From positions 1 through 39,466 of the IMG/VR virus record IMGVR_UViG_3300030107_001360: a stretch of DNA of 39,466 nt. One strand, 5' to 3'. This stretch comes from a virus. Of the stretch, positions 1 to 39,466 are shown piece after piece (positions within the stretch are counted from its first letter, which is position 1; every line of letters starts with the position of its first letter). The notes under the pieces were generated by a model. That model saw only the letters and a list, made by a program, of their open reading frames with translations. It was not told where the DNA came from and made no database searches. The position numbers and the translations under genes are program-made.

Positions 1-920
1 CAGTTTTCCATTCTGTAAGAGATGAAAAAATTGCAGGTTGGACTCAATGGACTACCAGATCTGGAGATGTATTTGATTCTATTGTTAGTCTTAATGAAAA
101 TTTAATTGTAGTAGGTAAAAGAAGTTTAAATGGATCTACTGTTTATACATTAGAAAAATTTGCAGATGAAGATACAACGACTTTAGATTGTCAAACATCT
201 ACTACTTTAAATCAAAAAGGAACACCTCTTGTTGATGGAGGATCTCAATCTGGAACAACATTAATTGCTGATGGATTTACTTCAGCTCCAGTAGTAAATG
301 AAAAATTTACAATAGCTGGTAATGCAACAGAATATACAATACAGGCAGTAACTAATAATGGTTCAGGAGAATATTCTTTAAATTTAAATAAAACTTTAGC
401 AGCAACTCCAGGGGATAATGCTGTTATAACTTTAACAGAAGGTTTCGTACACACTGTTAATGCTATTTACACAGCGGAAAAAGTAAATGCTGTTGCAGGT
501 AATTCTTCTTTAGGAGAATATACGGTATCAGGATCTAATACTATAACATTAACATCTTCAGCTGGAGCTCAAGCTACAGGAGTTAAAGTAGGTTTTAATT
601 ATATTCCTACAGTAGAAACTATGCCTATTGATAAAGAGTTACCAGAAGGATCTTTAACAGGATTGCCTAGAAGAATATCTAGAGCTATAGTAGATATGAA
701 TACAACATTAGATATGACAATTAAAGCAGCAGATACAACAGCAAAAAATTTAGTAATACAACAAATTGGTTTTACAGCTGGATCTGATTTAACTCCAGTA
801 ACTGCTAAAAAAGAATTTTTCTTTTTAGGTTATGATAAAAGTCCAACAATAACAATATCCCAAGATGATCCATTACCAATGAAACTTCTAGGGATGCAAG
901 TGGAGGTCGTTTTTGCATGA
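1..920 (+). CDS. Tail tubular protein B (T7 gp12-like), C-terminal part
   Basis: This is the C-terminal ~306 residues of the tail nozzle protein that, with tail tubular protein A, forms the short podovirus tail tube. The frame is open from base 3 to the TGA at 918-920. It begins with a VFHSVRDEKIAGWTQW stretch, which matches the conserved gp12 segment ending in a Gly-Trp pair near the nozzle propeller. The 5' part of the gene is at 38199-39466, at the other window end. Joining the ends with a one-base overlap restores one frame of about 728 codons. The next gene starts four bases inside this one (ATGA). An internal Met at base 621 is not the start, because the frame is open and conserved upstream of it. 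Confidence 0.88.
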   Translation, partial: VFHSVRDEKIAGWTQWTTRSGDVFDSIVSLNENLIVVGKRSLNGSTVYTLEKFADEDTTTLDCQTSTTLNQKGTPLVDGGSQSGTTLIADGFTSAPVVNEKFTIAGNATEYTIQAVTNNGSGEYSLNLNKTLAATPGDNAVITLTEGFVHTVNAIYTAEKVNAVAGNSSLGEYTVSGSNTITLTSSAGAQATGVKVGFNYIPTVETMPIDKELPEGSLTGLPRRISRAIVDMNTTLDMTIKAADTTAKNLVIQQIGFTAGSDLTPVTAKKEFFFLGYDKSPTITISQDDPLPMKLLGMQVEVVFA

Positions 921-1402
921 GTGGTGATCCAGTAACAATGTATATGATTGCTTCTGCTGCTACAAAAGCAGTAGGTACATATTCTGAAATTCAAAATGAA
1001 AAAGCACAAATGAAATTCAGAAAAAAAATGTATGAAGATGAAATTAAAGTAGCTAATTTAAAAGCAGAACAAGAAGCTAATGACAGGAGAGAAATGCAAT
1101 TAGATCAACAAGAACATAATTTAGCTGTTATGTCTGGTTCTGGTTGGGATCCTAGTTCTGGAAGTTTTCAAAATATTCAATTAATGACTAAAAAAATAGC
1201 TGATAAAGATATAACTAACATTAGATTAAATAGTGCTATATCAGTTAATAAAATGTCATTACAATATCAAGCAGAAAAATCTGCTTCTAAAGCAAAAGTA
1301 TTTGGTGGTTATGTAAGTTTAGTTGGAACAGGTATTTCAACAGCAGCTAAATATGATAAATATAAAAAACCTGAAAAATGGAAGGATGTTAAAGTATCAT
1401 AA
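917..1402 (+). CDS. Internal virion protein (T7 gp14-like)
   Basis: A 161-residue protein in the T7 gp14 slot, between tail tubular protein B and two very large proteins. Residues about 30-80 are charged and helical (Lys/Glu/Gln-rich, coiled-coil-like), followed by a Gly/Ser-rich turn (SGSGWDPSSGSFQ) and a second helical stretch. This layout is typical of podovirus inner-core proteins ejected into the cell envelope at infection. The start overlaps the previous stop (ATGA) and the stop overlaps the next start (TAATG), so translation is coupled. Role is assigned from position and composition; I see no catalytic motif. Confidence 0.7.
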   Translation: MSGDPVTMYMIASAATKAVGTYSEIQNEKAQMKFRKKMYEDEIKVANLKAEQEANDRREMQLDQQEHNLAVMSGSGWDPSSGSFQNIQLMTKKIADKDITNIRLNSAISVNKMSLQYQAEKSASKAKVFGGYVSLVGTGISTAAKYDKYKKPEKWKDVKVS

Positions 1403-4400
1403 TGGCTATAGATAAAGGTAAAAAAACTGTACAATTAAAATCAAGTGTTGCTGATAATATAGGAATACCTAAAGTACACACAACAAATTATATTAAACCT
1501 ATTGCAGAAGAATTAAGTAATGTTTTAGATATTTATCAAGAAACAGCTGCACTTAATCATTCATCTGCATTTAAAGCAGACTTTAATAAAAAAACAGCAG
1601 ATGCTTATATTGATTTTAATAAAACATTTAAAAACAATCCTGCTGGAATGTCTGAAGCTACTCAGGCTTATAATGAAAATATTATAAATAACACTCCTCC
1701 AATTTATAAAGAATATGTTACAGCAATATTATCTCAAAAATATTTAAACTCGGTAACAACAGCTACTAATAATAGAACTAAAATAGACAATGATTTAGCT
1801 GTTACTGGAAGTGCTGAAAATCATAAATTAACAGAAGGTGATATATCAGAAAACTTTCAAGGTATTAATGATTCCGAATTAGATGTTGGTAATAAAATAA
1901 ATCAAATTAATAGAAATAGTATTACTCATCATATGACTAGAATAAATGAAAATCTAGGTAATGATAATTTAGAATTAGTACAAACAGGATTAAAACATCC
2001 TAAAGATCATTTAAAAATGATAGATGCTCAACTTGAAAATTTAGAAGTAGAAAGACTTTATTCTATTATGGTTGCACATGACCAAAATGGTACTCAAAAT
2101 CAAGGTTTAATTTATTTAAACAATTATGCAATGGGTAATGATAATCATAAATTAGATTTTGGTATATTAATTAATACAGATGGAATAACAGAAGATAGCG
2201 ATTTAATTAAATCATATAAGTCTTGGGTTAAAGATAGTGACAACAATCAAAAAGTTGCAAAGAAAGCAATGGAGAAATTTAAAATTTACAAAGGTGGTTT
2301 AACTAAATCTAAAGATAGTGAAGCTACAGTTAATTTAGATAAAGCACAAGAACCAGCTGGAATGTTAGGTTGGAGTAATTTTGAATATGGCAAAGTAACT
2401 ACTGCTCACGATCAAGTAATGAAAATAGATGGTATGTCAGTAGGTACTTCAAAATATAATAAAGCAATTAAAATTGCTACTGACAGATTAAAAATATCTA
2501 AGATGGTAGATAATGCTTGGACATCTAAAAATAATTACAAAGCAGAATTTGCTAATGACAAAGAAAAAGATATGTTTGAAGAAGCTGTATTACATAGAGC
2601 TGGTATATTTGATATTTCATCTTTATTAGATGATGACAACGCAGAAAACAGAGCTACTGCTATTGCTGTTTTAAAACAACACGACATAATGCCTACTAAA
2701 ATATGGGATATGTTAAAAAAGGAATCTAATAGTTCTTATAATAATCCAGCTACAATTAAATCATTAAAAACAAATGCTTTAATTTATAAAAATTTAACAT
2801 CAGTAGATAACTTTCCTCATGCTGAACCAATAGCACATTTAGAATATGCATTAGAAAATGATATTGTTAGTATGAGTGATGAAGATGCTGCTAAAGCTAT
2901 GACGGAGTGGGCAACTAAAGGAGCTGAAAAAAGAAAACCTATTCTAGAAAAATTAAAAAAAGATTTTGAAGATGATGGAGGTTTCTTTGGAGCTTCTGGA
3001 GAAACTAAATTAAATATGATGATAGATCAAGAATTAGATAATATAGATAATATATTAGATATGTTTTTACCATTTACAGGATCTAGTAATACATTCTTTT
3101 TAAACAAATTTTTTAAAGGAAAAGAAAATGTTAATAGCAAACATTTATTTAGAAAGACAACACATTGGCTTCCTAAAAGAGCTTCAAACATTATGAAGCC
3201 AGAAGTTAAAGCTCAATTACAAACTTTCTTTTTAGAAGAAGCTGCTAAACTAATTAATATAAATGCAGATGCTAGTACAGTTGATCTTTGGGATTCAAAA
3301 AATGTTAACCTAAGAAGAACAGCATTTAAAAATGCTTTAAGAAGAATAAGAAATGCTAATTACAGAGTTACTGAATATGATTCTACTTCTTCTAAAAGAG
3401 GAGAATTAAAATTAAGTAAAAATGCAGTAGAAGCTACATTTGGTAAAATAAATGATTTTGATGTTTATGCTCATATGCTTTCTGACAAAAGAAAAAATGG
3501 AGGAGCTCAATGGGGTACTATTAATTGGAAAGAAGCATTTAATAAACTTGCTGATGGAGATGATAATTATAGACTTGTTTTTGAACCTACTGGATCTGAA
3601 TACGGAGGAGTTAAAGGCTTTAAAATGTCTTTGTTAATAGGAGATTTAAGAATAGATTTTGATGATAATTTTTATCCAAGAAACTTTAAAAATTTTGTTG
3701 ATGAAGATGCACCTGAATCTGTAGCTGCAGTTAAACATAATGCTACAGCAGCAGTTTATGAAAAATTTAAAGAGTCTTGGCTATATTCAAAACTTCCTGA
3801 AAATGACAGACATTGGACTAAGAAAGCAATTTATGCTTTGATGAAAGGTGATAAAGCTATATCTGATTTTAGATGGTATCCTGATCTTCCTTTTGTAGAT
3901 GATTCACCAGTAGAAGTAAGACCATTTAATTGGTTAGGTTGGATGTTAAGTTTAGGTAATAGAGATTACAGTTATGACTTTAGACAAGATGCTGCAACAT
4001 TTAAAGCAATGGCAGATATTCAAAATGATAAACTTAGTATGAAAGATAAAGTTATGATTAATACTCAATTAAATAATACTGAGAAAATGCATCAAAGTTA
4101 TAACTGGCCTGGAAAAAATAAATACCATGAAGCTGAATCAGCAATAGCATTTAAACATTTTGCTACAACTAATTATCAAAATGAAAATTTACCTTTAACA
4201 TTTAGAACAAATAATTGGTTTGCTTTATCTTCAGCTAATTGGAATGGGGAAATAGATTTAGGTTACACAAGAGGTGATAGAAAATTTGCAGTATTTTCAC
4301 ACCCAGCAGATTCAGCTAGAGCTGTAGTTAGAACGATTATAAACAACAGTTCATTAACTTATGGAATTAATGATGTTAAAAAAGTTTTAGGTGAAACACC

Positions 4401-4689
4401 TACTGTATGGGATATTTTAACTAAAATACCTTATGCTACAAATCTTGAAGGTTATGCTAATGCTTTAGAAAAATCTAGACATTTTGCTAAAGATACGACT
4501 ATTGATTTAACAGATAAAAATCAAATGCATAAATTTTTAAAATTTATAATGATCCACGAAATGGGTGGCCCTGAAGTATTTAATACTCATTTTCCAATTA
4601 ATGCTCAACCTATTGTAGATACTTACATTATGATGGGTATTGAAAAAGCATTAGCTAGTTATGAAGGTAAATTAGGAACATATCAATAA
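1402..4689 (+). CDS. Large internal virion protein (T7 gp15-like)
   Basis: A 1095-residue, mainly hydrophilic and helical protein, second of three proteins in the T7 inner-core position. In T7 the corresponding gp15 forms part of the ejected trans-envelope channel that carries DNA into the host. The length is greater than T7 gp15 (about 750 residues). No transmembrane segment or enzymatic motif is evident. Start and stop both use the TAATG overlap with their neighbours, so it is translated with the other core proteins. The functional call rests on gene order, size and composition. Confidence 0.68.
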   Translation: MAIDKGKKTVQLKSSVADNIGIPKVHTTNYIKPIAEELSNVLDIYQETAALNHSSAFKADFNKKTADAYIDFNKTFKNNPAGMSEATQAYNENIINNTPPIYKEYVTAILSQKYLNSVTTATNNRTKIDNDLAVTGSAENHKLTEGDISENFQGINDSELDVGNKINQINRNSITHHMTRINENLGNDNLELVQTGLKHPKDHLKMIDAQLENLEVERLYSIMVAHDQNGTQNQGLIYLNNYAMGNDNHKLDFGILINTDGITEDSDLIKSYKSWVKDSDNNQKVAKKAMEKFKIYKGGLTKSKDSEATVNLDKAQEPAGMLGWSNFEYGKVTTAHDQVMKIDGMSVGTSKYNKAIKIATDRLKISKMVDNAWTSKNNYKAEFANDKEKDMFEEAVLHRAGIFDISSLLDDDNAENRATAIAVLKQHDIMPTKIWDMLKKESNSSYNNPATIKSLKTNALIYKNLTSVDNFPHAEPIAHLEYALENDIVSMSDEDAAKAMTEWATKGAEKRKPILEKLKKDFEDDGGFFGASGETKLNMMIDQELDNIDNILDMFLPFTGSSNTFFLNKFFKGKENVNSKHLFRKTTHWLPKRASNIMKPEVKAQLQTFFLEEAAKLININADASTVDLWDSKNVNLRRTAFKNALRRIRNANYRVTEYDSTSSKRGELKLSKNAVEATFGKINDFDVYAHMLSDKRKNGGAQWGTINWKEAFNKLADGDDNYRLVFEPTGSEYGGVKGFKMSLLIGDLRIDFDDNFYPRNFKNFVDEDAPESVAAVKHNATAAVYEKFKESWLYSKLPENDRHWTKKAIYALMKGDKAISDFRWYPDLPFVDDSPVEVRPFNWLGWMLSLGNRDYSYDFRQDAATFKAMADIQNDKLSMKDKVMINTQLNNTEKMHQSYNWPGKNKYHEAESAIAFKHFATTNYQNENLPLTFRTNNWFALSSANWNGEIDLGYTRGDRKFAVFSHPADSARAVVRTIINNSSLTYGINDVKKVLGETPTVWDILTKIPYATNLEGYANALEKSRHFAKDTTIDLTDKNQMHKFLKFIMIHEMGGPEVFNTHFPINAQPIVDTYIMMGIEKALASYEGKLGTYQ

Positions 4690-7600
4690 TGGCTAGTTCA
4701 TATCTATTTAATACAGAACAAACATTAGATTCAATAGAAGCTCAAAAAAAAGCTAACAACACTCCACAAACTTGGAGTCCTACAGATTGGTGGGATGGAT
4801 TTAAAGAAGAAAATCTATTTACTAATATGTGGGAATATTTTGCTAATAATGAAGATTATCCTGCTAAAGATGGTTATCTTTATAGCGAAGATCCACAATT
4901 AGAAGGAATGGAAGATTTTCATGATCAATTCTTTTTTAGTAGAAGCCCAGAAGAATCAGCTGCTATTAAAGCTAAGTTAATAGAAAGAGCTGAACAAAAC
5001 TATGCTTCTCCTTGGTATTATTTAGGTAGAGTAACAGGAGCATTTGCAGATCCATCAACTCTTTTACTTTGGACTAAAGCAGGACAAAGTGCAAAAGTAT
5101 TTGGTTCAGCAATGATAGCTGAAGAATTTGCTAAACAAAATATGGACACAACTAGAGATGATTCTTATGCAGCTTGGGTAGCTGGAATAGGTATTGGAGT
5201 TCCTGTTGCTTTAAGTTTATTTAAAACTAGACCTAGTGTTAAAGTTCAACAAGAAATGAAAGTTCTTGATAAGAAATGGAATGAAGGAGTAGGTAAAGAA
5301 GTTCTTGTAGATGGTAAATGGATAGATCCACATACTAAAGTAGGTAACTCAAGTGTTGGAGCTGCTGCTACAAAACAATCTGCTAAAGATGATATTACTA
5401 TTGGTGCTAGAGAAGCATCTGAATTAGAAGGTCAAAAATTTGTTGAGTCTAAATTAAAATGGTTTGGCGAAGATGGGCCTTGGACACCTGTATTTAGATT
5501 AACAAAAACAAATTCAAATATAGCAAGAAATATGGTTGCTGATTTATTAGATACTCCATTATTAAAAATGAGAAATACTGAAAAATGGGGATATGAAGCA
5601 ACAGGTAAATCATTAGAAACAGATTTAAGAATGTATCAAGTACATGAAATTGAATCTCTTAAATTTATTAAAGATCAATATTTAAAATATTTAAAAGCTA
5701 ACAAACAATCTGTACCTAAATCAGAAATAGGTATTATGCTTAAAAACACAATGAATAATGATGGAGTATTTTCATTAAGTGGTTTTTCTAAAGAAGTTAC
5801 TAAAGCTATGGTAATGGGAGAACATGCTGTTCCTGAAGTAGCTCAAGCTGCTAGATTTTCTAAAAAGAATTTTTATGACAGATTATTTAAAGAAGCTAAT
5901 GAATTAAAAATTAGAGAACAACCTATTTTACATGAATTAAATTTTTGGAAATATCATTTAAAAGAAATGCAAAGAATGAAATCAGGAAAAAAGGTTTTTA
6001 ATAGACCATCTGAAAATACACAATATACTTATTCAAGAACAGAAATTGAAAATATTATTGATACTCTTACAGATGCATTAAATAATATTAGAAAAAATCC
6101 AGATGGAGTTAAAGATTACATTAACATTGTTTATAATAAAGATGCTATTTTAGCTAACAAAGCAAGATTTAGACAAATTATAGTAGAAAATTTTGAAAGA
6201 AGATTAAGAAATAATTATATTAAACGAATGCCATCTGCTAAAGTTATAGATGATATAGTAGAAGATTTATCTAATCATTTTCCTTTTAAAGCTCCAAATA
6301 AAACTGCCTGGAAAGAAGTCCAAAATGGAATGGATCTATTAATACAAAGATATGCATTTAATAGACCTAGATATGCTAGAGCTTTAAGAAGAAGAACTTT
6401 AAATTTAGATAAAGAAGCTCAATTAGAATTAATTAAAGGCAATTTTATGGTTAGTGATATTTTTGCTTTACAAAAAATTTATTACAGATCTATTACTCCT
6501 GATATTTTATTAACTAGAAAATATGGAGATACAGGAGGTTTAGGATTAAATTATGTAGATGAAGCAAGTTCAGCAACATTCCCTGGAATAAAACAAGTAT
6601 TCCAAGAATATCAATTAAAAACATTTAGAGCTAAAAATAAGAAAGAAAAAATAGCATTACAAAAAGAAAAGTTTCAAGCATTAAATGATTTAGAAGCATC
6701 AGTAGATTTAATTAGAGGTACATATGGTGTACCAGCAAATCCACATGCTTGGTATTCAAGAGCTATGAGAATGTTTAAACATTATAATGCTTTAACAATG
6801 TTAACTGGTTTTATGGCAGCTATTCCAGACACAGCTCGTGTTGTAATGACTTCAGGAATTAAAAGAGGTTTTCAAACTCAATTTGAAATGTTTTCAAAAG
6901 GATTTAAACAAAACTCTATATTTGCAATGGGTAAAAGAGAAGCTCAATCTTTTGGTGAAGCATTAGATATGATTACAGGACAAAGAGCTATGTTGTTTTC
7001 AGATATAGGAGATATGTTTGGAATGGGAAATAAATTAGAATCAGGTTTAGGTAAAGTATCTCAAATGAACTTTATGTATGTTAACTTAATGTCTAGATGG
7101 ACAGAGTTTGCAAAATCAACTGCTTCAGTAACAATAGGTTCTAGAATATTAGAAGATTCTTTAAAATGGGCTAAAGGACAACCATTAGGAACTAAATGGA
7201 AAACTGCTTTAGCAGCTTCTGGTATTGATAAAGGAATGGCAATAAGAATTGCTAATCAATTAGAAAAGCATGGTGCAATACCTGGAGGTAAAGGAGATAT
7301 AGGATTAAAGTATAACTATATTGCTAACTCATCAATGTGGGATGATGCTTTAGCTAAAAATGCTTTTGGTGCTGCTATGAATAAAGAAATTAATAGAACT
7401 ATTGTAACTCCATCTAAAGGAGATACTCCATTATGGATGTCTAATCAATTTGGTTCAACTTGGGCTCAGTTTAAAAAGTTTGCAATGGGAGCTCAACAAA
7501 GAATGTTAATGAGAGGTATGCAAGAAAGAGATTTAGATTTCTTATTTGGATCAATGTTATTAATAGGATCTGGAATGATGATAGATGCTATATACCACAA

Positions 7601-7976
7601 ATATAGATTCCAAAGAGATTATGGAAAACTATCTATGACTCAGAAATTATTAAATGCTTTTGACAGATCTGGATTAGGAGGAATATATATGGATATTAAT
7701 AAAGCGATAGAAACATTAACTGATAATAGAATTGGTATTGCTCCATTTCTTGGATCTAGAAGACCATATTCTCCATCAGGTAGATGGATAGCTGGTACTG
7801 TTGGAGGCCCAACTGCAGGACAAATTTATAATATCTTTGACATCTTATATGATGTTGGAGGAAACAAGTATAACCATCATACTGCTAAAAATGTGAGGCG
7901 ACTCATTCCATTTCAAAATGTATGGTACCTCGACTGGTTATTCGATGGTGCAGAAAAAGGACTAAGATTTAAATAA
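4689..7976 (+). CDS. Large internal virion protein (T7 gp16-like)
   Basis: Also 1095 residues, third in the inner-core position and directly before the tail fibre, as gp16 is in T7. The N-terminus has a Trp-rich stretch (WSPTDWWDGF) and a Gly/Ala-rich hydrophobic segment near residues 155-175 (AWVAGIGIGVPVALSLF) that could insert into membrane. The C-terminal half has further hydrophobic helices, including one near 940-955 (FGSMLLIGSGMMIDAIY). I do not see the lytic transglycosylase domain that opens T7 gp16, so peptidoglycan cleavage at entry may be absent or done elsewhere. TAATG junctions on both sides. Function inferred from context. Confidence 0.68.
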   Translation: MASSYLFNTEQTLDSIEAQKKANNTPQTWSPTDWWDGFKEENLFTNMWEYFANNEDYPAKDGYLYSEDPQLEGMEDFHDQFFFSRSPEESAAIKAKLIERAEQNYASPWYYLGRVTGAFADPSTLLLWTKAGQSAKVFGSAMIAEEFAKQNMDTTRDDSYAAWVAGIGIGVPVALSLFKTRPSVKVQQEMKVLDKKWNEGVGKEVLVDGKWIDPHTKVGNSSVGAAATKQSAKDDITIGAREASELEGQKFVESKLKWFGEDGPWTPVFRLTKTNSNIARNMVADLLDTPLLKMRNTEKWGYEATGKSLETDLRMYQVHEIESLKFIKDQYLKYLKANKQSVPKSEIGIMLKNTMNNDGVFSLSGFSKEVTKAMVMGEHAVPEVAQAARFSKKNFYDRLFKEANELKIREQPILHELNFWKYHLKEMQRMKSGKKVFNRPSENTQYTYSRTEIENIIDTLTDALNNIRKNPDGVKDYINIVYNKDAILANKARFRQIIVENFERRLRNNYIKRMPSAKVIDDIVEDLSNHFPFKAPNKTAWKEVQNGMDLLIQRYAFNRPRYARALRRRTLNLDKEAQLELIKGNFMVSDIFALQKIYYRSITPDILLTRKYGDTGGLGLNYVDEASSATFPGIKQVFQEYQLKTFRAKNKKEKIALQKEKFQALNDLEASVDLIRGTYGVPANPHAWYSRAMRMFKHYNALTMLTGFMAAIPDTARVVMTSGIKRGFQTQFEMFSKGFKQNSIFAMGKREAQSFGEALDMITGQRAMLFSDIGDMFGMGNKLESGLGKVSQMNFMYVNLMSRWTEFAKSTASVTIGSRILEDSLKWAKGQPLGTKWKTALAASGIDKGMAIRIANQLEKHGAIPGGKGDIGLKYNYIANSSMWDDALAKNAFGAAMNKEINRTIVTPSKGDTPLWMSNQFGSTWAQFKKFAMGAQQRMLMRGMQERDLDFLFGSMLLIGSGMMIDAIYHKYRFQRDYGKLSMTQKLLNAFDRSGLGGIYMDINKAIETLTDNRIGIAPFLGSRRPYSPSGRWIAGTVGGPTAGQIYNIFDILYDVGGNKYNHHTAKNVRRLIPFQNVWYLDWLFDGAEKGLRFK

Positions 7977-10183
7977 TGGCTATTACTATTTCAAACACAG
8001 AACCTCGTGTTCAATATACAGCAACTGGCGGACAAACAACTTTTGCTGTTAATTTTGAATTTTTTGATAATGCAGACCTTAAAGTTTATAATGGAACTAC
8101 ATTATTAACTTATAATGCTTCCCCATCATCAGCTTCACAATATTCGGTAGCAGGAGCTGGTGTTTCAGGTGGTGGATCAATTACATTAGGAGGCGGGGCA
8201 ACTCTCAATGATAAGATCACAATCTATAGAGATATGGATATTGCGAGATCTACGGATTTCCCAACATCTGGAGCTTTCCAAGTAGATTCTTTAAATGAAG
8301 AATTAGATAAATTAACTACAATGATCCAACAGGTTAAAAGGGATCTTAAATATTCACCTAAAGCAGCAACAACTACAGCAAATACTTATAATCTTACTTT
8401 TCCAGAATTAGTCGCAGATAAAATTTTATCAGTTAATTCTAGTGGAAATGCTTTAGAATTTTCTCAATCAATAACAAATGTAAATACAGTAGCTGGAATA
8501 GCAGCTAACATAACAACAGTTAGTGGTATAGCTTCTAATGTAACTTCAGTAGCTGGTAATGCTACTAACATTAATACAGTTGCTACAAACATTGCATCAG
8601 TAAATGCAGTTGCAGCAGATATTACTAAAGTAGTAGCTGTTGCTAATGATTTAGCAGAAGCTGTTTCTGAAGTAGAAACAGTAGCTGACGATTTAAATGA
8701 AACGACATCTGAAATAGATACAGTAGCAACTAATATTGCTAATGTTAATACAGTAGGTGGAATTTCATCTAATGTAACAACAGTTGCTGGAATACATGCC
8801 AATGTAACTACATTAGCAGGAATTGCATCTGATGTTACTACATTAGCTTCTGTAGGTTCTTCAAATTTAAATACATTAGCATCAAACTCATCAAATATTT
8901 CAACAGTAGCTGGTTCAGTTTCAAATATGAATACAGTTGCTGGAGCTATATCAAATGTTAATACAGTTGCAAATAACATATCAGGAGTAAATAGTTTTGC
9001 TGAAAGATATAGAATAGCTTCATCAGCTCCATCAAGTTCATTAAATGTTGGAGATCTTTATTTTGATACTACAGCTAATGAATTAAAAGTTTATAAATCA
9101 TCTGGATGGGCAGCAGCTGGATCTACAGTTAATGGCACATCTCAAAGATACATTTACAATATTACAGGCACACCTAATACTGTTACAGGGGCAGACGCAA
9201 ATGGAAATACACTTGCTTATGATGCAGGATACGCAGATGTTTATGTTAATGGTGTTCGTATGTCAGGTGCTGACATTACAATTACTTCTGGAACTTCTGT
9301 TGTCTTTGCTTCAAATTTAACAGCAGGTGATGTTGTAGATATAGTTGCTTACGGAACATTTAATGTAGCTTCTGTTAATGCAGCCAACATAGATGCAGGA
9401 ACTTTAAACATTGCAAGAATTGGTGATGACTCAATTACAAATGCTAAAATGGCAGATGATGCAATTGACTCAGCTCAAATAGCAGATGGAGCAGTTGATA
9501 ATGTTCATCTTGCTAATAATGCAATTACAATAAATGGATCAGCAGTACAATTAGGCGGATCAGTTACAGTTGGAGAAACTAAACCTACGATATCAAGTTT
9601 AACACCAACTGTTATTACTAATGATCCTTCTAATGTAGTTATTGCAGGAGGAAATTTTGTAGCAATACCTAGAGTACACGCAATTAATACTTCAACAGGA
9701 ATATGGTATGAAGCAAGTTCAGTTACTTACACATCTGCTTCATCAATAACAGCAAACTTTACATTAACTGTTGATTCAGCAAATTACAGAATAAGAGTAG
9801 AAAATCCAGATGGTAATTCAGTTATATCTGGAGCTAGTGCATTAAATGTAAGTGATGCACCTGCTTGGACAACAGCAGCAGGTTCTATTGGAACAATAGC
9901 TGGTAATTTTTCAGGAACAGTTGCAACAGTAGCAGCAACAGGAGATACAATTGCTTATACAGAAGTATCTTCTCCTTTAGTTTTAACAAACGCATCTTCA
10001 GCTAACTGTGCGTTGAACAGCTCAACAGGAGCTATTACAACTTCAGACTTTGGTGGTTCAAGTACATCACCAACATTATACACTTTTACAATTAGGGCAA
10101 CAGATGCACAAGGACAAACTAGTGACCGAGTATTTACATTACAATCATCATTTGGAATAACAGACTCAGGAGGATTCGCTTAA
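7976..10183 (+). CDS. Tail fibre protein with T7-type N-terminal adaptor domain
   Basis: 735 residues. Residues 1-125 match the T7 gp17 N-terminal domain, which plugs the fibre into the tail (start ISNTEPRVQYTATGGQTTF, then a beta-rich region ending in LNEELDKLTTMIQQVKRDL). Residues about 165-340 are a run of 7/14-residue repeats of the type V-x-T-V-A-G-I-x-x-N, a trimeric coiled-coil or beta-roll shaft. The C-terminal ~210 residues form Ig-like/cadherin-like domains (SVTVGETKPT; FTIRATDAQGQTSDR) that are repeated as a separate protein at 12650-13360. The fibre likely forms the stalk on which the following LamG/SPRY and DUF7483-like proteins act in host recognition. Confidence 0.85.
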   Translation: MAITISNTEPRVQYTATGGQTTFAVNFEFFDNADLKVYNGTTLLTYNASPSSASQYSVAGAGVSGGGSITLGGGATLNDKITIYRDMDIARSTDFPTSGAFQVDSLNEELDKLTTMIQQVKRDLKYSPKAATTTANTYNLTFPELVADKILSVNSSGNALEFSQSITNVNTVAGIAANITTVSGIASNVTSVAGNATNINTVATNIASVNAVAADITKVVAVANDLAEAVSEVETVADDLNETTSEIDTVATNIANVNTVGGISSNVTTVAGIHANVTTLAGIASDVTTLASVGSSNLNTLASNSSNISTVAGSVSNMNTVAGAISNVNTVANNISGVNSFAERYRIASSAPSSSLNVGDLYFDTTANELKVYKSSGWAAAGSTVNGTSQRYIYNITGTPNTVTGADANGNTLAYDAGYADVYVNGVRMSGADITITSGTSVVFASNLTAGDVVDIVAYGTFNVASVNAANIDAGTLNIARIGDDSITNAKMADDAIDSAQIADGAVDNVHLANNAITINGSAVQLGGSVTVGETKPTISSLTPTVITNDPSNVVIAGGNFVAIPRVHAINTSTGIWYEASSVTYTSASSITANFTLTVDSANYRIRVENPDGNSVISGASALNVSDAPAWTTAAGSIGTIAGNFSGTVATVAATGDTIAYTEVSSPLVLTNASSANCALNSSTGAITTSDFGGSSTSPTLYTFTIRATDAQGQTSDRVFTLQSSFGITDSGGFA
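8476..9000 (+). repeat. Degenerate coding repeats of the tail-fibre shaft
   Basis: About 525 bases encode roughly two dozen imperfect 7-residue units (pattern x-N-x-x-T-V-A). The DNA shows recurring AATRYWACWACAGTWGC-like words. Such repeats let fibres change length by slippage or recombination. They also leave the opposite strand open by chance, so the long antisense frame here is not a gene. Confidence 0.75.
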
Positions 10184-10184
10184 T

Positions 10185-11588
10185 ATGGGTAAATTACAAT
10201 TAGCATCAACAAATACAGCAACACCAACAAAAGCAACTTTTTCTTGGTGGTTTAAAGCAACAGACAATGGAGTGCAGCAGGGTCATTGGGGTTTTCATAG
10301 AGGTAATGACGCATCTAACTATTGGATGGCTTGTTATAAATCATCTAATGGATCAATATATTTTAATTGGAAACAAGGTGGTTCAAGTATTTGTACTTTA
10401 GGAACTACACAAAAATTTAGAGATTCTACAGCTTGGACACACATGGTTATTACTATTGATACTACTTTAGGAACAGCTGGAGATAGAGTTAAAATGTTTG
10501 TTAATGGAGTTAGAGTCACATCTTTTGAAGATAGTTTAGATACTATTACACAAAGCACAACTATTTCAAATTGGTCAAATGCTCAAGATCAATTAGAAAT
10601 AGGAACAGATTATGTAAGTAGTTCAGCACACGATTTTAAAGGATATTTATCTCATTGGCATTTTTGTGATGGTTATGCTTATGAAGCATCATCTTTTGGA
10701 TCTACAGATTCTACTACAGGAATTTGGAAACCTAATACAAGTCCATCTGTAAGTTATGGTAATGAAGGAAGATTTGTAAAATTTGCTAATGCTGCTAATT
10801 TAGGAATTGATAGTTCAGGTAATGGTAAAAATTTAACTGCGTCTGGTAATGTAATTCATGCTAACGATACACCATCAAATAATTATCCAGTTTTAAATGC
10901 TGATTGGTTAGCAAATAGCCAAGCACCAGCATTTTCTAATTATGAAACTACTGTATATATACCTGATAATACTTGGAGAACTGCTCCTGCAACAATAGCA
11001 TTATTAAATGGTGGAAAATGGTATTTTGAACTTTCTTCTCATTCAGGATCAAATGCTTATGTTCAAGTTGGTATTACAGCAACAAAATTAATGGAACTAG
11101 GTGGATCTAGTTATGGAGTTCATAATGAAATGGGTGGTGGAACTGATTCTTATCGTTATAGTTATTATGGTCATAATGGTCAGGTTTATTGGGCAAATAA
11201 TGGTTCTAATGGAAATACTTCTTATGGAGATTCTTATGGAACTACAGATGTAATAGGTTGTTATATTGATTTAGATAACAATAAAATTTATTGGGCAAAA
11301 AATGGAACAATTCAAAATTCTGGAACTGGGTATAGTATTCAAGCAGCAACTGATGATAATGTTAGAGGTTATTATCCAGCTGTTGCTGTTTATGGTGCGG
11401 TTACAGCAAATGTTAATTTTGGTAATGGAACAAATGGAACTGCTCAATTAACAGGAACAACTTATGCTGATGCTAATGGAGAAGGTGAGTTTAAATACAA
11501 TCCAAGTACAGGTACTTTTGATGGTGCTAGTAAAAACTTTTATGCAATATGCACAAAAAATATTAACTTATATGGAGGAGCTAACTAA
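10185..11588 (+). CDS. LamG-like plus SPRY-like tail protein, cassette copy 1
   Basis: 467 residues. Residues about 15-165 resemble a LamG/concanavalin-like jelly roll (FSWWFKA; WTHMVITID; FVNGVRV), a fold that often binds sugars. Residues about 255-450 resemble a SPRY domain (GGKWYFELSS; GCYIDLDNNKIYWAKNG; YYPAVAVYG). A linker with IGIDSSG/LGIDSSGNGKNL-type sequence joins them. It starts two bases after the tail fibre stop and ends with a TAATG overlap into the DUF7483-like gene. The paralogue at 13360-14739 has the same domain order. Likely a receptor-binding or fibre-tip protein in the virion; the ligand cannot be read from sequence. Confidence 0.72.
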   Translation: MGKLQLASTNTATPTKATFSWWFKATDNGVQQGHWGFHRGNDASNYWMACYKSSNGSIYFNWKQGGSSICTLGTTQKFRDSTAWTHMVITIDTTLGTAGDRVKMFVNGVRVTSFEDSLDTITQSTTISNWSNAQDQLEIGTDYVSSSAHDFKGYLSHWHFCDGYAYEASSFGSTDSTTGIWKPNTSPSVSYGNEGRFVKFANAANLGIDSSGNGKNLTASGNVIHANDTPSNNYPVLNADWLANSQAPAFSNYETTVYIPDNTWRTAPATIALLNGGKWYFELSSHSGSNAYVQVGITATKLMELGGSSYGVHNEMGGGTDSYRYSYYGHNGQVYWANNGSNGNTSYGDSYGTTDVIGCYIDLDNNKIYWAKNGTIQNSGTGYSIQAATDDNVRGYYPAVAVYGAVTANVNFGNGTNGTAQLTGTTYADANGEGEFKYNPSTGTFDGASKNFYAICTKNINLYGGAN

Positions 11589-12646
11589 TGGCATTTACAA
11601 CAGTAAATAAATCTACAGATCATTTTATTACACATTTATATAGTGGAAATGATAGTACAAATAATCAAACATCTTTAGGAATGACACCTGATCTAGTTTG
11701 GGTAAAATCAAGAAGCACAGGCTCTCCAACTAAACATTATATTGTTGATAAAGTAAGAGGAGATAGAAAATATATTATTTCAAATGAAGGTGATGCAGAA
11801 GCAACAGATAGTAATACTTTTGATTTAGTAAGTGGTGGTTTTAATTTAGCTGGTGGTAATGGTTGGACAAATGTATCAGGCAGAACTTATGTTGCTTGGA
11901 ACTGGAAAGCAAATGGACAAGGTTCATCAAATACTACTGGATCTACAAATACCACATATACATCAGCAAATACTGCTGCTGGAATTTCAATAATAAAATA
12001 TCCAGGAACAGGTTCTTCAGCAACAATTGGTCATGGATTAGGAGCGACACCTACTGCAATATGGTTTAAACAAACTGATGGTACTGAAAGTTGGAGAGTA
12101 TGGTTAAGACAACAACCAAATTATAGTAGCAAAGCATTAGCATTTAACTTAAATAATACTGAGTTTGATCAAACTAATTATGTTGGAACAGTAAACGATT
12201 CTATAATAACATTAGGTACAGATGGAAGTATTAATTTAAATAACAAAAATTATATTGCTTATGTATTTGCAGAAAAATATGGTTTTAGTAGATTTGGATC
12301 TTATAAAGGAACAGGAGCTGCAAACTCTGGGCCGTTTATTTATTGTGGTTTTTCTCCTGCATGGGTTTTAATTAAAAAAGCAACAGGTTCAGCAGATAGC
12401 TGGTTTATTAATGATAATAAAAGAGGAGCTACTCCAGGTCATAATCCTAACTCATATTACATGAGGCCAAATGAACAATCTGCTGAAGGTACATCTTCAT
12501 CATTAGCAATAGATATTAAAGGAACTGGTTTTAAAATTAAAAATACAGACACAGCATATAACAATGATAATTCTACATATATCTATATGGCATTTGCTGC
12601 TGAGCCTTTAGTTGGTAGTAACGATGTCTGTTCAAAAGGAAAATAA
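11588..12646 (+). CDS. DUF7483-like tail protein, cassette copy 1
   Basis: 352 residues, rich in Ser/Thr/Asn/Gly with alternating aromatic strands. Recurrent motifs are PDLVWVKSRS, YVAWNWKA, TIGHGLGATPTAIWFK, YIAYVFAEKYGFSRFGSY and IYMAFAAEPLV. These match the DUF7483-type proteins common in tail-fibre loci of marine phages, in my recollection of the family. A second copy with the same motifs lies at 14739-15776. It is translationally coupled to the LamG/SPRY protein (TAATG). Probably a structural or receptor-facing component of the distal fibre. No enzymatic residues are evident. Confidence 0.72.
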   Translation: MAFTTVNKSTDHFITHLYSGNDSTNNQTSLGMTPDLVWVKSRSTGSPTKHYIVDKVRGDRKYIISNEGDAEATDSNTFDLVSGGFNLAGGNGWTNVSGRTYVAWNWKANGQGSSNTTGSTNTTYTSANTAAGISIIKYPGTGSSATIGHGLGATPTAIWFKQTDGTESWRVWLRQQPNYSSKALAFNLNNTEFDQTNYVGTVNDSIITLGTDGSINLNNKNYIAYVFAEKYGFSRFGSYKGTGAANSGPFIYCGFSPAWVLIKKATGSADSWFINDNKRGATPGHNPNSYYMRPNEQSAEGTSSSLAIDIKGTGFKIKNTDTAYNNDNSTYIYMAFAAEPLVGSNDVCSKGK

Positions 12647-12649
12647 ATT

Positions 12650-13360
12650 ATGACTAAAGCAAGAGATCTAGCAAACTTTATATCAGGAACAGATAGTAAA
12701 ATTAATAATGCAGAATTAGAAAATTCTTCAATTACTATTAATGGTTCTGCTGTATCTCTTGGTGGATCTGTTACAGTAGGTGAAACAAAACCTACATTTA
12801 GTTCTGTTACTCCTAGTACTATAGAAAATACTCAAACTACAGTTACTATTGCTGGAGGAAACTTTGTTTCTGTACCAATGGTTACAGCAATCAATGCAAC
12901 ATCAGGTGCAAGAATAGTAGCTGATGAAGTAGCATTTTCTTCTGCAAGTTCTATAACTGCTAAATTTACAATTAGTGTTGATGGCACATATAAATTATTT
13001 ATTGAAAATGGAGATGGTAATGCTGTTTTAAGTGGAACAGTTTTAACAGTTTCAGACGCACCAACTTGGACAACTGGAGCTGGATCTTTAGGATCTAATG
13101 CAGCAGCATCTTCTGTTAATTATACAGTAGCTGCAAGTGGAGATACTCCAATTTCTTATAGTAAAGTATCTGGAACCTTTCCAGGAAGTGTGAGTTTAAA
13201 TTCTTCTACTGGTGTGATAAGTGGAACTGAAAGTGGTTCTACTCAAGAAACTACATATAGTTTTACAATTAGAGCTACTGATGCTCAATCGCAAACTGCT
13301 GATCGAGCATTTAGTATAACAATAACACATGGAATATCTAACTCAGGACAATTTAACTAA
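12650..13360 (+). CDS. Short fibre protein with duplicated Ig-like domains, cassette copy 2
   Basis: 236 residues. It opens with MTKARDLANFISG, an N-terminal signature I associate with marine phage tail-fibre proteins, then repeats the C-terminal region of the main fibre (735-residue protein): ITINGSAV.LGGSVTVGETKPT, GNFV..P.V.AIN, DAP.WTT.AGS and YSFTIRATDAQ. It lacks the T7-type adaptor and the repeat shaft, so it cannot plug into the tail by itself in the same way. It starts a second cassette (this gene, 13360-14739 and 14739-15776) parallel to the first. Ends in TAATG with the next gene. Confidence 0.75.
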   Translation: MTKARDLANFISGTDSKINNAELENSSITINGSAVSLGGSVTVGETKPTFSSVTPSTIENTQTTVTIAGGNFVSVPMVTAINATSGARIVADEVAFSSASSITAKFTISVDGTYKLFIENGDGNAVLSGTVLTVSDAPTWTTGAGSLGSNAAASSVNYTVAASGDTPISYSKVSGTFPGSVSLNSSTGVISGTESGSTQETTYSFTIRATDAQSQTADRAFSITITHGISNSGQFN

Positions 13361-14739
13361 TGGCTAGTGCACATATAGAAAGAACACCATCAAGTAACGG
13401 AAACCAAAAAACTTGGACTTGGAGTGGTTGGATAAAAATAAATGGACAAACAGATGCTACCTACCAATATTTAATGGAAGCATACTACGGAAATGGTTAT
13501 AGATATTCGTATATCTGTTTTAGACAAGGAACAATAGAAACTTATGGTGGAGATTATCAAACAAGTACCTCTCAAATGTCATTTGATGTTACAACAGATA
13601 GATTGTTAAGGGATCCATCAGCTTGGTATCATGTGTGTGTAGCTATGGATACTACACAAGCAACAGAAACAAATAGATTAAAAATTTGGATTAATGGAGA
13701 ACAACAAACAGAATTTCAAGGTTATGTTGGCTCAGGTGCTTCGGCAACTTTTCCAGCACAAGACGATGTTACTTTTATGAATGTAACAACAACTCCAATG
13801 AGAGTAGGTAAATCTTTTGATGGTTCTATGGCTCATGTTCACTTTATAGATGGAACAGCTTATACAGCTTCAACTTTTGGTGAAACTGATACTGCGTCAG
13901 GTATTTGGAAACCAAAAACTTCACCATCAGTAACTTATGGAACTAATGGTTTCTTTTTAAAATTTGAAAACTCAGGTAATATGGATTTAGATAGCAGTGG
14001 TAACAATCATACATTTGCTACAACAGGAGATGTAACTCAAAGTCTTGATACTCCTTCAAATAACTTTTGTAATTTAAATCCAGCTTTACCTATTCCTAGT
14101 GGTTTTGCTATTACAAATGGTAAATTAAGTTTTGCTGCTGGTGGAAGTCAATGGCAAGGAAATATATGTTCAATAGCACCTACAAAAGGAAAGTGGTATT
14201 ATGAATGTAAGTACACAACAGGTGTTGGTATTAAATTAGATATTACTAGACAAAAATCAAGTATGTCGCATATGGCAACTAATAATCAATCTTATGGTGC
14301 ATATAATGACCATGGTTATGGTTATCAATTAAATAATTCAGGAACTGATTATTATTGTAATAATGATAGTTGTACAACTTGGAACTCAAGCAGAGGAAAC
14401 TCTACTAAAATTTATATGGTTGCTATTGATTTAGATAACGGTAAATATTGGATAGGTGCTGATGGCACTTGGTTTGATAAAACTGGAACAGCAAACCCTG
14501 CAACAGGTGCAGATCCATTACATTCTTTTAGTGCAAAATTAAATGGTGAACCATTCTTTATTACTTTATCTGCTGAAAATACTGGTTCAACTCATCATGC
14601 TAATTTTGGTCAAGGATATTTTGGTACTACTCAGGTGGCTTCAGCTAACGCAGATGCTAATGGTTTTGGTGCGTTTGAATATGCACCACCATCAGGATAT
14701 TATGCTTTGTGTAGTAAAAATTTAAAGGAGAATGGCTAA
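13360..14739 (+). CDS. LamG-like plus SPRY-like tail protein, cassette copy 2
   Basis: 459 residues, paralogous to the 467-residue protein at 10185-11588. Shared order: N-terminal jelly-roll (WTWSGWIKING; WYHVCVAMDTT; KIWINGEQ), a middle GIWKPKTSPSVTYG segment nearly identical to GIWKPNTSPSVSYG of copy 1, then a SPRY-like half (GKWYYECKY; MVAIDLDNGKYWIG) ending in YYALCSKNL against FYAICTKNI. The exposed parts differ much more than the joints, as expected for receptor-binding proteins under diversifying selection. TAATG overlap with both neighbours. Confidence 0.72.
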   Translation: MASAHIERTPSSNGNQKTWTWSGWIKINGQTDATYQYLMEAYYGNGYRYSYICFRQGTIETYGGDYQTSTSQMSFDVTTDRLLRDPSAWYHVCVAMDTTQATETNRLKIWINGEQQTEFQGYVGSGASATFPAQDDVTFMNVTTTPMRVGKSFDGSMAHVHFIDGTAYTASTFGETDTASGIWKPKTSPSVTYGTNGFFLKFENSGNMDLDSSGNNHTFATTGDVTQSLDTPSNNFCNLNPALPIPSGFAITNGKLSFAAGGSQWQGNICSIAPTKGKWYYECKYTTGVGIKLDITRQKSSMSHMATNNQSYGAYNDHGYGYQLNNSGTDYYCNNDSCTTWNSSRGNSTKIYMVAIDLDNGKYWIGADGTWFDKTGTANPATGADPLHSFSAKLNGEPFFITLSAENTGSTHHANFGQGYFGTTQVASANADANGFGAFEYAPPSGYYALCSKNLKENG

Positions 14740-15776
14740 TGGCTTATATATCTTTTCATCCAAAAGATCATTTTGATACATATATTTATACACCTGGAGG
14801 CGGTGGAGGTCATACAAATAGCAGCTTAAGTTTTAAACCAGATAAAGTCTGGTTCAAACAAAGAAATGGAAATGAAGATCCAGCTATATATGATGTATGT
14901 AGAGGAACTACAAAAAGACTATTAACTAATAGTACTGGTGCAGAAAGTACAGAAGCATCAGGACTTACTGCTTTTAATTCTGATGGATGGGTAACAGGAG
15001 CTGATGGAAAATCAGGAACTGCTAGTCAAAACTATGTTTCATGGAATTGGAAAGGTGGTGGTACAGGTTCATCAAATTCAGATGGAACTATAACATCAAC
15101 TGTTTCAGCTAACCCTACTGCTGGATTTAGTGTTGTAAGTTATACCGGAAATGGTAGTTCATCACAAACAGTAGGACATGGATTATCTTCAGCACCCGAA
15201 TTAATTATTGCCAAAAACAGAGATGCTTCGCAAGGTTGGTTAAGTAACATATCTGTTGTTGATGGCACTTGGGATTATGTTTTTTTAAATACTACTGCTA
15301 CTTCATCTGATAGTAGCTTTACATTACCTACTACTTCTGTATTTCATCTTAATAGTTCAAGTGCTTATTCTAATACAAATGGAGAAAAAGTAGTTGCATA
15401 TTGTTTTCATTCTGTAAAAGGATATAGCAAAATAGGAGTCTATAATGGAAACGGAAGTGCAGATGGACACTTTGTTTATACTGGATTTAAACCAGCTTTC
15501 GTTTTATGCAAAGGACAAAGTGTGGCAGATAACTGGGTTCTTTTAGATAACAAAAGAGATACTCATCCTAATCCAAGAAAACTGGCTTTATTTCCTAATA
15601 CAACAGGAGGAGCTTCAGCAGAAGCTGGTGATTATTTAACTGATTTTCTTTCAAATGGATTTAAATTTAGAAGCTCTACTGGTTCTTTAAATAGTAGTAG
15701 TCATAAATATATTTACATAGCTTTTGCAGAAGAACCTTTAGTATCAACAAATAATATTCCAGCTACAGCAGAGTAA
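14739..15776 (+). CDS. DUF7483-like tail protein, cassette copy 2
   Basis: 345 residues, paralogue of the 352-residue protein at 11588-12646. Shared blocks include KDHFDTYIY against TDHFITHLY, KPDKVWFKQR, NYVSWNWKGGGTGSSN, TVGHGLSSAPELIIAK, GYSKIGVYNGNG and YIYIAFAEEPLVSTN. Gly-rich loop GGGGG near residue 20. It closes the second cassette and overlaps the start of the small gene at 15776 (TAATG). Likely a distal tail structural protein; no catalytic motif seen. Confidence 0.72.
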   Translation: MAYISFHPKDHFDTYIYTPGGGGGHTNSSLSFKPDKVWFKQRNGNEDPAIYDVCRGTTKRLLTNSTGAESTEASGLTAFNSDGWVTGADGKSGTASQNYVSWNWKGGGTGSSNSDGTITSTVSANPTAGFSVVSYTGNGSSSQTVGHGLSSAPELIIAKNRDASQGWLSNISVVDGTWDYVFLNTTATSSDSSFTLPTTSVFHLNSSSAYSNTNGEKVVAYCFHSVKGYSKIGVYNGNGSADGHFVYTGFKPAFVLCKGQSVADNWVLLDNKRDTHPNPRKLALFPNTTGGASAEAGDYLTDFLSNGFKFRSSTGSLNSSSHKYIYIAFAEEPLVSTNNIPATAE

Positions 15777-15997
15777 TGATAAAGTTTGTTCTTATACTTC
15801 AGATATGTTCTGGAGTAATGCAGACTTGCTTGGCTCCTACAAAGCTAGATAATAGACTATATGACTCTTGGCAAGAATGTGGTATTCAAGGTTATAAAAG
15901 TGCGTTGGAAATGATTAAACAAGATCCTATTAATACGAATAAGCTCAAGACATATATTCGATTTGAATGTAACGAAGTTGTAGTTGAAAACACTTAA
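15776..15997 (+). CDS. Small protein with hydrophobic N-terminus, unknown
   Basis: 73 residues. The first ~20 residues (MIKFVLILQICSGVMQTC) look like a signal peptide or short membrane anchor. The rest is polar, with three further Cys residues that could form disulfides outside the cytoplasm. It resembles the 77-residue protein at 18045-18278 in plan (hydrophobic N-terminus, Cys-containing polar body). Coupled to the tail gene upstream through TAATG and followed six bases later by the metallophosphoesterase. Possibly an envelope-directed accessory to lysis; I do not recognise the family. Confidence 0.6.
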   Translation: MIKFVLILQICSGVMQTCLAPTKLDNRLYDSWQECGIQGYKSALEMIKQDPINTNKLKTYIRFECNEVVVENT

Positions 15998-16003
15998 CTA
16001 CTT

Positions 16004-16765
16004 ATGTTTAAAGGACATAGAATTATTGTAATAGGTGATACTCACGATTCACCAAAGATTCCTCAAGATAGATTTAAATGGATGGGTAAGTTTATAAAAC
16101 AATCTAATCCTGACTACATAATCCAAATAGGTGATTGGGCCTCTTATGATAGTCTAAGTTATTTTCAAAAAAACTCTACACAAGCTGGTAAATTAAAAGA
16201 TGCTTATATGGTTGATATAGAATCTATGCGTAGATCTATGGATATATTAGATAAGCATATAGATAATGATTTAATTCCTAGGCATTGTACATTCGGTAAC
16301 CACGAACAAAGAGTTTATAAGTTTGAAGAAAATATTCCTGAAATTGCAGGTATGATGAAAAAGGAGCTTCATAATTCCTACAATGATCGAAACTGGAAAT
16401 TTTCTCCGTACGGAGCTTTTATTAAGGTGGCGGGGGTATCCTTCACTCATTGCCCATTAAATATTATGGGTAAAGAATATGGAGGAAAAAACTGTGAGAT
16501 ACAAATAGCTAATGATGCGACAAATGATATTGTATTCGGTCACACACATAAATACAGAGATTGGAAGGCTCCTAAAATAGGAGATAGGAATTTTGTACGA
16601 ATAGTTAATGTCGGATGTGCGTTGCCATTTGGGCATGTTGAGGAGTATGCAAAGCTAAACCTAACAGGTTGGAGTTGGGGAATAGTTGAATTGGGTATTT
16701 GGGATAATCATATCCAAGAATCTCAATTCGTATCAATGGACAGATTGGAGAAACAATATGGATAA
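16004..16765 (+). CDS. Calcineurin-like metallophosphoesterase
   Basis: 253 residues with the complete signature of the metallophosphoesterase superfamily: GDTH at residues 11-14, GDW at 43-45, GNHE at 98-101 and GHTH at 179-182. These supply the two-metal centre. Members cleave phosphomono- or diesters, including nucleotides, cyclic nucleotides, RNA or DNA ends; the substrate here cannot be told. Its place between tail and lysis genes in the late block is unlike the early location of nucleotide-metabolism enzymes, so it could act on envelope phosphates or at the end of infection. The start is six bases after the previous stop. Confidence 0.88.
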   Translation: MFKGHRIIVIGDTHDSPKIPQDRFKWMGKFIKQSNPDYIIQIGDWASYDSLSYFQKNSTQAGKLKDAYMVDIESMRRSMDILDKHIDNDLIPRHCTFGNHEQRVYKFEENIPEIAGMMKKELHNSYNDRNWKFSPYGAFIKVAGVSFTHCPLNIMGKEYGGKNCEIQIANDATNDIVFGHTHKYRDWKAPKIGDRNFVRIVNVGCALPFGHVEEYAKLNLTGWSWGIVELGIWDNHIQESQFVSMDRLEKQYG

Positions 16766-16835
16766 ATTAAAAGAGAAGTGGTCACAATTAAAAGATTGGA
16801 TCGCTAGAAAACTAGACGAATATTTGAGTAAATAA
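16758..16835 (+). CDS. 25-residue amphipathic peptide
   Basis: A short frame starting inside the end of the phosphoesterase gene, with a GGAG at 16747-16750 seven bases before its ATG and a stop three bases before the amidase ATG. The product is Lys/Trp-rich (MDKLKEKWSQLKDWIARKL), which would make an amphipathic helix. It sits immediately before the lysis enzymes, so a membrane-active role is possible but unproven. The good RBS and tight fit between neighbours are the evidence that it is translated. Confidence 0.5.
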   Translation: MDKLKEKWSQLKDWIARKLDEYLSK

Positions 16836-16837
16836 TT

Positions 16838-17272
16838 ATGATACAAAGAGAAAAAACTGACTCTATTGTAGTTCATTGTTCACAAACACCAAAGTCTATG
16901 GATATTGGTGTAGATAAAATTGCTGAATGGCACATTCAACAAAATGGATGGGAAGATGTAGGTTACCATTGGATTATTAAAAGAGATGGAACAATTGAAT
17001 CTGCAAGACCTGAAGATATGATGGGAGCTCACGCACCTGCTGCTAATCACAGATCTATTGCAATTTGTTTAATTGGAGGATCTAAAGATGATGGTAAGGG
17101 TTGGGAAAATAATTTTACTGATGAACAGTTTGAATCTTTAAAAGATAAAATAACAGACATTCAAGATAGATATGAAATTACTCATATCATTGGTCATAGA
17201 GATGTAGATGACAGAAAAGAATGTCCTGCATTTAATGTAGGGGAATGGGCAGAAGAAAATGGCTTGGTTTAG
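16838..17272 (+). CDS. N-acetylmuramoyl-L-alanine amidase (T7 lysozyme-like endolysin)
   Basis: 144 residues, single Amidase_2 domain, close to the 151 residues of T7 lysozyme. Predicted zinc ligands are His13 (VVHCSQTP), His120 (GHRD) and Cys129 (ECPAF), with Tyr43 (GYHW) and Lys127 as the catalytic pair by analogy with T7 Tyr46 and Lys128. It cuts the bond between MurNAc and the stem peptide to release virions. The T7 enzyme also inhibits T7 RNA polymerase, but there is no such polymerase here. No signal peptide, so it needs a holin; the next gene overlaps by 14 bases and is holin-like. Confidence 0.93.
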   Translation: MIQREKTDSIVVHCSQTPKSMDIGVDKIAEWHIQQNGWEDVGYHWIIKRDGTIESARPEDMMGAHAPAANHRSIAICLIGGSKDDGKGWENNFTDEQFESLKDKITDIQDRYEITHIIGHRDVDDRKECPAFNVGEWAEENGLV

Positions 17273-17645
17273 TTTATTAAAAATGGGCATCCAGGCAGGA
17301 AGCCACATTTATAAAAAAAGACAAGAAACTAAAATGATGATGGCAGATGCACAACATCACCATGCTGCTAAGATGGCTAAAGGTGAAGTTGAGTATCAGG
17401 GTAAATTATTAGAAGCAAGACAATCGGACTGGAAAGACGAATTTGTATTGATCATATTATCGGCTCCAATAATTGTACTTGCTTGGGCAGTGATAAGCGA
17501 TGATCCTGAAGCAATGGATAAAGTTAAATTATTCTTTGAATATTTTTCAACATTACCATCTTGGTTCACTAATCTTTGGATCTTAGTTGTAGCTTCTATA
17601 TTCGGTATCAAAGGTACACAAATTTTTAGGAACGGTAAAAAATAA
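17259..17645 (+). CDS. Holin-like membrane protein
   Basis: 128 residues with two strong hydrophobic segments, about 62-79 (FVLIILSAPIIVLAWAVI) and 101-118 (SWFTNLWILVVASIFGIK). They are preceded by a polar, His/Met/Lys-rich N-terminal half and followed by a basic tail (FRNGKK). It begins within the last codons of the amidase gene and is followed by a TAATG junction with a second membrane protein, a usual lysis-cassette arrangement. Holin is the best call from topology and position. It could also be an antiholin or spanin partner. Confidence 0.7.
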   Translation: MAWFSLLKMGIQAGSHIYKKRQETKMMMADAQHHHAAKMAKGEVEYQGKLLEARQSDWKDEFVLIILSAPIIVLAWAVISDDPEAMDKVKLFFEYFSTLPSWFTNLWILVVASIFGIKGTQIFRNGKK

Positions 17646-18061
17646 TGCCTAGAAGACCTATTCAAGTATCTTCTGAATCAGGTGTAGCTATGCCAATTAA
17701 AAACTTAGTTAGTATAATTGGAGCTGTTGCAGTTGGTGTATGGGCATACTTTGGAATAGTTGAAAGAATTAATCAATTAGAAACTCAAAACCAGTTAATG
17801 ACTAAAGATTTAGAATCTGCTGTAGAGTTTTCTATTAAATGGCCACGGGGTGAATTAGGTTCTTTACCTGCTGACTCTGAACAATTTTTATTAATCGAAG
17901 ATGCAATTAAGGATATTGAAAAGATACAAGAACAAATGGAATCAATGATGCATAACAAAGTGAATATCGAAAGACTACAAAAAGATGTAGAAAAACTTTT
18001 AAGCGACATTGAAAAATTAAAAGATAAACAACGGGAGTTTGCAAATGGGAACGGTCACTAG
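17645..18061 (+). CDS. Membrane-anchored coiled-coil protein (spanin-like candidate)
   Basis: 138 residues with one transmembrane segment at about 19-38 (KNLVSIIGAVAVGVWAYFGI), then a long charged coiled coil (about 85-135; IEKIQEQMES, VEKLLSDIEKLKDKQREF). One anchored helix with a periplasmic coiled coil is the plan of an inner-membrane spanin (Rz-like). It lies directly after the holin-like gene, which supports a role in disrupting the outer membrane. An Rz1-like lipoprotein is not encoded within it; the next gene (18045) overlaps its 3' end out of frame, as Rz1 genes do, but lacks a clear lipobox. Confidence 0.6.
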   Translation: MPRRPIQVSSESGVAMPIKNLVSIIGAVAVGVWAYFGIVERINQLETQNQLMTKDLESAVEFSIKWPRGELGSLPADSEQFLLIEDAIKDIEKIQEQMESMMHNKVNIERLQKDVEKLLSDIEKLKDKQREFANGNGH

Positions 18062-18278
18062 TGGTGTAATTGCTTTATGTATGTTTTATCAAGGTGGAAT
18101 TATAGAACATACTTATGTTAAGGATCAGAAGATGAGTACTTGTCTTAAGATGAAAAGAACAGTAGAGAGATCTGTTAATCCACAAAATGTAAGAATGGCT
18201 TGTGGTAAGGTTGATGTTGTACTCGAGGAGTTTATGGGTGAAACAAAAATCGTTAAAATCATCAAAGAGAAGTATTAA
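18045..18278 (+). CDS. Small protein overlapping the spanin-like gene, unknown
   Basis: 77 residues from the ATG at 18045, chosen because GGGAG at 18033-18037 lies seven bases upstream; a TTG two codons earlier is less likely. The N-terminus is weakly hydrophobic (GVIALCMFYQGGII), followed by a basic region with two Cys residues (STCLKMKR; MACGKVDVV). It resembles the 73-residue product at 15776. The out-of-frame overlap with the preceding coiled-coil protein resembles nested Rz/Rz1 genes, but Cys11 is not in a convincing lipobox. Function unknown. Confidence 0.55.
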   Translation: MGTVTSGVIALCMFYQGGIIEHTYVKDQKMSTCLKMKRTVERSVNPQNVRMACGKVDVVLEEFMGETKIVKIIKEKY

Positions 18279-18429
18279 ACAATGGCTAGATGATCTAGCT
18301 AATAACACTCCCAATTCTGGAATGTTTGATCCAGGGGATTTTAAACAGGACTTAAAACATCATGAAAAAATCTTGGAGAAAGAAAAAAACAATAGTACTC
18401 GTTTGCGGAAAATGTCACGAATGCGGTAA
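18238..18429 (+). CDS. Small basic protein, GTG start, unknown
   Basis: 63 residues if translated from GTG at 18238, which has a strong GAGGAG seven bases upstream (18225-18230); an ATG at 18202 in the same frame lacks an RBS. The product is Lys/Ser-rich at the start, with a middle segment LDDLANNTPNSGMFDPGDF and a charged helical tail. It overlaps genes on both sides, as the last genes of the late operon are tightly packed. I do not recognise it. Confidence 0.5.
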   Translation: MKQKSLKSSKRSIKQWLDDLANNTPNSGMFDPGDFKQDLKHHEKILEKEKNNSTRLRKMSRMR

Positions 18430-18544
18430 AGAATTATTATCTAATGAAGGAGGTTGGATAGTAAATGGTGAAGGTCGCAAATTTCATGAAGATCATAAAG
18501 GAAATAGCTGTTTCGACAAATATATAGCTCGTAGAAGGGTCTGA
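18362..18544 (+). CDS. Small zinc-ribbon-like protein
   Basis: 60 residues with a CGKCHECGKEL motif at residues 15-25 and His/Cys residues further on (KFHEDH; NSCFDKY), suggesting one zinc site, in a basic context (SWRKKKT; IARRRV). Such small proteins can bind nucleic acid or proteins. It is the last gene of the late + strand block and is followed at once by a hairpin. Start at 18362 is the only ATG that keeps the Cys cluster complete. Partner and role unknown. Confidence 0.55.
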   Translation: MKKSWRKKKTIVLVCGKCHECGKELLSNEGGWIVNGEGRKFHEDHKGNSCFDKYIARRRV

Positions 18545-18548
18545 GAAG

Positions 18549-18570
18549 CTCCAGAATTGCGATTCTGGGG
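18549..18570 (+). terminator. Late-operon hairpin at the convergent boundary
   Basis: CTCCAGAAT pairs with ATTCTGGGG around a TGCG loop (9 bp including one G-U that forms only in the + strand RNA). It is followed by TCTTT, a weak U tract. It lies just after the last late gene and before the stop of the convergent early gene at 18620, so it most likely ends late transcription; efficiency may be partial. Confidence 0.6.
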
Positions 18571-18619
18571 TCTTTGCATACCTTGATACCCCCCAAATCT
18601 AATGGCTCTGTATGGGCTT

Positions 18620-18880
18620 CTAATTGAGTTTCTTGCCTGATTCAATGAAATCCTCTGACTCCAATTGAGTAAGTGCAGCTTTCAATATTAGAATAGAGAA
18701 TTTCTTGGATTTGTAGATATCGGCAATGTTCATAACACTTGAAACTAGAGCTACTTGTATTTGATCAATGCTGGTTCCTTTAAATACTTCCATAGCAACC
18801 TGCTGCATTACTTGATCAGTACTTGCAACACATTGTTCAATATCTAGATCTCTCCTTTTTAAGATATCCTTTAAATCCAT
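18620..18880 (-). CDS. Small early protein, unknown
   Basis: 86 residues, mostly helical (MDLKDILKRRDLDIEQCV; VALVSSVMNIADIYKSKKF), no membrane segment. It is the last gene of the - strand block. It lies downstream of the terminator that ends the structured RNA at 18906-19062, so it probably needs its own promoter: a perfect TATAAT (- strand, 18901-18906) lies about 20 bases before the ATG. No good Shine-Dalgarno is seen, suggesting a short or nearly leaderless mRNA. Function unknown. Confidence 0.6.
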   Translation of the reverse strand: MDLKDILKRRDLDIEQCVASTDQVMQQVAMEVFKGTSIDQIQVALVSSVMNIADIYKSKKFSILILKAALTQLESEDFIESGKKLN

Positions 18881-18900
18881 TCGGTAACAATATCTAAGCT

Positions 18901-18906
18901 ATTATA
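18901..18906 (-). promoter_or_regulatory. Candidate -10 box TATAAT for the last early gene
   Basis: A perfect TATAAT on the - strand begins at the last T of the terminator U tract. The -35 position (TTTAAT, 17-base spacer) is poor. If used, transcripts would start only about a dozen bases before the ATG at 18880. Confidence 0.4.
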
Positions 18907-19062
18907 AAAAAAAACTCACTTTAATTAAATGGGCGATTATACTGCTAAGCCAAACAGCTGTATAATCCGAAAGGAGGCAATGCGAAGGAGGCCCAACGCA
19001 CAGCTAACTAAGATTACACGAATCGCCCACCGAAGTTGTAAAAGATTCCACATTAAAGTGAA
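18906..19062 (-). ncRNA. Structured RNA with closing stem, U9 tail and two anti-Shine-Dalgarno segments
   Basis: Read on the - strand. An outer stem TCACTTTAAT/ATTAAAGTGA (19052-19061 with 18916-18925, extendable by U-G) is followed by nine U (18906-18914), so the 3' end is a terminator whose stem closes the whole molecule. Inside is a 9-bp stem TGGGCGATT/AATCGCCCA in the + strand text (18930-18938 with 19021-19029), then TAGCUGU/ACAGCUG. Three pairs are G-U only in the - strand, fixing the strand. The apical part carries CCUCCUU twice (complement of 18971-18977 and 18985-18991), the sequence of the 16S rRNA 3' end. G+C is about half here against about a third around it. It follows the SSB gene. 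No known family recognised. Confidence 0.72.
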
Positions 19063-19072
19063 TTGTATCATC

Positions 19073-19099
19073 AAGGTTTATCGGTAATTAACCGACCTT
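19073..19099 (-). other. Nested hairpin upstream of the structured RNA
   Basis: TCGGT/ACCGA with a 5-base loop (19081-19095) nested inside AAGG/CCTT (19073-19076 with 19096-19099). It is part of the long structured 3' region of the SSB transcript. It stays symmetrical on both strands, so the strand call comes from its neighbours. Confidence 0.5.
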
Positions 19100-19136
19100 T
19101 AGACACGCATACCAGTAATAGAACCTTTACAATTAA

Positions 19137-19176
19137 GGATATTTATTTGGGAGATTAACACCCATATAGGTAATCC
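19137..19176 (-). repeat. Tandem structured motif, copy B
   Basis: On the - strand it starts GGATTACCTA and ends ATATCC, with GGGT in the middle and TAATCTCCCAA between. Outer GGAT/ATCC and inner ACCU/GGGU pairs can form. It shares its order of blocks with copy A at 19219-19269. See that entry and the findings. Confidence 0.6.
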
Positions 19177-19218
19177 ATTAAACCATCAGGACTTTTAAGG
19201 TTATCCTTTTTCACCTAT

Positions 19219-19269
19219 GGATATTCTTTCCTTGGGAAATTAAGCTAACCCTAAGTAGTTAGGTAATCC
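19219..19269 (-). repeat. Tandem structured motif, copy A
   Basis: On the - strand: GGATTACCTA, a 6-base loop, TAGGGT, then TTAATTTCCCAA and a closing AATATCC. Against copy B the conserved blocks are GGATTACCTA, GGGT, TAATYTCCCAA and AATATCC, while loops and one helix change in sequence but keep pairing (CCTA/TAGG here, ACCU/GGGU in B). It lies within 90 bases of the SSB stop, so it would be in the SSB 3' UTR or in a separate leader. Confidence 0.6.
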
Positions 19270-19305
19270 ACGACCTATTTAATAGAGAGTGAGCCCTACT
19301 AAATT

Positions 19306-19704
19306 CTAGAATTGATTATCAAAATTAGTATCATCTTTTTGACCTTCTGCTTTGGCAGCTGGTTTAGATGCACCTACTAATCTTATAACACCTGAAAATC
19401 TAGGAACTAAAACTTCAGTTACATATCTTTGATTCCCTTTAGAATCTTTATATGATCTGTTTTCTAGTTCACCTTCAACATAAAGTTGAGTTCCAGTTCT
19501 AGCATAATTTTCTACATTAGTTGCTAGATTAGGATCAAACACTTTTACTTTATGCCAAGTTGTTTGTTCTTGTTTTTCACCTTGTTTATTCTTCCACGAC
19601 TTGTTTGTCGCTAAAGATAAATTAGCAAATTTAGAACCAGTAGATGTAGTATTGATCTCTGGATCAGCACCTAATCTACCAACAAGTATAACTTTATTTA
19701 TCAT
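19306..19704 (-). CDS. ssb: Single-stranded DNA-binding protein
   Basis: 132 residues. The first ~110 form the SSB OB-fold: INKVILVGRLGADPEI at the start, SLATNKSWKN, TTWHKVKVF, LYVEGELENRSYKD and VPRFSGVIRL. The tail is acidic and ends DDTNFDNQF, a weak form of the usual DDDIPF tip that docks host replication proteins. It covers ssDNA in replication and recombination. It overlaps the annealing protein gene upstream by 11 bases and shares the early - strand operon with the exonuclease. An AAGGAG-type RBS (AATAAGGAGAAAA) precedes the ATG. Confidence 0.95.
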   Translation of the reverse strand: MINKVILVGRLGADPEINTTSTGSKFANLSLATNKSWKNKQGEKQEQTTWHKVKVFDPNLATNVENYARTGTQLYVEGELENRSYKDSKGNQRYVTEVLVPRFSGVIRLVGASKPAAKAEGQKDDTNFDNQF

Positions 19705-20215
19705 TTTTCTCCTTATTGTTTTTATTTATTTGAACTACTTTGGCTTTGATACCTTCATCTTTAGTAGCTTTGCCATTGAATTTTTCTTTCATTGTTGCAA
19801 CATATTTGTTGTTATCAAACAATCCAAGAAATACATCAGCACTTACTCCTAGATGACTAAATGCTTTTGTCATAGCATCTGTCAAAGCCTTTTTAGGAGC
19901 TTCGTCATCAAGTGCACCTGCTTTTTTATATAAAGCACATACAGAACTAACTGGGCCAAATCTGTACCAGATGTCTTCTATGCAATATACAATTTTAACT
20001 TCAGCAAATACATTTGCATCAGTATAATGATATTTCACATCATAGCTCCAACCTTTTCCAACAGGGCCAAATACTCTAGTCATACACATAACTTGATACA
20101 TTGGATCTATTGTTGTTAGAGTCTTACCAAACTTTGGGAATGGTTTTGTATATCTAGGATCAGTATGTTTAAACTTATCCCATAGATATGTATTATTAGT
20201 TTCATCAATTTTCAT
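19694..20215 (-). CDS. Single-strand annealing recombinase (Rad52/ERF-type)
   Basis: 173 residues. The N-terminal two thirds (DPRYTKPFPKFGKTLTTIDP; RVFGPVGKGWSY; RFGPVSSVCALYKK) lead into DEAPKKALTDAMTKAFSHLG, the helical segment typical of Rad52/ERF/DUF1071-like annealing proteins; the C-terminus is Lys/Asn-rich. These proteins anneal complementary strands made by a 5'-3' exonuclease. The neighbours support this: SSB directly downstream and a YqaJ-type exonuclease upstream. The subfamily cannot be settled by eye. Confidence 0.82.
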   Translation of the reverse strand: MKIDETNNTYLWDKFKHTDPRYTKPFPKFGKTLTTIDPMYQVMCMTRVFGPVGKGWSYDVKYHYTDANVFAEVKIVYCIEDIWYRFGPVSSVCALYKKAGALDDEAPKKALTDAMTKAFSHLGVSADVFLGLFDNNKYVATMKEKFNGKATKDEGIKAKVVQINKNNKEKNDK

Positions 20216-20216
20216 T

Positions 20217-20561
20217 TTAAGTTCCTTTCTCTATATATTGATCATTGATATGTTTTTTACTTACTACATAAACATAAGCATTTCTTTGACTAGAATTTTT
20301 TCTAGTTTCTTTTCTTTCTATCTTGCCTTGTTTATATAATTCAGTAACTCTTGGTCTAACTGTAAAACTACTTAAGTTTAATAACTCTGCAATTTCATCA
20401 GCTGTTGCACCAAAATTACCTTTTTGAACTATAACATTAAAGACTTTATCTCTAATGGTTTTGCTTCCAGCTGCTATTAACTCGGCAGCCTCTACAGAAG
20501 TTTCTCCTTCTTTATCCTTATATCCTGGATAATAGGGGTATGAGGACTTTATCTTTTCCAT
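20217..20561 (-). CDS. Winged-helix DNA-binding protein
   Basis: 114 residues. Residues about 36-100 form a winged helix: DKVFNVIVQKGNFGATADEI, AELLNLSSFTVRPRVTELYK as the recognition helix region, then a GKIERKETR wing. The pattern resembles MarR/Rrf2-like or replication-associated wHTH domains. It overlaps the exonuclease gene by 44 bases and precedes the annealing protein by one base, so it may regulate or take part in replication/recombination. A GGAG lies nine bases before the ATG at 20561. Confidence 0.7.
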   Translation of the reverse strand: MEKIKSSYPYYPGYKDKEGETSVEAAELIAAGSKTIRDKVFNVIVQKGNFGATADEIAELLNLSSFTVRPRVTELYKQGKIERKETRKNSSQRNAYVYVVSKKHINDQYIEKGT

Positions 20562-21150
20562 TTAGATCTTCTCCTACTTGTTTGAAGGTATCCCAACTGA
20601 CATTATCAGGTGGTGCTTTCTTATTTTTTACAAAATACCAAAATAATACTTCTGCTGCTATGAGCTTTAATTGAAACTTTTCATTAGCTTCAACTTCTAC
20701 TATTTCGTATTTCATATTGCCGAAGAATATTGACATATATGCTTTGTTTAATCCACTCACCATTAGATAATGCTGTATCTGTGCTACATATTTATCTAAA
20801 CATTTTTGAGGATTACTAAATGCATTTGTATGCTTACATTCTAGTATTGCTTTTGGATCTTCAACAACACCATCTATATGAGCATATATATAATCGTATT
20901 TAGGATGTACTAAATATTCTTGTTGTCTTGTAACTTTATGACCTGTCTTTTTTTTATACCACTCAATATTAAAATTTTCTGTAGCAATACCCATTTGTAC
21001 GGGTAGTACATCAGATAAATCTGCTGGTGGAGTTTCACCTATTTTTTCCGAATATAATTGATACCAATCACCTTCGTATATTCTAGTTGCATCACTGCCA
21101 CCTATTCCTTTGTTTCTATCAAAGGATGCTCCTATGTTTAATTTTTTCAT
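20518..21150 (-). CDS. YqaJ/lambda-exonuclease-type recombination nuclease
   Basis: 210 residues of the PD-(D/E)XK superfamily. Seen motifs: IGGSDATRI at 16-24 (the YqaJ N-terminal signature), Glu58 in GIATEN, Asp92 in HIDG, Glu103-x-Lys105 in ILECKH, and Gln123/Gln125 in AQIQHY. These fit the metal site and DNA-binding residues of the family, which degrades 5' strands from double-strand ends to leave a 3' overhang for annealing. It pairs with the annealing protein at 19694 and SSB as a Red-like system. Starts in ATGA overlap with a tiny membrane gene. Confidence 0.9.
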   Translation of the reverse strand: MKKLNIGASFDRNKGIGGSDATRIYEGDWYQLYSEKIGETPPADLSDVLPVQMGIATENFNIEWYKKKTGHKVTRQQEYLVHPKYDYIYAHIDGVVEDPKAILECKHTNAFSNPQKCLDKYVAQIQHYLMVSGLNKAYMSIFFGNMKYEIVEVEANEKFQLKLIAAEVLFWYFVKNKKAPPDNVSWDTFKQVGEDLNGKDKVLIPLLSRI

Positions 21151-21248
21151 AATATTATTGCTCCTATAATAAAACCAGAAATAAAAATTATTATTTCTCG
21201 TCTATACATTAGTTGCCATAACATAAACTTATCTATTATTTTATTCAT
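21147..21248 (-). CDS. 33-residue membrane peptide
   Basis: Short frame with AAGG four bases before the ATG at 21248 and an ATGA overlap with the exonuclease start. The basic N-terminal part (MNKIIDKFMLWQLMYRRE) is followed by one hydrophobic helix (IIIFISGFIIGAIIL). It is one of several one-helix peptides in this early block. Function unknown; membrane modification or superinfection control are possible. Confidence 0.6.
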   Translation of the reverse strand: MNKIIDKFMLWQLMYRREIIIFISGFIIGAIIL

Positions 21249-21257
21249 ATATCCTTT

Positions 21258-21413
21258 TTAATTACAATTCATTTTATCTAGATCAATTGGTTTATCTTTA
21301 TAGAACCATACATATGATGAAACTTTTGTTCCATCTTGAGTATATGTACATTTCTTACCAACTGAACAAGCTGATAAAACTACTAACGAACTTAATATCA
21401 TTAATGTTTTCAT
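21258..21413 (-). CDS. Small predicted lipoprotein
   Basis: 51 residues with a classic type II signal peptide: MKTLMILSSLVVLSAC, lipobox LSAC with Cys16 as lipidation site, followed by Ser-Val and a 35-residue polar body containing two more Cys. A strong AGGAGG lies before the ATG at 21413. Early-expressed phage lipoproteins (for example T5 Llp) block receptors against superinfecting phage; that role is inferred. A second lipoprotein lies at 24903-25019. Confidence 0.75.
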   Translation of the reverse strand: MKTLMILSSLVVLSACSVGKKCTYTQDGTKVSSYVWFYKDKPIDLDKMNCN

Positions 21414-21446
21414 TTTGTTCCTCCTATTTTATAAAAGTGTTTTGGT

Positions 21447-21752
21447 TTAGTTTTTAATTTTCGTCTTATGAAATATTTTTCTAACTGACATACCAAGCTG
21501 TGTAGCTCGTCTTTGTCTAATTTTTTCCCATTTCGCTTTTTGTATTGCTTCATTTTTCCTCATTAAATCATTTATTCTTTCTACTTGATCTTTCGGTAAT
21601 TTATTAGACAACAACTTTGTGGCAAATTCGTGATATATGTTATCATCATATTCTATATTTCTATAGAACTTTAACAATTTCATTTGCCATAATTGCTTCC
21701 TAACATGTGGAGCACTATAATCAAATTGTTTCCGAGTCTTTATTCTTTTCAT
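21447..21752 (-). CDS. Basic early protein, unknown
   Basis: 101 residues, very basic (MKRIKTRKQFDY; KWEKIRQRRATQLG; VRKIFHKTKIKN), predicted all-helical, no Cys or membrane segment. The charge suggests nucleic-acid binding. It overlaps the 3' end of the MazG-like gene by 32 bases. I do not recognise the family. Confidence 0.65.
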   Translation of the reverse strand: MKRIKTRKQFDYSAPHVRKQLWQMKLLKFYRNIEYDDNIYHEFATKLLSNKLPKDQVERINDLMRKNEAIQKAKWEKIRQRRATQLGMSVRKIFHKTKIKN

Positions 21753-22047
21753 TATCTTTCTCCGTAAAAGTATTTTCTTTAAATTGCTCGACCATTTTTT
21801 CCAACTGCTCTTGCTTAGATTTAAATTTATCTACTATGGATCTAGCTTTTACAAGATAATGAATAGCATCTAATAATTCCTCTACGGTATCATCAATCCA
21901 AGCATCAAATGGTTTATCTCTATTTTCCATTGACACTCCGAATTTTTCCATACCTTCCATATGTCTTTTAACAATAATATCTATAACTTTATTTACTATA
22001 GGATCATTTGTTAATTGACCTGGATCTACTTCTGGATTTACTGCCAT
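21721..22047 (-). CDS. MazG-like nucleotide pyrophosphohydrolase-related protein
   Basis: 108 residues. The core RHMEGMEKFGVSMENRDKPF (29-48), then AWIDDTVEELLDAIHYLVKA resembles the small MazG-like helices of marine phages, with the E-E-x-x-D part of the metal-binding pattern (VEELLDAIHYL). True MazG enzymes hydrolyse NTP/dNTP or (p)ppGpp. The full EExxE...ExxD set is not obvious, so activity is uncertain. The C-terminal 40 residues are a charged coiled coil. Downstream of an HTH gene by one base. Confidence 0.6.
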   Translation of the reverse strand: MAVNPEVDPGQLTNDPIVNKVIDIIVKRHMEGMEKFGVSMENRDKPFDAWIDDTVEELLDAIHYLVKARSIVDKFKSKQEQLEKMVEQFKENTFTEKDNEKNKDSETI

Positions 22048-22048
22048 A

Positions 22049-22279
22049 TTATTCCTTTGGGGTTAATGTTATTTTCATATCAAGGGAATCTGCCCAACAA
22101 CAGAACAGATATCCACTAGGTCTTCTTATACCAACTTCCCATTTTGATACAAGACCTTTGGCTACTCCTAATATTTCATCCATCTCTAATTGAGATATAC
22201 CTTTTTTCTTTCTCGCAGCTACAAACTGCGGAATCAAATGTTCGTGAAATATTCTGCCTAATGCATATCGATTTGACAT
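22049..22279 (-). CDS. XRE-type helix-turn-helix regulator
   Basis: 76 residues. The HTH spans about 26-52: KKKGISQLEMDEILGVAKGLVSKWE with the typical SQxEM...G...VSKWE layout, followed by GIRRPSGYLF. The size is that of a single-domain Cro-like repressor. Upstream it has a 145-base gap with inverted repeats (CTTGTA...TACAAG at 22287-22315) that could be its operator, and a structured RNA element. No Shine-Dalgarno is visible. Probably times early gene expression or controls its own operon. Confidence 0.8.
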   Translation of the reverse strand: MSNRYALGRIFHEHLIPQFVAARKKKGISQLEMDEILGVAKGLVSKWEVGIRRPSGYLFCCWADSLDMKITLTPKE

Positions 22280-22286
22280 ACAATAT

Positions 22287-22315
22287 CTTGTACATATTTT
22301 GAGAAGTAATACAAG
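22287..22315. promoter_or_regulatory. Inverted repeat, possible operator of the HTH gene
   Basis: CTTGTA and TACAAG arms separated by 17 bases, lying 8 bases before the ATG of the XRE regulator at 22279. The place and arm length suit autoregulation. No binding evidence can be read from sequence. Confidence 0.35.
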
Positions 22316-22333
22316 TTCTAGTTTATTTGTAGT

Positions 22334-22431
22334 GGGGTATAACTCTCGCTATACCCCTATTTAGGAATGAGGCCCGGAATCTATTGTTTAATGACCGGTC
22401 AGGGCCTATCAGGTATAGCTCCTGCCTAAAT
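22334..22431 (-). ncRNA. Compact structured element (three-way junction plus hairpin)
   Basis: Outer stem ATTTAGG/CCTAAAT (22359-22365 with 22425-22431) encloses AGGCCC/GGGCCT (22370-22375 with 22402-22407) and a CAGG/CCTG hairpin (22410-22424); the palindrome GACCGGTC sits inside. It is followed on the - strand by an 8-bp hairpin GGGGTATA/TATACCCC (22334-22357). G+C is high for this genome. The stop codon of the upstream gene (22426-22428) is inside the outer stem. No U tract, so not a simple terminator. Could be a processed RNA, a leader of the HTH mRNA or an operator region. The strand is taken from the flanking genes. Confidence 0.5.
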
Positions 22432-22668
22432 TCTTGTTGTTCTTTCTAGTTTTTTAAGCCTTTCGTTAAATGCATCTAATACTTCTTTATTAGTTGCTAC
22501 ATAAAGATTAAATGAGTCTTGTTGTGATTTTACAGCATTTGTTAACTTACCAACTCCTGCTGTTATATCATTAATTATTGACATCATTTTCTTCATTAGA
22601 TCTAGTTGATCCGACATCGTTACTGTCGGTGCTTTGGGTGTTTTGAACAAATCTTTGAAGTTTATCAT
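22426..22668 (-). CDS. Small helical early protein overlapping the HTH gene
   Basis: 80 residues. The ATG at 22668 has AGAAAGG four bases upstream, so the long out-of-frame overlap (98 bases) with the HTH gene at 22571-22951 looks real. N-terminal MINFKDLFKTPKAPT, then amphipathic helices with regular hydrophobics (LMKKMMSIIND; LYVATNKEVLDAFNERLKKLE) typical of a coiled-coil oligomer. Its stop lies in the stem of the structured element at 22334-22431. Function unknown. Confidence 0.6.
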   Translation of the reverse strand: MINFKDLFKTPKAPTVTMSDQLDLMKKMMSIINDITAGVGKLTNAVKSQQDSFNLYVATNKEVLDAFNERLKKLERTTRI

Positions 22669-22951
22669 TGTGCCTTTCTATATGGTATGGGTTAGTGTTT
22701 TTAGGTAGAAACCAAAATAAATCTTTTTTAGTAGCATTCGCTATCGCAATCAATTTATCTAATGGTACTCTATTAGTAGCTTTCTCGTACTTTTGTATCT
22801 GCTGAAAAGTTACCCCGCAAACATTTGCTAATTGTGTTTGTGTCATAACTTTTTTGATACCGCCTACTACACGGTACTGATACCGAGCTTCACATATTTG
22901 TTTTCCAATATATGTATATAGCTCACTATTTTCTATTGGTCTTTTGCTCAT
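22571..22951 (-). CDS. XRE-type helix-turn-helix regulator with extended tail
   Basis: 126 residues. HTH_3 domain at about 15-85: IGKQICEARYQYR, MTQTQLANVCGVTFQQIQKYEKATNRVP with the recognition helix FQQIQKYE, and LDKLIAIANATKKDLFWFL. This is the layout of plasmid and phage XRE repressors. The last 30 residues are Asn/Ser/Asp-rich and low in complexity, and are exactly the part that overlaps the next gene out of frame. It overlaps its upstream neighbour at 22951 (TAATG). A phage without an integrase that carries two XRE proteins may use them for an early/late switch. Confidence 0.82.
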   Translation of the reverse strand: MSKRPIENSELYTYIGKQICEARYQYRVVGGIKKVMTQTQLANVCGVTFQQIQKYEKATNRVPLDKLIAIANATKKDLFWFLPKNTNPYHIERHNDKLQRFVQNTQSTDSNDVGSTRSNEENDVNN

Positions 22952-23277
22952 TAGTGTACATTACCTTTCCGCCTTGTGGCTTCTAATGTTCTCCATACAT
23001 CAATTCTCATTATTGCAGAATTTCTTTTAGTTTCTAATGTATGAAATTCTTTATTTAGCTTATGAGTCTTTTCCTGTGTTTCAAAATAATTTGCTGACGC
23101 ATAAAATGCCTCAGTTGATTTTGCTACAGAATCACTTGACTCTGTAATAAAAGCTCCCTTAACACTTTTAGTAGTGTTCTTTATATGTTCCAATCCTGCT
23201 TTAAGCTCTGCATATCTTTCATCAGTCTTTGCTAGGAAATCTAGGTCTGCTTCTATTGTTTGTAGTGTTATTTTCAT
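22951..23277 (-). CDS. Helical early protein, unknown
   Basis: 108 residues, predicted all-helical with heptad-like stretches (ITLQTIEADLDFLAKTDERY; TQEKTHKLNKEFHTLETKR) and a basic end (RRKGNVH). GGGAG lies eight bases before the ATG at 23277. It is coupled by TAATG to the downstream HTH gene, so the two may work together. I do not recognise it. Confidence 0.65.
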   Translation of the reverse strand: MKITLQTIEADLDFLAKTDERYAELKAGLEHIKNTTKSVKGAFITESSDSVAKSTEAFYASANYFETQEKTHKLNKEFHTLETKRNSAIMRIDVWRTLEATRRKGNVH

Positions 23278-23389
23278 TATATTTTTTCTCCCATAAATAT
23301 CTCTTATAGAGTTGTCTTATTTTTTTGTCTTTACCGAATGTATCCATATGTGCCATCTCACACATTAATTTAAACAATCGGTAATCCAT
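23222..23389 (-). CDS. Small basic protein overlapping two neighbours
   Basis: 55 residues from the ATG at 23389, which overlaps the upstream stop (TAATG) and gives coupled translation. MDYRLFKLMCEMAHMDTFG is followed by a basic helix (KDKKIRQLYKRYLWEKKY) and an Asn/Arg tail. The last 56 bases overlap the next gene in another frame. It fills the 111-base gap between genes that would otherwise be empty. Moderate support: coupling and gap, no family match. Confidence 0.5.
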   Translation of the reverse strand: MDYRLFKLMCEMAHMDTFGKDKKIRQLYKRYLWEKKYNENNTTNNRSRPRFPSKD

Positions 23390-23631
23390 TAGTTAACTAT
23401 CTTTGGATCTAATGTTTTTAATATTTCTAATAATGCCATTTCATTTTTATCTTTTACTACTCGTTCTCTTTTATTAAAAGCTCTAATAAAATGTATTAAA
23501 TCCATTTCACCAATGCAAATATATTCACCTCTTGATTCTGATAAATATTTTTGTGATAGTTGTTCTGGCATATCAGAGGGTATAGTTCTACCCATTATCT
23601 GATCAATTTTCAGTGCTTGTTTTAATTTCAT
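23389..23631 (-). CDS. Small early protein, unknown
   Basis: 80 residues from the ATG at 23631, chosen because GGGAG is eight bases upstream; longer frames lack an RBS and overlap the neighbour deeply. MKLKQALKIDQIMGRTIPSD is followed by an acidic/aromatic middle (GEYICIGEMDLIHFIRAF) and a charged helix. It overlaps the end of the DUF6878-like gene by 29 bases. Function unknown. Confidence 0.6.
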   Translation of the reverse strand: MKLKQALKIDQIMGRTIPSDMPEQLSQKYLSESRGEYICIGEMDLIHFIRAFNKRERVVKDKNEMALLEILKTLDPKIVN

Positions 23632-24199
23632 CAAACATACTCCCTTCAGATTCGTGATCTGTATATTCTTCAACTGATTGATTATAAGGCATTCTATATT
23701 CACCTGTAACAGCATTAATTTCTACTGTTCCACTAACATGAAATTCACCTGCAAATGAACCCCATTCATTTAAGAATCCAAATTCATAAAATCTTTGAAC
23801 TAACCAATCTTCATTTACTTTAACATCACTATATTCTGTAGATTCGTGTTCAAAAATATAAATTTCGTTATCTTTTGGTTCCCAAATTAATGGTTCAAAT
23901 TTATCTATTCCTATTCCATCAATTTGAATTTTGTCATAATCAAGTTTAATAATTTTATCTTTTTTATCTTTGTATATAATATGACCATCAAAACCACCAC
24001 AATCACCACCACCTGAAAATGGTACAATGATTGTATGTACTCCTTGTTTTACCATTTTTTCAAAAATGGGTTTTAATATATAAGTATTTTTTTGCTCAAT
24101 TTCTTTGCAATACTTTTCTTGTACACAATGATATTTCCACCAATCTTTATGATTTGTGTCATATTTTTTGGATTTTTTATAAAGTGTTATATTTCTCAT
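23603..24199 (-). CDS. DUF6878-like acidic early protein
   Basis: 198 residues, acidic. A central GVHTIIVPFSGGGDCGGFDG segment (53-72) and the C-terminal WGSFAGEFHVSGTVEINAV, then YRMPYNQSVEEYTDHE resemble the DUF6878-type proteins in which a G-x-G-D-x-G turn is followed by a beta-rich C-terminal part. The family has no established activity that I know of. The start overlaps the DUF6915-like gene by four bases (ATGA). Confidence 0.55.
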   Translation of the reverse strand: MRNITLYKKSKKYDTNHKDWWKYHCVQEKYCKEIEQKNTYILKPIFEKMVKQGVHTIIVPFSGGGDCGGFDGHIIYKDKKDKIIKLDYDKIQIDGIGIDKFEPLIWEPKDNEIYIFEHESTEYSDVKVNEDWLVQRFYEFGFLNEWGSFAGEFHVSGTVEINAVTGEYRMPYNQSVEEYTDHESEGSMFDEIKTSTEN

Positions 24200-24528
24200 A
24201 TTTTATTCCTTCCTCTTACCATCCATGTTGTTAGTTTTACTTGTTTAATCCAATCGTCAAAGCTCGGTATAAAACCTAGATCCTCAACAATATGTCTTTC
24301 TACTATTAGTCTTACTGGAACAGCTTTACCATCACTATTCGTTATCGTTAGACCAAATTCTTTTTCTGCTGCGAAACATCCTTCTGCGTGATGACGCAAA
24401 GCTCTGTGTGCAAAGTGAGCAGATAACTTTTTGCTTTCATCCATCCAATTATGTATGGGGGCATAATCATCAGTTTTACCACCCCATTTTTTGACACTAG
24501 ATAGACTATGATAATAACAATTAGCCAT
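24196..24528 (-). CDS. DUF6915-like protein
   Basis: 110 residues with the typical MANCYYHSLSSVKKWGGKTD start, HNWMDESKKLSAHFAHRALR (26-45), HHAEGCFAAEKEFG, a TNSDGKAVPVRLIVERH segment and a final DLGFIPSFDDWIKQV. The conserved His/Trp-rich helices suggest a metal- or nucleic-acid-related fold, but no function is established that I know of. It overlaps the upstream gene (ATG within VYG stop). Confidence 0.72.
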   Translation of the reverse strand: MANCYYHSLSSVKKWGGKTDDYAPIHNWMDESKKLSAHFAHRALRHHAEGCFAAEKEFGLTITNSDGKAVPVRLIVERHIVEDLGFIPSFDDWIKQVKLTTWMVRGRNKI

Positions 24529-24694
24529 ATACTTTATCCTTTAAATTATTAATTACTTTTTCACCTAAACCTTCAGTATCGTTTTTAACTGCTTGAAGTT
24601 TTTGGTCAAAAGATTTTCTAATTTCATCTTCATCAATAACAACTTTATCGTTATCATCTAATCCCCAATAAACTTGAATTTCAATTTTAGCCAT
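24521..24694 (-). CDS. Small acidic early protein, unknown
   Basis: 57 residues: MAKIEIQVYWGLDDNDKVVI, then an acidic/helical remainder (DEDEIRKSFDQKLQAVK). It overlaps the membrane-protein gene upstream by 8 bases and the DUF6915-like gene downstream by 8 bases, a tight packing that supports translation. No family recognised. Confidence 0.6.
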   Translation of the reverse strand: MAKIEIQVYWGLDDNDKVVIDEDEIRKSFDQKLQAVKNDTEGLGEKVINNLKDKVYG

Positions 24695-24875
24695 TAAATT
24701 TATTCCTTAATTCAGTTAATATATCTTCTAAAAATGCGGTAAATTTACCTATGAAGTGTAATCCCCACACCAACAATGATAAAAAACCTGCAAATGCTAT
24801 TCTTATAGATCTAATAACTTTTGTGCGTTTTAATTCTTGTTTAGGTGTAGTAGGGGTTTCTGAAACATTTTTCAT
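24687..24875 (-). CDS. Small single-pass membrane protein
   Basis: 62 residues. A basic N-terminal region (PKQELKRTKVIRSIRIAF) precedes one hydrophobic helix at about 25-45 (FAGFLSLLVWGLHFIG) and a short amphipathic tail. GAAAGG lies upstream of the ATG at 24875. One of several early one-helix membrane proteins in this block. Function unknown. Confidence 0.6.
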   Translation of the reverse strand: MKNVSETPTTPKQELKRTKVIRSIRIAFAGFLSLLVWGLHFIGKFTAFLEDILTELRNKFNG

Positions 24876-24897
24876 ATCAAACCTTTCTATTGTTTTC

Positions 24898-24933
24898 TAG
24901 TGCTATCTTCCTTTCGGTAGCACTAGTTTTTTA
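24898..24933 (+). terminator. Intrinsic terminator facing against the early genes
   Basis: CTAGTGCTA pairs with TAGCACTAG (9 bp, 24898-24906 with 24919-24927), followed by TTTTTT on the + strand only. On the - strand it overlaps the end and stop of the lipoprotein gene and is followed by AAAAC, not U. It would therefore stop antisense (+ strand) transcription, or act as a 3'-end barrier for the - strand mRNA. Confidence 0.6.
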
Positions 24934-25019
24934 ACTATTGTAGTTGTTGGATCAATATCAATATCGTGAATTGACCCACAACTACTTAATAACACAAAGA
25001 ATATTATTAATATCTTCAT
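24903..25019 (-). CDS. Small predicted lipoprotein
   Basis: 38 residues with a type II signal peptide: MKILIIFFVLLSSCGS, lipobox LSSC with Cys14 lipidated, then 24 polar residues (DIDIDPTTTIVKKLVLPKGR). Starts in ATGA overlap with the preceding gene; its stop lies in a strong hairpin. Second early lipoprotein of this phage. Receptor masking or superinfection exclusion is the likeliest role by analogy, not shown by sequence. Confidence 0.68.
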   Translation of the reverse strand: MKILIIFFVLLSSCGSIHDIDIDPTTTIVKKLVLPKGR

Positions 25020-25351
25020 TCTGTTTCTTTTATCTCTTGAATTACTGCAACTTTACCTGCAATAAAATCATTTCTAATTGGCATTCTTCCTGTATTTTCC
25101 ATCCAAGAATACCAAGCATTAGTAATGTGTTTATTCGGTACCACCATTGATTTGAATTTACCTTCTTCATCAAAGTATATATCAGTATATCCATCTTTTC
25201 TATTAGACCATTCAGGAATATGTGCTGTTGACATTTCTATCATATCACAATCTAAATGTTTATACATATCTTGAAATGATGGTTTGTACTTATATGTTAC
25301 AGTTTTCGTTCCTTCAAGTGGAGTCGAAATGTGTAATGCATATCTTGCCAT
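25016..25351 (-). CDS. Early protein, unknown
   Basis: 111 residues: MARYALHISTPLEGTKTVTY start, then mixed alpha/beta with Trp/Tyr-rich segments (HIPEWSNRKDGYTDIYFDEE; KHITNAWYSWMENTGRMPI). No transmembrane helix or motif that I know. One base separates it from the upstream coiled-coil gene and it overlaps the lipoprotein start by four bases. Confidence 0.6.
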   Translation of the reverse strand: MARYALHISTPLEGTKTVTYKYKPSFQDMYKHLDCDMIEMSTAHIPEWSNRKDGYTDIYFDEEGKFKSMVVPNKHITNAWYSWMENTGRMPIRNDFIAGKVAVIQEIKETE

Positions 25352-25352
25352 A

Positions 25353-25961
25353 TTATTTCTCCGATAACATTAATAGATTTTTAGCAACTGAATCAGGTAT
25401 TCCAGCATTTTTAAATATATTAGAAATATATTGTCTAACTGCTTGAATTGATCCACCTGAATAAAGTGCGTTTTCTGCTTCTTCTCTTTGAGAGTCTAGC
25501 AATCTTATTGCTGCACCTTTCTTAGAAGCATCATATGCCTTTCTAGTTTCTTGCTTACACATTGCGTCTATGTAATCTTCTAGTTCTGCTAATTTAACAG
25601 GTGAAACTTTATTATCAAACTTGTCATTAACAACATCTGGAGATTCTTTCCAGTTTCTTATTTTTTGCCAAGTTTCAAGTTTCTTTTCAAGTTTTTGACC
25701 AGCAGCAAGACATTTATTTCTGACTTCAGTTAACTTCTTATCATAGTTATCTCTGTAATCAGTGTAGTCTTTTTGTAGTTCAACAACAGTTTTAAGTAAC
25801 TTCTCTATATTTAATTTAGATTTAAATGCAGGTAAGTTCTTATCTTTTGTTCTATCAACTTCAAACTCTCTTTCTGATTCTAAAGCTGACCTTCGGGATC
25901 TAAATTTTCGTTCAATATAGTTTGACAAATATTCGATCTCGTCCTTTCTTATTGGTTTCAT
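25353..25961 (-). CDS. Coiled-coil early protein, unknown
   Basis: 202 residues. Residues about 15-110 are highly charged and helical (LSNYIERKFRSRRSALESER; LLKTVVELQKDYTDYRDNYD), a long coiled coil. The C-terminal part (ALYSGGSIQAVRQYISNIFK) may be a small helical domain. It lies between the ParB-fold gene and small genes of the early operon. It could be structural or DNA-associated; no family recognised. Confidence 0.62.
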   Translation of the reverse strand: MKPIRKDEIEYLSNYIERKFRSRRSALESEREFEVDRTKDKNLPAFKSKLNIEKLLKTVVELQKDYTDYRDNYDKKLTEVRNKCLAAGQKLEKKLETWQKIRNWKESPDVVNDKFDNKVSPVKLAELEDYIDAMCKQETRKAYDASKKGAAIRLLDSQREEAENALYSGGSIQAVRQYISNIFKNAGIPDSVAKNLLMLSEK

Positions 25962-25968
25962 CTTTCTC

Positions 25969-26703
25969 CTATCGTTTATAATCGTACAGTTCTAGTCTAA
26001 TCTTATTTTTAGGATTAGTTCCGTGATTATATATTCTTTCTATATTGACTATAAAATCATTTCTACTTCCTTGATTTTTAAGTTTAGACGAATTGCCTTG
26101 TAGCCTCTTTTTAAAGATTTCCCATTTAAATGTTTTATCTTTAAACACAGCTAACATTGCAGCAATGAACTGTCTTTTTTTGTAGTATTGGAAAAACTCA
26201 CCTATCCAAGCTAATCTTCTAGCTTGAGTTTTTCCCCATTCAAGATCACAGATCTTAAATTCTCCTTCTTTGTATGCTTTAAGAGTCTTACTATCAGTAA
26301 AACCTTTTCCATTAAGCATAGCAACTGATGCCAGTATTGGCATTTCATAAGTTTTAACAAACCATTCTAGTAATGCGTAATCTTTATTATTTAATTTAAC
26401 AAATGACATCATATAATCTGTCAATGTCCATTTTTTATTGTTTTGATTTAGAGCTCTAACTTCAGTCAAAGCAAATTTTGTTTTTATAATATATTTTACG
26501 GGTGCCCCTACAATCTTGTAGGCTTCCAGTCTATGTTGTCCGTCTTGGACTCTCATAGATTCATCCACTATTATGGGAATTTGTAGATCTTTCTCTTTAA
26601 TGAGTTCCACGAGTTTTCTTACCCAAGGCTCGTGAATAGACCTATTACCTTTAAGGTATTTAAATTGAGAATAGTCTTTTGTTTCGTATATTTTATCTGT
26701 CAT
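25969..26703 (-). CDS. ParB/sulfiredoxin-fold protein
   Basis: 244 residues. The N-terminal ParB/Srx-like domain (about 1-95) has GNRSIHEPWVRKLVELIKEK followed by PIIVDESMRVQDGQHRLEAY; DGQHR at 54-58 is the hallmark nucleotide-binding loop (ParB GxRR / Srx-like). The remaining 150 residues are helical and basic, with aromatic residues (WGKTQARRLAWIGEFFQYYK). Such phage proteins may be CTPase-type DNA-binding proteins or nucleases; there is no parA or centromere here, so partition is unlikely. Starts with an 11-base overlap with the 42-residue gene. Confidence 0.8.
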   Translation of the reverse strand: MTDKIYETKDYSQFKYLKGNRSIHEPWVRKLVELIKEKDLQIPIIVDESMRVQDGQHRLEAYKIVGAPVKYIIKTKFALTEVRALNQNNKKWTLTDYMMSFVKLNNKDYALLEWFVKTYEMPILASVAMLNGKGFTDSKTLKAYKEGEFKICDLEWGKTQARRLAWIGEFFQYYKKRQFIAAMLAVFKDKTFKWEIFKKRLQGNSSKLKNQGSRNDFIVNIERIYNHGTNPKNKIRLELYDYKR

Positions 26704-26821
26704 TTGACTCCTTATTTTGTTCTTGTAATCTTTGAAAAAAGTTAGGATATTCTACTTGCATATTCTCACCAAATGCTGCTTCCCACGCTTCCAAGATTTG
26801 TGCTATTGTATATTTTTCCAT
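26693..26821 (-). CDS. 42-residue acidic protein
   Basis: MEKYTIAQILEAWEAAFGEN starts at 26821 in a TAATG overlap with the upstream gene; AAGGAG is five bases before the ATG. The body is acidic and helical (YPNFFQRLQEQNKESNDR). It overlaps the ParB-fold gene by 11 bases. Good RBS and fit make it a likely gene; no function known. Confidence 0.62.
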   Translation of the reverse strand: MEKYTIAQILEAWEAAFGENMQVEYPNFFQRLQEQNKESNDR

Positions 26822-27027
26822 TAGCTCTCCTTTTTTTTGGATTGTTCTAATTTATATTGGTATCTCCACTCACAGGCTTCATCATACAACATATCTATAT
26901 CCATAGGTGTATTGAAACCTAACTCGGTGATACCAGCTATAAATTGATCTTTATCTATTTTACATTCACCGTAATCTGATTGAAGTTTTTCCAACTTATC
27001 TCTTGTCATCTGATTTACTTTGTTCAT
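26821..27027 (-). CDS. Small acidic early protein, unknown
   Basis: 68 residues from the ATG at 27027; a GTG one codon upstream is too close to the AAGGAG. Helical and charged (NQMTRDKLEKLQSDYGECKI; MDIDMLYDEACEWRYQYKLE). Overlaps the membrane gene upstream by 32 bases and the 42-residue gene downstream by one base. Possibly an interaction adaptor; unrecognised. Confidence 0.62.
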   Translation of the reverse strand: MNKVNQMTRDKLEKLQSDYGECKIDKDQFIAGITELGFNTPMDIDMLYDEACEWRYQYKLEQSKKKES

Positions 27028-27193
27028 CACTCTCCTTTACTATGTTACTCGGTAACACTGTTTCTCTAACATCTATCTCGTTACCTTCTTCATCATATAC
27101 ATAATATTTTTCTTGTTTATTTTTTAATTCCCTCTGATGTACATAATTTAACAAATATGCAGCTATCAGAATGAATATTATTAGTTCTAACAT
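26996..27193 (-). CDS. Small single-pass membrane protein
   Basis: 65 residues. The N-terminus MLELIIFILIAAYLLNYVH is one membrane helix; the rest is charged and cytoplasmic or periplasmic (YYVYDEEGNEIDVRETVL), ending KSDDKR. TAGGAG lies six bases upstream of the ATG. Third in a run of short membrane genes from 27641 downward. Confidence 0.65.
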   Translation of the reverse strand: MLELIIFILIAAYLLNYVHQRELKNKQEKYYVYDEEGNEIDVRETVLPSNIVKESDEQSKSDDKR

Positions 27194-27202
27194 ATCATTC
27201 TC

Positions 27203-27277
27203 CTATAATGGTACATTCATCAGTATATAAATAAATATTATTGTATATACTATGACTACACTCCAAGTAGTGTACAT
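27203..27277 (-). CDS. 24-residue membrane peptide
   Basis: MYTTWSVVIVYTIIFIYILM, then four more residues, from the ATG at 27277 in a TAATG overlap with the previous stop; AAAGGA lies upstream. Entirely one hydrophobic helix. It is very short, so the evidence is position, coupling and composition only. Confidence 0.45.
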   Translation of the reverse strand: MYTTWSVVIVYTIIFIYILMNVPL

Positions 27278-27441
27278 TACTTGTCCTTTCTTTTTATTTC
27301 ATATGGTATCTCAACCTTTTGAGGCATATACTTTGCTATTGCATAGCATAGTCCTAAAACTACTCTAATTGGAAACATTATTGCTATCCAAATCCATTTG
27401 GCAGCAACATTCATTAACCAATTTTGAATTGATTTCATCAT
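27277..27441 (-). CDS. 54-residue membrane protein
   Basis: The ATG at 27441 (with a second ATG next to it) has GAGGAG upstream. MMKSIQNWLMNVAAKWIWIA is followed by a hydrophobic helix (IMFPIRVVLGLCYAIAKYM) and a short charged tail. It fills the gap between two other membrane genes. Function unknown. Confidence 0.6.
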   Translation of the reverse strand: MMKSIQNWLMNVAAKWIWIAIMFPIRVVLGLCYAIAKYMPQKVEIPYEIKRKDK

Positions 27442-27443
27442 AT

Positions 27444-27641
27444 TTACTCCTCTCTTTGTTTGTATTTGTTATTCATATATTCTATAAATTCTTCATTTGC
27501 TCTCATTAACCATAGACCAAATACTACAATCAATGCTATTGCAGTATAGAACATAGATATAAGATGACTTGCATCTATAATTGCCACAAATATAATCGTA
27601 ACTAATATAGATAGTATCAAACATAATTGTATTATTCTCAT
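27444..27641 (-). CDS. 65-residue two-helix membrane protein
   Basis: ATG at 27641 chosen because AAAGGAG lies five to six bases upstream; longer frames would run into the structured RNA. Two hydrophobic helices, about 2-24 (RIIQLCLILSILVTIIFVAI) and 30-46 (MFYTAIALIVVFGLWLM), and a charged tail. The 258-base structured element ends just before its RBS, so that RNA may control this gene and those downstream. Confidence 0.65.
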   Translation of the reverse strand: MRIIQLCLILSILVTIIFVAIIDASHLISMFYTAIALIVVFGLWLMRANEEFIEYMNNKYKQREE

Positions 27642-27657
27642 ATTTCTCCTTTGTTTG

Positions 27658-27915
27658 TTTGTATATCTAACTCGCGGTTGGATTTTTATAAGCCAGTGCG
27701 AACACTGGATGTCTAACCGTTGCAACAGCTAGAACTGCCAACCAACTCCCTAGGTGGTCTTACCCACTTTAGGTTAACTCTTATATTTTTCAATATAAGA
27801 ATTGCTAGAGAGTACACTACTAAACAGGCTCTCATCCCTTCGGACATACACCTGAAGTTCGCTACCTTATCGCGTTAACCAGACGATTCTTCAGTCAACG
27901 AGATAGATATACAAA
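27658..27915 (-). ncRNA. Multibranched structured RNA closed by a 17-nt helix
   Basis: TTTGTATATCTATCTCG and CGAGTTAGATATACAAA (- strand, 27899-27915 and 27658-27674) pair at 16 of 17 positions. Inside are at least four arms: CTTATATT-GAAA-AATATAAG (27780-27799), CCTA/TAGG with GTGG/CCAC (27749-27773), CGGTTGG/CTAACCG enclosing CCAGTG/CACTGG (27675-27719), and CTGAAG/CTTCAG (27852-27894). G+C is near half. It follows a strong terminator and precedes the AAAGGAG of the next gene. The GAAA tetraloop favours the - strand, but one G-U pair (27679/27715) favours +. A TAATAT at 27915-27920 overlaps the helix start, so the promoter is unclear. No family recognised. Confidence 0.65.
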
Positions 27916-27967
27916 TATTACCCATTCGGTATCATCATTCCTCAACGGGCTTTTTTTCTTTAGCGAT

Positions 27968-28003
27968 AAAAAAAACCCCATTAGCCCCGAAGGGCTAACG
28001 AGG
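27968..28003 (-). terminator. Strong intrinsic terminator
   Basis: On the - strand a 12-bp stem CCTCGTTAGCCC/GGGCTAATGGGG with a UUCG tetraloop closed by C-G, directly followed by eight U (A run 27968-27975 on +). Two G-U pairs form only on the - strand. It lies 13 bases after the stop of the 171-residue gene and separates the first two early genes from the structured RNA downstream. Confidence 0.9.
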
Positions 28004-28015
28004 TGGCTTATTAAT

Positions 28016-28531
28016 TTAAATTAATGTACCTTGTTTTAATGCATTTCTATAAAATGCTTGTGCTTTAGAATCTTTAGCAACATCACTCTTAACTTTCTTA
28101 AGTGATGATTGCGACCAATCTTTGCCAATTATATTCTTATATTGCTCTTTAGCAGTATCGAATAAGAATTGTGCTCTTTCAAGATTGATTTCTTGTGCAC
28201 CTTTAGTGAATAATAACTTGTTTGTTTTGTTATTATCTAATTCAGTTTTACAATCTTCTCTTGTAAAATCTTGAATTTTTTGATTAGTTTTGTCTAAACT
28301 TTCTTGACATCTATCAAGATGATATTTAAACGAACTAACAAATCTGGATGCATCAGCACTTCCGTGCCAACTCCAGTTTTTATCTTCGTAAAATGTAGCT
28401 ACAAAACTAGTGAAAAACATCTCAATAGTTTTAACTACATCTTCTTTACTAGATTCAAATGTATCTCTCATAGAATCTAGTCTTTCGTTAGAAAAATCAA
28501 ATTCTCTAACTTCTGATGCTAATGTTGACAT
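28016..28531 (-). CDS. First-operon early protein, helical, unknown
   Basis: 171 residues, charged and helical throughout (TLASEVREFDFSNERLDSMR; NQKIQDFTREDCKTELDNNK; RAQFLFDTAKEQYKNIIGKD), no membrane segment. It is one of only two genes between the divergent control region and the strong terminator at 27968, so it is likely among the first expressed, where host-takeover proteins are usually found. It overlaps its upstream partner by 13 bases. Not recognised. Confidence 0.65.
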   Translation of the reverse strand: MSTLASEVREFDFSNERLDSMRDTFESSKEDVVKTIEMFFTSFVATFYEDKNWSWHGSADASRFVSSFKYHLDRCQESLDKTNQKIQDFTREDCKTELDNNKTNKLLFTKGAQEINLERAQFLFDTAKEQYKNIIGKDWSQSSLKKVKSDVAKDSKAQAFYRNALKQGTLI

Positions 28532-28713
28532 TTAGCCTCCTTTTTTGTTGTGATTAATAATGGACTATTGTATTTACCAAGAATACTATCTATCTCAGTA
28601 TTTACCTCAGTTTCATTATCTTCGTTTCGAGTACTATCTAACTCTTGTACTCGTATCTTATCAGAACCTGATATATTTAATTCATACCAGTCTAACATTT
28701 CAGATATTTTCAT
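28519..28713 (-). CDS. First early gene, small acidic protein
   Basis: 64 residues from the ATG at 28713, which follows TTGGAGGTAGAT (GGAGG five bases away); an upstream TTG overlaps this RBS and is rejected. MKISEMLDWYELNISGSDKI, then an Asn/Glu/Thr-rich middle. It is the first gene of the leftward transcript, next to the control region. Early host-acting inhibitor or regulator is possible; unrecognised. Confidence 0.62.
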   Translation of the reverse strand: MKISEMLDWYELNISGSDKIRVQELDSTRNEDNETEVNTEIDSILGKYNSPLLITTKKEAKCQH

Positions 28714-28771
28714 ATCTACCTCCAAGTTATTAATTAACCCGTCTTAACTCACGGGATTAAGTAGGAGCACG

Positions 28772-29094
28772 ATCACGAGGTAAACTACACTTCACTGCGG
28801 AAAGTTGTTGCACCCGTAGTGGTGCGACCACTTTTCCTCGCTGGAGCGATAGCGGAAGGCAGTGAAGTAGTAGGCAAACTCGTGATAAAAGCGACTAACT
28901 CCCGTGTGTGTGGGGGCCCCATAGCAATAGTGAGAAACGCAGGATAATGCGATTGAGCATTAGCCGAGTATCGCAATGGTTGGAAATCGTACAGCTGTTT
29001 ATTCTGTGGCGAGATGCCAATCGCCACTGAATAACTACAGCTAGTAGATTTTAAATTGCGTATGGCGGGAAACCAAGTGATGACGGATGTCATC
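28772..29094 (+). ncRNA. Large two-domain structured RNA in the control region
   Basis: Domain 1 (28772-28886): ATCACGAG/CTCGTGAT, then CTAC plus ACTTCACTGC pairing with GCAGTGAAGT plus GTAG (one bulged A), then a three-way junction with a ~15-bp hairpin (28799-28837) and CGCT/AGCG (28839-28854). Domain 2 (28969-29062): CGCAAT/ATTGCG enclosing AAATC/GATTT, then a 19-bp arm AGCTGT, TTATTC, GTGGCGA with their complements around GATGCCAA. Hairpins GGATAATGC/GCATTAGCC (28942-28965) and GATGAC/GTCATC (29079-29094) link and follow. A G-U in the 15-bp hairpin forms only on the + strand. G+C exceeds 50% in 28801-28920. TGGTT (28977) and AACCA (29071) could make a pseudoknot. Not tmRNA, RNase P or tRNA. 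Confidence 0.7.
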
Positions 29095-29151
29095 TCCATA
29101 TCTTGTGTTGTGAGTATCAATAAACACTAAAGTATCATAATAATGCTTGAC

Positions 29152-29197
29152 AAGGAGGAATTAATTGTCCACTAACGATATGAGCAGAATAGAATAA
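29152..29197 (+). promoter_or_regulatory. Strong RBS with a 10-codon leader frame before terS
   Basis: AAGGAGG at 29152-29158 is the best Shine-Dalgarno near terS, but lies 41 bases before its ATG. It is correctly spaced for a TTG at 29165, whose frame (LSTNDMSRIE, stop 29195-29197) ends two bases before the terS ATG. The terS ATG itself has no RBS, so translation may depend on coupling with the leader. Confidence 0.4.
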
Positions 29198-29199
29198 TA

Positions 29200-29571
29200 A
29201 TGTCCGAATTAACAGACAAGCAGAAAGCATTAGTTGATACCATCGTAGCAACAGGGTGTAGTATTAAGGAAGCAGCCGAAAAGGCAGGATATTCAAGTAA
29301 AGGGTCATCTGAAGCAGGGAGAGTAAGTGCTTCTCGCACACTACGATTACCAAAGGTACAGAGTTATATGCAATCAAGGATAGCACAAACTCTAGGACTT
29401 GGTGCAGTAAGTGCGAGTAAAAGATTAATCGAGTTATCTAACGGAGCACGATCTGAATATGTTCAGCTCGAAGCTAGTAGAGATATACTCGATAGAGTAG
29501 GATTAAGAGCTCCCGATAAGGTAGCTCATAATATACAAGGCGATATTAAGATCAATATCGACTTGACTTAA
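29200..29571 (+). CDS. Terminase small subunit
   Basis: 123 residues. N-terminal helix-turn-helix (TDKQKALVDTIVATGCSIKE, AAEKAGYSSKGSSEAGRVSA), then the central RVSASRTLRLPKVQSYMQSR helix and an oligomerisation segment (SASKRLIELSNGARSEYVQL) followed by RDILDRVGLRAPDK; this is the usual layout of TerS proteins that bind the packaging site and load the large subunit. It is the first gene of the late operon. The large subunit follows about 1 kb later after small genes. Confidence 0.88.
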   Translation: MSELTDKQKALVDTIVATGCSIKEAAEKAGYSSKGSSEAGRVSASRTLRLPKVQSYMQSRIAQTLGLGAVSASKRLIELSNGARSEYVQLEASRDILDRVGLRAPDKVAHNIQGDIKINIDLT

Positions 29572-29573
29572 TC

Positions 29574-29650
29574 CTTCGGTATAAGGACTTCCTCTTTCGA
29601 TTTGAGCCAACCCGACAGGGGGGGCGAAAATCTATCATCGCTAGATGACT
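29574..29650 (+). promoter_or_regulatory. Hairpins between terS and the small basic gene
   Basis: Three hairpins in 77 bases: TCCTT/AAGGA (29574-29589); a stem 29599-29632 of GATTT, GCC and CCC with their complements, separated by a tandem G-A mismatch and an AA/GG loop around GACA; and TCATC/GATGA with loop GCTA (29635-29648). The run of seven G (29618-29624) is unusual in this genome. It may be an mRNA processing or packaging-related element. Confidence 0.45.
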
Positions 29651-29691
29651 AGTGGAGTAGTACACACAATAAAGGTTATTTTAAGTTCACT

Positions 29692-29826
29692 ATGGCAAAG
29701 AGAAAGAATACCTTCGGAATTAATACTTATGTGAAAACGACCAAAAAGAAAATTGGTCGGCATAAGAAACGGATGAATAAATCAGAAAAAAGAAATTATA
29801 AGCCATACAACCGACAAGGGCGATAG
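29692..29826 (+). CDS. Small, very basic protein
   Basis: 44 residues: MAKRKNTFGINTYVKTTKKK, then IGRHKKRMNKSEKRNYKPYN and RQGR. I recognise the VKTTKKK...RHKK..NK.EKR pattern as a short basic protein conserved near terminase genes in many marine phages, with no known function. About one third Lys/Arg, so nucleic-acid binding in packaging or the virion is likely. Weak RBS. The stop is followed by a TGTGCGTTG word and a U9 run (29847-29855). Confidence 0.68.
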   Translation: MAKRKNTFGINTYVKTTKKKIGRHKKRMNKSEKRNYKPYNRQGR

Positions 29827-29895
29827 TGTGTGCGTTGGAAATAATTTTTTTTTAAGTATAACTCCGCCTTACCCACAAAACATAAGGAGAGTTAT

Positions 29896-30093
29896 ATGAA
29901 TTATTTAGTTAAGATATGGAGTTATCCTGCATCCGAATTTAAGAAAGAAATATTGTTTAATGCAGAGAATGATGTTATAGCTATGCAAAAGGCATCTGCT
30001 GCAACACCAGACGGATGTAGATCAACATACGAAGAAATAAACAAGGAGCAATATGAAAAAAACCAAAAAGCCATCCAAACCGAAGAAACCTAA
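29896..30093 (+). CDS. Small protein, unknown
   Basis: 65 residues with AAGGAG six bases before the ATG. The N-terminal half has a beta-alpha pattern (NYLVKIWSYPASEFKKEILF), then an Ala-rich turn and a Gln/Lys/Glu-rich helix (EEINKEQYEKNQKAIQTEET). It lies between the basic protein and the resolvase-like nuclease in the packaging region. Not recognised. Confidence 0.62.
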   Translation: MNYLVKIWSYPASEFKKEILFNAENDVIAMQKASAATPDGCRSTYEEINKEQYEKNQKAIQTEET

Positions 30094-30104
30094 AAAAACG
30101 AATT

Positions 30105-30440
30105 ATGGCAAACCCAGCAAAAAGAAAGGGTACTAGAGTCGAAAATAAGATCAAGAAGCTATTTCTTGAACTTGGTATCAATACTCGAAGACAACCTATG
30201 TCTGGAGCTATTGTAGGTTTTCCTCACGATGTCCACGCAGATATAATGGGTGGACTTAGCATTGAATGTAAAGCTAGAAAAGGAGCTAAAGGATTTGTCA
30301 CTATGGAGAAGTGGCAAGGCAGTGCAGATCTTTTAGTCCTTGTTTCAGATTATCAAGAACCACGGGTTCAAATGAGATGGAGAAAATTTAAGGAGTTAAT
30401 GGGCTATGTCGTTTCTCAAGAGCTTGAGTCTAAAGGATAG
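30105..30440 (+). CDS. Holliday-junction-resolvase-like endonuclease
   Basis: 111 residues of the PD-(D/E)XK type: Glu13 in GTRVENK, Asp42 in FPHDVHAD, and Glu54-x-Lys56 in IECKAR, followed by WQGSADLLVLVSDYQEPRV. The order E...D...ExK and the small size fit Hjc/VRR-NUC-like resolvases. Next to the terminase genes, it probably trims branched replicative DNA before packaging, as T7 gp3 or T4 gp49 do. It overlaps the next gene by 35 bases. Confidence 0.85.
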   Translation: MANPAKRKGTRVENKIKKLFLELGINTRRQPMSGAIVGFPHDVHADIMGGLSIECKARKGAKGFVTMEKWQGSADLLVLVSDYQEPRVQMRWRKFKELMGYVVSQELESKG

Positions 30441-30594
30441 AAGAAGACTTAGAACTATTATTAAAAAAGTCCATTTCGCCCATTATCCAAAAGATAAAAT
30501 CACAGATTACGAAGCAGATAAATTAGTTGAAGCATTTGGTGAAGAAACAGTTTATAATATGTTAAAAGCCAATGTAGGAACTAATGTCGATTAA
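30406..30594 (+). CDS. Small helical protein before terL, unknown
   Basis: 62 residues: MSFLKSLSLKDRRRLRTIIK, then VHFAHYPKDKITDYEADKLV and a short end. Basic at the start, helical. It overlaps both the resolvase-like gene (35 bases) and terL (11 bases), so it is translated within the packaging operon. Function unknown; a terminase cofactor is possible. Confidence 0.62.
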   Translation: MSFLKSLSLKDRRRLRTIIKKVHFAHYPKDKITDYEADKLVEAFGEETVYNMLKANVGTNVD

Positions 30595-32122
30595 TTTTCA
30601 ATATAAACCTGATGGAACTACTTTAAAGACCTTTATGAAGTCTAATGACTTCTTTAGAGGTTTAAGAGGCCCAGTTGGATCAGGTAAATCTGTGAGTTGC
30701 TGTATAGAGATATTTCGTAGAGCACTGCTGCAAGAGAAGAATAAAGAGGGAATAAGAAAATCTAGATGGGCAGTAATTAGAAATACAAATCCCCAATTAA
30801 GAACCACAACCATTAAAACTTGGTTAGATTGGTTCCCGGAAGATAAGTGGGGAGATTTTGCTTGGTCAGTTCCTTATACCCACAATATTAGAAAAGGAGA
30901 TTTAGAAATTGAAATTATATTCCTTGCTCTTGACAGGCCAGAAGATGTTAAAAAACTTTTATCACTTGAACTTACAGGTGTTTGGGTTAATGAGGCCAGA
31001 GAGATACCTAAGAGCATTATTGATGCTTGTACTATGCGTGTGGGCCGTTATCCATCTATGCGTGACGGGGGAGCAACATGGTACGGTGTTATCGCAGATA
31101 CTAACGCACCTGAAGAAGACCACTGGTGGCCTATAATGGCAGGGGATGTTCCTGTTCCTGACCATATCTCTAGAGATGAAGCTCTTATGTTAATCAAACC
31201 TGATAACTGGAGTTTCTATTCTCAACCATCAGCTCTTGAAGAAAAGAAAGATAAAGATGGAAGTGTTACTGCTTATGAACCTAGTAAGCTATCTGAAAAT
31301 CAAAAAAATTTAACTCCTAAATATTATGAGAATATTATTAGAGGTAAAACAAAAGGTTGGATCGATGTTTATGTTTTAAATAAACTCGGTAGCATCGAAG
31401 AAGGCAAACCTGTTTATCCAAACTTTAAACAAGAATTACATTTATCTAAAGAAAAATTAATAGCTAATGTTAATCAACCTTTGTTTATAGGTATTGACTT
31501 TGGATTAACTCCTGCAGCAGTCTTTGCTCAAAGATTAGCAACAGGTAGATGGCATATCTTAAATGAGCTCGTATGCTTTGATATGGGAGTTATGAGATTC
31601 TCAGAATTACTTAGAGGTGAAATAAGAAAAGAATATAGAAATTATGAAGTTATGATTTATGGAGATCCTGCTGGAGATTTTAGATCTCAAACAGATGAAA
31701 GAACTCCATTTCAAATTATGAGAACCTATGGATTAAAAGCAATACCAGCTCCATCAAATGATCCAGCACTAAGAATAGAAGCTGTTGATGCAGCTCTTTG
31801 CAGACTCTTAGATGGTAAGCCTGGATTTCTGTTAGATCCTCAATGTATTAATCTTAAAAAAGGATTTAATGGAGGATACCATTACAGAAGATTACAAACA
31901 TCTGGAAGCAGGTATGATGAGAAACCTATGAAGAATAGATATTCGCATGTCCACGATGCTTTGCAATATTTAATGATGGGAGCAGGAGAAGGTAGAACGA
32001 TATTATCTGGCAAAGAACGAAGCCAACCTACTGTAGTAAAACAGGAATGGGATGTCTTTGCTAAAGCTAATAGAAAGAGAAAAGTTAAAAGAGTATGGGA
32101 TTTGTTCAAAAGGAATGGTTAG
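30584..32122 (+). CDS. Terminase large subunit
   Basis: 512 residues. ATPase: Walker A GPVGSGKS at 29-36, Walker B ending LTGVWVNEAREIP near 130-142 (Glu137 as catalytic Glu). Nuclease: GIDFG near 302-306 with the first catalytic Asp, a second acidic site around YGDPAGDF, and HVHDALQYLMMG near 455-466. The length fits T7-like TerL (586 in T7) in slightly shorter form. It powers DNA translocation into the prohead through the portal and cuts the concatemer. Complete, no frameshift. Confidence 0.96.
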   Translation: MSINFQYKPDGTTLKTFMKSNDFFRGLRGPVGSGKSVSCCIEIFRRALLQEKNKEGIRKSRWAVIRNTNPQLRTTTIKTWLDWFPEDKWGDFAWSVPYTHNIRKGDLEIEIIFLALDRPEDVKKLLSLELTGVWVNEAREIPKSIIDACTMRVGRYPSMRDGGATWYGVIADTNAPEEDHWWPIMAGDVPVPDHISRDEALMLIKPDNWSFYSQPSALEEKKDKDGSVTAYEPSKLSENQKNLTPKYYENIIRGKTKGWIDVYVLNKLGSIEEGKPVYPNFKQELHLSKEKLIANVNQPLFIGIDFGLTPAAVFAQRLATGRWHILNELVCFDMGVMRFSELLRGEIRKEYRNYEVMIYGDPAGDFRSQTDERTPFQIMRTYGLKAIPAPSNDPALRIEAVDAALCRLLDGKPGFLLDPQCINLKKGFNGGYHYRRLQTSGSRYDEKPMKNRYSHVHDALQYLMMGAGEGRTILSGKERSQPTVVKQEWDVFAKANRKRKVKRVWDLFKRNG

Positions 32123-32544
32123 TCTATTTTTATGAGTCTGAGTTAGAACCTAGAGAAGACTGGTTATATTTTATCAAGAAAGGATTTAGGCATTGTGGAG
32201 CTCTAGGCTATGTACCTACTACAGGTAAATGGAATCACATAGAATGGACTCATAAAGGAATTATACATACAACTTTAGAAGAAGATGAAACCCTAAATAT
32301 CCTAACCTATTTGCAAGACTTTAAAGTCCTTAGATGTCCTGTTAAACAAGAGTATCAGTTATTAAGGATCAAAGATTATACTTGTGTATCATTTATTATG
32401 AGGCTTATTGGATTTTATAAATGGTGGATCTTTACACCTTATCAGCTTTTTTGTGCGTTGAAGAAGGCAGGGTATCAAGACTATTACTCTGATCTCAGGA
32501 GAAAATATGGGCAAAAAGAAAAAATCACTACAACAGATAATTGA
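32095..32544 (+). CDS. Late protein of unknown function
   Basis: 149 residues, rich in Trp/Tyr/Phe (LEPREDWLYFIKKGFRHCGA; TTGKWNHIEWTHKGIIHTTL; CPVKQEYQLLRIKDYTCVSF; IMRLIGFYKWWIFTPYQLFC). Cys/His positions (HCG, RCP, TCVSF) suggest a papain-like or permuted hydrolase-like fold, but I cannot place a triad. It overlaps terL by 28 bases and precedes portal-side small genes. Similar proteins occur beside terminase in marine podoviruses, from memory. Confidence 0.65.
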   Translation: MGFVQKEWLVYFYESELEPREDWLYFIKKGFRHCGALGYVPTTGKWNHIEWTHKGIIHTTLEEDETLNILTYLQDFKVLRCPVKQEYQLLRIKDYTCVSFIMRLIGFYKWWIFTPYQLFCALKKAGYQDYYSDLRRKYGQKEKITTTDN

Positions 32545-32662
32545 TGAGATGGAAGATCTTCATGCACAAGAGGATGATTTAATAGATCAAATTAAAGAAC
32601 ATCATTGTTGTCAAGATGATTTAGATGATGACTTAGATGCCGATTTTGAGGAGGATAGATAA
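32507..32662 (+). CDS. 51-residue acidic protein
   Basis: The ATG at 32507 has AGGAG six bases upstream (32497-32501). MGKKKKSLQQIIDEMEDLHA is followed by a strongly acidic end with CC and runs of Asp/Glu (HHCCQDDLDDDLDADFEEDR). It overlaps the previous gene's end and shares TAATG with the next gene. Good RBS and exact junction show it is real. Role unknown. Confidence 0.65.
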   Translation: MGKKKKSLQQIIDEMEDLHAQEDDLIDQIKEHHCCQDDLDDDLDADFEEDR

Positions 32663-32871
32663 TGGGAGGAGTTTTTAAAAAACCAAAAGCACCACCAAGA
32701 AACCTTGCTTTAGAAAAACAATTAGCAGATGCTCGAGCAGCAGAAAAAGCTAGAGCTGATGAGTTAGCAGCTAGACAAAAAGAAACTGCTGACAAACAAG
32801 CTAAAGGTCTTTATGGATCTAGATCTATGTTTGGTAAAGCTGGTGGTCGTGGATATTTTGATACAGTTTAA
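32662..32871 (+). CDS. Small Ala/Lys-rich virion-region protein
   Basis: 69 residues: MGGVFKKPKAPPRNLALEKQ start, a helical Ala/Lys/Glu middle (LADARAAEKARADELAARQK) and a Gly-rich end (LYGSRSMFGKAGGRGYFDTV). The myristoylation-like MGG is probably chance. This plan is common in small marine-podovirus proteins before the portal. GAGGAGG upstream and TAATG at the end. Possibly a minor head protein. Confidence 0.65.
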   Translation: MGGVFKKPKAPPRNLALEKQLADARAAEKARADELAARQKETADKQAKGLYGSRSMFGKAGGRGYFDTV

Positions 32872-33449
32872 TGGCTAAAGAATTTGAAACAAATCCGTTG
32901 AAGTTTAAATACAATCAACCTTATAAAAAAGAACCTAAAGATCAGGCACTTCAATGGATGAAAGAAAACCAAGATAGAGATGTATCTGGAGGTGAAGCTG
33001 CTAACCCACCAAAGAAAACAATTTCAAGTGTATTTAAAGATATAGTTAAATATCCTAGAGGAGATAAAGTTATGGCTCACTCCGATAGAAAAATTCAAGA
33101 CGAATCATTTATCCAAGAACATAAAAAAGATTTAGAACATGCTTACGGAGGTAAGTATGATGTTATGGAAGGTGATCGTTTAATTACTATGCGTCTTGCA
33201 ATAGAAGATTTAATGTCAGGAAAAATTGATCAAATTAAATTTGAAGAAATTAAAGAAGATTTCTTATTAGAGTTTCCTGAAGAAGCAATTGAAATTTTAA
33301 TGAAAGATATTAAAGAAGATGGTTTTACTAAACCTGAAGGCAAAGAAAGTAAATTACCTTTATTTAGTATTTCAAAAGGTATGGCAGAATTTATGGAAAA
33401 ATCTGGATACCAAAAGAGTAAAAAATTTCCACCTAAGATAAAAGAATAG
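32871..33449 (+). CDS. Virion-region protein, unknown
   Basis: 192 residues, charged (FETNPLKFKYNQPYKKEPKD; FIQEHKKDLEHAYGGKYDVM; FEEIKEDFLLEFPEEAIEIL) with a Lys-rich end. Helical, no membrane segment. It lies immediately before the portal gene, a slot that in T7-like phages holds host-range or head-completion proteins. Not recognised. Confidence 0.62.
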   Translation: MAKEFETNPLKFKYNQPYKKEPKDQALQWMKENQDRDVSGGEAANPPKKTISSVFKDIVKYPRGDKVMAHSDRKIQDESFIQEHKKDLEHAYGGKYDVMEGDRLITMRLAIEDLMSGKIDQIKFEEIKEDFLLEFPEEAIEILMKDIKEDGFTKPEGKESKLPLFSISKGMAEFMEKSGYQKSKKFPPKIKE

Positions 33450-33453
33450 TATT

Positions 33454-35028
33454 ATGGCTTATGTAGATATTTCAGATACACCATCAGTTGGTGCACCAGA
33501 CAAAGCAACTTCTATACTTAAACAGTATAAAGAAGCTCAAAATACAAAAGACTATTGGAAAGACAAATTTGAAGAAGCATATGAATATTGTCTTCCTAAT
33601 AGAGAATCTTTTTATGATGAATCGCCTGGACAAAGAAGAACAGATAAGATCTTTGATGAAACAGCTGTAGTAGGTGTACAAGAATTTGCTTCTAGACTAC
33701 AAGCAGGTATTACACCAACATTTGCAAGATGGGCAGACTTCCAAGCAGGATCTGAAGTACCTGACTCACAAAAACAATTTATTAATTTAGAGTTAGATAA
33801 AATTACTAATTATGTTTTTGAAGTATTACAACAATCAAACTTTAACCAAGAAGTCCATGAATCATTTATGGATCTTGCTATTGGTACAGGTGTTATGCTT
33901 GTTGAAGAAGGTGATGCAGTAAATCCAATTAAATTTACAGCAGTACCTTTACCAAGAGTTTGTTTAATGAATGGCCCAGATGGAAAAATAGATGCCATTT
34001 ATAGAACAAGAATTTGCAAACCAAATGAAATAAAAATTTTATATCCTAAAGCTACATTACCTGAAAGTTTTGATCCTTTAAAACAAAAGAAACAAGTTAA
34101 AATTATAGAAGCAATTTATAAAGTTCACGAAGACAATGTTGAAAAATATAAAATGTGTGTTGTTTTAGAAAACCCTAAATGGATTTTATTCGAAGAAGAA
34201 TACAAAGGAGAAGGATCTAATCCTTATTTAGTATTTAGATGGAACAAAGCATCTGGAGAAGTTTATGGTAGAGGCCCAGTATTTAATGCAATGGGAGCAA
34301 TCAAAACTTGCAATCTTACTATAGAATTAATATTACAAAATGCACAAATGTCTGTAAGTGGAGTTTATACTTATGAAGACGATGGTGTAATTAATCCTGA
34401 CAATATCTCCCTAGTACCTGGATCTTTAATACCAGTTGCCCCTGGAAGTAAAGGTCTTATGCCAATTAGTGCAGCTTCAAACTTTGATGTTGCACAATTG
34501 GTTCTTAATGATATGCGTCAGAACATTAAGAAAGCATTATACATGGAAGCTCTAGGAAAACCTGAAGGAACTCCAATGACAGCTACAGAAGTTTCTGAAA
34601 GAATGGCAGATCTATCTAGACAAATAGGATCTTCATTTGGAAGACTACAATCAGAATTTATTAATCCATTATTAAAAAGAATTATTAGAATATTAGTTAA
34701 ACAAGGTAGAATAGATATACCTAAAGTTAATGGTAGAGAAGTTAAGATAGCTCCAAGATCTCCATTAGCTCAAGCTCAACATTTACAAGATGTTGCAGAT
34801 GTAACTAGATTTAATGAGATTATTGCTGGAACATTTGGGCCACAAATGATAAATGTAATTGTGAACCAAAGTGAAACAGCAAAATATTTAGCCGAGAAAA
34901 TGAATCTTCCTGAGAAGTTGATAAGAGATGAAGGTGAGCAGCAAAGAATTGTTCAACAAATTGGACAATTGGCTCAAAGCCCTGAAGCACCTCAATCACC
35001 CGTAGAGCCTCAACCACCTACGGAGTAA
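33454..35028 (+). CDS. Portal (head-tail connector) protein, T7 gp8-like
   Basis: 524 residues, near T7 gp8 (536). Typical podovirus portal features: N-terminal NTKDYWKDKFEEAYEYCLPN, DETAVVGVQEFASRLQAGIT and PTFARWADF, then LLTLAIGTG-like MDLAIGTGVMLVEEG, YGRGPVFNAMGAIKTCN, and MTATEVSERMADLSRQIG in the helical crown side. The dodecamer forms the packaging channel and the tail attachment point. It ends in a Pro/Gln-rich tail (SPEAPQSPVEPQPPTE). Followed one base later by the next gene. Confidence 0.93.
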   Translation: MAYVDISDTPSVGAPDKATSILKQYKEAQNTKDYWKDKFEEAYEYCLPNRESFYDESPGQRRTDKIFDETAVVGVQEFASRLQAGITPTFARWADFQAGSEVPDSQKQFINLELDKITNYVFEVLQQSNFNQEVHESFMDLAIGTGVMLVEEGDAVNPIKFTAVPLPRVCLMNGPDGKIDAIYRTRICKPNEIKILYPKATLPESFDPLKQKKQVKIIEAIYKVHEDNVEKYKMCVVLENPKWILFEEEYKGEGSNPYLVFRWNKASGEVYGRGPVFNAMGAIKTCNLTIELILQNAQMSVSGVYTYEDDGVINPDNISLVPGSLIPVAPGSKGLMPISAASNFDVAQLVLNDMRQNIKKALYMEALGKPEGTPMTATEVSERMADLSRQIGSSFGRLQSEFINPLLKRIIRILVKQGRIDIPKVNGREVKIAPRSPLAQAQHLQDVADVTRFNEIIAGTFGPQMINVIVNQSETAKYLAEKMNLPEKLIRDEGEQQRIVQQIGQLAQSPEAPQSPVEPQPPTE

Positions 35029-35029
35029 T

Positions 35030-35317
35030 ATGTCTTGGGATGCACTTAGAACACAAAAAGATAAAACACCACCTACTAAAAGTATAGACGGTTATCTTAG
35101 ATCAGAAACTGAAGAAGCAAAATTAAATAAAGATTTTGCAAAAGTATTCAGTGGCGATCAAGGTAAGGTAGTTTTAGATTATTTAAAATCTATTACTACT
35201 GAAACAGTTGCTGGGCCTAATATCACCAGCAATGGCTTATTCCACATTGAAGGAATGAGATTCTTAATGGGTATTATAACAACAAGAATAAAAAAAGGAG
35301 AAAAAGATGGCAGATGA
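35030..35317 (+). CDS. Small late protein between portal and scaffold
   Basis: 95 residues: WDALRTQKDKTPPTKSIDGY, KLNKDFAKVFSGDQGKVVLD, YLKSITTETVAGPNITSNGL, and a final HIEGMRFLMGIITTRIKKGE. Its place between portal and scaffold is shared with small proteins of other marine podoviruses; the LDYLKS...F.EG.R..M.I pattern is a conserved type I have seen in them, function unknown. It overlaps the scaffold gene by 11 bases. Confidence 0.65.
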   Translation: MSWDALRTQKDKTPPTKSIDGYLRSETEEAKLNKDFAKVFSGDQGKVVLDYLKSITTETVAGPNITSNGLFHIEGMRFLMGIITTRIKKGEKDGR

Positions 35318-36059
35318 TAATGCTAAAGAAACAGTAGCACCAATCGCCACAGAAGCACCTTCTGAGGCAACTAAACCTGAATATGTGCAGGATAAGTTTT
35401 GGAATAATGATACTAAGCAAGTTAACATAGAGAACTTAGCTTCAAGTTATAATTCACTTGAACAAAAGCTGGGTTCAAGAACAGAAGACCTTTCTAGGCA
35501 AATCAGAGAAGATATTGCAAAAGAAAAGGCAGCTAATGTTCCAGAGTCTTATAAATTAAATGTTCCTGAACAACCTCAGAATGTTGATTTAAAAATTGAC
35601 AAGGACATGAAGATTGTTCAATGGTGGGATAAAACTGCAAAAGATGCAGGTCTATCTCAAGAACAATATGATAATGGAGTAAAAGCATTTATAGATAATG
35701 CTATAGCTAACTTACCTAATCCTGCTCTCGAAACACAAAAACTTGGAGATCACGGAAAGGAAAGAGTTGAAGCAGCTGAAATGTGGAGTAAGAAACATTT
35801 ATCTCCTGAAGGATTTACTGCTATATCTAAATTAGCAAGTACAGCTGAAGGAGTAAAAGTTATTGAGGAAATAATTAAACTTAATAAAGATACTCCTTTA
35901 CCTACTCAACCTACACAAGTAGATGTTGCAGCTTCTGCTGACGACTTAAAATCAATGCTTAACGATCCTCGTTACTATGATAGTGCAAGACGAGATCCAG
36001 CTTATGTTAAGAGAGTTACAGAACTGTATGAGAAGGCGTACAAAAACCCAACGAAGTAA
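35307..36059 (+). CDS. Capsid assembly scaffolding protein (T7 gp9-like)
   Basis: 250 residues, acidic and helical, the usual make-up and position of a podovirus scaffold just before the major capsid protein. N-terminal Ala/Glu/Thr-rich region (ETVAPIATEAPSEATKPEYV), a segment NLASSYNSLEQKLGSRTEDL resembling gp9-type helices, and a C-terminal helix-turn-helix (DLKSMLNDPRYYDSARRDPA; YVKRVTELYEKAYKN) that would bind the capsid. AAAGGAG upstream of the ATG at 35307. It should leave before maturation. Confidence 0.85.
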   Translation: MADDNAKETVAPIATEAPSEATKPEYVQDKFWNNDTKQVNIENLASSYNSLEQKLGSRTEDLSRQIREDIAKEKAANVPESYKLNVPEQPQNVDLKIDKDMKIVQWWDKTAKDAGLSQEQYDNGVKAFIDNAIANLPNPALETQKLGDHGKERVEAAEMWSKKHLSPEGFTAISKLASTAEGVKVIEEIIKLNKDTPLPTQPTQVDVAASADDLKSMLNDPRYYDSARRDPAYVKRVTELYEKAYKNPTK

Positions 36060-36300
36060 AAGGAAATTTAACTATAAAAAGTTAAAGAAACCTATTAAGT
36101 GGCTTGATTGTGTAAGTCAGACAGGATGGATATCTGAAAAGGATATTGAAGATGCCAGACCTTCTGTTTGCACAACAAGCGACTTTTGGGTTTATAAAGA
36201 TACATCAGAATACATAACCTTATTTGGCACATACTCCAAAGATGAAGATGGTAAGATAGAATTTGGAGAAGTTATTACTATACCTAAGAAATGGGTATAA
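36028..36300 (+). CDS. Small basic protein between scaffold and capsid
   Basis: 90 residues from the ATG at 36028 (RRRTKTQRSKRKFNYKKLKK), overlapping the scaffold end by 32 bases; an earlier ATG at 35977 would overlap more deeply. Basic start, then KWLDCVSQTGWISEKDIEDA and FWVYKDTSEYITLFGTYSKD, a small beta-rich domain. The WISE...D...P..C.T.GFW-type pattern occurs in short marine-phage proteins of unknown role. Its stop overlaps the -10 box of the capsid promoter. Confidence 0.65.
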   Translation: MRRRTKTQRSKRKFNYKKLKKPIKWLDCVSQTGWISEKDIEDARPSVCTTSDFWVYKDTSEYITLFGTYSKDEDGKIEFGEVITIPKKWV

Positions 36301-36444
36301 TGTGCGTTGCCTACTACATCTAGTAATTTTAATTATCAGTTAGACCTGAAAAGTGTCAATACTAGCCTTTAATTAGACAACTAGAAAACTCTTTGCAGAC
36401 AATCGATTGTATAACATTAACAACTAACAAATGAGGACAATAAC
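36296..36444 (+). promoter_or_regulatory. Capsid-gene promoter and 144-base leader
   Basis: A perfect TATAAT at 36296-36301 lies at the previous gene's stop; the -35 (TTATTA region) is weak. A 144-base leader without a gene follows. It begins with TGTGCGTTG and can form CTAGTA/TACTAG (36320-36364) and smaller hairpins. The major capsid ATG at 36445 follows ATGAGGAC. A separate strong transcript for capsid protein is usual in podoviruses. Confidence 0.6.
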
Positions 36445-37272
36445 ATGGCAACATCAATAACAAATGCCTTTATTACTCAGTTCGAAGCTGAAGTTCATAT
36501 GGCTTACCAAAGAATGGGAAGCAAATTGAAAAATTTAGTTAGAACAGTTAACGGTGTTAACGGAAATACTGTTAAGTTTCAGAAAGTTGCAAAAGGTTCT
36601 GCAAACACTAAAGCAAGACATGCTGAAGTAGTTGCAATGGATCTAGCACACAGCAATGTGTCAGCAACATTAACTGACTACTACGCAGCAGACTATGTTG
36701 ACAAGTTAGATGAGTTAAAGGTTAATATTGACGAAAGACAAGTTGTTGCTCAATCGGCAGCTTATGCATTAGGTAGAAAAACTGACCAAGTGCTTATAGA
36801 TGTTTTAGATAGTGCAACTTCGATCGCAGCTAATGTTAACAGTTCAGCAACTGGAATGACTCTGATCAAAGCAAAGAACATGATGGAAGTTTTCAACGGA
36901 AATGATGTTCCTGATGATGGTCAAAGATACTGGGTTGTTGGGCCTAAACAATGGAGTGATCTATTGTCAATCGACCAATTTTCTAGAGTAGAATATGTAG
37001 GGCCGAATGAACTTCCTTTCCCTGGCGGTATAACTGCTAAGAGATGGATGGGCTTCCTGTTCTTCGTACACTCTGGATTATCAACATCTGGTTCAGACAG
37101 AAAGAATCTATGTTTCCACAAATCAGCTATTGGTTGTGGTATAGGTTCTGATGTAAGAACTGAAGTTAACTACATCCCTGAGAAAGTATCTCACTTAATT
37201 ACTTCTATGATTTCATTAGGTGCAGTAGAAATTGATGGCGATGCAGCTAGAGTCCAACTTTGCACAGAGTAA
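36445..37272 (+). CDS. Major capsid protein
   Basis: 275 residues, HK97-fold podovirus capsid protein. MATSITNAFITQFEAEVHMAYQ start, RTVNGVNGNTVKFQKVAKGS, YYAADYVDKLDELKVNIDER, LGRKTDQVLIDVLDSA and FPGGITAKRWMGFLFFVHS segments are typical of the marine T7-like/N4-like capsid families that are shorter than T7 gp10A (345). It forms the icosahedral shell around the scaffold. Codon and base use fit a highly expressed gene. GAGGAC RBS, own promoter upstream. Confidence 0.92.
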   Translation: MATSITNAFITQFEAEVHMAYQRMGSKLKNLVRTVNGVNGNTVKFQKVAKGSANTKARHAEVVAMDLAHSNVSATLTDYYAADYVDKLDELKVNIDERQVVAQSAAYALGRKTDQVLIDVLDSATSIAANVNSSATGMTLIKAKNMMEVFNGNDVPDDGQRYWVVGPKQWSDLLSIDQFSRVEYVGPNELPFPGGITAKRWMGFLFFVHSGLSTSGSDRKNLCFHKSAIGCGIGSDVRTEVNYIPEKVSHLITSMISLGAVEIDGDAARVQLCTE

Positions 37273-37293
37273 TAACATAAGGAGAATATAAAC

Positions 37294-37545
37294 ATGGCAT
37301 ACGCAACTGACAATCCGATCAAAAAGGTAGCTCAGATGGGTGGCAACTCTCTTTGGTTTTACACTGACGGAGATGCGACTTCATCTATAGTAGGAAGTGG
37401 TTACTTCAATTCTGCTTACGCAGAGCTTAAACAAGGTGATATGATCCTTGTTGCAGGTTCAGTAGGTGGAACAATGGAATCTGACTTACTTGTTGTAAGT
37501 TCAGCTACAGGAGCGACTACTGTTACTACAGCTAAACTAGCTTAG
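37294..37545 (+). CDS. Small head protein after the capsid gene
   Basis: 83 residues, Gly/Ala/Ser/Thr-rich and beta-like (MAYATDNPIKKVAQMGGNSL; YFNSAYAELKQGDMILVAGS; MESDLLVVSSATGATTVTTA). Its place directly behind the capsid gene with its own AAGGAG and its composition suggest a decoration or head-stabilising protein. No family is certain. It ends before a G/C-rich hairpin. Confidence 0.7.
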   Translation: MAYATDNPIKKVAQMGGNSLWFYTDGDATSSIVGSGYFNSAYAELKQGDMILVAGSVGGTMESDLLVVSSATGATTVTTAKLA

Positions 37546-37560
37546 TACTAGTTCCGTTTT

Positions 37561-37578
37561 GGGGGAAGCAATTCCCCC
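37561..37578 (+). terminator. Hairpin after the capsid genes
   Basis: GGGGGAA/TTCCCCC (7 bp) with a GCAA (GNRA) tetraloop, between the head protein stop and tail tubular protein A. A T-run precedes it and none follows (+ strand AGAACAC), so it may attenuate or protect 3' ends of capsid mRNA and is not a full terminator. Confidence 0.6.
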
Positions 37579-37599
37579 AGAACACTAAGAATAAAAATT

Positions 37600-38199
37600 A
37601 TGGCAACAACAAATATAGATATATGTGCAAGAGCTTTAATCATGATAGGTGCTCAACCTATTTCTTCATTTTCAGATGGAAGTACAGAAGCATTAGTTGC
37701 CTCAAACATTTATGATGATGTAGTAGAAGCATCTTTAACAAGACACAGATGGAGATTTGCTACAACACAACAACAGCTTTCATTATTAACTAATACACCA
37801 ACAGGCAGATATGATTATGCATATCAAATGCCTACTAATCCTGCGGTCTTACAAATCATTACATTAACAGTTAATGATTATGTTATTCCATATTCAAGAT
37901 ACCAAAATTATATTTATTTAAATGGTTATGGTTCTAGCAATGAAGTTATTATGGATTATATCTACAAAGTAGATGAAGCATATTTTCCTGCTCATTTTAA
38001 ATTAGCATTAGAATATGAATTAGCTTCTATCTTTGCTGGTTCAGTAGCAAGAGATGCAGCAATGATAACTCAATTTAAAGAATTATCAGAAAGACAATTT
38101 TTAGTAGCCAAGAATATAGACTCTGCTGAAACAACATCTAAAGTTTTAGATACAAACAGATTTATAAACTTAAGAAGATCTACGAGAACTGATGCATAA
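37600..38199 (+). CDS. Tail tubular protein A (T7 gp11-like)
   Basis: 199 residues, like T7 gp11 (196). DICARALIMIGAQPISSFSD and EALVASNIYDDVVEASLTRH start, RWRFATTQQQLSLLTNTPTG, RYDYAYQMPTNPAVLQIITL, and ALEYELASIFAGSVARDAAM are the usual gp11 blocks. It forms the ring that joins portal and nozzle (gp12). TAATG junction with the tail tubular protein B gene at 38199. Confidence 0.92.
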   Translation: MATTNIDICARALIMIGAQPISSFSDGSTEALVASNIYDDVVEASLTRHRWRFATTQQQLSLLTNTPTGRYDYAYQMPTNPAVLQIITLTVNDYVIPYSRYQNYIYLNGYGSSNEVIMDYIYKVDEAYFPAHFKLALEYELASIFAGSVARDAAMITQFKELSERQFLVAKNIDSAETTSKVLDTNRFINLRRSTRTDA

Positions 38200-39466
38200 T
38201 GGCAAGAACACTAAGAACAGTAATAACCAATTTTTCTTCTGGAGAGCTTAATCCTTTATTAGCTACTCGAACAGATGTTGGATCTTATTTTCAAGGTGCA
38301 AAGAATTGTAAAAATTTTTCTTTATTAGCTGAAGGTGGTTTAATGAGAAGACCTGGAACTTCTTATCTTGCTACATTACCTGCTGAATGTAGATTAATTC
38401 CATTTGTATTTTCTGATGATGAAGTAGCTATTATTGCATTATCTAATAATAGAATGGATGTATATAATACAAGTGGCACAGCATTAACATCAAATTATAC
38501 AACTAATTGTAATTGGACAACTGCTCAATTGTTTCAATTAAACTTTGCTCAATTTGGAGATACTGTTTATATAACTCATAGAAATAATCCGATTAGAAAA
38601 ATATTTAGAGAATCAGCAACATCATTTGTAGTTAATACATTTAGTTTTGATACTCATTCTTCAGGATACCCAATATATCAACCATATTATAAATACGAAC
38701 CTGCTGCTACAACTATAGCAACAAATGCTACAAGTGGTAGTGTAACAGTTACAGCTTCTGCAAATACTTTTTCTAACTCTTGGGTAGGACTACGAATACG
38801 AAAAAACAAAAAAACAATGACTATTACTGGCTATACAAGTGCAACACAAGTTACAGCTACAGTTAATGAAACATTAACAAATACTACTGCAACAACAGAA
38901 TGGGATGAAGAAACTATTTCTTCTTTAAGAGGATACCCTCAAGCAGTAACTTTCCATAGTAATAGATTATGGTTTGGTGGATTATTTTCTAGACCAGCAG
39001 GAGTACTTGCTTCTAAGGCTTCTGAATATACTAATTTTGATGTAGATAATGCAGGAGCTTCTGATGCTATTGATGTAGATATATCTGGAGATCAAGTTAA
39101 TGAAGTAAGACATATGTTATCAGGAAAAGATTTAATGATTTTTACAGATGGTGGAGAATATTATGTTCCCGCTGCTCAAGACAATACAATTACTCCAAGC
39201 AATATTTCTATTAAAAGACAAACACCATATGGAATATCTAGAACAGCTCCAGTTATGTTTGATCAAGCAGCAGGATTCTGTCAAAAAAATGGTAAAACAA
39301 TAAGAGAGTTTATTTATTCTGATATTGAAGATGGTTATAAATCTACATCTGTATCTATACTTGCTCAACATTTAATAGACTCACCTAAACAGGTAGCTAT
39401 TATGAAAGGTAATTTTGTAAGACCTGAACAATATGCTTTTTTCTTAAACAATGGATCTACACACGC
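38199..39466 (+). CDS. Tail tubular protein B (T7 gp12-like), N-terminal part
   Basis: 422 codons to the window end, open throughout. MARTLRTVITNFSSGELNPL, NCKNFSLLAEGGLMRRPGTS, FAQFGDTVYITHRNNPIRKI, RGYPQAVTFHSNRLWFGG and LSGKDLMIFTDGGEYYV are the conserved gp12 blocks in order. The last residues NNGSTH continue into AVFHSVRDEKIAGW at the window start if the terminal C is counted once. The nozzle ring of six copies closes the tail. Truncation here is only the window edge. Confidence 0.92.
   Translation, partial: MARTLRTVITNFSSGELNPLLATRTDVGSYFQGAKNCKNFSLLAEGGLMRRPGTSYLATLPAECRLIPFVFSDDEVAIIALSNNRMDVYNTSGTALTSNYTTNCNWTTAQLFQLNFAQFGDTVYITHRNNPIRKIFRESATSFVVNTFSFDTHSSGYPIYQPYYKYEPAATTIATNATSGSVTVTASANTFSNSWVGLRIRKNKKTMTITGYTSATQVTATVNETLTNTTATTEWDEETISSLRGYPQAVTFHSNRLWFGGLFSRPAGVLASKASEYTNFDVDNAGASDAIDVDISGDQVNEVRHMLSGKDLMIFTDGGEYYVPAAQDNTITPSNISIKRQTPYGISRTAPVMFDQAAGFCQKNGKTIREFIYSDIEDGYKSTSVSILAQHLIDSPKQVAIMKGNFVRPEQYAFFLNNGSTH

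Follow-up and report, generated by a model that had tools for sequence, protein, structure and literature searches.

The gap between the divergent early and late gene arrays of a marine phage genome very probably (probability about 0.95, judged from sequence comparison) encodes a real RNA family on the plus strand, whose member in the window extends over positions 28748-29096. The RNA was also found in more than 90 marine viral contigs; the family is new and lies outside Rfam, and its carriers are a group of marine podovirus-like phages. "The window" denotes the whole stretch of DNA that was analysed, 39,466 nt of IMG/VR record IMGVR_UViG_3300030107_001360. A sequence-only reading of the window had proposed a structured RNA in the early/late gap and understated the case, which now includes compensatory changes, a G-U bias and fixed synteny.

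Genome setting

The source record comprises 39.5 kb with a G+C content of 32.7%. Its late array lies on the plus strand, with all genes co-directional, and includes terS (29200), terL (30584) and genes for a head-tail adaptor, capsid, internal virion proteins and an amidase. The early array lies on the minus strand and encodes an SSB, a RecE-like/YqaJ exonuclease, a second protein that falls in an exonuclease-labelled phage family, HTH regulators and a ParB-like protein. The RNA occupies the divergent gap with one array on either side. Its constant 3' neighbour, terS (29200-29571, plus strand), was assigned to PF03592 Terminase_2 (E 2.3e-10), and the first divergent early gene (28519-28725, minus strand, likely ATG at 28713) had no family match in Pfam or PHROGs. 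Judged by TerL, the nearest isolate is Pelagibacter phage Hodr, at 66.5%. Recombination genes are present in the phage, and the proteins tested included none recognisable as a polymerase, helicase or primase. The GC skew switches at the gap, where gene direction also switches. The DnaA-box-like sequence TTWTNCACA occurs 0 times on both strands of the window, against about 7 occurrences expected from shuffles.

Fold of the gap RNA

The plus strand of 28735-29110 folded at -155.2 kcal/mol (z = -9.0; 0 of 100 shuffles as low) and the minus strand at -130.2 kcal/mol (z = -7.0), and the two RNA parts folded apart gave z = -5.1 and -6.4. The same plus-strand letters folded as DNA gave z -8.9, which leaves some room for a role as single-stranded DNA. 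The whole window was scanned on both strands as 216 segments of 360 nt, with only 12 shuffles per segment; the plus-strand segment at 28740 was lowest in energy among the 12 that ranked highest and came second by z, the z of a minus-strand coding segment at 14340 being slightly lower at half the energy. G+C reaches 0.533 at 28775-28924 compared with 0.327 window-wide, as had been pointed out for the first part of the RNA.

Domain 1 is closed by P1, which pairs CTCACGGGA (28748-28756) with TCCCGTGTG (28900-28908); all RNA elements given here are on the plus strand. Inside it lie P3 (ATCACGAG, 28772-28779, with CTCGTGAT, 28879-28886), a conserved internal loop of GTAAA (28780-28784) opposite GCAAA (28874-28878), P4 (28785-28798 with 28859-28873, one A bulged) and a three-way junction, whose arms in the predicted fold are P5 (28799-28836, with a hairpin of 28807-28814 and 28821-28828) and P6 (28837-28858). 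The joining segment GUGUGUGnGGGGnCCCAUAG follows, then domain 2, and then the hairpin P8. The core motif GTGTGTGTGGGGGCCCCATAG (28904-28924) is kept in relatives and was recovered by pattern matches. Relatives show domain 2 to be closed by P7, in which CATAGCAAT (28920-28928) pairs with ATTGCGTATG (29055-29064, G 29060 bulged); this helix is missing from the minimum-energy fold of the window by only 3.4 kcal/mol. Within P7 the fold contains a 19-bp interrupted arm (28990-29046), an insert that is variable in relatives. P8 (GTGATGAC GGAT GTCATCTC, 29077-29096) was located by a stem search 3' of P7. A short 5' hairpin, P0 (CCCGT/ACGGG, 28738-28755), is suggestive only: over 21 loci it averages 3.1 perfect pairs, compared with 1.0 when the upstream sequence is shuffled, and it is individually weak. 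Because its 3' strand is shared with P1, P0 and P1 are mutually exclusive, and P0 may therefore compete with P1.

Several parts of the architecture had been described from the sequence alone. The bulged 14-bp stem (P4), the three-way junction and the interrupted arm of about 19 bp are all present in the minimum-energy fold, but the 14-bp stem is enclosed by P1 and so is not the outermost helix. The description as a two-domain fold holds in that the RNA is structured and multi-domain; its boundaries do not, since P1 and the core helix P7 had been overlooked and the P8 hairpin is now added. A possible pseudoknot gained no support, and the fold does without it. The minus-strand ORF 28785-29120 was rejected as a gene, since it matched nothing in Pfam or PHROGs and relatives lack a consistently long frame there; no conserved ORF was found in the gap of the window or its relatives, and the view of the region as not protein-coding stands.

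Covariation and the folded strand

Helices were anchored by conserved flanks because the replacement of whole arms defeats alignment of the complete RNA with MAFFT/RNAalifold. A composite alignment of P1, P3, P4, P7 and P8 with 26 distinct rows was built, leaving out loops and arms and deleting small P3 bulges; the positions of P4 and P7 were set by conserved flanks, and the best match was taken as the partner strand in P1 and P8, so that the latter two helices are somewhat flattered. Pairing was retained in 94.6% of composite cells; slid controls reached 29-40%. Both sides had changed in 17 pairs. The compensatory changes that the earlier reading had asked of relatives were thus found, in five helices. 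P1 had two double-change pairs and several changes of C-G to U-G (26 rows, partner picked by best match), and one P3 pair changes from C-G to U-A in 12 of 26 rows. The sequence G(C/T)AAA opposite GCAAA occurs in nearly all type A relatives, P4 has other letters with complementarity kept, and P5 (UUGCACC...GGUGCGAC) was seen again in relatives. The inner pairs of P7 co-vary among CAAT/ATTG, CAGT/ACTG, AGAT/ATCT and CGAT/ATCG, with GGAT/ATCC in locus L043 (by eye), and a G-C pair becomes G-U in 6 of 26 rows. The length of the P7 insert differs widely; short inserts carry a conserved GAG(C/T)AACAGCGA between two pairs, and in all 54 loci these pairs are matched, in one of four states. In P8, six of the eight pairs have double changes.

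The folded strand was assigned from mismatches. In helices predicted without G-U on both strands, single mismatches were GT 14 versus AC 3 and TT 17 versus AA 5, and the anchored helices contained 13 GU versus 2 AC. Since G-U and U-U outnumber A-C and A-A in the varying helices, the plus strand, directed toward terS, is very probably the folded one; in 60 of 61 loci its fold was also more stable than that of the minus strand. The plus strand had previously been preferred on a single G-U pair, and the wobble bias and comparative data now carry that choice much further.

Relatives and synteny with terS

TerS relatives comprised 80 loci, in 33 of which the core was matched (window not counted). 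When 2.9 million viral contigs were searched by pattern for the core and for either of two 5' domain types, 99 contigs were recovered. Of these, 97 carry terS, and in every one the RNA precedes that gene by at most 900 nt and shares its strand; the other two stop short of the expected terS position. The upstream early gene varies among relatives and terS is the constant neighbour, a synteny that might have been inherited within a single phage lineage. Across relatives the core GUGUGUGnGGGGnCCCAUAG...GUAUGG persists while arms are swapped or resized; the G-run after P1 is conserved as well. Domain 1 arms are exchanged wholesale and domain 1 itself comes in a second kind; the RNA is therefore modular. 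Three pattern matches in bacterial genomes all lacked the 3' core strand and were taken as chance. No DNA similarity was found in phage records for the window RNA or for one relative.

In locus L083, TerS is just 63% identical to that of the window and the RNA core is nearly as in L085, suggesting that terS or the RNA was exchanged by recombination. Six loci (L003, L013, L030, L033, L043 and L056) have strongly folding gaps upstream of terS from which the exact core is missing; L043 and L003 keep the core helix with altered letters, and the others have different structures. The Hodr genome (OQ414635, L098:4037-4374) has the same divergent gap of 337 nt, with z about -6 on both strands; the core is missing, and the outer stem takes in the ribosome-binding site of the early gene.

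Transcription signals

A conserved promoter-like site (29147-29175, plus strand) lies between the RNA and terS and consists of TTGACA (29147-29152), a spacer of 17 nt and CACTAA. The TTGACA is present in nearly all of the 80 terS relatives; the -10 that follows it is weak in the group of the window and stronger in others and in Hodr. Since terS has this site of its own 3' of the RNA, the RNA would be dispensable as a terS leader. No consistent plus-strand promoter was found 5' of the RNA in relatives and no plus-strand terminator 3' of it. We infer a plus-strand transcript of the RNA from sequence, and for want of a terminator this transcript would, unless processed, continue into terS. On the minus strand, TTGTCA-16-TTTAGT is conserved to the right of the RNA, and a leftward promoter possibly overlaps the TTGACA region. 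A further element, TTGTGAGT...CACTAAAG (29102-29132, assigned to neither strand), is conserved in nearly all relatives carrying the RNA and, by minus-strand promoter score, is possibly an operator or a leftward -10 (ACTAAA, 29126-29131). A possible frame of 10 codons at 29165-29199 has a TTG start after AGGAGG and a TAA just before the terS ATG; the aligned relatives do not conserve the TTG.

Possible function

The explanation that we favour, tentatively and at clearly less than even odds, is a stand-alone non-coding RNA, or a processed leader, with a late-acting mechanism. A plus-strand transcript would begin in the 5' part of the first divergent early gene, or close to it, and extend to the late promoter, and the RNA would be released from it as a separate molecule or processed leader and fold into three domains around the invariant core. 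The core would be recognised by a phage protein, a host protein or a second copy of the RNA, leaving the outer arms to drift and be swapped. The fixed place before terS suggests that the RNA may have a role in DNA packaging or in the change to late expression. Its synthesis could also damp early expression, as the early ribosome-binding site lies on the opposite strand directly next to the 5' end of the RNA. The compensatory changes in five helices and one two-pair helix, the plus-strand wobble bias, the synteny in 97 of 97 contigs, the varying early gene, the promoter-like site of terS 3' of the RNA and the lack of a conserved ORF are consistent with this explanation; the missing plus-strand signals, a consistent promoter before the RNA and a terminator after it, count against it. 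That the RNA represents a new class of phage RNA machine, modular and co-inherited with terS, with a universal core, exchangeable arms and a direct part in packaging or the early-to-late switch, is a more doubtful proposal.

Two other accounts, both in real contention, also turn on the neighbourhood of terS. The RNA could be a cis-acting leader of the late operon comparable to HK022 put, binding RNA polymerase and causing read-through of terminators in a late unit that runs from 29200 to the end of the window and, if the genome is circular or permuted, on to about 18061. The shared strand with terS in all 97 contigs, the lack of a terminator separating the two and the co-directional late array agree with such a leader, but the conserved TTGACA lies between the RNA and terS, so that many late transcripts would not contain the RNA; no plus-strand promoter was found upstream, and put RNAs are far smaller than the gap RNA. 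We regard this account as unlikely. A part in terminase assembly or DNA recognition, by analogy with the pRNA of the phi29 motor, would explain the invariant pairing with terS, and sites recognised by terminases often adjoin that gene. Against this stand the lack of a match to the Rfam pRNA model and the fact that no RNA requirement is known for phages with TerS/TerL motors; we consider such a packaging RNA quite improbable.

Less probable still, though also in contention, is an RNA primer or R-loop at a replication origin, by analogy with ColE1 RNA II, where transcription through the gap would start replication. The idea arises because recombination genes are present and replisome genes were not recognised, and the conserved G-run after P1 would fit it. 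However, the proteins tested leave out some small ORFs and the window may be incomplete, DnaA-like boxes are lacking in the window, and the switch in GC skew at the gap proves nothing since gene direction changes at the same place. A structured 5' leader of the leftward early mRNA, made from the minus strand, is the least likely explanation. The conserved TTGTCA-16-TTTAGT, the short distance from the RNA to the early ribosome-binding site, which leaves little space for an early promoter, and the good fold of the minus strand (z -7) could be taken to indicate it, but the wobble counts, in single mismatches and anchored helices alike, and the greater plus-strand stability in all but one of the loci compared argue for the opposite strand.

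Comparison with known RNAs

Large structured phage RNAs are few and mostly unexplained. At the gathering score no Rfam family matched the window or 18 relatives, and at E up to 0.5 none matched in five relatives; at E up to 5 the window region gave only chance matches of microRNA/snoRNA type. The RNA did not match the Rfam covariance models of GOLLD and ROOL, and Bacteriophage_pRNA had no match in the window or the 18 relatives. The window contains no tRNA or tmRNA. No publication on the RNA was found in a literature search with thin coverage of subscription journals.

GOLLD and ROOL are large ornate RNAs of phages and bacteria (PMC12286853). The gap RNA resembles them in being large, multi-domain, highly structured, phage-encoded and unexplained in role, but is smaller and without an Rfam match, and it is fixed before terS whereas ROOL often lies near tRNA islands (PMC12286853). 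An RNA-only multimeric cage is a further mark of GOLLD and ROOL membership. It shares with phi29 pRNA the character of a structured phage RNA with a possible link to the packaging machinery, and differs in its three domains, its core, its lack of an Rfam match and its TerS/TerL phage. The put sites of HK022 are short and lie in early leaders directly after the promoter; like them the gap RNA is a structured control-region RNA that could act on transcription, but it is at least 350 nt long and has a promoter 3' of it. ColE1 RNA II is likewise several hundred nucleotides long and structured, with a G-run in the joining segment, in an element without its own replisome; there is no homology, and an origin at the gap is hypothetical. 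The gap RNA is common in marine viral contigs and, in this set, tied without exception to one gene, which is a direct lead to function of a kind that GOLLD and ROOL lack. Hodr, the nearest isolated relative, has an equally structured gap in the same place, which makes the question testable in a culturable host.

A second structured stretch

A second structured stretch was observed at 27726-27990 on the minus strand (z -5.75; plus strand -2.8). It consists of a terminator-like hairpin and T run after the early gene 28016-28531, followed by more structure, and half of it is also found in L107, L113 and L115.
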